NCBI GenBank assembly: GCA_025201845.1
Contig: MU604025.1
Span: forward strand, 1 to 62,685
Origin: Martensiomyces pterosporus
Taxonomy: Eukaryota > Kickxellomycota > Kickxellomycetes > Kickxellales > Kickxellaceae
Direction: 5' to 3'
Length of the DNA: 62,685 nucleotides
The notes under the pieces were generated by a model. The model was not told the origin of the DNA, did not search any database, and saw only the letters and a list, made by a program, of their open reading frames with translations. Position 1 is the stretch's first letter. Every line of letters starts with the position of its first letter. This document shows positions 1-62,685 of the stretch, one piece after another. The position numbers and the translations under genes were made by a program.

Positions 1-11
1 CACGCAGGCGC

Positions 12-521
12 CTATTTGGCCTTTGGCGTGGCTACCTTCTTGCTGGATACGGTTTTGCCGATGCCCTGGAACTTCTTGGTGTCCTTGCGGCTCATGCGGG
101 TCTGATCACGCACGCCAGTGCCACCCTGCCAAAACGCACGGTTGCCGTCGATCTTGCGTACAACCTGTCTGCCGCAGCCACAGCATACTCCCGTGTGCTC
201 TGCCCTGGAAATTCGCTGCTCCTTGGCGCAGTGGCCGCAGAGCATGACTTGGGCGTACTCATGGCTGTGGTCCTCCTTCTCGTCGTGGCAGGTGTCGCAT
301 GGGTACGCCTTGCCACAGCAAGGGAACCGCAGCCACCTGTTGCTCTTGCCGTAGTGCTTGCATGCACCATGGTCGGGCAAGGGCTGGCCGGAGACGACGC
401 CCAAGCGTGCCAGCTCCTCGCGCTTGCTGACTCTGGCCCTGCGTGTCCGCTCCACTTCCTTTGATATCTGCGCGGAGCTGGTGCCGCCGCCGAGACTGAG
501 GCCGCTCGCCAGCTGCACGAA
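12..521 (-). CDS. CHY-type zinc finger protein, 3' exon only
   Basis: The frame encodes a C-terminal CHY zinc finger. It starts at a CKHYG motif and continues with CCGK, C-x2-CH, C-x2-C and C-x-C pairs, followed by a conserved tail containing FWQGGTGVRD and MSRKD, then a stop at 12-14. This arrangement matches the C-terminus of larger fungal CHY-finger proteins, which bind zinc; their exact role is unclear. The frame has no ATG upstream of the finger and runs into a stop near 577, so the exon must be entered by splicing. A candidate acceptor lies at 522 (GAGCCGCAG). I could not find a convincing upstream exon or start between 522 and the sulfurtransferase gene. It may be the terminal exon of a gene with very small 5' exons, or a 5'-truncated remnant. 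Confidence 0.6.
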   Translation of the reverse strand, partial: FVQLASGLSLGGGTSSAQISKEVERTRRARVSKREELARLGVVSGQPLPDHGACKHYGKSNRWLRFPCCGKAYPCDTCHDEKEDHSHEYAQVMLCGHCAKEQRISRAEHTGVCCGCGRQVVRKIDGNRAFWQGGTGVRDQTRMSRKDTKKFQGIGKTVSSKKVATPKAK

Positions 522-1565
522 CTGCGGCTCATGCAGACCAACGTGATGATGGAACCGATGTGTTTTCCAATGAACTTAACAAAGAGCCAAGAAACTAAAA
601 GAGCCCCCATAGCAGGGTTAGCCAAGGAGCACAAAAAGCCATGTCGCCAGAGCGACAGAAAACTAAGCAAACGCATGTCGTCCCGCGCAGGTGTCCAGAG
701 GACATCTGTGAGAGATAGCCACTGCACGTACCAGCCTATGCCATCCGGGAGAGCCTGTGAATAAAATTACCTAGGCACTGCTGTGGTTCCTTGCTGCCGG
801 CCTCGCAACATGGACCTGCAGACAGTGGGTAGAAACAAGCAAAATGTCCAAGCAATCCCAGAGGGGATGGTGGCAAATGCATAAGCATACATGAGCGCAT
901 AGGCGCCAGAAAAATGCATCTATCCAGCCCTTCCGTCCAGTGCGAGCGCAGCGAAGAAACTAGAAACCACACAAGCAAAGGTGCTATGCGCTCTGCTTGG
1001 CGTACCAGCAAAGACATCCAAAAGACATCCAGAGCGGCTTGCAAAAAAAATTTCTCCCGAGGGAGATTCCTTCTCAAGATAAGTGTGTCATCCTTGCGCA
1101 GGGAAACATGCTAATCTTCTCTGTATCTTTATAATTGTTATCAAGTGTCCACACTCGGCGGGTTACCCCAACCGAGGGGACAATTTAGACATTGTGCGCC
1201 TCCCCCTTTTATCGCTCCACGATACACACACCCCACATGATTATGGGCACTGGCACCAGGCCGACTGCATGAATACATATAGCAGCGGCTTGCTCTACGC
1301 GCAAAGTGACGCACTAGCAAAGCACAGCCGCCGCATTCCCAGTGCCTGGCACATGCAGTAGCCTCTATGCACTGCTTGACACTTTCGGTATAGGGTTTCC
1401 GCACTCTGCTCGCTGCAGTGGCGTAGATGTGTTTGCATAGCTCCTTCCGCTTCGCCTGCCGAGTGCTCAAGGATCCCTCTCCCTCCACAAAACAGCAACT
1501 CATCTTGCCCTGATCACTATCTTACAATAAGCACCACGTCCCTCTATTGCATCTGTCTGCAAAGC
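522..1565. other. Non-coding stretch between CHY finger exon and TUM1
   Basis: No reading frame here resembles a protein. It should hold the 5' part of the CHY gene, if that still exists, and the TUM1 promoter. A good branch point and acceptor pair on the minus strand (GGCTAACCC near 627, then CTCTTTTAG near 600) leads into a stop in the CHY frame. Confidence 0.4.
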
Positions 1566-2706
1566 ATGCTCTCGCTTCTCAGAACACAGCAGCAGCGCCT
1601 GGCGCCAGGCCTTTTATTCTCCGCTCGCGCTACTGGCTTAACTGTAGCACCTCTCGCTCCTCAACACCCGCACACAGCGACTCCAAAAAAGGTAAGCAGC
1701 CAGACTTGGAAACCGCGAATTCGAGTTTGCCCTTAGAACTGCTCTCATACCTTACAGCGCTGCGGTGCAATTCTTTTTTCTTTAGCACTATTCTTCAAAG
1801 ACGCACACGATGAGCGAGTCGAACAAGCTGGTCACAGCACAGTGGCTCAACGACAATTTGGACAAGGTCAAGGTGCTCGACTGCTCCTGGTACCTGCCCT
1901 TCTTGAAACGCAACGCGCACGAGGAGTTCCGCAACTCACACATCCCAGGCGCTCAGTACTTCGACATTGACGCGATCAAGGACCTGTCCAAGGCTGACCT
2001 GCCGCACATGCTCCCGCCACCCGAGTTCTTCGGTGCCAGCATGGACCGATTTGGCATCTCGAACGGCGACCATGTTGTTGTGTATGACGGCGATGGAGTT
2101 AGGTCTGCATGCCGGGTGTTCTGGACCTTTAACGCCATGGGTCACTCCAAGGTGTCCGTTCTGGACGGTGGCTTCCCCAAGTGGACCAGCCTGGGCTACA
2201 AAACGGAGGCTGGGGAGCCAAAGGCTGCTCGTGCTGCTAAAAGATACGTGGCTCAGCATGTCGACAGCCTGGTTTGTGGCTACGAGAGCATAGTGGGCAA
2301 CATTGAGCAGCTCAAGGTCAGCGGCGGTGCCAAGGGCAAGCAGATCATCGATGCCCGTCCCAATGGGCGGTTCACAGGCAAGGAGCCCGAGTTCCGCCCT
2401 GGCCTCTCATCTGGCCACATGCCTTATTCTATTAGCGTGCCATTCACTGAAGTCACCAGCGCATCAGACAGCGCCAACCCTCAGGTCGAGACGCTCAAAT
2501 CGCCGAGTGAGATCCGCCAGGTATTTGAAAACGCCGGCGTGGACCTCTCTCGCCCCATCATCACATCCTGCGGAAGCGGCGTTACCGCGTCTGTGCTGTA
2601 CTTTGCACTGCTGAATGCAGGCGTTGATGCAAGCAACATTACTCTGTATGATGGTTCGTGGACTGAATATGCGCTCAACCCATACAGCGAGATCATCAAG
2701 GACTAG
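1566..2706 (+). CDS. TUM1: 3-mercaptopyruvate/thiosulfate sulfurtransferase, with a mitochondrial leader exon
   Basis: Two-domain rhodanese that moves sulfur from 3-mercaptopyruvate to an acceptor; in fungi this family supplies sulfur for tRNA thiolation. The second rhodanese domain carries the catalytic loop CGSGVTAS near the C-terminus (Cys at residue 254 of the short form). I read the gene as exons 1566-1691 and 1786-2706, 348 residues. The donor is AAAAAG|GTAAGC, the acceptor TTTCTTTAG, and both are phase 0. Exon 1 gives an Arg/Ser/Leu-rich leader (MLSLLRTQQQRLAPG...) and exon 2 opens with HYSSKTHT before the internal Met at 1810, which looks like a mitochondrial presequence. Starting at 1810 gives a 298-residue cytosolic form. 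The rhodanese call is firm; the leader exon is inferred from splice signals and composition. Confidence 0.93.
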
Positions 2707-4207
2707 AATGCAATAGTCTAGTGTGGCCAGAGCACATCTTCGTCATCAGCGAATGCTCAATGAATACTTTGAATACTTTGAAGCGCTTGAGGAACCTGTT
2801 GTATCAACCTCCTGCCACCCCCGCTGTCGCCCGAAATTAGCAACAAAGCGGCATCAAACTTGTACCATGGGCGGCATTTTGGACAGTATGAATCTGATTT
2901 GTGCGGAAGACATGCACCCGAACTGGGTCTTTGAGACTTTGCTGCATTTCAATCGTTCACAGCAACAGTCAGGTTAGCATGCGGTGCCCCGCCATTATTT
3001 CGCATGGCACGCTGCATTCTAGTGACAGCGACTGTGTTTTTTTTCCGTTTCCTCATTAACTCTGCACTTTTGGTTTGCCCACTTGTGTAGAGACAAAGTA
3101 CAGTGGCGGTGGTAATAGTTGCTGCTCAAGTCTCGCCTTGCGCGATTTTGGCAGAGCAGCAAGTCTGTCAGTAGCCATGTACGTGGGCCCTGTGGGTTGG
3201 ATCGCTTTCAACAAGCCTTCCACTAGCTGGTTGGCTATCACCTAGGGCATTGGCGATTCCCAGCATCTCTGCATCCAGGCTGCCCAAGTTATAGTGCACA
3301 CAAAGATCATCAGCCAATCCGTTGATCAGGAAATAAATCACAAACCATCAAATCGCCAAACTAGCGCCCGAATATTGTGCTTATTCCAGCGCTGGAAAAC
3401 GCGAAGGGCGGCAATGGCAGTGAGGGGTGCTTGCAACTGTCGATGCGACAAAACAAGTGCTGCAGCCGGCCACACCCATTGAACCTCCTTTTCAGCAGTC
3501 AAAACACGCGGCGCAATTAGGTGCGTGGATAGTATTTTATATATGGGCGGATAGATGCGTGCAGGCTTCGAGCGTGAATCCAGCGGGGGGAGCGGCAACA
3601 GCGATGGATGCGGCAGTTGGAATAGCGAAAGCTGGCGGTGCTGATGATGGATGCTATGGCAGCAGCAGATGAGACGCAGCAGCGACAGATTGGGAAGGAT
3701 GCAAAACGAAGAGGAAGGCTTGCCTTAGGGGTGATTCCGAACTGGGGAAATTCGAATTTCGACAAATGGCTCAAAGCGCCATGGAATTTCGCTCATGCTG
3801 CTTTTGTGCATTGGAGTCGAAGCCCGGCTATCCAGCCAAACTCTTCGAAAGTGCAGTGGTGCATAAAAGCAAAGCAGGACAGCATATTTCAGCATTGCAG
3901 AAAGCCCACCGTGCTCATTTCCCGATTTGTGTGGGTGCGCTTGAATCAGCGGTGAAATCTGGCCGGCCAACAAACGCGAGTGCCCCCCAACCTCGCGGCT
4001 ATTCCAGCTCCAGCTCCAAATTCGCGTCCTCCCTCTCGCTTGGATTCGCGGTTTGAACACCCGCACGCATCTGCTTTCCCTGGCTGCAATCAGCCTGAAG
4101 GACGGCAGCGCAGAGCATATGTGAGAGCCCATTGATGCCTTGGAGACGGATTCTACTAATAACCGCAAACGCTGCCTGTCTAAACCATGTGCTTTGTCTG
4201 TAGAACC
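2707..4207. other. 1.5-kb gap before eS10
   Basis: No frame in this interval shows a recognisable domain. Its 3' end appears to be the end of a 5'-UTR intron of the eS10 gene: a TACTAATAAC branch point at about 4155-4164 is followed by the acceptor GTCTGTAG at 4203, four bases before the eS10 ATG. I could not fix the donor. A small direct repeat (GAATACTTT twice) sits near 2762-2780. Confidence 0.4.
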
Positions 4208-4793
4208 ATGTACATTCCCACTGCCAACAGGAAGTTGATCTACGAGAACCTCTTCAAGGATGGTGTCCTTGTCGCCAAGAAGGACTTCAACGCCCCCCGT
4301 CACCAGGACATCGCTGTCCCCAACCTTCAGGTGATCAAGGCCATGCAGTCCCTGACCTCGCGCGGCTACGTCAAGACCCAGTTCTCGTGGCAGTACTACT
4401 ACTACACCCTCACCGATGAGGGTATTGAGTACCTCCGTGAGTACCTCCACCTCCCCTCGGAGATCTTCCCCGCTACCTTCAAGAAGGTTGCCTCCACCGC
4501 CGCTCCCCGCTTCGGTGGCCGTCCCGGTAAGTACAAATTCAGCCACAACTGGCGATGCACTGTGTGTGAATGAAGCGTGCGGCTGTTGATGGTCTCCACT
4601 CGGCTAAATCCCAATCGCATCCACATGTATGATCTCCTTATCTTTCTCAACTGTAGAGCGCGAGGGTGGCTTCCGCCGCGAGCGTGACGACTACCGTCGC
4701 CGCGACGAGGGCAAGAAGGAGGGTGCCACTGGTGACTTCCGCCCCGAGTTCCGTGGTGGCTTCGGCCGTGGCCGTGCCACTCAGCAGCAGTAA
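4208..4793 (+). CDS. RPS10: 40S ribosomal protein eS10
   Basis: Small-subunit ribosomal protein. Exons 4208-4526 and 4657-4793 join in phase 1 (CCCG|GTAAGT ... CTGTAG) to give 151 residues, normal for the family. The S10_plectin domain spans the first ~95 residues, starting [13 protein letters not shown] and including a [21 protein letters not shown] block. The tail is the usual Arg/Gly-rich region ([16 protein letters not shown]). I chose 4208 because it matches the family N-terminus; an in-frame ATG at 4187 would lie inside the apparent 5'-UTR intron ending at 4203. Codon use is strongly biased to C/G-ending codons, as expected for a highly expressed gene. Confidence 0.97.
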
Positions 4794-5145
4794 ATTAAAT
4801 GGATGTAGAGGAAATTAGGGATGTCCAGCTCCTTCGGTCTTGAGAAGCGACGTGTCGTTTGGCAGCGCAGGAGAGGTGGTGGGTGGCGTATCGATCGCGT
4901 GGATTGTAGGCGCCGTTCGGAAGCGATCGTTTGTTTCGTGCTCCAAGCAGCGCTTGCCCAATTTCCTTCCCATCTCCTCCGCGCGCTCCATGCGTGTTCT
5001 TTCTCTTCTGGGTATCCTTTCTATTTCGCTTTTACATACGTGTTTTCTTTACTTGAAATTCATTGTTCTGGATTGAAGAAGCAAAAATTGCAATAATCAA
5101 AATGTCGTTGTTCGTTCTATGTACAAGCAGCTGAACGGTCTGTTT
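4794..5145. other. Convergent 3' region between eS10 and carrier 1
   Basis: No coding potential. It holds the 3' UTRs of two convergent genes, with a T-rich stretch near 5020-5060 and AATAATCAAAA near 5090. Confidence 0.5.
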
Positions 5146-6169
5146 CTATTTGTAGTGCGAAAAGTACGACTTGCGCAGCCTTTCGTATATGACAAAGGTT
5201 ATTACTAGCTGTGGACACAAGCGAATGTACGAGGGGACCCAGCCCTTGAAGAAGGCAGCAATGCCCTCCTTTGCGTATATCGACTTGCACACAGCCCATA
5301 CCCCGGGGGCGTGCAAGTGGTGGTGTCCGTGCGATGGCTGCGATCTCAACGAGGCCATGGTTCTGGACTTGATCACGTCTGCCGGCGAGCACACGGTGGT
5401 GGCAACCAGGCCAGCCATGAAGCTCGCAGCAAAGTGCACCGAGACCGAGTCCTGGTACCCAGCCGAAAGCAGCTGGGCCTTGAATGCGTCGTACGAGACA
5501 AACTGCGACGCCGTGGCCAGCGTGGCACGGATCAGACTGGGCGCCAGCCCAATAGCCAGCGACCTAACCCCCTCCTCACGCACCATCAGCACCAGCCCAT
5601 GAGCAGCGTTCCTGTAGTTCCTCCTCAGCTCCTTGGGCAGCGCCTGGTCGTTCTGCATCCGCACATTGAGGATCTCTGCCGGGTTCCCCACTACTCCGCC
5701 GGCGACGCCCGAGCACAGGGTGGCTATTGCGATTTCACCAGACGTTAAAGGGGTGCCGTCCCTGTGGCTCATCTGATCCTTGGCCAAGTCATAAACGGCG
5801 AACCGTGTCATCGTGTATGTGCCCTGGCGCAGGAGCGCTGCTGACAGCCCGCTGTACAGGCCAAGGGCGCCCATTTCCCCGACTACCTGGCGCATCGTGC
5901 GTAGGGCTGATTTTCGTGTACGCGCAGTCGATGTCTGCAAGTGCACTTTGATGAGATCCAGCGGGTGTGTGAAGCACGCTGCTGTCATAGCCGACACGCC
6001 TACAGCAGTGTCCTGTGCATACATGGCAGGGCGAATTTAGTCGCTGTGCAAATTCCTCTCTCTGGCGAATTAGTAGTTGCCGCTTTGCTTTTTTACCTCC
6101 ACACCAGAAGGGCACCATGGGCTTCTTTTTCGCTGGCAGCTTCGATGCGACAGCCATGCTTGTAGTCAT
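5146..6169 (-). CDS. DIC1: Mitochondrial dicarboxylate-type carrier, copy 1
   Basis: SLC25-family inner-membrane carrier. Exon 1 is 6097-6169 (24 codons plus one base, ending FWCG-G|GTAAAA) and exon 2 is 5146-5999 (acceptor CTGTAG), giving 308 residues. The intron has a perfect CTACTAATTC branch point. Three carrier repeats are visible: THPLDLIKVHLQ, GNPAEILNVRMQND and CSPADVIKSRTM. The NVRMQND block in repeat 2 is typical of the dicarboxylate (malate/phosphate) carrier group. The downstream neighbour copy 2 has the same orientation and the same phase-1 intron after Phe-x-x-Gly, so the two arose by tandem duplication. Substrate is assigned by family resemblance only. Confidence 0.9.
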
Positions 6170-6568
6170 TTGCGCCAATTTGGTATTATGCAGCGAGATA
6201 GCTTGGGCGCCGTGGTAGGAAAGGGAAAGAGCAAAAGGAGAAAACCAACAGCTTGCTGTGTGCCTCGCGCGCTCGCTCATCAACAAAAAAAAAAAATCAC
6301 TGCTTCATCGTCCACTTCTGTCAGCAGCAGCTCCACAGATCATTATTGCAATATCACACAGCCAAGCTCAGCAGCGAATCGGGATCGGAAGCATCCAGTG
6401 TGCGAATGAACAAAAGACAAGGCGCGCTCAGGCCACCGTTGCAGCACGCCTCTAAGCCAATTAGCTCCTCCCGATAAGTGAGGAGGCGCGCTGAAATGGC
6501 AAGGGTGTGGATTATATGTAATGTGATACTCGCTAGATGAAAAAGGGGTGGGGGTGCCAGCAGAGCTC

Positions 6569-8312
6569 CTACTCGTAGCGAACCTTGTTCCTCGACGCAT
6601 GGGCGTCCCAGTAGAGGTTGCGGAACTGCTCAAGGAAGATGAACGTGAGGATGGTCTGGGGCGCCATACGCACAAACGACGGCGTCCAGCCCTTGTACAA
6701 AGCCAGGGGACCCTCCTCCTTGACGATGAGGACCATGGCCTGGAGCAGGTTCTTGTACGGCGACGCCGGGCCCGCATTCATGATTCTGGTCTTGACAACA
6801 TCAAACGGCGAGGTGATGGTAGTGGCGACGAAGCCCGCGAGGAACGAGGCCGAGAAATGGAGCGACAGGCCCTCCGAGAAGTAAGGGGTGGAGAGCAGGA
6901 GCTGCTTGAACGCATCGTACGAGCACAGCTGCGCGGCAGTCATCAGCATGGCACGGGAAACATTGGGGATGGCGCCCTTGAAGAGACCCTGCGGCCCGTC
7001 CTCGCGCGCAATCCTGAACAGACCGTCAAAGGCGTTCTTGTAGTTCCTGCGCTTCTCCACAGGCAGGGATCCGTCGTTCTGCAGTCTCACCAGGACGATG
7101 TCCGCAGGCGTTCCACAGATGCCTCCAATGGCGCCGGCCACCACGCCTGAAATAGCCATGCGGTAGAACGGCAGGGAGCCGTCCTCGTTGCTCAGCTGCT
7201 TCTTTAGCATCTCGTATGTGGCAAAGCGGGCCATCGAGTAGGTCATCTGACGCAGAACGGCTGCTGATATGCCATTGTAGAAACCAAGCACCCCCTGCTC
7301 CGTGTAGATCGTCCGCACGACGCCGCCTAGGCCGTTGCCGGCAGAGGTACCCTTCATCGTCTGTAGCCGCACCTTGAGCAGATCAAGCGGATGTGTGAAG
7401 AAGTTGGCTGCGCAAGCCGCGAACCCTACAAGGCGCCGGCAATGCGTGGTGGATTGCGTTTCCCCATGCCCAGAACGTGGAGTTCAAGTGATGGTGTGCA
7501 TTGCTAGCATTAATTAATTGGTTTCCTGTGGCGGACAGAAGGCGGGGCGTGGGTCACAGGCATCAAGCACTGGCTTGCACGAGGCCACACTATCATTTAC
7601 TGACACAGGGATGCCGATGACCGCGACGACCGAGATCGCCAGCAATAAACAAAGAAAGGGCGCACACACCATTTCGTCTTTCCTTGGATAGATGTGCAAC
7701 AGCCGGAGCGGGGCTAATGACACACTTTTCCCATGTCACGGCTGAGCACCAAATGCCAGTGCATCAAGCACAGGAAATGAAACGGAGGGGGTGCATGCAT
7801 TTTGCTTCCATTGAAAAGAGGGTGTGCCAGCCGTACACGGGATCAGAATGGCTCTTTCAAGTGGAATGGCAGAGTGAAAGCGCCTCGCTCATGCTACTTC
7901 GCATTGTGGTCAAGTGAGCACACATTGGGCAGTGAAATTGAGCCTCGAGGGGGATTGCTAGGTGACGGGGCTGCCTTGAATAGACATATCCGTTCACACG
8001 ATAAAAGGCACATGGCAAATCCCCCCTTTTGCTTCTTGCTCCCGGAACCAGCAACGGCCGTTGCAGCACGCCAATCCACCTGTGTGCAGGAAGCAGGGGA
8101 TAGGCAGGAGCGGGCATGTGCACAAAGCCCGCTACAAAATAGGCGGTGAGCGGGTCAAGCCGGGAAACCAGCTGGGAGATGGCGGCTGGGCGTAGCTTAC
8201 CTCCAAAGTAGAACGGCGGGTGCGGCTTCTTGACCAAGGGCCAGCTGGCTCTCTCGTCGGTCTTTGCCATGGTGGTTGAGACCTGGGTCGACGGGATCTT
8301 TGCTTCAGCCAT
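6569..8312 (-). CDS. DIC1: Mitochondrial dicarboxylate-type carrier, copy 2
   Basis: SLC25-family carrier, paralogue of the gene at 5146-6169. Exon 1 is 8201-8312 (37 codons plus one base, ending PPFYFG-G|GTAAGC) and exon 2 is 6569-7425 (acceptor CCTTGTAG), giving 322 residues. Signature motifs are THPLDLLKVRLQT, GTPADIVLVRLQND and TSPFDVVKTRIM. Two in-frame Met codons are possible (8312 and 14 codons later); the longer form is annotated. The intron position and phase equal those of copy 1, but this intron is 775 bp against 97 bp, and it contains a separate ORF (7514-7672). Family identity is certain; transport specificity is inferred. Confidence 0.88.
7514..7672 (-). CDS. Possible small secreted protein nested in carrier intron
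   Basis: A 52-codon ORF with a real ATG lies inside the 775-bp intron of carrier copy 2, on the same strand. The N-terminus (MVCAPFLCLLLAISVVAVIG) looks like a signal peptide. After it comes a short polar tail with three Cys residues (ASC, DAC, AFC) ending PPQETN and a TAA. I recognise no family. It could be a nested small secreted Cys-containing protein or a chance hydrophobic ORF; the unusual intron length is the main circumstantial support. Confidence 0.35.
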   Translation of the reverse strand: MVCAPFLCLLLAISVVAVIGIPVSVNDSVASCKPVLDACDPRPAFCPPQETN

Positions 8313-9283
8313 CTGCGGGTAGAGGGGGCAGTGAGTGGAAGGGCTGCTGTCTGTGCGCTGCTTGTGTAATGGGGTGCTTGTTGTTCTGAGCAGCTCGCGG
8401 TTGATTCGTAAAGGGGCTTCTTCAGCTATGTGCGAGCGAGGAAATGTAGTGATGTGTGCTTTGTTTGCTTCCAGAAAGACAGGAGAGTGCGGACAGGAGA
8501 GAAGCCAAGCTGCAAAGGATGGGGGGAATTGAAGTGGGTCCAGAGTGGACCTGTATTTATACGTCGCCCATCTGCTACTCACACGGGACCTCGCCTCTTT
8601 CTTGCTCATCTCACGCTTCTGCCGCTGCCGCTGCCGCCATTAGCGCTGCCTTGTTCTCGTGTCAGCGTGTGGAAAGCGACGAGATCAAGTCCGCTCTGGC
8701 ATGCAAAAATCAAATAAGCACTACTCAGGGCATGGGGTGGCTGCTGCCTACACCCCTCGCACCCCTCCCCCTCTCCGTCCTCTCGCTTGCTCGCTGCTCA
8801 TATCGCTAGAAGCTGGGCGAGAAAAGCGTGTGGTGGGGTTGATCGATAACAGCACTCCGAATAATCGCGCCACTGCACAGAAATATCGGCCATTGCTGGA
8901 GTGGGTGTGTTTGTTTCCCCCATATATTGGCGCTCTCCCTACTGTGGGCACGGACTCTCCACTGCATGCCAATCTCTTTGCATTTGGCGTGGCCATTCCT
9001 CTCCTGTCGCGCACGAGTCAGCCAGCACGCACTTGCCGGTGTGACTGCTGTTCATGGGAAAGAGTGGCGACAAGCAGGCGGCAGGCAGCAACAAAACAAC
9101 ACCGGATATTAGCACCTGGTCTTGCACACAAAGCGGAAATCTCACCGCTGGGATATATGAACCCAGCACACGCAATATGCCAGGAGCACGCAGCTAATTC
9201 ACACACATACACGGATGTCCAATTGTCATGTATTTACTATTTTCGCCGCTAGCCACAAGGGGAAAAACACCACACACTTCCAT
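8313..9283. other. Intergenic region between carrier 2 and TRS130
   Basis: No convincing gene. It should contain the carrier-2 promoter and 5' UTR and the TRS130 3' end. A CTGCCGCTGCCGCTGCCGCC run lies at about 8620-8640. Frames crossing it are GC-rich and low in complexity. Confidence 0.45.
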
Positions 9284-12200
9284 CTACGTCGCAGCAGCTG
9301 CAAAGGACCCTCGCGCGGGCGAAATTAGGTCGGCTTGGCTGTCCTCGACGACAACCGGGACAGTATAAACCGAGGGCACACTGCTGTTAGTCAGCACACA
9401 GGGGCTTGCCTGTGCATAGGATACCCACGTATGCAGTCTGCGGTAATTCCCGCCCCCTCCACCGTGCCCGCCATCCTCCTGAGGCTGATCGCTTGTCGCA
9501 TTGTTGACACTGCGTTCGTGGCAGATTACCTCTGGCGGCTGCAAATACCCTACCTCCAGGGGCACCAGAGTATAATGGAGGTCAACAGACTCGTTGCCGC
9601 GAACGCTTATTTCCCTCGACGTCGCCCCAGAGACCAGCCAGCTTGCCTCGCGAGGCGCCAGCCTCACCCACAGCTTGCGCTCGACCCCTGTGTCTTGGCT
9701 GCCTTCGCCATTGTCGACTACTCTCACTTGCACGGTCAGCGGCGAGGGCTCGTATACATGGCAGTACTTGCCGCTGTCCAGGGACACAGTGACAGCGGCG
9801 AATTTCATCTCAATGGTCTGCGAGAACGACACACGCACAACACGCACGTCGTCGCCATTGCCGCCATCCGACAGAGTGGATATATCGGCGTTGACCAAAA
9901 TGGCCGACAGCTCATCCAGCATCCTGCGTGTTGCCGCGCGCAGCGCCGCCGTTCCATCCACACTCGCTGCCACCCACAGCGAGCCCAGAGGCTGGCAAAC
10001 GAGCCTCTCGCCCTGCAATGTCGCCTCGACATCCAGCGTGTTCCTAATGTGTGCAAGCACCACCCGCCCCAGGTACCTCTGGTGTTGAGCAAGCGCGTGC
10101 CGTGGTGCTACCTTGGCTATTCCGCTACCAACCACCCTTGCAATCCTGTCAAAAAGCGTGGCATACGCAAACTCGGCCTCCATGCTGACTTCCCGTGTGC
10201 TTGCTGGATACTCGTGCACGCTAGTCGCCTGCTCGCCGTGCCGCATGAACCCGCGCGCCTTCGTAGCAGCTGCATCGCCGCCCCAGCCGCCAGTGCTCTG
10301 TGGCTCGCTGCTTGTAGATGAAGAAACAAGCAGCACGGGGCTGTTTGAACAGCACCGCGCGCATATCTGCAGCACATGCTTGCTACGCAGCGTGCCCACA
10401 AAGGCGCTCACGTCCAGCGCTGGCGTAAACTCCACAATGTCGCTGTCAAGGACCATCCGCTCCTCGCCCTGGGTCCTAAACTCCGCGTAAACAGAAACCT
10501 TGTCGGTGGCGTACAGCTCGCCCAGTACGACATCAATCTCGATTGTCTGGCCAGCACGCACCTCGCTGGCAACCACGATGGCGCCGTCAACAATCTCGTA
10601 CTGGGAACTCCGGCAGCTCGAGTCCAAGAGTGGCACACCCGCGGAGCTGAACAGCCGCACGCTCATACCCGGGTCAATTTGCGTCTCCCGCGATGCGACT
10701 GATAAGCGCACAGCGCTGGGTCCACACGCATCAGCCTCTCGCGCAGGTCTGACGGCAATGAGGGGGTTGGTTGGGTGCTCGTTGAGCCGCACGAATCGCT
10801 TGGCGTTGGGCGTCGACATCGTGTAGCTCAGCATGATGTTGCCAATATGCACATCCACTGACCTTACCACAAACCGGCCCGGACACGAGATGGAGTCTGT
10901 CGTGAGCTGGATTTTGTTCTCGCCAGGCTCGATAGTGGTGTTTGCTGTGTCAAATACCACCTCCAGCTGCTGCTGCCCAGTGCCCGAGACCAAGGTAGCC
11001 TCAATCTTGCTGGCCGCCATCCGTTTGGGAGCCATCGAGAGGAGCGAAATGGCAACACCCAGCGTGGTGTCCAAATCCACAGTCTCCGCGTCCTTCGGCT
11101 TAAAGAGGGACGGCGATTCCACGCGATAAATGTCGCTAAGCGACACAGACAGCTCAGCGAACATGTCCGTGTACATCTCACACGAGTCCCTGTCCAAAAA
11201 CTGCGCATTTGCCATCAAGCACAGGAGGTACTCGAGGCACGCCTGCGTGTTGCCCAAGTGCCGTTCGCAAATGGCCAGGCGCTCGATCAAGTGGACGTCC
11301 ATAGTGCCCAGGGCGCCAAAGTCCAAAGGCGATATCAGCGGGCGCAGAATCTTGGCCGCCTCCTGCCACCGCTCGCGACACACGTGCAGCTGTGCAATGT
11401 CTCCCCGAAGTACCTGCGAAAACCGCTTGCGCCCGCACTCCATGTAGTACTGCGTAGCCTGCTCGCATGTCTTGATGTAGATCTGGTCGAAGCGATCGTC
11501 GGCTGACAACGCCTCTGTCAGCACTGGGTTCGTGATCTTGATGCTATCGTCGACATACCGCCTATATCTCCTTAGCGCAGTGCCAAACGATTCGCGCCGC
11601 CTCCTCCCCTCCTTAAACGACGAAGGGGCGGGCGTCCCCTCTGCCTCGCTGCTTTCGTCTCCGGTTTCAACAGGCGTACGCAGCAATGGCGAGGGCACTT
11701 GCGTGTACGTGTTGGATCTCTTCAAGTACGTGGGCGGCAGCCTGTCATACAAGGTGCCCAGTATATCCAGCTGCCGCCGCGCACTCGTGAGGAACTCGGC
11801 CTTCGACGCTGCAAGCATCCTTGTGGCAGCGGACGCGTTGGTGCGCAAGTGGCCCCTATCCGTTGGCGCCTGCGATATATGCACGCCCTCGCAAATCTCC
11901 ACGATGTTCTGGCACGTGCTGTACGTCCACGACGTAACAAACGCGAGTGAAAGGCCCGTCCCTGGCGCTCTCATGGCCTTCGAGAACGTCGCAATGAACC
12001 TCTGTGCGCGCTCAACAAACTCCTCGTACCGCTCCAGCTCAATGAGCAGCTCGCACTGCCTGCCAAACAAATATACTCGGAAATCGAACATGGTGATCGT
12101 GTTGTCGACCATCTGCTGGCGGTACGGCTTCTTCCGCATATCCAGCAGGTCGGTGAAGTCGTCGCCGGGCTCGCCACCGCCAAACTGCGTGAACCACGAG

Positions 12201-13073
12201 AGGAGGTGCGAGTCCAGGAGCTGGAAGAACACGGCCTCGAGCTCATCGTACTGCGCCAAGGCCTCCTCGTTGAGCCCCATGAGCCGGTACAGGTTGACCA
12301 GGCCTTCCTTCAAGATGAAGAACTTGCAGTAGTTCCACCCAGGCAGCATGCGGTTGGCGTCCATTCTCCTGATTTCATCCACAAAATGGGCCACACGGTC
12401 CTCCAGCGCCTGCACCACGCGATCGCGGATGACCAAAAAAGCAGAGTTCCAGCTCTCAATGGCATCGGGTCTCAGCGACACGACGTGCTCGGCATCCTTC
12501 TTTGTCTGGAAGTCGCTCTTTATGCGATCAAACACCGACTGCCGCATGTTCAGAAACTTCGAGGTGGTGGCCATACGCTGGATCTCCGCTTCGTTGGGCA
12601 AGTACACAACCAGCCACTCCTCGCCTTTGCGCTGCGACGCCTTGGCCACCCAGTTCTTAATCCGCGGCTTGATAACCGCCTTGTACGTGTCCGCGTCGGC
12701 GTCGGCTTCGACCAGGTAGATGTTCAAGAGGGGGCTGGCCTGCATTGCGGTGGCCATGGGCAGAGCGTCGTGGCTGGAGTCGATGTCGGAGGTCGATATC
12801 TTTATGTTCAGCTGCTCGACAAAGCGCGGTGCTTGGCTCAGCCCGCCTTTCCAAATGAGATTCCGCAGCGGGAGCCGCGACACAAACTCTGGCTGTATGC
12901 GTTGCCAGACGGCATACTCGTCTCTGACTACAGCAATTTGTTAAAGCAGGTGGGTGGGTTGTTCAGTCAGCATTCGGGCAGCAGTAGCAAATCCTTCCTA
13001 TCATCAGCCCGAATCTGCATGCGGCTGGTGCGGGAGACGTACTGTTGAATGTGAGGTACTCTTCCTTCGGCAT
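9284..13073 (-). CDS. TRS130: TRAPPC10/Trs130, TRAPP II tethering complex subunit
   Basis: Large subunit of the TRAPP II complex, which activates Rab11/Ypt31-type GTPases at the late Golgi. Exon 2 (9284-12927) carries the conserved N-terminal core: RLPLRNLIWK, LLNIYLVEAD, TYKAVIKPRIKNW, EWLVVYLP and the WNYCKFFILKEGL-LYRLMGLNEEALAQYDELEAVF block. The C-terminal half is the beta-rich region typical of the family. I add a tiny exon 1 (13043-13073) encoding MPKEEYLTFN, donor ACA|GTACGT, joined in phase 1 to the acceptor GCTGTAG at 12928. The junction reads LTFNIRDEYAVWQRIQPEF, matching the family N-terminus. Total 1,224 residues, normal length. Trs31, another TRAPP subunit, lies at 28821-29441. 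Confidence 0.93.
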
Positions 13074-13278
13074 GTGTAGACAAGAGCGGCGAAGAATGCG
13101 TTTTGCATAAGCAAGCAGGCAGAGGGAAGCAACGAAAGCGCTGAACACGAGCTTGGCCGCTGTGGCCAGCTGAAGTGGGCAGAGGCGGGCAATTGACATC
13201 ATTGCCAGCTGCCAGGCAGCGGTTCGCAGCCTTCCAAGGGGCGCGGCTCGAGCTGTGTTTATTGAGAGGAAAGACTCA

Positions 13279-14161
13279 CTAGTAATATGAATGTATCTTC
13301 TCGGCACGCCGATCAACGCCCTTGCTCTTTGGTTTGTCGGCGCCGGGCTCGCTAGCATCCACGTCCTTCTGCTGCTGCTGCTGCTGCTCTGCTGCCGCGT
13401 CTGTCTTGTTTTGCACCGATCGGCTCTCCACCTTTGTGTCCGTGGCGGCAACCGAGTCCTGGTCGAAATACCCCTGCCTCGAGTGCCTGGCAACATCCTC
13501 GACTTTCCTCTTCTGTCTTCTCCTAATCTCCTGCCACCACGCCCTGATCCCCGGCAGGACCATCTGCAGATTGCGTCTCCACACATACCGATTATACTCG
13601 AGGTGCCTCCTGTACGAGTCGACCTGGTACTGCTTGTAATACACGGACAAGTCATCCAGACTGCACTCTCCGTTCTTCTCCGCCATCGTCTGCTCAAACT
13701 CCATCTTGCCCTTCTCGAACCTTGTGTTGTTGTCCAGCCAAAACTCGTGGTCTCTAGCCACCGCATCCTCGCGTAGCTCGCGGTATGCTTTCTCTTGCGG
13801 AGTCTCGTCGCTGGGGATGTAGAACCTTACGGGCCGGATGTTGCTGATCGGGTGGGGCGGGCCAACCAGGAACTGGCCGGGCAGGAGGCTGCTTTGATTC
13901 GAATCAGCCTTGAATCTGTCTGTTGCCCGCGGCCTGGCTGCTGCTGCCTCTGCCACGGAACCTAAACGGGGTGTCAATTGGAGATAGGGAGGTGGTGGGT
14001 TAGCTGAATTGTTGGAGCGCTGTTGATTGCGGCGATGCGTTGGCCCGAGTAGCTTTGTGACTGTTACTTTTTCCGGCGGACAAGAGGCGTCTGCTTGTGT
14101 ATTGGAGGGCTGCTGACGGCAGACCACGACCTAGCTGCGCTGGCCGCATAACAGAGTGCAT
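13279..14161 (-). CDS. COA8: COA8/APOPT1-like cytochrome c oxidase assembly factor
   Basis: Mitochondrial matrix-side protein involved in complex IV assembly and protection in animals. Exon 1 is 14068-14161 (donor GGAAAAA|GTAACA) and exon 2 is 13279-13961 (acceptor CCCGTTTAG), phase 1, 258 residues. Exon 1 encodes an Arg/Ser/Leu-rich presequence (RPAQLGRGLPSAALQYTSRR). The diagnostic core is VGPPHPISNIRPVRFYIP, then E-KAYRELREDA and FWLDNNTRFEKGKMEFE, then YRRHLEYNRYVWRRNL. The C-terminal ~75 residues are a fungal extension with a Q7 run encoded by repeated CAG/CTG triplets. A second in-frame Met four codons in (14149) is an equally good start. Confidence 0.88.
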
Positions 14162-14406
14162 TTCTTTATTGCGTGAATGTGTTGAAATTGAAGAGGGAGA
14201 AGGGGCGGGTGCGGGGATGAAAAAGATATAGCACGCCCCAGTTCTCACAGCCAAGACAGGCAAAGAAGGCCCCAAATCACACGCCTTTCTAATTGGCTGC
14301 TGTGCGCCGCAGGAACCTCAAGCAGCCAATATTCAGCAGAGGATCCAGACCCACTGGACAAAGCTGGAGCGGCTTTGGAGTGTATACAGCGAGGAGAGGC
14401 AGCGCG

Positions 14407-15429
14407 TCACTGCTTGCTTTCGCCAGCAGCCTGGTCCAGGCCAGCACCCGCACCAGCAGGGCCACTCTGCGCGCTACCCGAGCTGCCCAGCCGCATTTCC
14501 AGTGCCTTCGCCGCCAACGCCCTTCGCCGATCGGCATCCGACTCCTCGGTGCCTACGGGTGGCTCAGTCTGGTAGCCAGCTCCAAGGCCCTCCTCGTGGC
14601 CGGCCATAGTCTGCTGCTGGTATCCTTCATCGGAGGTAATGAGCTTGCACGCGACGGCCAGATTGTAAACCCCAGCTGACAGTCTCTTGATCAGCGGCTG
14701 GACAAGCTCCGGGAAGAACGTGGCAAATGCAAACGCCTCGCTCCTGTCTCCGCGCACTGGGCCATCCTGCTTGTAGAACCTCAGGTAGATGAATGCCTCG
14801 AAGAACCCGATATTCACTAGCAAAACGCCCCCAAGGCTTCCCAGGAGCACAAACATGATGGGTGTCACCAGGGTGTATAGCCCAGGCAGGTCATTCATGC
14901 GGAAGCTGACCGCACCGCGGAACAGCTTGATGTTGTAGTCGGGGATAATCTGCTTCAGCCCCACGGCAAACCCCGAAAGCACGGCCGGCAGCCCTACAAT
15001 CTGCGTCGAGTACAGAAGGGCCGAATTCGAGCGTATGGCATACATCACAATGACAGCGAGGACCGAGGTGAGTGCTGGTATCGCGCTGGTCACCAGGAAG
15101 AAAAGGGCATAGCTGCGAGGACCCCACTGCCGCTCCAGGAAGCTGCCAACGGTGACTAGCGCCGCCAAGTCGCACAGGAGGAGCAGTGGGTTGGGCTCGA
15201 CAAACGCCGATGTCACCAGCGTCCACGGATAGCTGATGACGAAGCCAGGGCGCAGGACAAGGAAGCGCGCAGGGTCCAGGCTGGCCAGGTGTATGGGGTC
15301 ATCGCTGCTGGGCTCTGTGCCTGCCCGAAGGCGCAGGAGAATGGCGGCTGCGGAGAGGGTAAAGTAGATTGCCGAGGCGACCTTGGTCACCAGCGGCAGG
15401 CTGCGCGCGTACAACACCAGATTGCTCAT
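14407..15429 (-). CDS. TMEM115: TMEM115-like Golgi rhomboid-fold protein (DUF1751)
   Basis: Single-exon gene of 340 residues. It has several hydrophobic segments in the first ~220 residues, including the characteristic FVISYPWTLVTSAFVEPN and ERQWGPRSYALFFLVTS stretches, then a GLKQIIPD / FLLLY-type middle and a soluble, low-complexity C-terminal tail. TMEM115 proteins are rhomboid-fold pseudoproteases of the Golgi with a role in retrograde traffic; no Ser-His catalytic pair is apparent here. It is divergently oriented to ADE1 across about 380 bp and follows COA8 on the same strand. Confidence 0.85.
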   Translation of the reverse strand: MSNLVLYARSLPLVTKVASAIYFTLSAAAILLRLRAGTEPSSDDPIHLASLDPARFLVLRPGFVISYPWTLVTSAFVEPNPLLLLCDLAALVTVGSFLERQWGPRSYALFFLVTSAIPALTSVLAVIVMYAIRSNSALLYSTQIVGLPAVLSGFAVGLKQIIPDYNIKLFRGAVSFRMNDLPGLYTLVTPIMFVLLGSLGGVLLVNIGFFEAFIYLRFYKQDGPVRGDRSEAFAFATFFPELVQPLIKRLSAGVYNLAVACKLITSDEGYQQQTMAGHEEGLGAGYQTEPPVGTEESDADRRRALAAKALEMRLGSSGSAQSGPAGAGAGLDQAAGESKQ

Positions 15430-15811
15430 CCGAGAGGCAAATAATAACGCTGTAAATAAACACGAGTGCGGCTGAATTTGGAGAAGAGAGACGTCAGCGC
15501 CTGGGCAGCACGTGGCTTCCGCAAGAAGCGCAGACTAGGCTTGCTGCTGTGTGGATGGGGGAGGGAAAATTTTGGGCTGGGCTGCTGCCCCCGAGCCCAG
15601 CCAGGCCGTGGCCGCGCCTGTGATTTCGCCCCAGTTGGGGGTGCTGAGGCAGCGCGGCGACAGCGGCGGTTGATCCATGGGCAGCGCTCACACGCTTTTT
15701 CTTCCTTTCCTCTCAGCTCAGCTCTTATCAGCCGCACTATAGCCGCCTCTTCTCTGCTGCTCCTCTCTTTGCCCGAGCCCTGCTGGACGCCCGCACAATT
15801 TAGAAACACCA
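15430..15811. promoter_or_regulatory. Divergent promoter region, TMEM115 / ADE1
   Basis: A 382-bp interval between head-to-head starts. It is GC-rich around 15560-15680 and pyrimidine-rich near 15740-15770, just upstream of ADE1. No TATA element is evident. Confidence 0.5.
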
Positions 15812-16850
15812 ATGATTGAAGCACTGTTTGAGAGCAATTGCCCCGACCTCACGCTTATTGCCCGCGGCAAGGTGCGCGACCTGTACAGGGTCGACGACGA
15901 GTCCCTTCTGTTTGTTGCCACCGACCGCATCAGCGCCTACGACGTTATCATGAACACTGTAAGTACACTGCTGCTGCAGGCTCACGAGGGTGCGTGAGCG
16001 GTGCAGAGTCCCTGGAGCCAGATCCACACAAACGAGCGTGCTTCCTTACTGCCGCGTCCTTCTTTTCCTTGCTCCCCTTCTGTGGTGCTTATAGCCGATT
16101 GCTGGCAAGGGCAAGATCCTCACCCAGATCAGCGTGTTCTGGTTCGACTTCCTCAAGGACATTGTGCCCAACCACCTGATCACGGCCAACATCGACGAGA
16201 TGCCCGAGTCGGTGCAGAAGTACCGCGACCAGCTGGAGGGCCGCAGTCTCCTTGTGCAGAGCGTCGAGGTCCTCCCGATCGAGGCCATCGTCCGCGGATA
16301 CATCACTGGCTCGGGATGGAAGGAGTACCAGAAGAAGGGCACCGTGTGCGACATCAAGCTCGCCGAGGGTCTCCGGGAGTCGCAGAAGCTCCACGCGCCG
16401 CTCTTTACTCCCAGCACTAAGGCCGACTATGGAGATCACGACGAGAACATCCACCCGGACAAGTGCGCCGAGATCATCGGCGAGAAGAGGGCCGCGGAGA
16501 TGGCCCAGGCCGCCATTGATCTGTACACCAAGGCGGCCGAGTATGCGGCGAGCAAGGGCATCATCATCGCGGACACAAAGTTCGAGTTTGGCGTCGACAA
16601 GAGCGGAAGGATGATCCTCATTGACGAGGTGCTTACCCCCGACTCGTCCAGGTTCTGGCCCGCCAGCTCGTACAAGGTCGGCCAGTCCCAGAACAGCTAC
16701 GACAAGCAGTATCTGAGAGACTACCTGACCAGCATCGGCTTTGACATGCACACGCCCATTGATCTGCCCCCCACTGTGCTGGACAACACCATCAAGAAGT
16801 ACATTGAGGCCTATGTCAAGCTCACCGGCAACCGGCCCAGCCTGCACTGA
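15812..16850 (+). CDS. ADE1: Phosphoribosylaminoimidazole-succinocarboxamide (SAICAR) synthetase
   Basis: Purine biosynthesis enzyme that couples CAIR and aspartate using ATP. Exon 1 is 15812-15958 and exon 2 is 16095-16850, phase 0 (AACACT|GTAAGT ... TTATAG), giving 300 residues, the usual fungal length. Visible motifs include GKVRDLY near the start, [24 protein letters not shown] across the junction, [16 protein letters not shown] and the [21 protein letters not shown] metal and substrate region. The family call is secure. Confidence 0.97.
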
Positions 16851-17397
16851 AGCCCCCGCTACACGCAGCTCCTGCACTCCTAATTCTCTCTTTTCTTGGT
16901 CTGCCGTTGTCAATGGACCGCCACAGCCATGCACGCTTTTCCTGATGTTCCACGGCCCAAGCGAGCTTGCACGGGGCGCGCTCAGCAAGATGTGACTAAA
17001 CAGTGGGACAGGTGGCAGCAGAGCATGCATCCTCGCTGGCCAATCATGTGTCTGTATGCTCCCTCGGCAGCAGAGGTGCTTTTTTTGCTGGCCTGTGAGC
17101 ACGCCGCGCGCTCTCCCATCATAGCCCTCCCTTTTCCGCTCGCCATGCTAAAATCGACTGAATAATCTGCTCTATGCCATTTTATTTCTGAATCTCGTCG
17201 CCTAATATCCATTTGCTTACATACCAGCTCGGCACGGCTTTGAAGGTGTGTCCGTCATTTCAGCACGCGCAAAAACGAACAGCAAGCAGCACCCGCATAC
17301 ACACGCATAAATTAAGAGCGGCACAAGGGCTACACGCGTGCAAAAGGAAAATCTCAGCCCCTCTCAAACCACACGTCTTTCAGAGAGAAAAGCAGGG
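16851..17397. other. Intergenic, ADE1 to TBL1-like gene
   Basis: No protein-like frame. The last bases before the TBL1-like ATG contain a pyrimidine-rich CACGTCTTTCAG that could be the acceptor of a 5'-UTR intron. Confidence 0.4.
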
Positions 17398-19101
17398 ATG
17401 GTGCTTAGGAGCGACGACGTCAACTACCTGGTGTACCGGTACCTGAAGGAGTCCGGGTTCCTCCACTCGTCATATATATTCCAGTTCGAGTCACAGATAC
17501 ACAAGAGCGACCGCGAGATTCCAAACGTTGAGCCTGGGTCGCTGATACGCGTTCTGCAGAAGGGGCTGCAGTACATGGATGTTGAGACCCATTTGAACGA
17601 GGATGGGACGGCGCGTCTGTGCACAGCGCCGTTTTCATTGGTAGGCAAGCACGCTTGCTCTGTACAGACCAGCGGCTCCTCTGTGGACTTGCAGAATTCG
17701 CGCCAGACGAAAGGAAGTGGCAGCGGAGCGGCGTTGAAAACACGCATGGATGTCGATGAAGCAGCGGGTGGTGCAGCAGCAGCAGCAGCAGCAGGAGGTC
17801 ACGGCGGGCATACGTTGGTCCATGACACCACGTCGACACCGCGAGATAGAAAGCATGCAAAACCGAAGGATGAAGCCTCACAGCAGGGAGCGCCTGTATC
17901 AGGATCAGCAGCGGCTGTTGTTGTGGGGAGCAGCGCAAGCCACCACAATGCAAACGATGCCGCAGATGAAGACGACGAGCAAATGGACGTCGATGTGCCG
18001 GATACCGAGCGCGACAGCAGAAAGGCGTTTTCTGATGGCAGCAAGCCCGGCCGCAAGTCACGCATTGTCGACCGTGTGCAGCTTCTGCGAGGCCACATGT
18101 CGCCCGTGTTTCTGTGCGCGTGGAATCCAGCAGCTGCAAATGTCCTGGCCACTGGTGGCGGCGATGGCACTGCGCGTATCTGGGACCTGTCCCGACCAAA
18201 AGGCGACGATGGGTACATGCGGGTGCTCAAGCACGAGGCCGTGGGGGATGCCAGCGTGGATGTCACTGCCATTGTGTGGAACACGCAAGGGTCGCTGCTC
18301 GCCTCGGCGTGCTTCAATGGACAGCTGCGCGTTTGGTCGTCTTTGGGAGAGCTCAAGTTCACGCTGGCGCAAAGGCAGGTGCCGATCATCGCCATGCGGT
18401 GGAACCGCAAGGGAAACTTCCTCCTGAGCGCGTATCTCGATGGATCCATCTCCCTTTGGGACATGCAGACGGGTCAGCTAAAGCAGGAGTTCCGCGGGCA
18501 CTCGGGGTCTGTGCTGGACGTCGACTGGCAGGACAATGCGACGTTTGCCTCGTGCTCGGCTGACAAAACGGTCGCTGTTTGGCGTGTTGGGGAAAGCAGC
18601 CCCGTCAAGACGTTTACGGGCCACAAGAGCGACGTCAACTCGATCAAGTGGCACCCAAGCGGCAAGTACCTGGCCAGCTCGTCCGACGACGGCACGGTGA
18701 AGGTGTGGACGCTGAGCAGCGACACGCCCGTGCAGGACTTCTTCGGCCACGCACAGCAAGTGTACAGCGTCAAGTGGCTGCCGCGTGCAGATAAGGCGAT
18801 AGTTGCCTCGGCGTCGTTTGACGGCACCGTGAGGGTATGGGATGTGCACTCGAGCTCGTGTCTGCGGGTGCTTTCGGCGCACACGGAGGCCGTGCACTGC
18901 TTTGCGTTCAGCTCGGATGGGCGGTACCTGGCTAGCGGCTCGTTTGACAAGAAGGTGCGGATCTGGAGTATCAAGGACGGCACATTGTTCAAGACGTTTG
19001 CTGCCGAGGATGGGATACATGATGTCCAGTGGGCAGCAAAGGGGAGGGTTGCGGCTGCTGTCGCGAACAATGTTGTGGCAGTATTCGATCCGCTCGGCTG
19101 A
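17398..19101 (+). CDS. TBL1: LisH/WD40 repeat protein, TBL1/Sif2-like
   Basis: Single exon of 567 residues. An N-terminal LisH motif (VNYLVYRYLKESGFLHSSYIFQFES) is followed by a TBL1-type segment up to about residue 85. A low-complexity, Ala/acidic linker follows, including an Ala run encoded by repeated GCA (about 17772-17792). From about residue 225 there is a WD40 propeller with many GH-WD repeats such as GHMSPVFLCAWNP, GHSGSVLDVDW and GHKSDVNSIKWHPSG. TBL1 and yeast Sif2 are subunits of histone-deacetylase repressor complexes (SMRT/NCoR, Set3C), so a nuclear corepressor role is likely. The start at 17398 puts the LisH domain at the extreme N-terminus, as in the family. Confidence 0.92.
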   Translation: MVLRSDDVNYLVYRYLKESGFLHSSYIFQFESQIHKSDREIPNVEPGSLIRVLQKGLQYMDVETHLNEDGTARLCTAPFSLVGKHACSVQTSGSSVDLQNSRQTKGSGSGAALKTRMDVDEAAGGAAAAAAAGGHGGHTLVHDTTSTPRDRKHAKPKDEASQQGAPVSGSAAAVVVGSSASHHNANDAADEDDEQMDVDVPDTERDSRKAFSDGSKPGRKSRIVDRVQLLRGHMSPVFLCAWNPAAANVLATGGGDGTARIWDLSRPKGDDGYMRVLKHEAVGDASVDVTAIVWNTQGSLLASACFNGQLRVWSSLGELKFTLAQRQVPIIAMRWNRKGNFLLSAYLDGSISLWDMQTGQLKQEFRGHSGSVLDVDWQDNATFASCSADKTVAVWRVGESSPVKTFTGHKSDVNSIKWHPSGKYLASSSDDGTVKVWTLSSDTPVQDFFGHAQQVYSVKWLPRADKAIVASASFDGTVRVWDVHSSSCLRVLSAHTEAVHCFAFSSDGRYLASGSFDKKVRIWSIKDGTLFKTFAAEDGIHDVQWAAKGRVAAAVANNVVAVFDPLG

Positions 19102-19763
19102 GTCTTTGAAACCACATCCCTACTCCTGCCTCGCTCTTTGTGCATAGCCCTCCTTCTATGAAGCAGCCTCGCTCCTATTCTGCGCTCTATATATATTCCG
19201 TTAATATCTCTATTGCCTGTGCTTTGCGTTGATAGCCCTTCCTATGCCTCCTCCATCTCAACACTCTGTTTCCCCCCACTCCCCAATCTAGTCTGTGCCT
19301 AAGACAAGAGGCTCCACAGGAAAAGCGAGCAGTGGCAGATCTGAGGTGCGCTCACAATCGGCCACGAAAACGCAAAAACAAAGAGCGCATGCGTGTTCCT
19401 ACGGATGGCGCCCGTGTTTGCGATTGTTCAGAGCGCACATCTCGTGATTGGGTGGTGTAGGACAACAACAGCAGTGGAGATATGAGCTGGGCGCGGCGAA
19501 GCAGCGTGGGGAGCTAGTATTACCTATCCACGCTTGCTTTTACTGCGAAACGCCTAGACTGGGCAACAGCGAAAGCAGCATCCCCTGGTCCTGTCCGCCT
19601 TCACAGCAGAAAAACGTGGCGAGGGAGCGCAAATATAAAGGAGGCAGCATGGAGAGAGGATTTCGTCGCCAGCTGTATTCCACATCACTGATTGTATCTC
19701 CCCCTCCACTCTGCTTCCCTAGCGTGCTCTTTCACACTACCTGCTACCCAGTTCCGCAAAGCC
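19102..19763. other. Intergenic with Pst2-like gene promoter
   Basis: No coding potential. It contains TCTATATATATTCC near 19190 and, upstream of the Pst2-like gene, the TATA-like element listed separately. Confidence 0.45.
19634..19640 (+). promoter_or_regulatory. TATA-like element of the Pst2-like gene
   Basis: TATAAAG in the context CAAATATAAAGGAGG, about 125 bp upstream of the ATG at 19764. Spacing allows a short pyrimidine-rich 5' UTR. Confidence 0.5.
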
Positions 19764-20366
19764 ATGGCAAAGGTATTCATCATCTACTACTCGACCTACG
19801 GCCACATTGCCACGGTCACCGAGTCCATCAAGAAGGGCCTTGAGAAGGTCAGCAACATCGACATCGAGGTGTACCAGTTCGCCGAAACCCTCTCCGACGA
19901 GATCCTGGGCAAAATGCATGCTCCCCCCAAGGCCGACATCCCGGTCATCACTACTGACAAGCTCACCGAGGCTGACGGGTTCCTGTTTGGCTTCCCCACC
20001 CGCTATGGTAATGCACCTGCCCAGGTCAAGGCCTTCTTCGACGCTACCGGCGGTCTGTGGGCCAAGGGCTCTCTGTACGGCAAGGCTGCAGGGTTCTACT
20101 TCTCGACTGGATCGCAGCACGGCGGCCAGGAGACGACTGTGATGACGTTTTTGCCCAACATGGCGCACCACGGCATTATTTATGTGCCACTGGGCTTCAA
20201 GAACGCGCATTTGTTCGATAACTCGGAGGTTATCGGCGGATCAGCGTGGGGTGCTGGCACTGTTGCTGGCCCCGATGGCAGCCGCCAGCCAACCCAAAAG
20301 GAGCTGGAGATTGCCGAGACACAGGGCGAGGAGTTTGGGAAGGTCATGGCCAAGCTTGCTGCATAA
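19764..20366 (+). CDS. PST2: NAD(P)H:quinone oxidoreductase, WrbA/Pst2 flavodoxin-like
   Basis: Single exon, 200 residues, the standard length of the WrbA family. It starts AKVFIIYYSTYGHIATV, the FMN phosphate-binding loop, and contains GFLFGFPTRYGNAPAQVKAFFDATGGLWAKGSLYGK, the STGSQHGGQETT motif and GSAWGAGTVAG, all hallmarks of the family. These enzymes carry out two-electron reduction of quinones and act in oxidative-stress defence, often at eisosomes in fungi. An in-frame Met at 19692 would add an unrelated 24-residue extension and lies too close to the TATA-like element; the 19764 start fits the family. Confidence 0.96.
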   Translation: MAKVFIIYYSTYGHIATVTESIKKGLEKVSNIDIEVYQFAETLSDEILGKMHAPPKADIPVITTDKLTEADGFLFGFPTRYGNAPAQVKAFFDATGGLWAKGSLYGKAAGFYFSTGSQHGGQETTVMTFLPNMAHHGIIYVPLGFKNAHLFDNSEVIGGSAWGAGTVAGPDGSRQPTQKELEIAETQGEEFGKVMAKLAA

Positions 20367-21022
20367 GGCATCTCTTCCGCACGGAGAAACCTGTTCTGTA
20401 CGCGGGGTGGTTTTCTAGTCCACCACCGCTTCTAGCTTATTCTAAGTAAAGATGCTGCACATACTATGCATGTGCATGCACCTGCCTCTGGGAGCCCATC
20501 TGCCAATGCCATCAGTGCTGAAATGGGCAGGGCAGGCTAGCATTTGCGCTTCGCCCTTTTAATCTCGCTTCCAAAAATAAACCACCTACACGCTGTGTAC
20601 CGGTTTTCCAGCGCGTCTCTAGTATCTCGTAGCTGCTCCCAACAATGCACCGCATGTGGATCGTGCCTCATGCTTGTTTTCCGAGTAAACCCTGTCATGC
20701 ACAAATATTGGAAGTGCGGACAAATTATATGTATATGTATACACTCGAATGTGTCTCCAGGCATGCTGGCATCTGCTGCCAGTGCAGCCGAGATCTACAG
20801 AAGGAGAAAGGGAGCCAACACAAAGGAAACACGCTTGTTTCTTGTGCGTGGCATTCTCCCTGCCATAGCCAGAAAGCTGAGGCACAGGTGCTAAGGAGGC
20901 AGAATAAATAGCCCTGAATTCGGCGCGCCGGCCAGGCTGCCACTCCCTGTGCTCTTCGCTGCCTCTCTTCCTCTTGCTCCTTTGCCGCTACTGGGTCTCT
21001 CCCGCAAAGACTGCTTCTTGGA
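20367..21022. other. Intergenic, Pst2-like gene to P450
   Basis: No protein-like frame. It includes a short self-complementary GCATGTGCATGC at about 20467-20478. Confidence 0.4.
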
Positions 21023-22612
21023 ATGGTCGTTTCGCAGCTGCTTGACACAAACTGGCTTGCTGAATTGGAGTGGCTCCACTCCCTTGTGCAGGGCTTTGGC
21101 TACGCCAGGGCCGCTGCTACATTCACAGGCATTTACGCAGCGTACAAAGTCACATATGCGCTCTTCTTCTCTCCTCTGCGGCACCTGCCAGGCCCCTTCC
21201 TCGCGCGGCTGACAAACAAGCGCGCAGAGATAATAGCCTTGTTCGGATGGATGGGCGAGTACGCTCGTGAAGAGTCGGAGAAATACGGCGACACCTACGT
21301 CTACCAGCCCAAAGCAGTATCCATCTCGAATCCAATTGATGCACGCACAGTGTACGCATCTCATGCATTCCCGAAGACGCACTTCTACGATCTAATGGAC
21401 ATCCTGGACACCGAGACCACTCTGAGCACTAGGAGCCCCGACCTGGCCAGCATGAGAAGGCGCCAGCTGGGCCCCTACTTCCACCACGGGTACCTGCAGC
21501 GCATGGAGCCAACCATTATCAAGCACGGCTTCCTGGCCATCAAAGACAAGTGGGATGCTCTAATCAGCGAGAGCGCCGGCGGCAAAACGGAGGTCGTCTA
21601 CAGCAGGGAGTTCCTGCTGACGACGTTCGATGTCACCAGTGCCCTGGCGTTTGGCAGGGAGCTTGGGTCGCTGAAGAACAACGATGTGACGATTGCCGAT
21701 TGGGTGGCCTCGACGCTCTCCTACCTGTGGGTGCGGCCGATGTTCGCCAGGTGGCCCAAGCCGCTCTCCTCGCTCATCCTCTCCCCTCTGGAGAAGAAGC
21801 ACGACGCGCTGATTGCCTTCAGCGGCGAGTCCATTGCCAGGCGCAGGGAGTTTCTGCTGACAGCTGAGGAAAAACCTGCTGATTTGCTTCAGGCCATGAT
21901 TGATGCCGAGGACCCAGAGTCCAAGCTGCGCATGGAGCCTACTGAGGTCCATGCCGAGAGCGTCGAGATGCTCTTGGCCGGTAGCGAGACGTCATCGAAC
22001 ACGCTCACGTGGACGCTCCACTTCCTGATGCTGTATCCGCAGCACTACAGGCGTGCCGTGGAGGAGGTTCGCTCGGCATTCGATAAGGACAGCATCATCC
22101 GCTACAGCGAGGGCAGGTCAAAGCTGCCGTTTGTCGAGGCGTGTCTCTACGAATCGATGCGCCTTTGGCCAGTAAGTGGCGGCCAAATCGTTCGTGGAGT
22201 GCCTGAGGGAGGCATCACACTCAGAGACGGGTCTTTTGTTCCAGGCGGATATGAGGTCAATGTGAACATGCAGGGCGTCAACCTGCACAAAGAGTTCTGG
22301 AACGAGCCGCATCTCTTCGATCCCACGAGGTTCCTTGACAACGAGGATGCCAAGCACAATGTCATTACGTTCAGCTGGGGCGTGAGGATTTGCCCCGGAA
22401 GGCATTTGGCGTGGATGGAGATGATCACGATTCTGGCCAATTTGCTTAAGGACTATGACTTTGCTCTGCCAGCCGATTACACGCACCGCGGACCAAACGT
22501 CCTTGACAAGAGGGGATATCCAAAGCTGATGGACGCGCAGACGTTCCTCGTGTCCACGCCCAAGAACCCTGAGCGCGACTGCCGCATCGTTGTCTCCAAG
22601 CGGTCTACGTGA
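21023..22612 (+). CDS. Cytochrome P450 monooxygenase
   Basis: Single exon, 529 residues, complete. An N-terminal hydrophobic anchor (about residues 28-48) is followed by the proline hinge HLPGPFLARL. The I-helix oxygen-binding motif AGSETS is at about 319-324, the K-helix ExxR (ESMR) at 377-380 and the heme-binding loop FSWGVRICPGRH at 450, with the thiolate Cys at 457. It is therefore likely an active ER-bound P450. I cannot name its CYP family or substrate; the neighbours do not form an obvious biosynthetic cluster. Confidence 0.95.
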   Translation: MVVSQLLDTNWLAELEWLHSLVQGFGYARAAATFTGIYAAYKVTYALFFSPLRHLPGPFLARLTNKRAEIIALFGWMGEYAREESEKYGDTYVYQPKAVSISNPIDARTVYASHAFPKTHFYDLMDILDTETTLSTRSPDLASMRRRQLGPYFHHGYLQRMEPTIIKHGFLAIKDKWDALISESAGGKTEVVYSREFLLTTFDVTSALAFGRELGSLKNNDVTIADWVASTLSYLWVRPMFARWPKPLSSLILSPLEKKHDALIAFSGESIARRREFLLTAEEKPADLLQAMIDAEDPESKLRMEPTEVHAESVEMLLAGSETSSNTLTWTLHFLMLYPQHYRRAVEEVRSAFDKDSIIRYSEGRSKLPFVEACLYESMRLWPVSGGQIVRGVPEGGITLRDGSFVPGGYEVNVNMQGVNLHKEFWNEPHLFDPTRFLDNEDAKHNVITFSWGVRICPGRHLAWMEMITILANLLKDYDFALPADYTHRGPNVLDKRGYPKLMDAQTFLVSTPKNPERDCRIVVSKRST

Positions 22613-23500
22613 CGTGGCTCTTTCAGCATGTTTTCTCTGCTGGTTTCCAATGGCCTCAAGTGCTGTCCTGCTATGGCAGTGAGCCGGTGGCGTAGTGTAT
22701 ACATTACAGTTGAAATTCCGAGTCTGAACCAGAGGTTGTGTGCTTATGCTACAAGATGGCGCTTTGGGCAGATGCAGGCTGAGAGGTGATCACCCGGGGC
22801 CATGCTGGCAGGGAGCGCTGGCAGTGCAGCAAAGTATGATGAACAGGACAAGAGCAGCAAGAGTTGGCTGACAATAGAATGTGGCAACAAACAGTGCCTG
22901 AGGATAGAAGGGGAGGTGCGTGGCCGGTGTGGCCGCTGATGGCGAGTGCCTTCAGAACATGACATGGATTAGGGAGGCATGGATGTCGCCTGTCGCTGCT
23001 GTCCTTGGGTGCTACATGTCCGTCACGATCGGCTGGTGAGGAGTGCGAAGAAATCAAGCCTAAGCTCGATGCCATCTGCTCAGCCATCACCACCACCGCG
23101 ATTGAATCAAAGTAATAAAGCGCAATAATGGCCTGGTTCAAAAGGCATGCGTGCGAATCAAAAGGGGCGGTGCCCAGTTTCTGTGGTGAATGCTGATGAC
23201 AAAACAATACCGGGTTTGCTTGTGTCATTCTTGGCTTCTAAGGCAAACCTGTAGCCATTGCAGGGTGCCTCGGGGCATCGAAGGCAAGGACTTGCGTTCT
23301 GAAGATATCCTAGGTTGTGTCAGTGGCAGTCGCGTGCAGTCGGCTATTGGTCCTCGTCAAATGCGCTTTGCTTCCAGCCAGTCAGAGGCGAACAAGCCTG
23401 CTTCCACTTTTCCTGAAGGCACCCAAGCAAAAAATAACCTTCTTTTCTCCTCGCACAGCACCCTATTTAGCATTTTATTTTTTTGCACTCAACTACAGGA
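22613..23500. other. 0.9-kb gap before SQS1
   Basis: No recognisable gene. A 159-codon minus-strand frame (22749-23228) has no domain and atypical composition. The sequence just before the SQS1 ATG (GCACTCAACTACAG|GA) resembles a 5'-UTR intron acceptor. Confidence 0.4.
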
Positions 23501-25033
23501 ATGGACGATTTGTTTGTCATTGACACGCAGGGGTCGAAGAACGTCGCTGTCGAGACGACAGCTGTCGACAGAGAGTTCAAGGCAGTAACCTTGAACCGCA
23601 GCAGCCGCCCGAACACCAAGCCAGCGAAAGGGATACCGCGTGCCAGAGTCATCGAGGACCATATCCAGACTGCTGCCACGAGCAGCAGCAGTGGGCCTGG
23701 AGATGCGCACAGCGGCTCTATGCGGGGGCTGAACTCGCAGTTCCTGAGCCTCGGCGTGAATGAGAAAAAGCGCAAAAACAACCCTAGGAACAAGTACGGC
23801 AAGGTCAAGGGCAAGGGAGGGGGAAACAAGAACAGCAAGGATGGAGTTGGCTACCGCAGCAACCAGCCAAGGATCAACCGCAACAAGCGGCCTCCCAAAC
23901 AGCAGGACATGGACGAAGACGAGCGGGTTTCTGCCTCAATCATTGACTTTATGGACAACCTCGGCAAGCAAGGAATAATGGAGCTGATGGCGAGAACCCC
24001 AGAATATAACGGCCCCAGCTATGTCAACCGGGACCTGGGTGGCGGAAGTGGTGTTAATCCTGGGCCTGGCCCAGATGGCGAGGATGACGACGAATCGGGT
24101 CCCGATGATGCCCTCAAGGCTGACGACCCGTACAGGTTTGAGGACGAACTGGTGGACAGCATCTTGTATGGCGCAGACAGCTCTTCCGCGGCTAGCGCGT
24201 CAGATGACGAGGGGCTGTCGGATTATGCGTCGAATGTCTTTGCGAATGAGGATCTTGACGAAGACGACGGCATCCCCATTGACATTGATATGGAAAGCCT
24301 CGCCGATCCAGACACCCGCTCCTCGCGCAGAAGCAAGACGCAGAAGCATGTGCAAAAGGTGCAGAGTGTTAGGGCGTTCAAGGAGAAGGACCGCTTGAAG
24401 TCCAAAAACAGCCACGCGAAGCAGAAGGGGAGCAAGGGCAAGGGCAAGGACAGCGACGATGGGCCGTCTCCTGGGTTTAACCCGCGCACAGTCATTGGGC
24501 GGCTGGAGATCCTGACCCGCAATACCGACTTTGGAAGCATCTGGCTGCAGCCGATGAACACCTATGAGCGCCGGATCGTGCATATCCTCGCCAAAGAATA
24601 CGGCATCAACTCCAAGTCGCATGGCAACGGAAGCAATCGCTCGACAATTCTCACTCCAACACCTAGCACATGCAAGCCGCGTAACACCAAGCGCATTGAC
24701 AAGCTGCTCCTGCTGTTCGACGAGGGCGGCCTGATCCCTCAGCAATGGTGCGGCGGCCCGACACCAAAGGAAGGACGGGGAGCAGGCGCAGGCAAAAAGG
24801 CTGGCAGGGCTGGCAAGGCTGGCAAGGCTGGCAAGTCGGGATCGTCGTCGAGTCAGTCCGGCAAGAAAATGGTTGCGGAGGATGCACCTGCTGTCGGCGC
24901 TTCCAATATTGGCCACCAGATGTTGACACAGATGGGGTGGGCACCCGGGCAGGGGCTTGGAGCCAACCAAGAAGGCAGGTCTACGCCTGTGGATGTAATG
25001 ATTCGCTCGGGACGTCAGGGACTTGGCGCATAA
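23501..25033 (+). CDS. SQS1: R3H and G-patch domain protein, Sqs1-like
   Basis: 510 residues, one exon. A basic and acidic low-complexity N-terminal half is followed by an R3H-like domain around residues 330-400 (IGRLEILTRNTDFGSIWL, then YERRIVHILAKEYGI with the R-x3-H pattern). After an AGK/GRAGKAGKAGK repeat linker comes a C-terminal G-patch (IGHQMLTQMGWAPGQGLGANQEGR). Yeast Sqs1/Pfa1 has the same domain order and activates the DEAH helicase Prp43 in pre-rRNA processing and splicing. The linker is encoded by near-perfect GGCTGGCAA repeats at about 24800-24835. Domain order is seen; the Prp43 link is family knowledge. Confidence 0.85.
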   Translation: MDDLFVIDTQGSKNVAVETTAVDREFKAVTLNRSSRPNTKPAKGIPRARVIEDHIQTAATSSSSGPGDAHSGSMRGLNSQFLSLGVNEKKRKNNPRNKYGKVKGKGGGNKNSKDGVGYRSNQPRINRNKRPPKQQDMDEDERVSASIIDFMDNLGKQGIMELMARTPEYNGPSYVNRDLGGGSGVNPGPGPDGEDDDESGPDDALKADDPYRFEDELVDSILYGADSSSAASASDDEGLSDYASNVFANEDLDEDDGIPIDIDMESLADPDTRSSRRSKTQKHVQKVQSVRAFKEKDRLKSKNSHAKQKGSKGKGKDSDDGPSPGFNPRTVIGRLEILTRNTDFGSIWLQPMNTYERRIVHILAKEYGINSKSHGNGSNRSTILTPTPSTCKPRNTKRIDKLLLLFDEGGLIPQQWCGGPTPKEGRGAGAGKKAGRAGKAGKAGKSGSSSSQSGKKMVAEDAPAVGASNIGHQMLTQMGWAPGQGLGANQEGRSTPVDVMIRSGRQGLGA

Positions 25034-25148
25034 GTGCATGTTCTCTCTGCAGCTTTCCTGAGGGGCAAATATATTCGTGTGCTTGTATACTTAATGGCAC
25101 AATATTCTATGGAATTGCACTCCAGTGCTGCTTGTGAGGGTGCGTGGG

Positions 25149-26240
25149 CTACTTTTTCGCCGTGGCCATCAGCTCGGCGAGCGCTCTTGCGCCTTCAATC
25201 TCTTCGGGGGTAGCCCCGAACCGACCAGCTCCAAGTACGTGGCTTTTGAGCTGTGATGGGACATCGATTGGAGCAAGAGCCCCAATAGTGCACAGCTCCG
25301 TGGATTTGGCATCAAGGACCTTTGTGTTGCTGAGCAGCCGTCCGTACAGATCTAAATGGCCACTGGAGTCAAAATGCATGTGCTGTTTAGGTATGCGTGT
25401 CCAAAAGTGAGCATGGCAACATTTCGTTGACAGCATGGCGAGTACTTGCCTGCCTGGATCACCTCAATGAGATCGGGGTACCAGCCACCCAATTTCTTTT
25501 CTAGCTTCTCAGCCTGCCTGCTATACACGCCGCTCCAAAGAGCCATGCCACGCTGACGAACAAAGTCATAGTCCGACTCTTCCTTGGTTCTACAACAGAT
25601 CCGATTTGCACAGAGACAGCATGTTAAAATGCAGGGGTCGTGAGTGCTGGGCTTCAAGCAAGGCAGTACGGTTTGTGACCCGAAGACATCGCCCAGTCTT
25701 TTTCTTACCTGAATGGCTCTTTGGGAAGCGCCTCTCTGACCCTCTCGTTGATCGACTCCATTAGCACACCCATCGCGTTGATAACCTACACAGTTGGCAC
25801 AGCGGGTGAGGACGCGCGGCTATTTGAGTGGACAGGCTGGCGAATGCACCTACGATACCGCTATGGATTGGTATGAGTAGCTCAACTTGCCCTTGGTGCG
25901 CCAATGGTGGCTATCATCTTCAGCAAGGATTCACGCGATTTCAGCACAAACGAAATGTTGCCATCGTCCGAAAGAACGCCTTCGCAGCGCTTGACGAGAG
26001 GTGCGATCAGCCTCGGTGTGTTTGCCGATGCTAGCGCCGTTACCTAAGCAGTGGTTGTAAATACATCGGTGCTTGCGAGCGGCTGTTGGCAAAACGTTGA
26101 GATGCGTTTATGTGGCAGAGGTGCTGCCAATGAAAGCCTCAGAACATGATTCTTACTGCCACCGTGTATCGAAGAGTCGGCTCCAGGGCGTGGGCAACAG
26201 CATCAACCTGGGCAAAATCAATGTTGGGCACTTCTTCCAT
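25149..26240 (-). CDS. Carboxymuconolactone-decarboxylase (AhpD-like) family protein, copy A
   Basis: Five-exon gene assembled by splice signals and alignment to the neighbour copy B: 26157-26240, 25891-26043, 25709-25785, 25446-25589 and 25149-25362, 223 residues. Exon 1 ends RYTVA|, exon 2 opens VTALASAN, exon 2 ends GAPR| at a GC donor (AGG|GCAAGT), and exon 3 opens VINAM. The C-terminal half carries the CMD-like core with STELCTIGAL, QLKSHVLGAGRFGAT and an alpha-helical end. AhpD-like proteins are usually peroxide-defence or decarboxylase-related, but a typical CxxC pair is not seen, so function is unknown. The last intron (donor at 25445, GTACTC) is the least certain join. Confidence 0.78.
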
Positions 26241-26391
26241 TGCAGTGTATGAAAAGTTTAAGCTAAGAGATATTTCATAAAGCAGCTAGTGCTGTGCATG
26301 GTGAATCATGTAATCCAGCGTGCTCTCGGTGTAGCCGAGTGCCAGCACATGTTATGGTTAATGCTGTTCTGGGCTAGCTGCGAGTAGACGC

Positions 26392-27219
26392 CTATAGCCT
26401 CCTTGTTGTGACCAGCTTTGCCAGGCGCAGGGCTGCTTGCACCATCTCTTCCGTGGCACCCAAGCGTGCAGCACCCAGGTAGTGGCTTTTAAGCTGCGCA
26501 GCGACGTCCTGCGGGACAAGCGCTCCAATTGCACAGAGCTCCGTCTCCATGCCATTCAGGTAGCGCGCCTCGCTGAGGAGGTGTCCGTAGGAATCCAGCA
26601 TGATGGTCTCGGCCATGTCGGGGTAGAGGGTCCGGAGCTTTGTCTCAACAGCTTCTGCGTGCTTGCCATAGATCCCGTTGAATAGCTCCCTTCCGCTGCT
26701 CTTCACCAGCTCGTAGCTGTAGTTTGAGCTGCTTCTGAGAGGCGGGATCAAAGATAACTCGTGCATCACGGCCTTGTCCGGCTTTACCACATCCATCAGC
26801 GACTGCATCGCATTGATTCCCTACATACACACGCATCCAAAACAGGTCATTAGCGTGAAACCCCGCAAGTGGATGCTGCAGGTGCTTGGCATGAGAAGTG
26901 CTTGCCTTTGGTATCCCCATCAGCGACGTCGAAACCCCGCAAGTGGATGCTGCAGGTGCTTGGCATGAGAAGTGCTTGCCTTTGGTATCCCCATCAGCGA
27001 CGTCATTTTCAGGATAGACTCGCGTGACTGCTGAACAAAGTGGACTTTATCTGATGTTTGGTTGAGCTGCTGTAGGCGTCTGCGTGCGATGGCAGCAGCC
27101 ATGTTGGGGTAGTTCGCTGAGGCCGCTGCTGAGATGGCGACGAGTGAGCGCACGCCGTCACCGAGTGCTTTGGCCTCCTTGTCCCAGTTTTCGAATTCGT
27201 CTTGCGAAATGTGCTCCAT
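26392..27219 (-). CDS. Carboxymuconolactone-decarboxylase (AhpD-like) family protein, copy B
   Basis: Two exons, 26980-27219 and 26392-26820, phase 0, 222 residues. Exon 1 ends SLMGIPK| at a GC donor (AAG|GCAAGC) and exon 2 opens GINAMQSLMDVV after the acceptor TATGTAG. The core contains ETELCAIGALVPQDVAAQLKSHYLGAARLGAT, clearly homologous to copy A. It lacks three of copy A's four introns, and the shared intron has the GC donor in both. A perfect 74-bp tandem duplication (26857-27004) covers the donor; only the donor nearest exon 1 keeps the frame open. Start 27219 is the first in-frame ATG. Biochemical role unknown. Confidence 0.82.
26857..27004. repeat. Perfect 74-bp tandem duplication across a splice donor
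   Basis: Copy 1 is 26857-26930 and copy 2 is 26931-27004, identical throughout (GAAACCCCGC...CAGCGACGTC). It includes the last 25 bases of exon 1 of CMD copy B, its GC donor, and 49 bases of intron, so the locus has two identical donors 74 bases apart. 74 is not a multiple of three. Confidence 0.97.
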
Positions 27220-27517
27220 ATGTTGGCTTTTTGTAAGGTGGTCAATACGCCCCAGCGAGTGAGCTGCAGATAGCGACAATGGTGAGCGTGAGAATCAGAA
27301 AACAGATAAGGAGAGAGAGGGCGCTGGCTGCTGAGCGGCCGAGGCGTGTGCATATCGGTGGCCAGTGCTGCATGTGAACCGTGGAATGATGGGTAAAAGT
27401 TATGCCAGAAGCATAGTCTATGGTCTATTATGTCTACGCCCGCATCGATATCTAAAGATGCTCTAACGCGCGGAATAGAGGGAGGACGTGGCCTGCCGTC
27501 CGTGCTCTCCCTTCAGA

Positions 27518-28444
27518 TTAATCGAGGATTCCGCTAGCAATTGCCGCTTCAGACTCAGCTTTCAAGCGATCCAGCGATGCCCACAGCCTGTCGACGATAG
27601 CTATCCTGACTTTCTCGTCCAGCTGCCTGATTTCCTCTGTAGACGCCAGCTTGGATCTCGCGGCCCTCCACTCCTTTACTTGCTCAGAAAAGTCGATGGA
27701 GTCTCCTACCCTCATGTAGAACACGCTTTTGAAGGGGTTCAGCCGCGGAACAGGCACCCTTTGGTGCAGAGGCATAACCTCCTTCAGGCCATCGTGGAAC
27801 ATTGGCACCACGATCGGTGTGCGCTCCGATTCCATGATCAGTCGGCCCACACCCCACTTGAACCGGATCAGCTGCTGGCCCTGGTTGACCTTTCCTTCAG
27901 GGAACACGTGCACCCATCTATTCTCGTTCATCTTGCGCAGCGCAATCTCCACAGCCAGCTGGTATATCCCGTCGCCACGCACAGTAGGGACCGTTTGCCC
28001 AAAGGCAAAAAACGCGTTGAGAAGCGGGTTCTTGTACAGAAGCTCGCGAGCGCCCAGTGTCCACCGCGCGTGGTCTGGATTCCAGCGCATGCGCGCTGGC
28101 ATCACGCCCCAGATGATCGGGTCATCCATGGTCGACTGGTGGTTGGCGATGGTGATGACTGGCCGAGCGCGCTCGGACTCGACAATGTCTGTGAGCTTGT
28201 GCAAGTCCTCGACGACGACCTTGCGGAATCCTAGCCTCAGCAGTGCGCCCATTGCTGCTGTCGCTGAGCCCACGACTGCTGCGCTAAGCGGCCGCCACCA
28301 TGGGTCCTGTGTCTTGAGCTGCTTGTCGGCCCAGTACGCGTACGATCGCTCCTGCCAGGTTCCTCTTGCCAGCTGGTCGATAAGTTTCTCCGCAGTTGAC
28401 GGCACTGTTGCTGTTGCTGCTTGCTTTTCACATGGCACAGTCAT
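27518..28444 (-). CDS. TAZ1: Tafazzin, monolysocardiolipin acyltransferase
   Basis: Single exon, 308 residues. Remodels cardiolipin acyl chains on mitochondrial membranes. The acyltransferase motif NHQSTMDDP (H102-x4-D107) is present, with RWTLGARELLYKNPLLNAFF, GQTVPTVRGDGIYQ, WVHVFPEGKVNQ and the FKWGVGRLI-ES block, all typical of tafazzins. A hydrophobic membrane segment lies at about residues 52-70. Start 28444 is the first in-frame ATG; an upstream GTG is not considered. TRS31 lies upstream on the same strand. Confidence 0.95.
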   Translation of the reverse strand: MTVPCEKQAATATVPSTAEKLIDQLARGTWQERSYAYWADKQLKTQDPWWRPLSAAVVGSATAAMGALLRLGFRKVVVEDLHKLTDIVESERARPVITIANHQSTMDDPIIWGVMPARMRWNPDHARWTLGARELLYKNPLLNAFFAFGQTVPTVRGDGIYQLAVEIALRKMNENRWVHVFPEGKVNQGQQLIRFKWGVGRLIMESERTPIVVPMFHDGLKEVMPLHQRVPVPRLNPFKSVFYMRVGDSIDFSEQVKEWRAARSKLASTEEIRQLDEKVRIAIVDRLWASLDRLKAESEAAIASGILD

Positions 28445-28820
28445 TATGCGCACGCTGTCCTCATTTGTCTAGCAGGAGAAAAAGAAAAAAAAAACTGGGC
28501 ACTGGAGTAGCGAAAGGGGACAAAGCGGGGGCAGCCCCAGCGCTGCTTTTTTTTTTTCCTTGGCGGATGCGGCGCTAGCCAGCCAAAAGCTTGGGGACGA
28601 TTTGGCTTCGTGGACCGGTGATCACAGCCACTGAGCGCCAGCGGCCCACTCCTTCGACAACGTGTTTAGCGGCATGCGTGTTGAAATTACAAGGGAGAGG
28701 CTAGAAAAAGAAAGGCGACGGTCGTGCCGAGAGATCGGTGCGGGCTGCATGCCTGGCACGCTGTAAAGAGCACGGCAGAGAAATTGTACATTGGCCAGCG
28801 CAGGCGAAGCGGGGCAGCCG
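28445..28820. other. Intergenic, TRS31 3' end to TAZ1 5' end
   Basis: Holds the TAZ1 promoter and TRS31 3' UTR. It has runs of A (about 28477-28493) and T (about 28548-28557); no gene is seen. Confidence 0.45.
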
Positions 28821-29441
28821 CTACTTGCCAGCCTCCAGCCGCTTCTCTCTGTCCATGACCTCCTTGTCAAACTTTAGCAAGATAACGGTCCTCAGCGGCA
28901 TTCCCTCGGCAGGGACCACATGGGAGGTGACTCTCGCTGGGCACTGGCAGCACCTCACAATGGCCTCCACGATGCCCGAGACAAAGGCACCGGGAGAGAA
29001 CGACGACATCTCCTTGGGCACCGATATGAACTTTAGGATGCTTGGCTCGTTGTCCGTGATCATGTACTCGTCCTCGCTCTCTGTGCTGCGCTCCAGCGAG
29101 TCCGCCTGCTTGTCAAACAGCGTTCGCCAGACGACCGTGTTGATAAACACCAGTGTTTGCAGTACCCGCGTCTCGCGGTGGACACTCTTTTCGCGCCACA
29201 TCGCCAATTCAAAGACACGCACGCCGACACGCTGCCCCAGCTCATTGAGCTTCGCCTCGAGGTCCTGAATGCCCAGAACGCGGTTTTGCGAGTACCGGAT
29301 AATCTCCGCAAAGAGGAACGCAAAGGCATTGAGCCCCACCTTGTCCCGCCGCTGCTTAATGACGTTGTGCTCGAGCAGCATCGTCGACCGCCTCGACGCC
29401 TTGGTGTCCAGCTTCATCAGACTCGGCCGTGGCGTGGACAT
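28821..29441 (-). CDS. TRS31: TRAPP complex subunit Trs31/TRAPPC5
   Basis: Single exon, 206 residues; core subunit of all TRAPP complexes, Bet3-like alpha/beta fold. The N-terminal segment STMLLEHNVIKQRRDKVGLNAFAFLFAEIIRYSQNRV matches the family, then LEAKLNELGQRVGVRVFEL and the RETRVLQTLVFINTVVWRTLFDKQADSLERS block, and a C-terminal HVVPAEGMPLRTVILLKFD. Start 29441 is the first in-frame ATG. It is head-to-head with the mS33 gene across 350 bp. Confidence 0.95.
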   Translation of the reverse strand: MSTPRPSLMKLDTKASRRSTMLLEHNVIKQRRDKVGLNAFAFLFAEIIRYSQNRVLGIQDLEAKLNELGQRVGVRVFELAMWREKSVHRETRVLQTLVFINTVVWRTLFDKQADSLERSTESEDEYMITDNEPSILKFISVPKEMSSFSPGAFVSGIVEAIVRCCQCPARVTSHVVPAEGMPLRTVILLKFDKEVMDREKRLEAGK

Positions 29442-29791
29442 TGCTATAAACCGCAAGGTGTTGAAGGAAGGCGAGAAGGTGCAGGTGAGGACAGGTCGAA
29501 TGACAGCAGAGATGGCTGCCGTGCTGAGCTGCCGGGGTTTGGCAGCAGAGACGCAAGCGCCAGTTTTGCGCTCCCCAGCTCACGCAGCTGCCTGGCGGTG
29601 GCCACGTGTTGCTGATTAGATCCCCTGGAAATCCGGTATCACTGAGATGCGCTGCAAGCCTATCTGACCATTTTCTCCCTCTCAGCGAGCGCTCAAATTT
29701 GCATTTCTGGCCTCTCTTTGCTCCGCACGCTCCATTTTCTTTTGGGCTCCATACACCAGCACCTATCCACAGCACCGCACAAAGAGCAGCA
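29442..29791. promoter_or_regulatory. Divergent promoter region, TRS31 / mS33
   Basis: A 350-bp interval between head-to-head genes with no coding potential; pyrimidine-rich near 29670-29690. No TATA element is clear. Confidence 0.5.
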
Positions 29792-30130
29792 ATGTCGGGG
29801 GCATCGGCAAAGGTGGCGCGCACGCTCAAGCTGGCGGAGATTTCGTCAAAGATTTTCGGCACGACATTCAACCCCACAGGCGCCCGCACCGGAAACTACA
29901 TTCTCAGACAAAACTTCCGAGGCGAGCAGATGGTGCGCTACTACCCGTCGCAGATGGACGGTGACATGGCAAGGGTCTCTCGCATCAGCCGCCTCATGGG
30001 CGAAAAGTACTACGATCCCGAAGAGATCGACCGCCTGAACGCTCTCGACAAGCGCAAGGCTCGCGGAAAGGGCGGACCCAAGAAGGGCGAAGGAAAGCGC
30101 GCTGCCCTGTCCAAGGGCAAGAAGCGGTAG
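29792..30130 (+). CDS. RSM27: Mitochondrial small ribosomal subunit protein mS33
   Basis: 112 residues, single exon. The conserved mS33 block is IFGTTFNPTGARTGNYILRQ followed by FRGEQMVRYYP, with a strongly basic C-terminus (KRKARGKGGPKKGEGKR). Component of the mitoribosome small subunit. No separate cleavable presequence is apparent, which is normal for this small basic protein. Confidence 0.9.
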   Translation: MSGASAKVARTLKLAEISSKIFGTTFNPTGARTGNYILRQNFRGEQMVRYYPSQMDGDMARVSRISRLMGEKYYDPEEIDRLNALDKRKARGKGGPKKGEGKRAALSKGKKR

Positions 30131-30374
30131 ACGCCGGCATGGCTGCTACTCGCACTCAGCCTCCTTCTCTTCTATTTCCAGCTGCTTCTGCCAATACACT
30201 CAAATACCACACACGCTGAGGCACAGATAACGCCAAATGTGTCACGTGCAGGCGCTCAATAAACACAATTGTCTACAGACGGCTCTCATATTCTAGCGGG
30301 GGTATTTTCAGTGATTTTGCGCACAAGCATTGTTTTATTGTTCAAGCTATCTGCAGACGAAAGAATTGCCATAA

Positions 30375-30918
30375 ATGAGCAGCAAGAGCGACTTTTACAT
30401 ATACTTCTAGTGCGTAGAACACGGCGTGGCCCCGGCAGACTCCAGCAGCAGTGGTCTTGCAGATATCTAACCCTGGCTTGTCTGCTGTTTTGTATGCATG
30501 TAGCACGGGACACAAGGGGAAATTTGGACACGAGTTTTTCCGGTTTGAGGTCGACAGCCATGGACGCCTGAAGTATGCGAACAACTCGAACTACCGGCGG
30601 GACAGCATCATCCGCAAGAGCTTGGTGCTCAGCCCAACACTGGTCAGCGAGGTCAAGAGAATCATCGAGGACAGCGAGATCATGAAGGAGGACGACGCAA
30701 AGTGGCCACAGCGAGACGAGAGCGGGCGGCTGCAGCTTGAGATCAAGCTCGGAGGAGAACGCATAAACTTTGAAACAGCACAGCTTGGGTCTCTAGCAGA
30801 CATCCAGCGCACCGAGGATCCCGAGGGCCTGCGTGTCCTCTACTACTTGATCCAGGATCTCAAGTGCCTCATCCTGTCGCTGATCTCGCTCCACTACAAG
30901 ATCAAGCCCATTGCGTAG
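30375..30918 (+). CDS. MAGO: Mago nashi, exon junction complex core
   Basis: Exons 30375-30409 and 30504-30918, phase 2 (TTCTA|GTGCGT ... GCATGTAG), 149 residues, the normal Mago length. Exon 1 encodes [12 protein letters not shown]; exon 2 continues [15 protein letters not shown] and [15 protein letters not shown], then [40 protein letters not shown], and ends LVYLIQDLK-like with [12 protein letters not shown]. Mago pairs with Y14 in the exon junction complex. A CTAACCC branch point lies about 35 bp before the acceptor. Its presence fits an intron-rich fungus. Confidence 0.97.
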
Positions 30919-31167
30919 CACGTTGTGATAGCTGCTGTAAGAATCCATGCGCAAGCACACTGACTTTAACTGCAGACATGCGCCTATCTGCACCACAGAG
31001 CACTTTTCTTTGCAGTGAAAGAATGCGCACATGTGGTGTGTCCTGTGCACAGAGCTAGCTGCGTAAAACACGCCTCAGCCACGGACAAGCAGTCTAGCAA
31101 GCAAAAGAACATGGGCAGATGATGAGGGAAACAAGGGCAAAGAGAAAAAAGACGAGCGAGGAGGTCC

Positions 31168-32403
31168 TCACAGGTTCTTCATAAATTTGCCGATGCTGGC
31201 AATGGCTAGCTGGGAATCCTGAATGCCAAAGAGCTGGTGGAACACATGAGCCATGTCTTCGTAGCACTCGTAGATATAGCTGTCGTGTTGGTCTGGGTTT
31301 GCTGCAACGATGTTCTTGTGCAGCTGGGCAATGTCATCGACAAGGATCTCTTTTTCACCTGCCTGAGTGAGTGTAGGTGGAAACCCCTTGAAATCGCCGT
31401 TGACTGGCGACAACAAGGGGTGGGACATTTCGGCAAGCAGCTCACCCGAGTATTTCCTGCCAGGTGCGTAGAACAGGCGCGCAGCAGCCTCTGGGAAAGT
31501 AAGCTCGACAGCATACATCCAGTCATAATCAGCGTTCTTCTTAAGGCTCGGCCTCTCCTGCATGAGATCAGTCCACGGCGACAGCAGCACGAGACCTTGT
31601 ATATTCCTGGCACCAACATGCCGCAGCAACAGCGACAATGCAAGAGCAAGGTTCCCTCCAGCACTGTCGCCGGCGACCACAATGTTCTCAGGCTTGAACC
31701 CCTGGCTGACCAGGTAGCAGAATGAGATGTACGCGTCATGGAGCTGTGCTGGGAACGGATGCAGTGGTGCCAGGCGATAGTCGACAACAAAGGCGCGCCG
31801 GCTGGCGCTGTCTGAGATGTGGCCAACGAGCAGACGATGGGATGCAGGGGACCCCATGGTGTAGGCTCCGCCATGAAGGTAGAGGATTATGCGCTCGTCG
31901 GGACAAAGCGGAGCACAAAGGAACGCTTGTTCCTGGGCGGCGCCATGTTCCCTCAGGGATTCGAGTGCAGAATTTGACACGACAACCTCGTAAGGGATCT
32001 CACGCAGTCTCCCCGCTGCCGTCCTGTCCGCCTCCGTCAGGCTGACCAGCCCTGGCTCAGCAACACCAGCTCCTGCAAACAACTTGGTGTCGATTTCGAC
32101 GGCAGCGACGGGGATGCTGGATGAGCAGTAGATGCCGATTTCCTGCGGAAGCACCGCTTCCTCCAGGTCGAATTTCTTGCATGAGTCCGCTATCTGCTGG
32201 ATGTCAAGTTTGTTGATGTCCTCTTCGGCGAGACAGTCTGAAAAAACATATGCAAGCGCGCTGTAACTTATGTCGCGACGAACTTGATATGCAAGCGACC
32301 ATTTGGGGCAGCGCGGACCCTTGAGATAGTACTTTATGGCAGACTTGGCAGCGGCGGCGGCTAAATAAGCCTTAAAGCACAAGCTGGTCACATTGGTATA
32401 CAT
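31168..32403 (-). CDS. Alpha/beta hydrolase, hormone-sensitive-lipase-type esterase
   Basis: 411 residues from the first ATG. It has the HSL oxyanion motif HGGAYTMG (about 177-184), the nucleophile elbow GDSAGGN (Ser at about 247), PPTLTQAGEKEILVDD near the acid residue and a His in DMAHVFHQL. The N-terminal hydrophobic helix with KYYLKGPRCPKW suggests membrane attachment. The fold family is clear; substrate (sterol ester, acylglycerol or xenobiotic ester) is not. A TTG-initiated upstream extension of 16 codons was not used. Confidence 0.88.
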   Translation of the reverse strand: MYTNVTSLCFKAYLAAAAAKSAIKYYLKGPRCPKWSLAYQVRRDISYSALAYVFSDCLAEEDINKLDIQQIADSCKKFDLEEAVLPQEIGIYCSSSIPVAAVEIDTKLFAGAGVAEPGLVSLTEADRTAAGRLREIPYEVVVSNSALESLREHGAAQEQAFLCAPLCPDERIILYLHGGAYTMGSPASHRLLVGHISDSASRRAFVVDYRLAPLHPFPAQLHDAYISFCYLVSQGFKPENIVVAGDSAGGNLALALSLLLRHVGARNIQGLVLLSPWTDLMQERPSLKKNADYDWMYAVELTFPEAAARLFYAPGRKYSGELLAEMSHPLLSPVNGDFKGFPPTLTQAGEKEILVDDIAQLHKNIVAANPDQHDSYIYECYEDMAHVFHQLFGIQDSQLAIASIGKFMKNL

Positions 32404-34154
32404 TTTGCATATATGCTCAGAGTGCCGCTGTGCTAGTAGGATTCCAGACAAGAAGCAAAATTGAGAAATAGAAAGGGGTTGGCCACAGGCTGGTTGGTAG
32501 TGTGCGCAAGCTAGAGCGGTGCTGTCATCTGCAGAAAGGCTGTTTCACATCCTTGAGGGCGGAGCAGATGGGGCCATTATATGGCAGAAATCTGCTGCCT
32601 TCCTCCCCACTCCGCTCCAGGAACGCCCAGGCAAGGATGTCATCACCCACCACCCCTTCCCTCTTCCACGCTCATTGTTCATTCCCAAACGGAAAAGACG
32701 CCGTATCTTCACCTGACTGCGCCCTTCGCATCTTCGCTTCTGCAGTACTCACGCACGCAAACCCTTTGGGAATGCTACCTATGCGTTCATCTCTGTTTAC
32801 CGACGTGCAAAGAGAGCCGTCATCACCCCCCCCCCAATTTATCTGCCAAGTGCGCTGTTGGTTTTTATCACATTTCAAAATTACATGCCCTGGGCCACTC
32901 GACGTCTGTGTGTGCAGGCATGTTCATGCAGTGCACAGTCACTACATACCAGCAATAAGCACGGCTCAGGCTCGGTGCCTTCTACCCCCTCTACAGCAAT
33001 TCACGCTAGCGAGTAAACCACCACCGACGCATTTAGAATATTCCAGCTGGATGCAGCGAGGGGACAAAATAGTAGCCCTTATTCACACCATCTAGCGGCC
33101 ATGCATGTACTCTAACGAGCACGACAGCAGAAACCGCGGAGCTACCTCGGTGAAACAAGCGCATCCCCTCTCTGCATGCCGCATCTTGAATAGTCCCACC
33201 AGGTGTCCACATGTCGGCAGCTCTGCCCCTTATTGTGCTGCTTAGTGTGCTGCGGAGGCGCAAATGTGCGGATCTGCACAGCGCCCTGGGATCCCCTGGA
33301 ATGCCAAGCCAGTGCAAACGATGCAATCGCATGTCTACACTCAAAAACGTCACAATGACAAACATATCCACTAGAAAAAACGAATTATTGGTTCCCAAGT
33401 ATTTGCCGAAGCAGAGAGGGAGTGTGGACCAGTGCGCCTCGTGTTGAGTGAAGCGCTTTCTCCTGTTGTATTCAGAACAGGTGACATATGTGCGACTACC
33501 ATTCTTGATCTAGGCTATAAAGCCGAGCTGTTGTTGTGATTCTACGCATTGAGCTTGGAGGGTGTCGTAGCTTGCAGAATCTCGGTAAACTCTCCAATGA
33601 TGGCAATCGCGATGTGGGCAACTCAAATCCAGCGCCATTAAGAAGATCAAACGCAGAATTGGTGGTGAGGCTCGGCTGCTGGATGTCGCATGGAATGGGG
33701 AGCTGTGGCTCTGTAGGAGATCTGCCGCGGCAATCCAGCTGCCAGTGCCGCTCTATCCACGGCTGTCAGCTTGGCACGACCTGGTTCTGCGATAGCATGC
33801 ATATCGAGCTTGCCAGTTGTTCCCTCGGCTATAAAAAGCATTGCAGAGCCTTGGAGATTTTAAAGTGAGACAACAGTACCCGTATGGCCACTACATAGAC
33901 CAGACCAGAGCAGCCTCATTGGGTGGTGAGTACGCTGTGATCGAGGATTCCGCCACAGTGCTCTAGGCATAATGAGTGTGACGGCCGATCTTTTGCTCTA
34001 TATCCTGTCAAGCATGCGGCCTGGCCTTGGCCGGCATTGCCAGCAGCCACAGAAGAGATGAAGGTGTATAGTAAGGGGGGCCGTGGGGTTTTGAAGTATG
34101 TAAAAGAGGGGCCAAGCAAAAAAAAAAAGAAGAGCTGCAGAGAACACATGGACC
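32404..34154. other. 1.75-kb gap with no identifiable protein gene
   Basis: Every frame here is short or compositionally random. Two TATA-like sequences occur on the plus strand with nothing obvious downstream: GGCTATAAAGCC at about 33513-33524, itself a small inverted repeat, and GGCTATAAAAAGC at about 33829-33841. A C-run (CACCCCCCCCCCAATT) lies near 32825-32840. It could hold a non-coding transcript or nothing. Confidence 0.4.
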
Positions 34155-35138
34155 TCAATGACGCCGCGCCTTAGCCGCGAGCACGACGGGGTCCTCCTCT
34201 GGTTTCGAAAAGTCCTGGAGCGACCCACCGGGCTTGGCAAAGATCCACTTTGTGATCTTGTCGGTTGCCTCGTTCGGGTCCTTCGGGATGTCCTTGAGCA
34301 TCAGCTGGGGGTGGTAGAACCCGTCGATCTCGAGCTGGAAGAACCGCGGCACAAACCTTTCCTTCGCCGCCTCGCGCGTCTTGACATCCTGGCGCTGCTG
34401 CTCCTCGATTTCGTTCTTATGCGTCGTGGCCGCATCCAAGTCGCTCTCCACGATGGCCTTCGTCACATGCTTCCACAGGTTGCGCGACTCGTTCGCCTCC
34501 TGCTCCGCCGCACAAGCGACGATCTGCGGCACAACCTGCTCCTTCGCCGAGTCAAACAGCACCGTGGGCTCGGTCTTCCTGACTCTGTCAGCAATGTATA
34601 TTTTCGTCTGCCAGTTGCCCGTGATATCATAGAGGACCTCCTTTGTTGAGATGCGCTTAATTTTGCCTGCGATCTGGTTATACGTGCCCCAGATCAGGCC
34701 CTTGGTTTTGAACTCCACCTCGAACATCAGATCGGACTGCTTGCACGTGACGGTGCAGGTTTCGCCGAGCTCCAGGACCATTTTGCCGAAGAGAATGCCG
34801 CGTGCGTACATGTTCGGGTAGGTGACCTCGTAGATCTCGCCCCAGTTGTCCATGTGGATCTTGGCGTAGCCCTCGAGGATCATGCCGACGCTGTTGCCAA
34901 AGAACCGGCTCTTTGGCCGCAGGTCGCCTTCGATGCACACGTGGTGCTCGGGGCTGTTGTAGAACATGGCTGTAATCGGCGGGTGGTGGGATACCTGCTC
35001 GGCAAGGAAGAATGCATTCGTGCCGTCCGAAAACTCGTACTTTGAGCGGAAAAACTCGCCAAGAACGGGGTTGTAAGGCTTCTTGACGCCCTATGTGGGT
35101 CAGGGGGTTGAATTGCAGCTCGCAGGACAGAGTGTTAG

Positions 35139-35175
<37 letters not shown>

Positions 35176-36147
35176 ACTTAGTGCTTGGTGAGCGAATGCA
35201 GCTCCTCAGCGATGCCGTTGCCTCTCTTTCCCCGTTCACACGCGGAGAGAGGTGGATGTGGAGGTGTCCGTCTGCGTGTGATGCGCTGCACGGTGCCCCT
35301 CCGCATCCTTTCTCAGCTCATTGTTTGCCGCTTGCGTGTGCACATTGAGCAGCCACAGGGGGCGAGATGAACAAGCGGCATGTGAACACCTGAGCCAGAG
35401 ATGCTGTGCTTACCTTTGGGTGGATATGCCATCCAGACATGTAGTATTTTACAACACCAACGAAGCGCTGCACCGGATCCTCGCACTTGCTCGCACTACA
35501 TTTAAGCATCCGCAGCAGCGAAAAGACAGAGCAGCGCAGGCTGTTCTCGTTACAAGTCGAGCGCAATAAAGACACGCGCTTGGCACATACAAGGCACACG
35601 CAGGCATAGAGCAGGCAAAAAGAAGGTTCTTTTTTTGGGGAGGGGTTCTTCCGCTGCGTGAGCCCACCACGTGGTAGAAGCGAGACGCAAGAAGTGAATC
35701 AGCTGCGTATCTTGGAGATGCGCAAAAATGGCCATGGCACAAACAAGGCACACAAAAAAAACCTTTTTCCATAGTCCGCGCCCGCCACGCACGTAAACAC
35801 GGCATGCGGTTCATCAAAGCAAGCACATATAGCCCAGAGGCCCACAGCCCAGCACCCCCAAGGAGTCAGCCTCCACAGGGAGAGCGCAGGAGCAAGGCAA
35901 ATGCCGCCCCCGCCAAAGAAACTGGCAGATTCAGGTCGGAATGACAGTACCTAATGAGGAAATCGGGGTGGGCCATAAAGTCCGTCACCCGCTCAGTGAA
36001 GCTGCGGGGCTCGAGGACAAAGGTTGGGAAGGTAATGCGCGACAGGTCCATGTCCTTGCGCAATTGGCTAATCATGCTGAGGATGATGCTGCGGGGCTCC
36101 TCATCGAGCTCCTCCTCGACAACACAGGACTCGTCCGGCCTGCTCAT
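34155..36147 (-). CDS. OSH6: Oxysterol-binding-protein-related lipid transfer protein, Osh6/Osh7-like
   Basis: Three exons: 35951-36147, 35414-35495 and 34155-35090, 404 residues. Junctions are phase 2 (ATTAG|GTACTG to AAATGTAG) and phase 0 (CCAAAG|GTAAGC to CACATAG). The ORD signature EQVSHHPPITA spans the start of the third exon, with KKPYNPVLGEFFR ahead of it, LRPKSRFFGNS, and YPNMYARGILFGKMVLELG. The N-terminus (SRITFPTFVLEPRSFTERVTDFMAHPD) and the lack of PH or ankyrin domains match the Osh6/Osh7 group, which exchanges phosphatidylserine for PI4P between ER and plasma membrane. Introns are 455 and 323 bp; the second carries a (GT)n microsatellite. Confidence 0.9.
35140..35173. repeat. 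(GT)16 dinucleotide microsatellite in the OSH6-like intron
   Basis: Uninterrupted GT repeat on the plus strand, so (AC)n in the transcript, inside intron 2 of the Osh6-like gene. Confidence 0.97.
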
Positions 36148-36678
36148 TCTCGCAAGGGCAACAGGAAAACGGCCAAGGCTTTAGTACAGAAGGAAAAGGT
36201 GTAGTCCTCTGGTAGGAGGCAAAGCGTGAAATGAGACTAAAAAGAAAAAAAGAAAAAAGGAAATTGAGCTGAGGTAGAAAAAGAAGCAAACAGCCAGAGT
36301 CGAGGAGGCGGCTGGAGCAGAGCGGGGCAGTAGGCGGGCAGTAGTAGGGCAGTGGGCTGCTGGACGAAGGCTCGGTTGAGGGGCGCTGCCGCCAGCCGCT
36401 GGACAGCATGAGGCGTAGCCACGGCTGGGTTCCCTTGTATCACCCGCACCTGGACATCGACGTCACTGCCCGCCCATGCGCTGCCCGCGCCTTGTTTCAC
36501 TCGTGGGGCCCAGATCGCGCCGTCGCTGCTTCCAAGAAGCACGCAGCATCTGCAGCCTGCTGCAAATCCCACACGCTCCATGCGCACGGGACGGAGCGAA
36601 TCCCCCGCTGCGAGGCTGAGCGATGAATCCCAAGTCAATTTAACAAAAGAAAAGCGCGCTACAGAGTCAAGGTGTTTT
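36148..36678. other. Intergenic, XPO7 3' end to OSH6-like start
   Basis: No gene. It contains an A-rich AAAAAGAAAAAAAGAAAAAAGG tract at about 36239-36260 and a C/G-mixed block, consistent with promoter sequence. Confidence 0.4.
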
Positions 36679-39600
36679 CTATTCAGCCATTGCCGCCTCG
36701 CCGTTGTCCTGGTTGCCGCCGTCCGCGCCAGCACCAGCCGCACCCCCGTCGTCCGACAGGATCTGCACGGGCGCGCCGAGCGTCTGGTCCGTGGGCACCA
36801 TCAGAATCAGGTTCTTCGACGTCACTTCTCTGCGGTACTGCGTCAATGCCTGCGTAAATGCGTCCCTGTTCGCCGCCGACAGGGTAAAGTCGGTCGACGA
36901 CAGCAGCTCCTTGAGGGCCTTGATCAGATCCGCTCTCCTCTCGGCCGGCTGGTACTGCACGACCTGGCTGGTGTACTGGAGGGCAAAGTCGGTCTGCAGG
37001 ACGATGAGGCAGAAGAGCGGCCTTGAGAACGACCAGTCGTTGGACCGGTCCTCAAACAGGACGATGTTGAGCATGGCCTTGAGCAGGTACTGGTTGATGT
37101 CCGCACGCCCATGCACCATCTTCACCAGGCTGGAGATGGCCGAGTGCGGCGACCCCTGGCTGGCCCCATTGGGGGTCCCCGCGGCGCCCTCGATGGCAGC
37201 CGTGAACACACCGTCGATCACGCCGCATGCAGCCGACGACACCGCAACCTCGGCGTGATCGAATGCCTCGACGCACAGCCGCATGACCTGCTCGTACGCC
37301 GTGGCATCCAGCTGCACCAGGTCAATGTTGCTCTTTGCCAGCAGCACCTCGAGCATCGACAGGGTGGCCTTGCCGAGCTTGGGGTAGGCAATCACGTCGT
37401 TGACTGGGAACTGCTTCAGAAGCTCCAGCGCCACGCTGTACGCGTTCTCCAGCGCCACGTCGCCATACAGCGGCATGACGCCGATGGCCACGTACTTGCC
37501 CGAGATCAGGCGGGTCAGGATGTTGAAGCACACGGCCACGCCCTTGTAGCGGTCCTTGTAGACGTCCCTCACTGCCTGGCTCCCCTTGAGCACCTGGCTG
37601 CCGTACTCCCACATTGCCTTGCTGGCCTCGCGGAAGATGAGGATGCCGTTGGCTGACGACACGTCAAAGTTCAGCCGCTGCGTGCGGTTGTACACAAACT
37701 CGGCCATGAACTTGAGCGCGGCAATCTGCGTCTGCGCATCTCCGCTGCGCCGCACGCTGCGGTGGATCAGCTGGATGCGCGAGGGGCACAGCCACTTGAA
37801 GAACATCGAGTAGGCGCTCTTCGACGACACAGCGGTCAGAAACCCGCGCAGATCCCTCAGAATGCGAATGAGCCCCGGGCGCACCGAGTCCTGCGCAAAC
37901 TGCGCGTCGGACATGGCAAGCAGCCCGTCAATCATGCGGGTCCACGGCTGCACGAACTGGGCGAACTGGGCGTTTGTCGTGTCGCCGGCAAACAGGATCC
38001 GGGCCAGGGCGGAGTAGTACTGCGACCTCTGCTTGAAGTCGTCAATGCTGCTGAGGAACTGGAACTGGTCGTTGCTGTGGTTCGCCAGGAGCATCTTGAT
38101 CGTGTCCAGCTTGGCCACCTGCCGCACGCTGACGTAGCCCACCGAAAGGTCGTGGAAGAGCTGCAGCGACCTCTGGATGACGGGTGACTGCGACTGCCAC
38201 GTCTTAAAGTTGAACAGCACCTTCTGCAGGATCAGCTCCAGCACGCTGGTGCTGTCGTTGAGCCCGACGTACTCCGACAGCTTTGAGAATATGGCAGTCA
38301 CCTTGTACCCCTGCTCGCCGATGTACGCGGACCGGAAGCAGTAGTACATCTGGATAAAGGCCAGCTCGAGCGCCTCGCACACAGGCGCCGCAATGCTGCT
38401 CTGGATCCTCTGCTGCACCAGGCGGTCGAGCTCCAGCCCGGTGGCAAACAGCTCGGCATCGGTGCGGTCGTCGTCAGGCAGCGACTTGTACGGCTGGCGG
38501 CCGCCAATCGACAGCGCCACGGCATACACGGCCCACGCCAGCTGGCTCTCCATCGTAGCAATCAGCTCCTCGTTGCCCTGGCCCGAGTTGAGCAGCGCCT
38601 GGTACTTTCCAGCCATCTCGCGCAGCAGGTCGGTTATGACTGGCGCACACGTGGCGTACGAGGAGCGCGCAATGTTGGTCACCAGGGTCATGTTCTCGAC
38701 GAGCGCATCCGTGTTGTCCAGCGGATTGTCGGCCAGCGACTCGCCTGTGGAGATCCGCTCCGTAACCAGCACCATCGCGTGCAGGTAGCCCTTGATCACC
38801 TGCGGCAGCGTCTGCGCAATCACGTCGCCCGCAATCTCGTTCTTGCTGTTGTCCTGCGAGTCGTGCGTGGCTGCCACCTTGGCCCAGAAGGTCAGCAGGG
38901 GCGCCACGCTGTTGGCCGACCACTCCCACAGCGTCAGCCCCGTCATCGTAAACGCCGCCGCCGCAGTCAGGAGCTCTCTGTAGACGGGCGTCTCTTCGAT
39001 CTCCACCAGCGTGTGGATGCAGCGGAACCTCGCCAGAAGGCGGCACAGGTGGTGGTAGTTGTCCACGTCGTCCAGCCCAATGGCGTTGGTCAGAATCTCG
39101 GCAATTCCGGCGGACATGCGCTTGACAAACGCGACGCGCACAGTTTCCATGTAGAACGACCGCCGGATCGACGCAATCATCACCAGCACCTCGATGAACT
39201 GGCTGCTGACTGGCGGGTCGCAGTGCTTGTATCCATCGAAGTACGGGTCGAGGAAGTCGTCCACCTGCACCAGGTCCTTCCACGACGACGGGATCTGGAT
39301 AGCCACGGCGTCATCCGACGCGTCATCGGGCGCCAGGCCGATGAAGTCAAAGGCCAGGCAATCTCTCTGCAGCAGGAGCGCGTTCGACAGAACCATTCTC
39401 TTCTCCGCTGTGCTCTCCGTAGCCAGCTGGGCGATGGCCTGGCGCATGGCATCGAGGGAGTGCTCGAATATGCTCTTCAGCTGCTTGTCGCGGAATGTGA
39501 CAATGACCCGGCGCTGCCTGGAGATGTATTTGGGCGGCAGCTCCCTGTTGAACTCCTCGACGAACGCTCTCACCATCTGGAGAGACAGGATCTTGTGCTT

Positions 39601-40603
39601 GTCCGAGGTCTTGCCCATTTCCAGGATGGTGTCGATCACGTCCTTGGAGTCAGGCAGGTCGAACCATGTGAACATGACCACCAGCGCGAGGGTGCGCGTG
39701 GCGTCGTCGATGAGAAAGGTGGGCATGTCGGCGAACTTGTCTCTGACCGCACTGAACAGGCTGTTGCCTACAACAACAGCAGCAAAAAAGAGCCCCGGGT
39801 GCCAGTTGCATTGCTGAAATATGCGTGAGTGGTTTGGCTGTGCGGGCGGATATTTTGGCTCAAGCAAATAGTGTCGATGACGAGCAATGAGAGACGCCGT
39901 CCACAATGGGGGCATGGGAGGGCTGGCTGCTTTGAATTGGCCAGTTCCGCATTCCTCCTCGCCCACCTGGTGGTGGCGGCTGCTGCTGCTGCTGCTGCTA
40001 CTGAAGAGCATGCTGGATGCAGGTCAGGTGTTTCAGTTTCCTGTCTATTCCCGGCGCACACGTGCATGGCGGAGAGGGATGTGCGCCCTCGCACCACAGC
40101 AAGAAAGAGTGAAAAGAAGTTGTTTGCTTACTGCGTGCACACGCACATGCACACACACACACACACACACGTACACACGCACACGCACACAAGACTGCAC
40201 TGCCAGCCGCAGAGAGGAAGGAGTACTTACGGAGATCAGTCTTTTGGGCATTGGGAATGACGTTCAGGTGGTTGAGAACCAGGATTCTTAGTCTGCGGAC
40301 AACGTAGGTGATCGAAAACACCCTGTTCGACTGGTGCAGGAACCACACCATCGAGTTCGCCGCATCGGCAGGGCCCTTGATGGAGGGAAACACCTGGAGC
40401 ACTCGCTCCTGCCCCGAGCTGAACCCATGCGACCCGGATATCTCGGCCAGGGACTCGGCGAACGTTGGAAAGAAATAGCGAAGGCGGCGCTCGGCCTCCT
40501 CGCGCGCCTCGGCAGCGGGCGAGCTCAGCGCTTGCTCGCACCACGCATCCAGCTGCTCGAGCGTCGGCTGCTGCTGGTCGCTGCTGTCTGCAAACAGATT
40601 CAT
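36679..40603 (-). CDS. XPO7: Exportin-7/RanBP16-like nuclear transport receptor
   Basis: Two exons, 40231-40603 and 36679-39767, phase 1 (CTCC|GTAAGT ... GTTGTAG), 1,153 residues, close to animal exportin-7. The junction reads TDLRNSLFSAV. Diagnostic stretches include LAFDFIGLAPDDASDD--AIQIPSSW, DDVDNYHHLCRLLARF, VGLNDSTSVLELIL, LFHDLSVGYVSVR, HNRTQRL-type FNRTQRLNFDVSSANGILIFREASK and the C-terminal NIVLFEDRSNDWSFSRPLFCLIVL. It is an importin-beta-fold, Ran-dependent receptor for folded cargoes. The 463-bp intron contains a CA repeat. Fungal exportin-7 orthologues are absent from common yeasts. Confidence 0.94.
40150..40190. repeat. (CA)n microsatellite in XPO7 intron
   Basis: (CA)10 followed by an imperfect CACACG stretch, inside the XPO7 intron about 40 bases from the donor; (UG)n in the transcript. 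Confidence 0.95.
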
Positions 40604-41513
40604 TCTTGGCTGGCTGTAGAATTTGCGCTGCTTCTTGCTTCGCCTTGGTGGTGGTGTGCAGCAAATTAGTCTGGGCCCAATGTAAGTGTACGCCGAGGAT
40701 AAGAAATATGGAGTGTGGACACCGAACGAGCTAAGCGCAATAGAAGTATACCGAGGAGAGGAGGTTTGGCCAGAAAAGAACAAGCAAACGCAAAAAGTCT
40801 GGGTTGCGCAGTAGGGGCGAAATAGAAGCACCAAAGTCTCAGGTGGCACTCGAGCAGGGCTGAGCAGGACATGGGGGGGGAGCGAATACGTCAACAAAAC
40901 GGGCAGCGCACACTGCACAATCAAGCAAGCCGCGCCAAATTCGATTAAACCCGCCCAGGGAAGGAGATCGCAGCATCTTTTCACTCGCCTCTGCATTTGT
41001 CGAAGTTTCCTTACAGCACAGGAGGCGCTCCAAGGGACAATGCCGCCGCGAAGAAGAGGCATATGCACAGGCGAGCAGAAACAAGGCTAAACGCACCTGG
41101 CTCCACGTACATGACAAAAAGGACTGCTCTGCTGACTCGTGCATTCTGCGCCTGGGTCTTGTTTTTTTATATATACTCCAGATCATCGTGTGTGGTGATC
41201 CAGGCGCAGAATGCATTTTTTCACCGCTACGCCAAAGAAGCATGCCGCCCCCGCTGGCTGGGCAGCCCTGTGTGGGGGTAGGGGGAAAACAGCAGACAAC
41301 CAGCGATCTCGCCAGAGGCGATAATCCTGGTTTTGGCACCGGCCAGGCTGGCTGGCTCCTTTTCTCCTCCACTCTTGTACTTTTACGCGCCTGTTTTTAC
41401 GCCTTCATATTTGCTTTTCTATTCTCCCTTACACTTATTCCGTCTCCCGAGCAAGCTGCCACCCAATTTCGCCCCCACTCCTCACGCCTCTCTTGAGCGA
41501 CACAGCAGAAAGC
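40604..41513. promoter_or_regulatory. Divergent promoter region, XPO7 / orphan gene
   Basis: 910-bp interval between head-to-head genes. It contains a perfect 16-bp inverted repeat around a T-rich TATATATA spacer (listed separately) and a pyrimidine-rich tract at about 41390-41450 before the orphan gene. No protein-like frame. Confidence 0.5.
41140..41215. repeat. Perfect 16-bp inverted repeat with 44-bp AT-rich spacer
   Basis: Left arm TGCATTCTGCGCCTGG at 41140-41155, right arm CCAGGCGCAGAATGCA at 41200-41215, exact complements. The spacer has a T-run and TATATATA. Confidence 0.95.
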
Positions 41514-42593
41514 ATGCCTGAAGAGGAGCAGCACATTCGGCGGACAACCCGGGTCATTCGTCGCCTCTACTACCGCGAGAAGCAGTGGCTCGGGTCGCGC
41601 ACGCCCGACCAGCTTGCTCTCCTGACGCAGCAAGGCGAGCTGATGCTGAGCGAGCAGCTGCACTACGGCGAAATCGCCTTCGTCCTGCTGGGCCTCAAGC
41701 CGTGCGCGCTCCTGGACTACGCAGGCGACCGTGAGCAATTGAACGACTACATCGCCACGGCCATCCAGCCAACGCTGCGCGAGCTCAATGAGCTCGGACA
41801 TGCAACGAAGGACGCAGCAGGCAGAGTGGCATGTTCGTTCAGTGATTCGAGCGGCGGGCTGTACCCACGGCCGTTCCGCCTGGTGTGCGAGAGGATTAAT
41901 GGCGAGCTGGCAAGCCCGGAGGTGCCCAGTTGGACTGGAGCGTATGTCCTGTATGACGATATGTGGGATGAGTCGAGGAAGTGGGTCAGGGAGAACCTGC
42001 TCGACGAGAGCAAGCACCATGTGTCGGAGGATGAGCTGAAGAGGGGGCTGGACTACCCGGGATCGCTCCCGACGTCGGTCCAGGACATGCATTCGATTGT
42101 GCCGGTGTCGTATCTTGGAAGGATGAAGTAAGTAGCACTGGTGGATTTGCATCTCAGCAGTTGCGTGTGCTGCTGCTGCTGCGGCTTGCTAAAGCATGCA
42201 ATGTAGCGAGAGGACGAAGCAGCTTGGCGTCCTTGGGCTGCCCTAAACTCCAAGGGCACATTGGATTGCTAAGCACTCCGCTCCCCACATTGCCGCCCCA
42301 AATGTTGACGTGTGAACATGCATCGTACACATAATCACCATACATCTCTTATCTCCCGCCATCACACTTAATTAAAAACCACATATGCTACAGCATTGCA
42401 CCAGTCGTGTAGGAACGAGAGTGGCGAGTGGATGTGCGACCGGTGGGAGACGCTGACATCATTCATAGTGCTCCAGCACGAATTGCCGCAGGCCGCACAC
42501 CACCGCATGCGCTACCAGGCCATCAGGATGTTTGACATTGAGATGCAAGTCCACATGGACACCTCGCTGGTCGACGAGTTCCCCATGCAATAA
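41514..42593 (+). CDS. Orphan protein, no family recognised
   Basis: Exons 41514-42127 and 42413-42593, phase 2 (ATGAA|GTAAGT ... TCGTGTAG), 264 residues. The junction reads YLGRMKNESGEWMCDRWETL. The protein is soluble, with no signal peptide or membrane segment. It has an Arg-rich start (RRTTRVIRRLYYREKQW), a helical middle, then alternating acidic and aromatic stretches (YVLYDDMWDESRKWVRENLLDES) and a C-terminal HHRMRYQAIRMFDIEMQVHMD. Codon bias and a good splice pair argue it is real. An acceptor 18 bases earlier (TGCTACAG) is out of phase. I do not recognise a domain. Confidence 0.7.
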
Positions 42594-42889
42594 ACTGCTT
42601 GATACCGCAGGGAATGTCGCCTCCTTCTGCAATCGTTTGCTCTCTCTAGACGAAACACCCACCCATCTTGCCTGCTACACCGAATTGCACGCCCGATTTC
42701 CCCCTGCTTTTGCTTGTTTTCTGTCTGCGCCATAGCTCTCTTTCATTTTCCTTTTTCACAAGCCAAATTGTAGAGTATGAAAAACGTACCGCCTCTGAAG
42801 CGCCAAAAGCGACACATGCTGGATCGACGCCAGGCGGAAAGCAAGGCAAATGTGCGCATGGGCAAGCTGGGCACGCCAACAAGCCGCGC

Positions 42890-45800
42890 TCAGAGCTTGA
42901 CCTTCAGCCGGCGCAGCGGCTTCCTCTTGCGCATCAGACTGCGCACCGGGCCGTTGATCACAAACACCTGCCAGAAGTTGGTGACCGCCATGTTGCCCAG
43001 GCAGAACACCCAGAGCTGGTACCTGCTGGTCTTGGGGATCACATTGTGGCCCAGCGGGCTATTGTACGGCTCAATGGACCATGTGGGCTTCTTGTACCCA
43101 ATCTTCTCCAGGACCTCGGCGGTGCCGCAGTTCAGACGGAACGAGCATCCAACGCGGTTAGGATCCGCCAGGAGCATGTACGACATGAGGATCATCAGGA
43201 ACGCCCACACAAACATGAGCGCATAGTTCCTGTACCACCGAGCGCGGTACAGATACCCGTAGTTCACGAGGAACCCGTTGTTGATGAACTGGAACGTCGA
43301 GACGAACGACAGGATCGATGCCTCGTAGTTGTCGCCCAGGAGCCACCACTTGGTCACATCGACCTCCGCTGATGCGTGCTCGTTGCATCTGAACCACTCT
43401 TGGCGGAACAGCCAGACATAGGAGAGCATGGAGAACAGCCAGTTGAACAGCACAATGCCGCCAATCGAGGCCAGCATCTGGGGTCCCAGAATGCGGGATG
43501 TGGGGCGGTAAGGCGCCAGCCTCTTGGCCGGGCCGGACATCGACACCGTGAGCGCCAGCGCGGTGGCAATGGCGCCGTCGATGAGCATCCACAGGTTCTG
43601 CGTCAGACTGATTGCAAAGTAGAAACTGGCCATCTTGACCATCCCCGACATGATCTGCCCGTAGCAGATGAGGGCCGAGAAGTTGGCAAACGACGTGGCA
43701 AGTCCCGCGCGGCTCTGTATGAGGAGCTCGACGCAGGCCATCACCGAGCGGTTGGCTGACGAGAACGGCGAGACGATCGACGCTTCGGCGTCGGAGAGCG
43801 CAATGCCCACGTGTGCGGCACGCAGTGCACCGCAGTCGTTGCCGCCGTCGCCGCACATCGCCGTCACGCCGTACTTCATGTGAAGCTCAATGCACTCGAC
43901 CTTGTTGGCCGGCTTCATGCGAGCAAACACGCGGATGTGGAAGAGCAGGGAGTCGATTGCACCGGTCATGTTGAGGCGCTCAAACGCCGCGCCGCTGACA
44001 ACAAGCTCGGTCGTGGGGAATCCGTCGCCCCCAACCTCTGCCAGGTACGGCGCAATGTCGTCAACGGGCTCCATGGTATCGACGTCGACCCACTTAACCT
44101 CGTGTGCCGATGACTTGCAGTCCCCCAGAAGCACGCGGTTGTTGGGCGGGACCATGCCGCACTGGCGGGCAATATAAACGCCAGTCAGCGCAGTGTCGCC
44201 GGTGACAATGACTGTGCGAGTCGACCCGCCCTTGAGCTCAGCAATCGCCTGCGTGGTGTCCTCCTTGAGCATGTTCTTGAACACAAGAAGACCCAGGAGA
44301 TCGCAGTCCCATTCGAGATCGTCCTGCGAAAACTTCCTGATGCTTTGGACATCAACAGCATCAAGCACCTTGTGCGCAATAGCCAGAACGTAGCAGCCCT
44401 CACGCGCCAGACCAGCGCACCTCTGGTCGTAGTCTGCCGGAATCGATGTGCTGCGAGATATCTGCTTGATGCGCTCAAACGATCCCTTGACAAACACATG
44501 CATCTTGCCCGAGCTTTCATCCAGAATGACGACGGACATGGAGGCACGGGCATGGACAAACTCGAACCGGCGGATGATGTGCAGCTTGCCGAGTCCCGAG
44601 CCCTCAGCAGGCAGGATTGCATCGAGGTACTCTGGGTTGGGGTCGATGGCCGACCTGGACGCGCGGAACTGCTCGATGTCGACGGGGTTTCCAATCAGCT
44701 GGCCATTGAGATCCGTCACTGCATGGCAGCTAGCCACAGCCTGCTGGAACAGCACATCTGTGCTCGCTAGATCACTGGCAAACTGCGCAAACGCGCCGGT
44801 AGAGGCATCGACGCACTGCCCGCCGTAGTACTCCAGCCCCTCCTTGGTAAGCGTCCCGGTCTTGTCGAAGCAGAAGATCTGCACCTTGCCAGCCGTCATG
44901 ATGCGCTGGGGGTCGACGCAGTAGATCTGCTTCCTGCGAAGCCTTGCTGCTGCAATCGACTGGCCAATGACCATGGCCGCCGGCAGCAGCGGCGAGAGCA
45001 GCTGGGCAATGGCAAAGACGCCGTAGAACACAATGGCCACGGCGTTTCCCTGGTACAGGTACGAGGCCATGCCCATGACAAAGATGGCGTAGAGGACGAG
45101 GATGGAGATGACGATGCGGATCTGCTCGTTGAAGATGAACGAGATCGGGTTGGGGAACAGGATCTTGCGCACCAGCTGGCCCTTGTCAGACGACGTGCCG
45201 GTGCGGTTGACAAGCGCCAGCACCTTGTCGCTCTCCAGGCTATCTGTGGACTTGGTGACGGGCTGCACCTGGGATACGATGGTGCCTGCGAAGAGCGTCG
45301 ACATCTTGCCAGCGCCAGCCACCTCGTAGTGGCTGTTGTCGATGTGCAGCGGGAATTTGCGGATCGGCAGCGGCTCTCCAGTCAGCGAGGACTCGTTCAT
45401 GATCGTGTTGCCCGAAATAAGAATGCAGTCGCAGGACATGTGCGCGCCAGATGTGACCTCGACAACATCTCCGGGGACCAGGTCCTTGGTTGACGCCTGG
45501 ATCCACTGGCCATCGCGCTTCACCGAGACAAGCTCCTCCTGCTCCGTCATGCGCTTAAGCCGCTTCTCCGACGCCAGGCGCAAAAAGACCTTGATTGAAG
45601 CCGAGATAAGAATGACGCCGGTGTCGACAAGACCCACCTGGTAGTAGCCGTAGAAGTAGAATGCCCAGAGGAAAATGAACTGGTAGATGTAGAAGAACGT
45701 CGACATCTCGCGCACAAACGCCATGAAGACGCTCGGCACCTTGACCTCGATGAAGTTGGGGCCAACAAGCTCCAGGCGGTAGCTGGCATCATTCGAGGAG

Positions 45801-47402
45801 AGGCCATTTGACTGCCCAATCAGCCCGCGGTGGCTGGTGCCCAGATCAAAGTCGAAGGGTGCGTACTGCTGGATCTGCTCGTCAAACACGTAGCGCGTGC
45901 ACTGGTAGGTGAAGAAGGTGCGCCCCTCGCTGGTCTTTTCGACAGGGCAGGTGGTGAAATCCTTGTCCTGGGAAAGCACAATTGCCAGGGTTTCGGCGAG
46001 GATGTTGATCCGCTTTTGCAGCCATGTCTCCCTGTCTGTCAGCATCTTGACTTCGTGCACGGGGCGCACGACGCACACATACTGGCCCTTTGCAGGGAGC
46101 GTCTGGATGCGGTAGTGGTTGCGCAGGTGCGGCTTGAGAATGCACAGGGTGATGAGGATAACGAACGAGATCCCCCAGACAACCAGGAAGGAAGCCAGCT
46201 CAAGGAAGCTGCTCTCAAGAGCAAGGCTGTTGGGGACATCATAGCGGGCGCCAGGGAGGGCGCCGTAGTAGTCGGCAGTCCAGACGCCGAGGTAGCAGAT
46301 CCACAGAGCAGTGACAATGCCGACGGACCAGATGCAGATGGTCCCAAAAAAGTGGTCGCGGTATCCACGCAGCCTGATGTCGCGGTTCAAGCTATCCGTG
46401 GTTTCCAGCAACGAGGGGCTGACCACCTGGTCCTTGCCGCCCTTGTCGAAGTCGCCGTCAGCCACATCGGTAGTGGGCTTGTCGGCCTTGCCCAAAGCAG
46501 CCTCCGGGTTTCCGGTGCGCTTGGCCTCGGCACCATTCAGCATGTAAGCGGAGAGCGAGCGGACGTTGCGCTCAGCAAAGCGCTTGTAGACGGACCACAG
46601 GACAAGGATCACAGCCAGCGCGCCGTTGACAGCAAACGTGGCCAGCCAGTAGCCCTCGTTGTACTTGTAGTTAGGCGCCGGTGCACGCGGGCACTCTGCC
46701 CACACACCAAGCAAGCCGCTCTCGCTTGTCAGGCGGGTTCCCCAGATCCCCACCGAGGTGCTCTGGTCGGCAATTCCAGCCTGCGCACCGCATGCCTCGC
46801 GGATATCGACTTTGGAGTTCCAGGGATGGAACTGGGTAATGTTCACATCGGGAATGGCCACGCACGGCACCAGGGGTTTGGCAGCCGAGGGAAGCTTCTT
46901 GCCGCTGCGGCTGCAGTGGCATGGGTTGAGGGCCTGGATGTCCGGCGTGCACTCGTCGTGGCACTTGCTGTCAGCACAGAAGGACTGTCCCGAGGGGCAG
47001 CTTGGCTGCACTGCAGATGGGCAGTGGGAGGTATCCAGCACACATAGCCAACTGCATTTCACGTTGTCCATCTCACGCAGAGTGCATTCCTTGCCGTGGG
47101 CATCATACCGATTAACTATATGTTGCAGAGCAGTAGGGCGTCATTCAGCGAATTAAGCGATCGAAGTAGGCTGTGGCATCACTGCTACTATGATTTATCG
47201 TGATAGGAGAAAGTGGGAAAGCGGAGAAGCAGGCGCCTGAGCGCATGTGTGCGTGAGACAGCAGAGGTCCCTATCCCTTCAGTCGTGCCTGTGTAGTAGC
47301 CGTGCTGATGCGTGACTTACCTTGGTGCCAAAGCTGGTTTGCGCTGGCGACTTGGGCGCCAAGCAGAGCGACGAGAACCAGCAGCAGCGACCTGCGATCC
47401 AT
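42890..47402 (-). CDS. P5-type ATPase with secreted Cys-rich N-terminal domain
   Basis: Two exons, 47321-47402 and 42890-47115, phase 1 (CACCAAG|GTAAGT ... ATATAG), 1,435 residues. Exon 1 encodes a signal peptide (MDRRSLLLVLVALLGAQVASA). About 135 residues with 13 Cys follow before the first membrane segment. P-type ATPase motifs are DKTGTLT (Asp778), KGSFE, TGDTALTG and GDGGNDCGALRAAHVGIALSDAEAS, the last typical of P5 ATPases. The P5 family's TM4 PPALP-type motif is replaced by SPLLP (735-739), and TGES by TGEP. P5B members (Ypk9, ATP13A2) export polyamines or cations from lysosomes and vacuoles. Assignment to P5 is firm; subclass and substrate are not. Confidence 0.9.
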
Positions 47403-49170
47403 TGTAGCAGATTAGTGATTAGGGTAGCGAGCAGAGCAAAGAGACGAAGGCCGATCGCAGCTAGTGAGAAGGGGCTATCGGCCGCAAAAGGCAGCAGGTT
47501 GCGGGGAGGAGTAGACGAGAGGAAGCGGGAGTCCAGCACGCTATCTGTGCTCGCAGGCAAAGAATTAACAATAGAATAATAGCAGTACCTCTTGCGAGTA
47601 TAACGTTTTTATGGAGGCAGGCGAACAAAGAGTGGCGGCGGGTGGTGCGATGTTATATAGCCAAGCGCAGAGGAATCCAGGAACTCTGCGAGTCGCAGCT
47701 TCTCTTGACTCGCACAATTCGCAGGCTGGGCAACTGATAATGGAGGGGCGGCGGCAACGCCCAGTGAAAAGCCCCGGACAGACCACACGAAAAAATAGCC
47801 CGTGCCCTCTTTATCGCTGCCCACCTTGCAAATCGCTTGCCGCATGTGGAGACGCCTGCGCGTGATTTCGGCGCAGCCAATCGGCTTGGGGGGAGCTGGG
47901 GCGGCAGGGATTAATGGTGAGCAAGCGGGAGCGTGGTTCCCTCCACAGACGCTGCCTTCGCTCAAGGGCCAGGGGCGCCATCCAATAGCTCGATGCTCCC
48001 CCAGTGCCCTCTTGCTGTCCAGCGCAGAGGTAGCTGGTGGTGACTCCTACACCAGCAGACTGCGCGGGCATATGCATGGCTGCAGCGTCTATCCAGGCAC
48101 TGTGTGTGTTTGTGCTTGTGTCTGTGCTTGTGTCTGCACAGCACCCGCAGAAACGGAGCTGCCATGACGTATGGGCGCACACAGAGCGAGCGATTCCCTG
48201 GCTCGTTCTTGCTGTCGTATGCCAGCCTTCCATTGTGTGGTTTTGTCCCTCTTGCCGGCGCTGCTGTTCCAAAAATACGCCGCGCGCTCTTGGATGGGCA
48301 ATCGCGCATTCTGCAATGCTGCAGTTTCCCGCCGCCAAGCGACACGCAGATACACCAGACGGAGCGACCAGCATCCAATCTGTAGGAAATGTTGCAATAT
48401 ATGTTGGATGGGTGAATGCGCGGATGGAAAGATGTGTTTGGTGTCCAGAGAACAATTCCACTTGAATCAGGTTTTTCTGCTGCGCTACTGCATATCACGG
48501 CCACCAGCATCCAGAGATACGCAGCTAGCTGTGCAAAGCGGCTCGCGTGTTCCTTTGTTCTGCATGTGAATGGGTAGGCAGGGGAAGCGGCAAGTTACCT
48601 GCCTACCTTATCAGGCATGCGGGCAAATGCCAACAAATAATGCACACCGGCAATTTGTTATCTCGTTCAATATGCGCCAATATGGACAGAGATAGGGAAA
48701 TTCCCTTATCTATTTGCCTCCATCCACACATCTCATGCAAGAAAACAGCCTGCGTGCAAAACTCAAAACTGCAGTGCGAGAAAGGCTGCTAGCTTAGACT
48801 TTTAGTCTGGCTATTTTGGGGAGAGGGAGGCTGAGTGCTCAGAGGTTGCTCGGCGCAGCTGCGATAATGAAATAGGCCGAGCACAATCCTCAAGCCATTA
48901 ACGCGCCAATCGCCTTCCTTTGCTTCGCCATTCAATTCAGCAGCTGTCAATGCGCTCTTCAAAACAGGGGCGGTGTGAAATCTATGGTGATATTTGCCGC
49001 CCGCACCCACTGCCCTGGGTCCCATATGCCAATGCTCCGCCACCACGTATCTTACAGCCCATCTGCTGGCGCTGGCTGCACCCACAAAGAGACAGCGTAG
49101 ATAGAATTGCAAATCATTTGTCGTAGACAGGCCCGCCTACCGAGCTCACTCCGGTCCTTTCGCAGCATTG
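47403..49170. other. 1.77-kb intergenic region between P5 ATPase and CTC1-like gene
   Basis: Contains divergent promoters. No frame resembles a protein. An imperfect TGTGCTTGTGTC repeat lies at about 48110-48136 and GATAGG/TATCTATT-type AT-rich sequence near 48690-48720. Confidence 0.45.
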
Positions 49171-52100
49171 ATGGAGCCGTCGACGATTGTGCGAATCAGC
49201 AGCCTGGCCAGCGTTCGGCGAGCAATGCGGTCCAAGCACACCGGGGACGGCACTGAAGACAGCGACTCGGTGGCATTTGATTCACGTGGCGGGTGCGCCT
49301 TGTTGGGGTCACTGCGGGTGGCAGAACGAGCAGAAGCACTGGAGCGCGCGCCATTCCACGTGCATGCGGGATGCCTCGTATTCACCGATGGCAATTTCTC
49401 ACAGGCTCCTGGCACGGCGGTCCGCGAGGAGATCAGATGCGTGGCACTCAGCCCGCAGCCGTCGTGGTTCAGCGGCGATGTCAGGGCGCTGCTCACCCAC
49501 TGGCGGTACATCTCCCCTGCCAAAGCACTCCGCGGCACCACCAGCGACGCCTGGGCCTACATCGAAATAACCTCTGCACCAATCCTAATCAGCACAACCA
49601 TCACGCCCCCAATCGTAGACCGGCCGCTCTCGTGGTGGTCGAAGCACCGCGTGTACCCAGAGCTCGCCTTAGAGCAAGAGTTTCTCACACTCATCCGCAA
49701 ATCGCCCATTCTCAGCGGGCCAAAGGCAGTCCGCATTCTGATGCAGCAGCAAGCACCAGTGGACACGCCAGCGGCAGATAGCGGGGTGGGTCGGCGAAAG
49801 CACATGTCAATTCTGGGCCGCGTAGCCGCAATGAGCTCGCTTATCACGGCCCCGAATGGGCAGCCAGCATTTCTAGCTGACATAGCCATAGAACCGCCGC
49901 CCGGCGATGATCCAGCGCCCCCAGTCCCGGTGCTTTTGAGTGGACGGCGGTTCCTGGGTCTGTTTGCCTCGCTGTATATTGGGGATTCGCTGTTTGTTAG
50001 CGAGCTACAAGCGGCGATGCTGTGTGCGGAGAGCGGGGATCAAAAGAGGCCAATCTTTATGACGTCGCTGGAGGAATCGCAGGCGTTTCGAGTGGACGAC
50101 TTTGATGCGCTGGAAGAGAGCCAAATACTTGCGCCCCTGTCGCAGGCGCCGTTCACGCAGAGGTCCCAAGAGACGCTTCTCTCCCAGATTGCGACCAACC
50201 ACTCGCAAAACAGCGATGCTCAGGATGTAGCTGCCGACTCTCAGGCAAGTGGCGAAAGCAGGAGCCAGCCATCGCAGCACTGGGCGCGGTCCTCGCAGCC
50301 ACAGACAGCAAGAAGCGACCCTCACCTGCAAGCTCACAGCGGCAGACTCGAAAGCTACTCGGGCGAAATCACGAGGGTCGTGGACTTGGTGCTGGGGATT
50401 TACGTCGTGGACAGCTGCCATCTGCTGGTGCTCACATACTGGCCGATGCTCTCGCCCCTGCTGCCCCTGCGTCCAGGCACTCGCGTGCTGGTTGACAACG
50501 CCCATGTTGTTTTGCTGTCCAACTCTCCGGCCTACCACTGGGACTGGCTCAAGCGTGTGGCTCCGCACAACCAAGAAGGCGCTCCAAGGCTGAGCGAACA
50601 AAAGGCACTTGTGTTTGGCGCATGTGCGCGTTCGTCTGTCCGCATTGTTGAGTTTGCGCAGTCCAGCGACCCAGGCCCCGTGCATACGGCTCTAGACACC
50701 ACGATTGCTCCGTTGCTAGCCAAAAAAGCGCATGGGCTTGTTCAGATGGTCGAGACAGCGGAGGCGTTCTGGAAGATGCGTGCAAAGTTCCCCCACGGTT
50801 TCTTGGCAGCGGAGAAGCAGCAGTCTGCTGCCCAGGCCCTCGATCTGGGATTGGCGTGGGTTGGAATACCAAGCACGCCTGGCGGAGAAGGATCCGTGGC
50901 TACAGCGAACCGCAACCTGTACCTGGAGTTCCTTGACCACGGCCATCACTGCAGAGCCGAAGCAGGCCCCGCCCGTGCACCAGCCCGGATCGTGACACTG
51001 CGCGATGTTGCCGAGCGATTTCTGGGATTGCAGAGCAGCCAGCAAAAGCATGCCAGCAGCAGCAGCAACAGGGCTGGTGGCAGTGGTGCAGAAGTGGAGC
51101 TGGCAAACATATACCCCGAGGACCTGCACCTAGGCTCTGTGCCGCTGATTGGGCGTCTTGCTGTCAGCGAACGCGGCGGCCTCTACCTGCAAGACGCTAC
51201 TGGAAAGATAAGGATCCACCCTGACGCCGTGGGGTCCGCCAAACCTGCACCCGACAGCCCTGTGCATCGGCCAGTTTTTCCTGGACAGGAAATGGTGGGC
51301 CATGTATGCTCGTGGACGCACTGGCGGTTTTCTATCGAGACGGCTGATGTTGCTAAGCTGCCAGGCACAATAGGCAGGATGCCCAGCTTCAATCTGGTTT
51401 ATGCGCCTGTGTCGAGCCCCACGCTTGTTTGTTTTGACGAGGCGTTTGGAGGTGCTCTTTCACGCTCGCAAGAGAGTCAATCCAGAGCAGAGCAGAAAAG
51501 CGCACTGCTCTTTGCCCATTCGCATGGAGCTGCAGTGGCTCAATCGGATGAGGGCGGCGCTTGGTCAACGACATCGACTGTAAAGGGAGTCCTGCTGGAA
51601 GTGGACAGCGAGGCATGCAGCACGCTGTCGAGCACAGAGGACAAAGAGAACATTCCGCACCTGCACGTTGGCAAAGCAAGCAGCTCGAGATTGCAGACGT
51701 GTTTGCTGACATTAAGGCTGTCGCAGAGACCGGTGCTGCTCGCTCCAGGCAGCGCCTATTTGATCTGCGTACAGAACCCAGCAGCCATGCGCCATTACCA
51801 GGACACCAGAGGCAAGCCATATGGTTCGCTGACAACGATCGAGCTTGGCCCCAGCGACCACATCCATCCCGTTCACGTCGACTGCACTGTCCATTCGGAC
51901 GGCAAGAGCAGTCAGCCCAAGACTGTGCAGAGCGAACCCCTGCTTGCGTGCCTCTCGAGCCAGGCACTGCGCATTCCCACAGTCCACATACAAGCGACGG
52001 AGGATATCTTTTCGCATATCCAGCCGCCCAAGGTGTATCCAGTATCGGCCTTCGCCAGGAGCAGCAGCAGCAGCTACGGCAGGCAGCAGCCACACGCAAG

Positions 52101-53226
52101 CCGTCAGCCTGAGCACACACCTGGCAGCATAGTATCAGTGTGTGGTGTCATTCTACAGCGCCAAGTGAAAAAGGCCATCGCGCTCTCCACCGTCACACCC
52201 ACATCCAGAAAGCACACCAGCGGGGCCCACCATGCCAATCAGACCCCCTTGTTGGCTGACTCGATGCCCGGCTTGCTCGAGAGCTGCATCACTCTGTGCG
52301 ATGATGAGGACCCGACCAGCACCACCACGCTTTACATCAAGCTGCCGAGCTTTGCACACCCGCTTGGGCTGATCCCTGGAGCACGGTTTGTCTTCAGAGA
52401 TGTGCTTGTGAACACTGCCAAAAGCACAGGAAGGGTGTACCTCATGGGAACAGCGACAACATGTGTGCAAGCGATGCCCAGAGAGCTGCTCTCCGCCAAG
52501 ACGGCTGATGAACCTGATGAGCCTGATTTGGCAGATTCCAGTGCGGCTAAGGTCCATATAGGAGACCTGTATGCTCCACTGGCTAAAACCGACATCGAGC
52601 TGGTGTCTCTGTGCTGCCGGATCGATAAGATCGAGCACCTCACAATCTCAGCATTCTGCCTGACGTGCAGCAAGACCCTCTGCGCGATGCGGTGCTTGTG
52701 CGCGAACAAGCGACATAGGCTAGTAGCCAAACACCACAGCGGCGCTGCTCATTCCAAGCCTGCCACAGTGAGAACTGAAGCAGAGCTCCAATGCCGAGTA
52801 TCTGACGGTAGCGGCATTGCAGGGATGACTGTCAGTGGCGAGTCCAACCTGGCCGCTGCGCTTAATCTTTCGCACTCAGACCTTGAGGTATTGCTTGGTG
52901 CCGCAGCGCAGTCGTGGAATGGCCAGCTGCTGTGGAAGCCGCAGCAGCCTGGTTTTCGCGACACTGCTAATGCTGCCAGCACAGCAGCAGCGCCGGAACA
53001 GGGCGATGTTGCGTGGGTGCTCGAGCGAGCTGCGGCAGCATCCAGCTGTGCAATGCTCCGCGTTGAAGGCAGAGTCCAGCGCTCGGCGACTGTCAGGCTG
53101 CAGCCACTGCGCATCAACAGGCAGAGCGTGCTTGTGAACCAGAGTGTGCCCCCGAGAATTCTTGCGCACAAGGTCGCCCGGCCAGACACACTGGAGCTGT
53201 GCTGGGAGCTGCTTCAAAGCACTTGA
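49171..53226 (+). CDS. CTC1: CTC1-like CST telomere-maintenance complex subunit
   Basis: One exon, 1,351 residues. The C-terminal third resembles vertebrate CTC1: HPLGLIPGARFVFRDV from about residue 1063; a Cys-rich, zinc-ribbon-like insertion with C1163, C1166, C1171, C1175 and C1177; then an OB-fold segment EAELQCRVSDGSGIAGMTV and NLAAALNLSHSDLEVLL. CTC1 with STN1 and TEN1 binds telomeric ssDNA and recruits polymerase alpha-primase. Repeated OB-like beta segments fill the rest, as in CTC1. Residues 301-376 form a linker with 11 SQ/TQ sites. Length is close to animal CTC1. Homology rests on motif pattern by eye; the N-terminal two thirds are too diverged for me to confirm. Confidence 0.75.
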   Translation: MEPSTIVRISSLASVRRAMRSKHTGDGTEDSDSVAFDSRGGCALLGSLRVAERAEALERAPFHVHAGCLVFTDGNFSQAPGTAVREEIRCVALSPQPSWFSGDVRALLTHWRYISPAKALRGTTSDAWAYIEITSAPILISTTITPPIVDRPLSWWSKHRVYPELALEQEFLTLIRKSPILSGPKAVRILMQQQAPVDTPAADSGVGRRKHMSILGRVAAMSSLITAPNGQPAFLADIAIEPPPGDDPAPPVPVLLSGRRFLGLFASLYIGDSLFVSELQAAMLCAESGDQKRPIFMTSLEESQAFRVDDFDALEESQILAPLSQAPFTQRSQETLLSQIATNHSQNSDAQDVAADSQASGESRSQPSQHWARSSQPQTARSDPHLQAHSGRLESYSGEITRVVDLVLGIYVVDSCHLLVLTYWPMLSPLLPLRPGTRVLVDNAHVVLLSNSPAYHWDWLKRVAPHNQEGAPRLSEQKALVFGACARSSVRIVEFAQSSDPGPVHTALDTTIAPLLAKKAHGLVQMVETAEAFWKMRAKFPHGFLAAEKQQSAAQALDLGLAWVGIPSTPGGEGSVATANRNLYLEFLDHGHHCRAEAGPARAPARIVTLRDVAERFLGLQSSQQKHASSSSNRAGGSGAEVELANIYPEDLHLGSVPLIGRLAVSERGGLYLQDATGKIRIHPDAVGSAKPAPDSPVHRPVFPGQEMVGHVCSWTHWRFSIETADVAKLPGTIGRMPSFNLVYAPVSSPTLVCFDEAFGGALSRSQESQSRAEQKSALLFAHSHGAAVAQSDEGGAWSTTSTVKGVLLEVDSEACSTLSSTEDKENIPHLHVGKASSSRLQTCLLTLRLSQRPVLLAPGSAYLICVQNPAAMRHYQDTRGKPYGSLTTIELGPSDHIHPVHVDCTVHSDGKSSQPKTVQSEPLLACLSSQALRIPTVHIQATEDIFSHIQPPKVYPVSAFARSSSSSYGRQQPHASRQPEHTPGSIVSVCGVILQRQVKKAIALSTVTPTSRKHTSGAHHANQTPLLADSMPGLLESCITLCDDEDPTSTTTLYIKLPSFAHPLGLIPGARFVFRDVLVNTAKSTGRVYLMGTATTCVQAMPRELLSAKTADEPDEPDLADSSAAKVHIGDLYAPLAKTDIELVSLCCRIDKIEHLTISAFCLTCSKTLCAMRCLCANKRHRLVAKHHSGAAHSKPATVRTEAELQCRVSDGSGIAGMTVSGESNLAAALNLSHSDLEVLLGAAAQSWNGQLLWKPQQPGFRDTANAASTAAAPEQGDVAWVLERAAAASSCAMLRVEGRVQRSATVRLQPLRINRQSVLVNQSVPPRILAHKVARPDTLELCWELLQST

Positions 53227-53466
53227 GGATTTGTAAGCCCCTGCGCTTTCTCCTGCTCCTTTTGCGCCAGTGGAGACTGAAAACTTTCCAAGCCCTCCCT
53301 TCTCATCCAGCCTTTTCGATCCCCATTTTTCTTTTTCGTTTTGTACTCGTACTCTCTTTCGATTTGTAATTAGCCTTTTTGTATACCGATTCCACCCTAG
53401 AAAAGGCTTGCCGGCCCCTAGCAGCAAACACCACTGTCCTTGCATTACTACTGCTAACCTTCAGCA
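53227..53466 (+). promoter_or_regulatory. SDO1 5' region with probable 5'-UTR intron
   Basis: An optimal branch point and acceptor (CTGCTAACCTTCAG) lies directly before CA-ATG of SDO1, with a possible GTAATT donor at about 53366. This predicts a 5'-UTR intron of about 100 bp. Confidence 0.55.
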
Positions 53467-54231
53467 ATGTCTGGCAAAATTTTCCAGCCCAACACCAAGA
53501 TTCGCCTTACCAACGTGTCAATCGTTCGGCTTCGCAAGGGCGGCAAGCGATTCGAGGTGGCGTGCTACAAGAACAAGGTGACGGAGTGGCGCAACGGCGT
53601 CGAAAAGGACATCGACGAGGTACTGCAGATCCACCAGGTCTACGTTAACGTGTCCAAGGGCCAAGTGGCCAAGACCGAGGAGCTCAAAAAATGCTTCAAG
53701 ACCGAGGACGTCGACGAGGTAATCGCCGAGATCCTGAAGAAGGGCGAGCAGCAGGTGTCGGATAAGGAGCGGCACCACCAGCTGGACAACATGCTCCGCG
53801 ACATTGCCACCGTGGTGGCCGAGAAGTGCATCAACCCGACGACTTCGAGACCGTATACGGTGACGATGATCGAGAAGGCTATGGGCGACTTGCATTACTC
53901 GGTCAACCAGAACAGGAGCGCCAAGCAGCAAGCCTTGGATGTTATCAAGCAGATCCAGCAGCAGAATATTATGCCCATCTCGAGGGCGCAGATGCGCATT
54001 CGGGTCACGATGCCGGCGAAGGAGGCGAAGCGGATGAAGGACAAGGTCACAGCGCTGGCTGCAAAGGTCGAGGATGAGGACTACAGCGACGAGTACGAGC
54101 TTATTTGCCTCATTGATCCGGGGCAGTTCAGGGCCATCACTGATCTGCTGCAGTCGGAGCTCAAGGGCCGCGGCGAAATCGACGTGCTGAATCTCCGCGA
54201 TACTAATGACGAGGACAGCACCTTTATGTAG
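53467..54231 (+). CDS. SDO1: SBDS/Sdo1 ribosome maturation factor
   Basis: Single coding exon, 254 residues, full family length. N-terminal FYSH domain ([43 protein letters not shown]), central helical domain ([20 protein letters not shown]), and C-terminal ferredoxin-like domain ([19 protein letters not shown]). Sdo1 works with the GTPase Efl1 to release eIF6 from pre-60S subunits in the cytoplasm. It ends about 100 bp from the convergent ISY1 3' end. Confidence 0.97.
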   Translation: [254 protein letters not shown]

Positions 54232-54331
54232 ACCTGAAATATAAGCAAAAAAAAACATACAACAGAGCTTGTTTATTCGTAGCCTATGCTGGCATGCAAA
54301 CTGGGCGAAGGTTGGTTGGATTTGGTAGTGG

Positions 54332-54979
54332 TTACTCCGATTCTTTGTCCGAATTGCTGCTGCTGCTGCCGTCGTCGTCTAATGTGGCATCGTGTGCGCT
54401 CCTGAGCTTCTGTATCCACTTCTCCTTCACCTTGCGCTCGTACTCCAGCAGCTCTCCGTCATCGTCCTCGTCGCGGTACCCAAAGTACGAGGCATCCGCC
54501 CGCTTCATCAGCTCCGCCCTATTGTTCTTCTTTGGCCTTGTCGCGGCTGCCGCCTGCTCTTCGAAAAGCTCGCGCACGCCAGGGAGCTCCTTTGCGCGGC
54601 CAAAGTACTTGTACCCGCGATTCCCCGGCACCTCCTTTCCTTGGTGGTCGAGCATCTTTGGGCCAATCTTCTTGTAGTCTGGACCGCCCAGCTCCAGCAC
54701 CCGGTCCTCCCAGTGGTTTTTTATGCGCAGGAGCTTGTTGATTTCGTCGTTGAGGTCGCGGATCTGAGACTCGGGCAGCGACCCGTCGTGGATCTTCGAC
54801 ACGCTGCGGGAGATTTCGCGGATGACGTCTCGCCGCCACCTCTCTGCCTCGTCGAGCGTCTCTACTTGCGAGGCGAGGTGTGGCCGCCGCTCCTTGGGCT
54901 TTGTCAGACCCATCTCGATGGACTGTGCCTCGCGGAAGCGATACAGCATCGACTGGGCCTTTTCTTGATTTCGCGCCAT
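54332..54979 (-). CDS. ISY1: Isy1 pre-mRNA splicing factor
   Basis: Single exon, 215 residues. The start is canonical (MARNQEKAQSMLYRFREAQ), followed by WRRDVIREISRSVSKI, IRDLNDEINKLLRIKNHWEDRVLELGG and the YKYFGRAKELPGV stretch. The acidic Ser-rich tail is typical. Isy1 belongs to the Prp19-associated (NTC) complex and affects the first catalytic step of splicing. It is convergent with SDO1 and divergent from the HERP-like gene. Confidence 0.97.
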   Translation of the reverse strand: MARNQEKAQSMLYRFREAQSIEMGLTKPKERRPHLASQVETLDEAERWRRDVIREISRSVSKIHDGSLPESQIRDLNDEINKLLRIKNHWEDRVLELGGPDYKKIGPKMLDHQGKEVPGNRGYKYFGRAKELPGVRELFEEQAAAATRPKKNNRAELMKRADASYFGYRDEDDDGELLEYERKVKEKWIQKLRSAHDATLDDDGSSSSNSDKESE

Positions 54980-55440
54980 CTTCTTCCTCTTGCTGCTGTC
55001 TCTGTATTTAAAGTGCCAATACGATGAGCTGGATGGTAAATGCGACGGCTGGACCGCTGTTTACGGCAGCTTGGACATATATATATGTAGCGGTAACACG
55101 CATTGATCCCAGAAGTTACGGGATTTTCTCCTGTGACCCGGTGCCAATCCCCAATGAGGTGGCGAAACGTCACTGCATAAAGCCAGCTTTTGGTGCTTGG
55201 TGTTTTCCGCACTCCAGCAAAAGCTCCCTTCTCAAACCACCACTCTATTTCTCCACTCTGTCTTTGCAAGGACTTGTTCTTCGCTTCCTTTGTATTTTTT
55301 TCCCTTGCTTTTTCTTCATTTGAATCCCCCTCATTGACGACCCGCTGTTTCTCTCGCTCTCTCCCACATCAAACGCACGCATATCTCATAACACGCTTTT
55401 GCACCTTTTACGGCTCTTTTTGTTTTGTTTTGTTTCAGTC
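54980..55440. promoter_or_regulatory. Divergent promoter region, ISY1 / HERP-like gene
   Basis: 461-bp interval with a TATATATATATG run at about 55077-55088 and a long pyrimidine-rich stretch from about 55250 to the HERP-like ATG. Confidence 0.5.
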
Positions 55441-56640
55441 ATGGTACAGCTGCTGGTCCGCTCGCCGTCGGTAACAACGCCGGACGACTTCAGGGTGGTG
55501 GTTGGGCTTGACAAGAGCATCCTGGAGCTCAAGCAGGCGATAGAAACACAGCACCCGGCTTCGCCGCCTGCCCGTAGTATGCGGGTTATCTGGAAGGGCC
55601 GGATGCTTTTCGACAGCGACATGGTAAAGCGCATTTATGAAGGCGAGGGTGCGCCTGAAATCGAGACCGTACACTTTGTTCTCAATATGCCGATTAACGC
55701 TCCCAAGGCCAGTGGCCAGGACGCCACCGAAACAGCTAAACACCCTCTCGTCGCTGGAAAAGAAGGCGTCAGCAGCGGCGATAGTGCCGAGGCTGTGGCT
55801 GATTCACAGGGCGCTGCCACAACGCCTCAGGCAGATGTCATTCCGCTGGGAAACCAATTCCAGTATGTGCTTGTCAATGGCAGGCCGTATTTGATGGAGC
55901 TGAAGCCGCTGGATTCGAGACAGATCGGCGCTGCAACAGCGGCCACCCCAGCGGCCACAGCTGCTTCACCAGCACACATGGGACCAGTAGCAGGAGTTGC
56001 TGGTGATGCGCCGAACTTTGAGCTGATGTATGCCAGGGCGCTCGAGCGGCAAGCGGCAGTTGAGGAGATGATGGCCCGGCTGAATGCTAGCATCAGCCAG
56101 ACCGCCGGGCAGCCTGCTCGGAACGGCGATAGAGACGTGGGCGGCCTGGCTGCTGCTATGAACCAGCGAGCACAGATCAACAATAACAACGCGAACGCCC
56201 AGGCGATGGAGAATGCCATACCGCTGCGCGACTTGCTCTGGAGCATCAACTTTAGCGCTATGTGGAATATCGCATGGCTGCTTCTCCGCGTCGTCCTGCT
56301 GCTCGCTGTGTTTGCGCACGATGCCAGCTGGGAGCGCATCTTCTTGCTTGCTGCTGTGGTGCTTGGGTTTATGCTGCTGCGGAGCCAGATGGTGCAAGAA
56401 ATAATTCAGAGACTCAACAGTAATAACCGCTACATCAACAACAACAGCGACAACAACAACAACAACGGAGACAGGAACGGCAACGGCAATCACCGAGCCA
56501 ACAGCGACAGTGGAGCGGCAGCAGTGGAGCAGGAGCACCAGATGTTTTCGGTCTGGGACAAGGTCAAAGCGCTTGTCATTGCCCTGGTCACGTCGCTAGT
56601 CCCCTCTGAACCATTCCAGGTGCCAGCTGTCGAAGAGTAG
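55441..56640 (+). CDS. Ubiquitin-like-domain membrane protein, HERP/Usa1-like
   Basis: 399 residues, single exon. Residues 1-80 form a ubiquitin-like domain (VQLLVRSPS, LDKSILELKQAIE, RVIWKGRMLFDSD). A QFQYVLVNGRPYLM block follows, then Ala/Asn-rich linkers. Paired hydrophobic segments lie at about 270-320 (WNIAWLLLRVVLLLAVF and IFLLAAVVLGFMLL), with a soluble tail after an Asn/Gly run. UBL domain plus a C-terminal hairpin is the HERPUD/Usa1 architecture, which scaffolds Hrd1-Der1 in ER-associated degradation. The role is inferred from architecture. Confidence 0.8.
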   Translation: MVQLLVRSPSVTTPDDFRVVVGLDKSILELKQAIETQHPASPPARSMRVIWKGRMLFDSDMVKRIYEGEGAPEIETVHFVLNMPINAPKASGQDATETAKHPLVAGKEGVSSGDSAEAVADSQGAATTPQADVIPLGNQFQYVLVNGRPYLMELKPLDSRQIGAATAATPAATAASPAHMGPVAGVAGDAPNFELMYARALERQAAVEEMMARLNASISQTAGQPARNGDRDVGGLAAAMNQRAQINNNNANAQAMENAIPLRDLLWSINFSAMWNIAWLLLRVVLLLAVFAHDASWERIFLLAAVVLGFMLLRSQMVQEIIQRLNSNNRYINNNSDNNNNNGDRNGNGNHRANSDSGAAAVEQEHQMFSVWDKVKALVIALVTSLVPSEPFQVPAVEE

Positions 56641-57088
56641 ATGCCGATTTTTGTAATCAAGCAATGGAATCATTCAACCACACGCCCTGCCCTCCCTAGT
56701 CGTCGCTGTATCGTTTGCAGCAAGTACGCCGTGTGCAAAATCAATTGGCGCACGGGGCGTCTTCGGCCACGAGCCTTCTTCAGGGCCACCAGAGGCAGCT
56801 CATTCGGACATCGAACCCCACGCTCCGCCGCACTGCTTCTCTTGGAGCACGCGCCTGTGCAGAAAGAAGACAGTGCACCCCTGCTTCAGTGGCGCTTGGG
56901 GATCCTGGAGAGAACTGGCGGGCACTTTGCACTCCCGATTTCCCGTGGCAGGGCTGGCTGATGCGCAGGTCAGATGCTCCGCTGCTGCCGTATAAAAGTT
57001 CCCTCAGGTCGTTTCACATGCTCCACTTTGCTTTTCCTCTTCATCGCCATCTTTGTATTTCCTTGTCTCTGCGCCTTTGAACCCAGCC
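56641..57088. other. Upstream region of dienoyl-CoA isomerase copy 1
   Basis: 448 bp without a protein-like frame; carries the HERP-like 3' UTR and the promoter with the TATA box below. Confidence 0.45.
56991..56998 (+). promoter_or_regulatory. TATA box of dienoyl-CoA isomerase copy 1
   Basis: TATAAAAG about 98 bp upstream of the ATG at 57089, followed by a pyrimidine-rich leader. A clear consensus element. Confidence 0.65.
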
Positions 57089-58040
57089 ATGCCCAGCTAC
57101 AGCTTCGAGACTCTCAAAGTCAGCATTTCCCCAGAGGGTGTCGCTAATGTCGAAATTAGCCGCCCAAAGGCACTCAACGCCTTTAGCACCCAGTACGTGT
57201 ACACAAGAGCGCAGCACTCGCGCCTTATGTGGCATTGTCACACCCCGCTTATACTAGAGAAGCGCAGCACTAACTGCCTCTTGCTTTTCCGATGCTTGGT
57301 GTAGGACGTGGAAGGAAATTGGCCAGTGCTTCAACCAGTTCAAGCTGGACGGCGACGTGCGCTGCGTCGTTCTCTCGGCCTCTGGCCGCCTGTTCACCGC
57401 TGGTCTGGATCTGAAAGAGGCCATGCAAGGAGCCCTGGGCAACACCAAGGACGAGACCGCCGATGTCGCACGCAAGGGCTACTACCACCGCATCCACCTT
57501 CTCGAGTTCCAGGACGCCATCTCAGCCGTCGAGACCTGCGACAAGCCAGTCATTGCGGTCGTGCATGGCGGATGCATTGGGATCGGAATCGACCTGATAT
57601 CGGCCTGTGATATCCGTATTGCCTCCGAGCAGGCGTACTTTATCGTCAAGGAGGTCGACATTGGAATGGCCGCCGACATCGGCACACTGCAGCGCCTGCC
57701 CAAGATTGTTGGCAACGACAGCTGGGTGCGCGAGGCATGCTATACCGCCCGGACCATCTCGTCCAGGGAGGCGCTGCTGGTGGGGCTTGTTAGCAATGTG
57801 TACTTGGACAAGGAGAGGTCGATTAGGGCCGCGCAGGAGCTGGCCGCGACCATTGCGTCAAAGTCGCCTGTGGCTATTGTCAGCACGAAGCATCTGCTGA
57901 ACTACTCGCGCGACCACACTGTGCAGGAGGGGCTGGAGTACACGGCCATCTGGAATACCCTGGCGCACAACTCGCACGACATGGGCCTTGCTATCGTGTC
58001 GAGCCTGAAGAAGCAGAAGGCGCAGTTCCCCAAGCTCTGA
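57089..58040 (+). CDS. ECH1: Delta(3,5)-Delta(2,4)-dienoyl-CoA isomerase, copy 1
   Basis: Two exons, 57089-57192 and 57305-58040, phase 2 (ACCCA|GTACGT ... GGTGTAG), 279 residues. Crotonase fold: VEISRPKALNAFST, FTAGLDLKEAM, HGGCIGIGIDLISACDIRIAS and the isomerase signature KEVDIGMAADIGTLQRLPKIVGN with the catalytic acidic residues. The C-terminus SKSPVAIVSTKHLLNYSRDHTVQEGLEY is typical of ECH1/Dci1. It ends FPKL, a plausible variant PTS1, so peroxisomal beta-oxidation of unsaturated fatty acids is likely. A tandem paralogue follows at 58564. Confidence 0.93.
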
Positions 58041-58563
58041 AGTACTGCTGTATGTATCCTTTTTTAGCTGTCTTTTAACTGTCAATTCGGATAAGTGCAA
58101 TAGCACCCGTACTAGTGCTGAACAGGGCTGTGCTCGGTGTGTGCGGGGTCTGACCAGCCCACGAAAGCCTCGGCGCTTGCCTCGTAGTCGAGAATACCAG
58201 ATTGTGTGGTCTTGGATCGCCCATGGTAGCTGCGCTCCTGCCTCTGGTCAAGACCTGCCTTGTGACCTGTTCACCTCTTCTGTTTCAGATGCTTCGGCCC
58301 ACCTCCCTCGGAGTGCCATCTGAGCCGAAATGGCCGGTGGCGGCCACCACAACTCCCCGCTGCTGGATTGTCGCGCCTTGGGAGAAGGGCAAGCATCCGC
58401 GGGCAACCATATTTCCCACTGCCGCTGGGCCACTTAGATATATAATGCTCGTGTGTGCTCTTGAGGTCCCACGCATCTGCACCACAGCTTCTCTCCCCCT
58501 CTGTTTTTACACCGTCATAGACACTACCGACCCCCCAGCGACAGCCCTGCACATCAGCTAGCG
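58041..58563. other. Spacer between the two dienoyl-CoA isomerase genes
   Basis: 523 bp with no gene; contains the copy 2 promoter with an AT-rich TATATAAT element. Confidence 0.45.
58438..58446 (+). promoter_or_regulatory. TATA-like element of dienoyl-CoA isomerase copy 2
   Basis: ATATATAAT about 120 bp upstream of the ATG at 58564, at a position similar to the TATA box of copy 1. Confidence 0.5.
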
Positions 58564-59606
58564 ATGGCAAACTACACCTTTGAGACCCTCAGCGTGGATG
58601 TTTCCAAGGACGGTGTTGCACATGTCCAGCTCAACCGCCCAAAGGCTAAGAACGCAATTAGCACCCAGTAAGCATGCGCACAATCTCTTGGGAAGCAGCA
58701 CGCATGATAGGACACGCATGTGGTTCGACTAAACCAGCTTCTCGCCTTGCAAGTGCCATAGGATGTGGAGGGATATTGGAAGGTGTTTCAGAGAATTCAA
58801 GACAGACGGAGATGTGCGCTGCGTTGTTCTCTCTGGATCCGGAAGCATGTTCACTGCCGGCCTTGACTGTAAGTACACAGCCACATATGCGCACAAGCAA
58901 ACGCACCAATTTAGTGCAGATACATTGGGCTGACTGCGCGCAATCCATGTCGCAACGGATAACACAAATAGTGAAGGAGGCGGCCAGCAATCCCAGATTC
59001 AACGGCACTGGTGACGACGAAAACGCGGATGTTGCACGCAAGGGCTACTACCACCGCCTGCACATCATGGACTGGCAGGACTGCTTCTCAGCCGTCGAGA
59101 CCTGCGACAAGCCCGTGATTTGCGCCATCCACAACGGGTGTTTCGGCGCCGGCGTTGACCTCATCACCGCATGCGACATCCGCATTGCGTCCGAGGACGC
59201 CTACTTCTACATCAAGGAGGTCGACATTGGGATGGCCGCCGACGTGGGCACCCTGCAGCGGCTGCCCAAGGTTGTTGGCAACGACAGCTGGGTGCGCGAG
59301 GCATGCTACACTGCGCGCCGCATCCCGGCCAAGGAGGCGCAGTTTGTTGGCCTTGTAAGCAGCGTGTATCCCAATAAGGAGGAGCTGCTCAAGGCGGCGT
59401 TTGACACTGCGTCGGCTATTGCCTCAAAATCGCCCGTGGCTATTGTCAGCACAAAGCACCTGTTGAACTACTCGCGCGACCACACTGTGCAGGAGGGGCT
59501 TGAGTACACTGCGATTTGGAACTCGCTCGCGCACAACTCGCACGACATGGGCCTTGCTATCGTGTCGAGCCTGAAGAAGCAGAAGGCGCAGTTCCCCAAG
59601 CTCTAG
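58564..59606 (+). CDS. ECH1: Delta(3,5)-Delta(2,4)-dienoyl-CoA isomerase, copy 2
   Basis: Three exons, 58564-58667, 58762-58868 and 58972-59606, 281 residues. The first intron is at the same site and phase as in copy 1 (ACCCA|GTAAGC ... CATAG); the second (GACT|GTAAGT ... AAATAG, phase 1) splits FTAGLDL and is absent from copy 1. The active-site region KEVDIGMAADVGTLQRLPKVVGN is intact, and the C-terminus is again FPKL. The last ~170 bases are nearly identical in DNA to copy 1, while the middle is more diverged. Both copies look functional. Confidence 0.93.
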
Positions 59607-60765
59607 ACTCGGCAGATACCCCCCCTTTTTGAGCCGCCGCTTTCTTCCCAATTCTTCCACTGGTTTCTTCCACTACTCTGCACATGCACACAGCCTGAGA
59701 ATGTGATTTGGCGCTGGAGTTTGCAAGGCTGAAAGAAGCGCACAGTCAATAGCAGAACCATGGCTGGCTCAGAACCTGGAAAGGGGAGCCGTGGGTCTTG
59801 ATCTGGCGACTGGCCGCCACACTGGAATCGGCTGTGGTTGCCACGGCTGGTAGCGGCATTTCCAGACAGCAAGAAACATGAGCTCGCGGGCCACCTCTAT
59901 GCACCCAGTGTCGTAACAATAAACCCCAGGCGGTTCACATGCATGCCCCACAGTGCCTGCACATGCCTCGCTTGCTTGCCTGAACAAAAGGAGGGCGAGA
60001 CTGTGGGCTGGCAACAGCTGCCATCTTGCTCTGTTGTGAATGAACGAAATTGTGCAGCTGCCGAGGAGAGGCAATGCGCAATCGGCTGATGCGCTGGTGA
60101 GCACGGTGAAATGCAGTGCTCAGGCACACTTGAAGAGACACAGGACGCATTTTGGGGAGGCGCAGAAACGAAGAGCAGCTCAGGGCAGCTCAGGATCGTT
60201 GCAGCAGCGCCCAGCTAGCTGCTGTTGCATTGGATGGCTAATCTCCTGCAGCGCTGCGTTTTTTCTGCCTCTACAGAAGCGCAGGCGGCAAGGCGGGGCT
60301 GCTAGCGCATGTCGTGTCCGTCCCACGCGGCAATCTGGGCTGTAGCTCGTGCGAGCGACATGGAGAGGGCGATGCAGGATTTACCGTCTGGTTGAGACGA
60401 GGGCAGCAGCAGAGAGTGTGCCCACACGAGCCCGCGTGCCACCTGTGGGATGGGCGGCGAGGCAGGGAGCGGCGAGAGGGGACGGATTGCCACTGCGAGT
60501 GAGCTGATCGCAGGGCGCAGCCTTGGTGCGGAGCGGCAGGCGCCGGCGGTTTGCCAGCAAATTGGAGGCGTGCGAGGGGCGGCGCACAGAGCAACGTAGG
60601 CGCCAGCTACCAAATGGGAGCGGGGGGGAGCAAAGCAGGTGAGGGGGCGCACTATCTGTGCAGCAGAGGCAACAGAAAAGCGAACAATCTCGATGGCCGA
60701 GAATTATTGGGGGGGGGAGCGAACCAGCCTGCTGATGCGCTCCAGCCCAGCGCCAAACTCGCGGG

Positions 60766-60768
<3 letters not shown>

Positions 60769-60804
<36 letters not shown>
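60769..60804. repeat. (CTG)12 trinucleotide repeat in hexokinase promoter
   Basis: Twelve uninterrupted CTG units about 125 bp upstream of the TATA box. Confidence 0.97.
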
Positions 60805-60806
<2 letters not shown>

Positions 60807-60893
60807 TGTGGCCGCGGAGGAGGGGCCGCCCGTCAATGGAGCGCAGGCTGCTACGGAGCCTACGTGCAAATGCGCCTCGTGAGTGCCTGGCGG

Positions 60894-60901
60894 TATAAAA
60901 G
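60894..60901 (+). promoter_or_regulatory. TATA box of hexokinase gene
   Basis: TATAAAAG, about 205 bp upstream of the ATG at 61099, followed by a CT-rich leader typical of highly expressed fungal genes. Confidence 0.65.
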
Positions 60902-61098
60902 CTGTCTGTCGCGGCCCGGCATTTCTGTGCGGTTTCACCACATCAGCACAGCCACCTACTCCCGCCTTGCCGCACTCTGCCGCCGCTGACTCCACTCTTT
61001 CTCCTTTCTTTCTTTCTCTCTTTATCGCTCTTGCTCGACCAGTCTGCCCGCACTAGGCGCTCTCTTTGGCTACTGGCACTCTGCTCACATTGGCAAGT

Positions 61099-62487
61099 AT
61101 GACCTCGTCTGCCTCCCCCTATCCCATCGACGGCGCCACGCCCGAGCAGCAGGCCGCCATTGACGCGCTGGCCAGCCAGTTCCTCCTCACCGACGAGCGC
61201 CTCGGCGCCATCATCAAGGAGTTCCGCCGCCGCATGGAGGAGGGGCTCGCCTCCGACGGCAAGGTCCTCAAGATGATTCCCAGCTACGTCACGCGCCGCC
61301 CCGCTGGCACCGAGACCGGCTCCTACTACGCCATCGACCTCGGGGGCACCAACCTGCGCGTCCTCAAGGTCACCCTGGACGGCAGGGGCGGGGTCGCCAC
61401 GGAGCACCAGAAGTTCACGCTGACGGAGGAGGCCAAGAACCGCACGCTGTTTGATTTCATCGCCCAGTCGGTCGAGACCTTCCTGGACGACCGCAACCTG
61501 CGCCCCACGGGCCAGGAGCCCCCGATCCCCATGGGCTTCACATTCTCGTACCCCGTGCGGCAGACCTCGATCAACAGCGGCACCCTGGTGCAGTGGACCA
61601 AGGGCCTGAACGTCCCGGGCTGCGTTGGCCGCGACGTCGTCCGCCTTCTCCAGGACGCCCTGCTGCGCCTGGGCCTGCGCGTCCGGATTGTTGCCCTTGT
61701 CAACGACACCGTCGGCACGCTGCTTTCGGCCGCCTACAGCGACCCCTCCTCGCAGATGGGCATCATCTTCGGCACGGGAACCAACGCGGCGTACTACGAG
61801 GACATCGTCAACGTGTCCAAGTGGAAGGGCGCAAACCCCGCCAGCAACGAGATGGTGCTCAACATGGAGTGGGGCGCGTTTGACAGCGACGACTTTGCCT
61901 TCCTCCCCTTCACCCCGCACGACATCAAGCTCGACCGCAAGTCGCTCAACCCGCGCAAGCAGGCGTACGAGAAGATGATCTCGGGCATGTACCTTGGCGA
62001 GATTGCCCGCAACATTGTGCTGTGGATGGCCGACCAGCGCCTGCTTCTGAACGGCTGCTCGTCGGAGGTCCTCAACGCGATGTGGTCCGTCGACACGTCG
62101 TACCTGTCGTCGGCTGTTCTCGACGACTCCCCCGACCTCACAGAGATCCAGCAGGTCATCGAGAAGACCCTCGATATCCCCACCTCCACGCTTGTTGACC
62201 GCAGGATCCTCAAGACCATTGCGATTCTTGTTGGCGAGCGCGCCGCGCGCCTGAGCGCCGTCGGCGTTGTTGCCACCATCACCAAGCGCCCCGAGCTTCT
62301 GGCCGGCCCCGTCAGCATTGGCATCGACGGGTCGATGTACGAGCACTACCCCAACTTTGAGGACATTCTGTCGGCCACCGTCTCGCGCTTCCTCCCCGAG
62401 GACCAGTTCAAGAACATAAGGTTCAGCCTTGCCAAGGACGGCTCGGGCGTTGGCGCCGCCATCATTGCCATGCTCGCCGCCCAGTAA
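61099..62487 (+). CDS. HXK: Hexokinase
   Basis: Single exon, 462 residues. Phosphorylates glucose and other hexoses at the start of glycolysis. Motifs: phosphate-binding DLGGTNLRVLKV (Asp about 80), the sugar-binding PMGFTFSYPVRQTSINSGTLVQWTKG, catalytic NDTVGTLLS (Asp about 203), GTGTNAAYYE, the WGAFD--D block and C-terminal DGSGVGAA. Strong C/G-ending codon bias, a TATA box and a CT-rich leader suggest high expression. The start at 61099 is the first in-frame ATG; length is slightly below common fungal hexokinases. Confidence 0.97.
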   Translation: MTSSASPYPIDGATPEQQAAIDALASQFLLTDERLGAIIKEFRRRMEEGLASDGKVLKMIPSYVTRRPAGTETGSYYAIDLGGTNLRVLKVTLDGRGGVATEHQKFTLTEEAKNRTLFDFIAQSVETFLDDRNLRPTGQEPPIPMGFTFSYPVRQTSINSGTLVQWTKGLNVPGCVGRDVVRLLQDALLRLGLRVRIVALVNDTVGTLLSAAYSDPSSQMGIIFGTGTNAAYYEDIVNVSKWKGANPASNEMVLNMEWGAFDSDDFAFLPFTPHDIKLDRKSLNPRKQAYEKMISGMYLGEIARNIVLWMADQRLLLNGCSSEVLNAMWSVDTSYLSSAVLDDSPDLTEIQQVIEKTLDIPTSTLVDRRILKTIAILVGERAARLSAVGVVATITKRPELLAGPVSIGIDGSMYEHYPNFEDILSATVSRFLPEDQFKNIRFSLAKDGSGVGAAIIAMLAAQ

Positions 62488-62685
62488 GCGGCCGTGGCCC
62501 CCGCCTGTCTTCTCTCCCTTCTTGCTTTCCTGTGTGTATCATTTCGGCCTCAATTCGCCAATACAAGCCATGAACGAAATAAGTATATAAAACGCGCGCA
62601 GCGTGGAAATCGCAGATCAAGCCCTATGCTCTCTGCGCCCGCAAAAGGGCATCCAGCCCGCTGGGCAAATTTTTTTTTTTCTTCT
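62488..62685. other. Hexokinase 3' end and window end
   Basis: Contains AATACAAGCC, AATAAGTATATAAAAC (TATA-like, about 62578-62593) and a T-run at 62670-62680. The TATA-like element could belong to a gene beyond the window. Confidence 0.4.

What the first reader, a model, noticed from the sequence alone, without database searches (positions are those of the whole stretch)
49171..53226. Vertebrate/plant-style CTC1 in a fungus
The best-studied fungi use Cdc13 as the large CST subunit, and CTC1 is usually discussed for animals and plants. This 1,351-residue protein has the CTC1 C-terminal layout: a PLGLIPGAR segment, a Cys-rich insertion (C1163 to C1177) inside an OB-fold, and the DGSG and NLAAALNL strings. 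If confirmed, it places an ancestral-type CST in early fungi and bears on how Cdc13 arose.
Basis: partly seen in the sequence, partly recalled or inferred. Interest (0 to 1): 0.8.

Follow-up and report, generated by a model that had tools for sequence, protein, structure and literature searches.

The report
Animal-type CTC1 telomere protein in fungus
An early-branching fungus carries a full-length version of CTC1, the large subunit of a telomere-copying complex best known from animals and plants, together with likely partners, which suggests the animal-style complex is older than the split between animals and fungi.

Summary
Confirmed. Window 49171-53226 (+) is an intronless 1,351-codon gene. 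Its only Pfam match is CTC1 (PF15489, E 2.4e-10, 39.1 bits, cut-off 27.8). I found 25 relatives, all Kickxellales. A profile of 18 members picks human CTC1 out of 177,635 PDB sequences (E 3.5e-15); the next row is an antibody chain at 0.52. Two AlphaFold models covering the protein match human CTC1 in order: residues 1-595 to human 49-534, and 641-1339 to human 591-1205. The same genome has TEN1, a likely STN1, POLA1, TERT and a separate RPA70. So CTC1 occurs in a fungus, and the N-terminal OB-fold 'expansion' called metazoan in print (PMC9371972) is present there. Extra: an SQ/TQ cluster in the linker before OB-C. The gene is not new to databases: UniRef names 7 of the 25 relatives 'CST complex subunit CTC1'. 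How Cdc13 arose stays open; other fungal phyla could not be searched well.

The parts
49171..53226 (+). CTC1 gene, intronless, 1351 aa
   Evidence: N-terminus (MEPSTIVRISSLASVRRAM) aligns with most relatives' own starts
49171..50130 (+). N-terminal OB-fold region (residues 1-320), equivalent to the start of human CTC1 from residue 49 on
50059..50325 (+). disordered linker with SQ/TQ cluster (residues 297-385), contains SQAPFTQRSQETLLSQI
   Evidence: 11 of 18 SQ/TQ of the protein lie here; 0 of 20,000 shuffles of the linker reach 11 (linker chosen after seeing the cluster); pLDDT <50 at 324-383
50326..50670 (+). OB-C-like domain (residues 386-500), RLESYSGEITRVVDLVLGIYVVD...LRPGTRVLVDNAHV
   Evidence: best single stretch of the family profile against human CTC1, i-Evalue 4.9e-6
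51091..53223 (+). C-terminal half (residues 641-1351), of which 641-1339 corresponds to human 591-1205 (OB-D to OB-G region; exact OB borders not checked)
52303..52908 (+). PF15489 best stretch (residues 1045-1246)
52360..52386 (+). PLGLIPGAR (residues 1064-1072)
52657..52701 (+). putative zinc site C1163-C1166-C1175-C1177
   Evidence: four cysteines constant in 18 of 18; metal binding not tested
52804..52815 (+). DGSG (residues 1212-1215)
   Evidence: 17 of 18 members; DG in 18 of 18
52846..52869 (+). NLAAALNL (residues 1226-1233)
53467..54231 (+). SBDS ribosome-maturation gene, neighbour, not part of CST
   Evidence: PF01172, PF09377, PF20268; 3 of 25 relatives are CTC1-SBDS fused gene models

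Best explanation
This is the fungal orthologue of CTC1, the large subunit of the CST (CTC1-STN1-TEN1) complex. Shown here: full-length co-linear fold match to human CTC1, a conserved C-terminal cysteine site, and in the same genome TEN1, a likely STN1, POLA1 and TERT. Inferred from the human complex: the C-terminal OB-folds hold STN1-TEN1 and bind the telomeric G-rich single strand, the N-terminal and OB-D region docks the C-terminal domain of DNA polymerase alpha, and the complex ends telomerase action and fills in the C-strand.
For: PF15489 only and above cut-off; 18 of 18 members of A6 match PF15489. Family profile versus PDB: five CTC1 sequences fill the top five rows, E 3.5e-15 to 8.8e-15, next row 0.52, Tetrahymena p75 at E 2. 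Foldseek and VIA-align matches cover both halves with human residue numbers in order. TEN1: PF15490, 85.8 bits, cut-off 27. STN1 candidate: best PDB hit fission-yeast Stn1, E 8.6e-5; its first-exon piece WGLDPLFWTPAKLFVGDL resembles human STN1 WGLDPVFLAFAKLYIRDI, STN1 chains being the only three rows, at E 0.92 to 1. TERT, POLA1. A separate RPA70 gene exists.
Against: Single-sequence search of the PDB does not find CTC1; the link needs the family profile. Models are of middling confidence (mean pLDDT 67.5 and 60.4) and the C-terminal superposition has rmsd 15.9-19.2 A. The genome-wide search with PF15489 scored the gene at only 19.4 bits, under the cut-off, over one stretch. The fourth constant cysteine has no aligned human partner. 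The STN1 candidate is under its Pfam cut-off, archaeal RPA32 chains follow it at E 0.041, and no RPA32 gene was separately identified here. TEN1 finds no TEN1 in the PDB by single sequence. No POT1 and no telomere array was found. No biochemical data.
Confidence: 0.95

Rival explanations
1. It is a divergent RPA70-type or RADX-type single-strand binding protein, not CTC1, and works in general replication or fork protection.
For: Foldseek also matches RPA70 (4gop_C, 1.8e-12) and RADX (8u5y_B, 9.1e-9; 8u5y_A, 1.4e-7 for the N-terminal half) through shared OB-folds.
Against: Human CTC1 is better by about 15 and 11 orders of magnitude in E-value in the two halves, and aligns over nearly the whole length. 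No RPA domain in Pfam. The genome has a canonical RPA70 (PF08646, PF16900, PF04057) with no significant BLASTP similarity to this protein (best E 4.3).
Confidence: 0.03
2. It is a Cdc13-type subunit, i.e. the large CST subunit of budding yeasts, and not CTC1.
For: Same complex and role; an SQ/TQ-rich linker invites comparison with the Cdc13 telomerase recruitment region (inference).
Against: No chain named Cdc13 reaches E 10 in the profile searches of PDB sequences, while human CTC1 does at 3.5e-15, and the structural match to human CTC1 is nearly full length.
Confidence: 0.01
3. It is CTC1 by descent, but its main job in this fungus is genome-wide replication rescue rather than telomere fill-in.
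For: Human CST acts with RAD51 at sites of replication stress (passage of PMC9119445). No telomere repeat array was seen in the assembly.
Against: TERT is present, so telomeres need C-strand synthesis; missing arrays are expected in a 216-contig draft (inference).
Confidence: 0.1

Closest known systems
Human CTC1 (PDB 6w6w, 7u5c, 8d0b, 8d0k, 8soj; PF15489)
   Same: Order of OB-folds over nearly the whole length, C-x2-C...C site in the last third, GLxPGAR and DG motifs; partners TEN1, likely STN1 and POLA1 in the genome.
   Different: 14-22% identity in the structural alignments. SQ/TQ-rich linker before OB-C: the human stretch printed just before OB-C has no SQ/TQ (one SQ lies in the piece printed before it). 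The fourth constant cysteine (CxC) has no aligned human partner.
CTC1 of Coemansia, Kickxella, Linderina, Spiromyces (UniRef 'CST complex subunit CTC1' or hypothetical)
   Same: Same family, 23-42% identical for the 17 of 25 relatives aligned; same four cysteines; SBDS next door in three fused models.
   Different: Spiromyces aspiralis has no SQ/TQ in the aligned linker, and DGSG reads DGTA there.
Cdc13 (budding yeast CST large subunit)
   Same: Likely the same position in CST (inference).
   Different: No detectable sequence match here; four OB-folds according to a passage of PMC8704776, shorter as I recall.
Tetrahymena p75 (7uy5_I)
   Same: CST large subunit; weak match in the cysteine region, E 2, Foldseek 1.6e-11.
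   Different: Chain of 622 residues, under half the length; lack of the N-terminal OB-folds is inferred from length and recall.

Membership tests
CTC1 (PF15489) | Curated profile match above the gathering score | tested here: met
   39.1 bits, cut-off 27.8; 18 of 18 members of A6 match at E up to 1
CTC1 (PF15489) | Multi-OB architecture co-linear with human CTC1 from N- to C-terminus | tested here: met
CTC1 (PF15489) | Zinc-ribbon cysteines in a C-terminal OB-fold (that human CTC1 has one is recalled) | tested here: inconclusive
   four cysteines constant in 18 of 18; three of them align to human CTC1 cysteines, the fourth falls in a gap; metal binding not tested
CTC1 (PF15489) | TEN1 in the same genome | tested here: met
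   PF15490, 85.8 bits, cut-off 27. PF12658 (the other Ten1 family) gave nothing.
CTC1 (PF15489) | STN1 in the same genome | tested here: inconclusive
   Candidate L011, but PF10451 18.5 bits is under its cut-off 21.5, direct searches with PF10451 and PF09170 gave nothing, and the exon structure is uncertain
CTC1 (PF15489) | Binds STN1-TEN1, telomeric ssDNA and Pol alpha-primase | not testable with these tools
   needs protein
Cdc13 | Sequence similarity to Cdc13 | tested here: inconclusive
   no chain named Cdc13 at E up to 10 in two profile searches of PDB sequences; absence from a list does not exclude
RPA70 | RPA70 domain set (PF04057, PF16900, PF08646) | tested here: not met
   none in P0001 at E up to 10; all three in a separate gene, L010

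The most novel reading that the evidence does not exclude
The complete animal-style system (long CTC1 with N-terminal OB-folds plus a POLA1 loop of near-human length) predates the animal-fungus split, contrary to its description as a metazoan development. In Kickxellales the linker before OB-C has become a dense SQ/TQ cluster that checkpoint kinases (Tel1/ATM, Mec1/ATR) use to switch CST between telomerase-permitting and fill-in states, a role that the Cdc13 recruitment domain took over in budding yeasts.
Probability: 0.2. Interest if true: 0.75.

Novelty: new member of a known kind. Interest (0 to 1): 0.5.

Why it matters
The main fungal models have either Cdc13 or, in fission yeast and Ustilago maydis, only Stn1 and Ten1 readily discernible (passage of PMC9119445). 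A fungus with a full CTC1, TEN1 and a likely STN1 gives a missing reference point: the ancestor of fungi probably had CTC1, and Cdc13 or its absence is derived. [quoted passage not shown] This can be tested by structure and binding assays with fungal proteins.

Tried and rejected
Single-sequence search of the PDB gave only chance rows (best 4wfq, E 0.32); the family profile was needed. NCBIfam gave nothing relevant for P0001 (one row, E 0.032, far under its cut-off). PF10451 and PF09170 (Stn1), PF12658 (Ten1), PF02765 and PF16686 (POT1) gave nothing in the genome. For four of the five the tool adds that nothing rang in any control and that this does not show absence (the fifth, PF09170, rang only in Corynebacterium, under its cut-off). 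The STN1 candidate was then found with the general OB family PF01336: 8 places, of which L011 fits STN1; L005, L006, L007, L008, L009 and L012 read as aminoacyl-tRNA synthetases by my own inspection (not profile-tested), and L010 is RPA70. No TTAGGG x4 array; a looser TTAGG pattern found two overlapping matches in one short tract, 4 copies of a 7-base unit on contig C210. TEN1 by single sequence finds no TEN1 in the PDB, only Pfam does. No Cdc13 entry is among the 50 rows shown by Foldseek or VIA-align for either model; those are capped lists and the absence is not used as proof.

Papers: passages only of PMC9119445, PMC4416457, PMC10122647, PMC8704776, PMC12608094, PMC3564818 and PMC3584321; outline, section 7 and passages of PMC9371972. 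PMC7392036 (Lue 2018), PMC7559292 (Lim et al. 2020) and PMC10268231 (He et al. 2022) were not held. No paper on CTC1 in these fungi turned up in searches (9, 19 and 31 returned nothing; of the others I saw listings). Most subscription journals are not held.

Full report
What is there. The strand and coordinates given are right: an open frame from ATG 49171 to a stop ending at 53226, 1,351 residues. A stop-free run of this length did not arise in shuffled DNA of the same composition (longest 305 codons in 200 shuffles).

Family. Pfam gives one family, CTC1 (PF15489), E 2.4e-10, 39.1 bits against a cut-off of 27.8. Three protein searches found 25 other members: Coemansia, Kickxella, Linderina and Spiromyces. 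NCBI places Coemansia and Spiromyces in Kickxellales; for Kickxella and Linderina this is recalled. 23 of the 25 carry PF15489 in the precomputed column, and 7 of 25 show 'CST complex subunit CTC1' as a UniRef name. So the assignment exists as database annotation. Each of the 18 members I aligned in A6 (of 26 including this one) matches PF15489 on its own.

Link to animal CTC1. This sequence alone finds nothing relevant in the PDB. A 12-member profile finds CTC1 chains, E 1.6e-7, and then one unrelated chain at 0.43. With 18 members, including the distant Spiromyces protein, this becomes E 3.5e-15; five CTC1 sequences are the first five rows, the next is an antibody light chain at 0.52, and Tetrahymena p75 appears at E 2. 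The match has two separate stretches in the right order, one in the OB-C-like domain and one in the cysteine region, each significant on its own (i-Evalues 4.9e-6 and 7.2e-6 for 8d0b_A). In the second, cysteines 1163, 1166 and 1175 pair with human cysteines and 1177 does not.

Partners. The genome (17.38 Mb, 216 contigs) has a TEN1 of the Pfam family Ten1_2, 85.8 bits, the family of animal and plant TEN1 as I recall, while the other Ten1 family gave nothing. An STN1 candidate on contig C20 was missed by both Stn1 families in the genome search but picked up as an OB-fold. Its best PDB match is fission-yeast Stn1 (E 8.6e-5), then human STN1 (0.014), then archaeal RPA32 (0.041). Its start, WGLDPLFWTPAKLFVGDL, resembles human STN1 WGLDPVFLAFAKLYIRDI; the only three PDB rows for that 42-residue piece are STN1, at E about 1. 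Its Pfam Stn1 score, 18.5, is below the cut-off of 21.5. No RPA32 gene was identified separately, so confusion with RPA32 is not fully excluded. The frame ends about 135 bases from a convergent BAP31-like gene, so the C-terminal winged-helix part of human STN1 seems to be missing; plant STN1 is similarly short as I recall. TERT, POLA1 and a normal RPA70 are present. POT1 was not found with two families, which is inconclusive: Zahid et al. mention Pot1 homologues with three OB-folds in Zoopagomycota (passage of PMC9119445).

Why the N-terminus matters. Cai et al. 2022 (PMC9371972, section 7) describe the CTC1 N-terminal OB-folds as a metazoan expansion that goes with a loop of uniform length in POLA1 (CRL, residues 1400-1424), short in fission yeast and Tetrahymena, longer in budding yeast. 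By my own count on the alignment, the corresponding stretch in this fungus' POLA1 is 21 residues, against 25 in human and 7 in the fission-yeast swap they used; budding yeast has 15 more than this fungus. Loop length alone is weak evidence and no structure was predicted for it, but with the full-length CTC1 it argues that the arrangement is not confined to metazoans.

A feature not in the finding. Residues 297-385, between the second and third OB-fold and largely predicted disordered, hold 11 of the protein's 18 SQ/TQ dipeptides (12.4 per 100 residues against 0.55 elsewhere; 0 of 20,000 shuffles of the linker reach 11). The stretch was chosen after the cluster had been seen. 17 of 18 members have a higher density in the linker than elsewhere, and in 13 of 18 fewer than 5% of shuffles reach the count; P0007, P0013, P0014, P0024 and Spiromyces (none at all) do not. 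The members are related, so these are not independent. FTQxSQ is exact in 8 of 18, with looser versions in most others (read off). The cluster meets the published definition of an S/T-Q cluster domain (at least 3 within 100, or within 50 in the stricter census; passage of PMC3564818), the signature of Tel1/Mec1 (ATM/ATR) targets. The same paper says that Cdc13, though phosphorylated by Tel1 in vitro, appears not to be its target in vivo, so the analogy with Cdc13 is only a hypothesis.

Mechanism. Best reading: a CST large subunit that carries STN1-TEN1 on its C-terminal OB-folds, holds the G-strand overhang and brings in Pol alpha-primase for C-strand fill-in. The contacts are those described for human CST (STN1 on OB-G and OB-E, passage of PMC12608094; POLA1 on OB-D and the N-terminal folds, PMC9371972).

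Setting. The neighbours I scanned are ordinary eukaryotic genes (10 ORFs, 9 with a Pfam match); SBDS follows CTC1 240 bases downstream, and three relatives are annotated as CTC1-SBDS fusions (P0009, P0019, P0023), most simply gene-model errors that reveal conserved adjacency.

Verdict. The observation and the identification are right. It is a new member of a known family, in a lineage where database entries carry the name but the papers I could search do not discuss it. Its value is comparative: it supports CTC1 in the fungal ancestor and questions the metazoan origin of the N-terminal OB-folds.

Noticed in passing
window 50059-50325: SQ/TQ cluster in the CTC1 linker, dense in most of the 18 members compared but absent in Spiromyces.
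   Followed up: partly
L011 1378-2119 (contig C20 of G000): STN1 candidate that seems to end after the OB-fold, with little room for winged-helix domains before a convergent BAP31-like gene; exon structure uncertain.
   Followed up: partly
L002 1486-2406 (contig C111): POLA1 C-terminal loop corresponding to the human CTC1-recognition loop is about 21 residues, near the human 25; a glutamine run sits in the first zinc module.
   Followed up: partly
window 53467-54231 and relatives P0009, P0019, P0023: CTC1-SBDS adjacency recurs; three public gene models fuse the two genes, probably annotation errors.
   Followed up: partly
window 36679-40011 (-): Long ORF with an exportin-7-like TPR domain (PF25795, 230 bits).
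   Followed up: no
window 42890-47071 (-): Large P-type ATPase (E1-E2), 1393 codons in one open frame.
   Followed up: no
L013 1500-1527 (contig C210): Short array of 4 copies of CTTAGGG; the only TTAGGG-like tract found with the two patterns tried, not at the contig end.
   Followed up: yes
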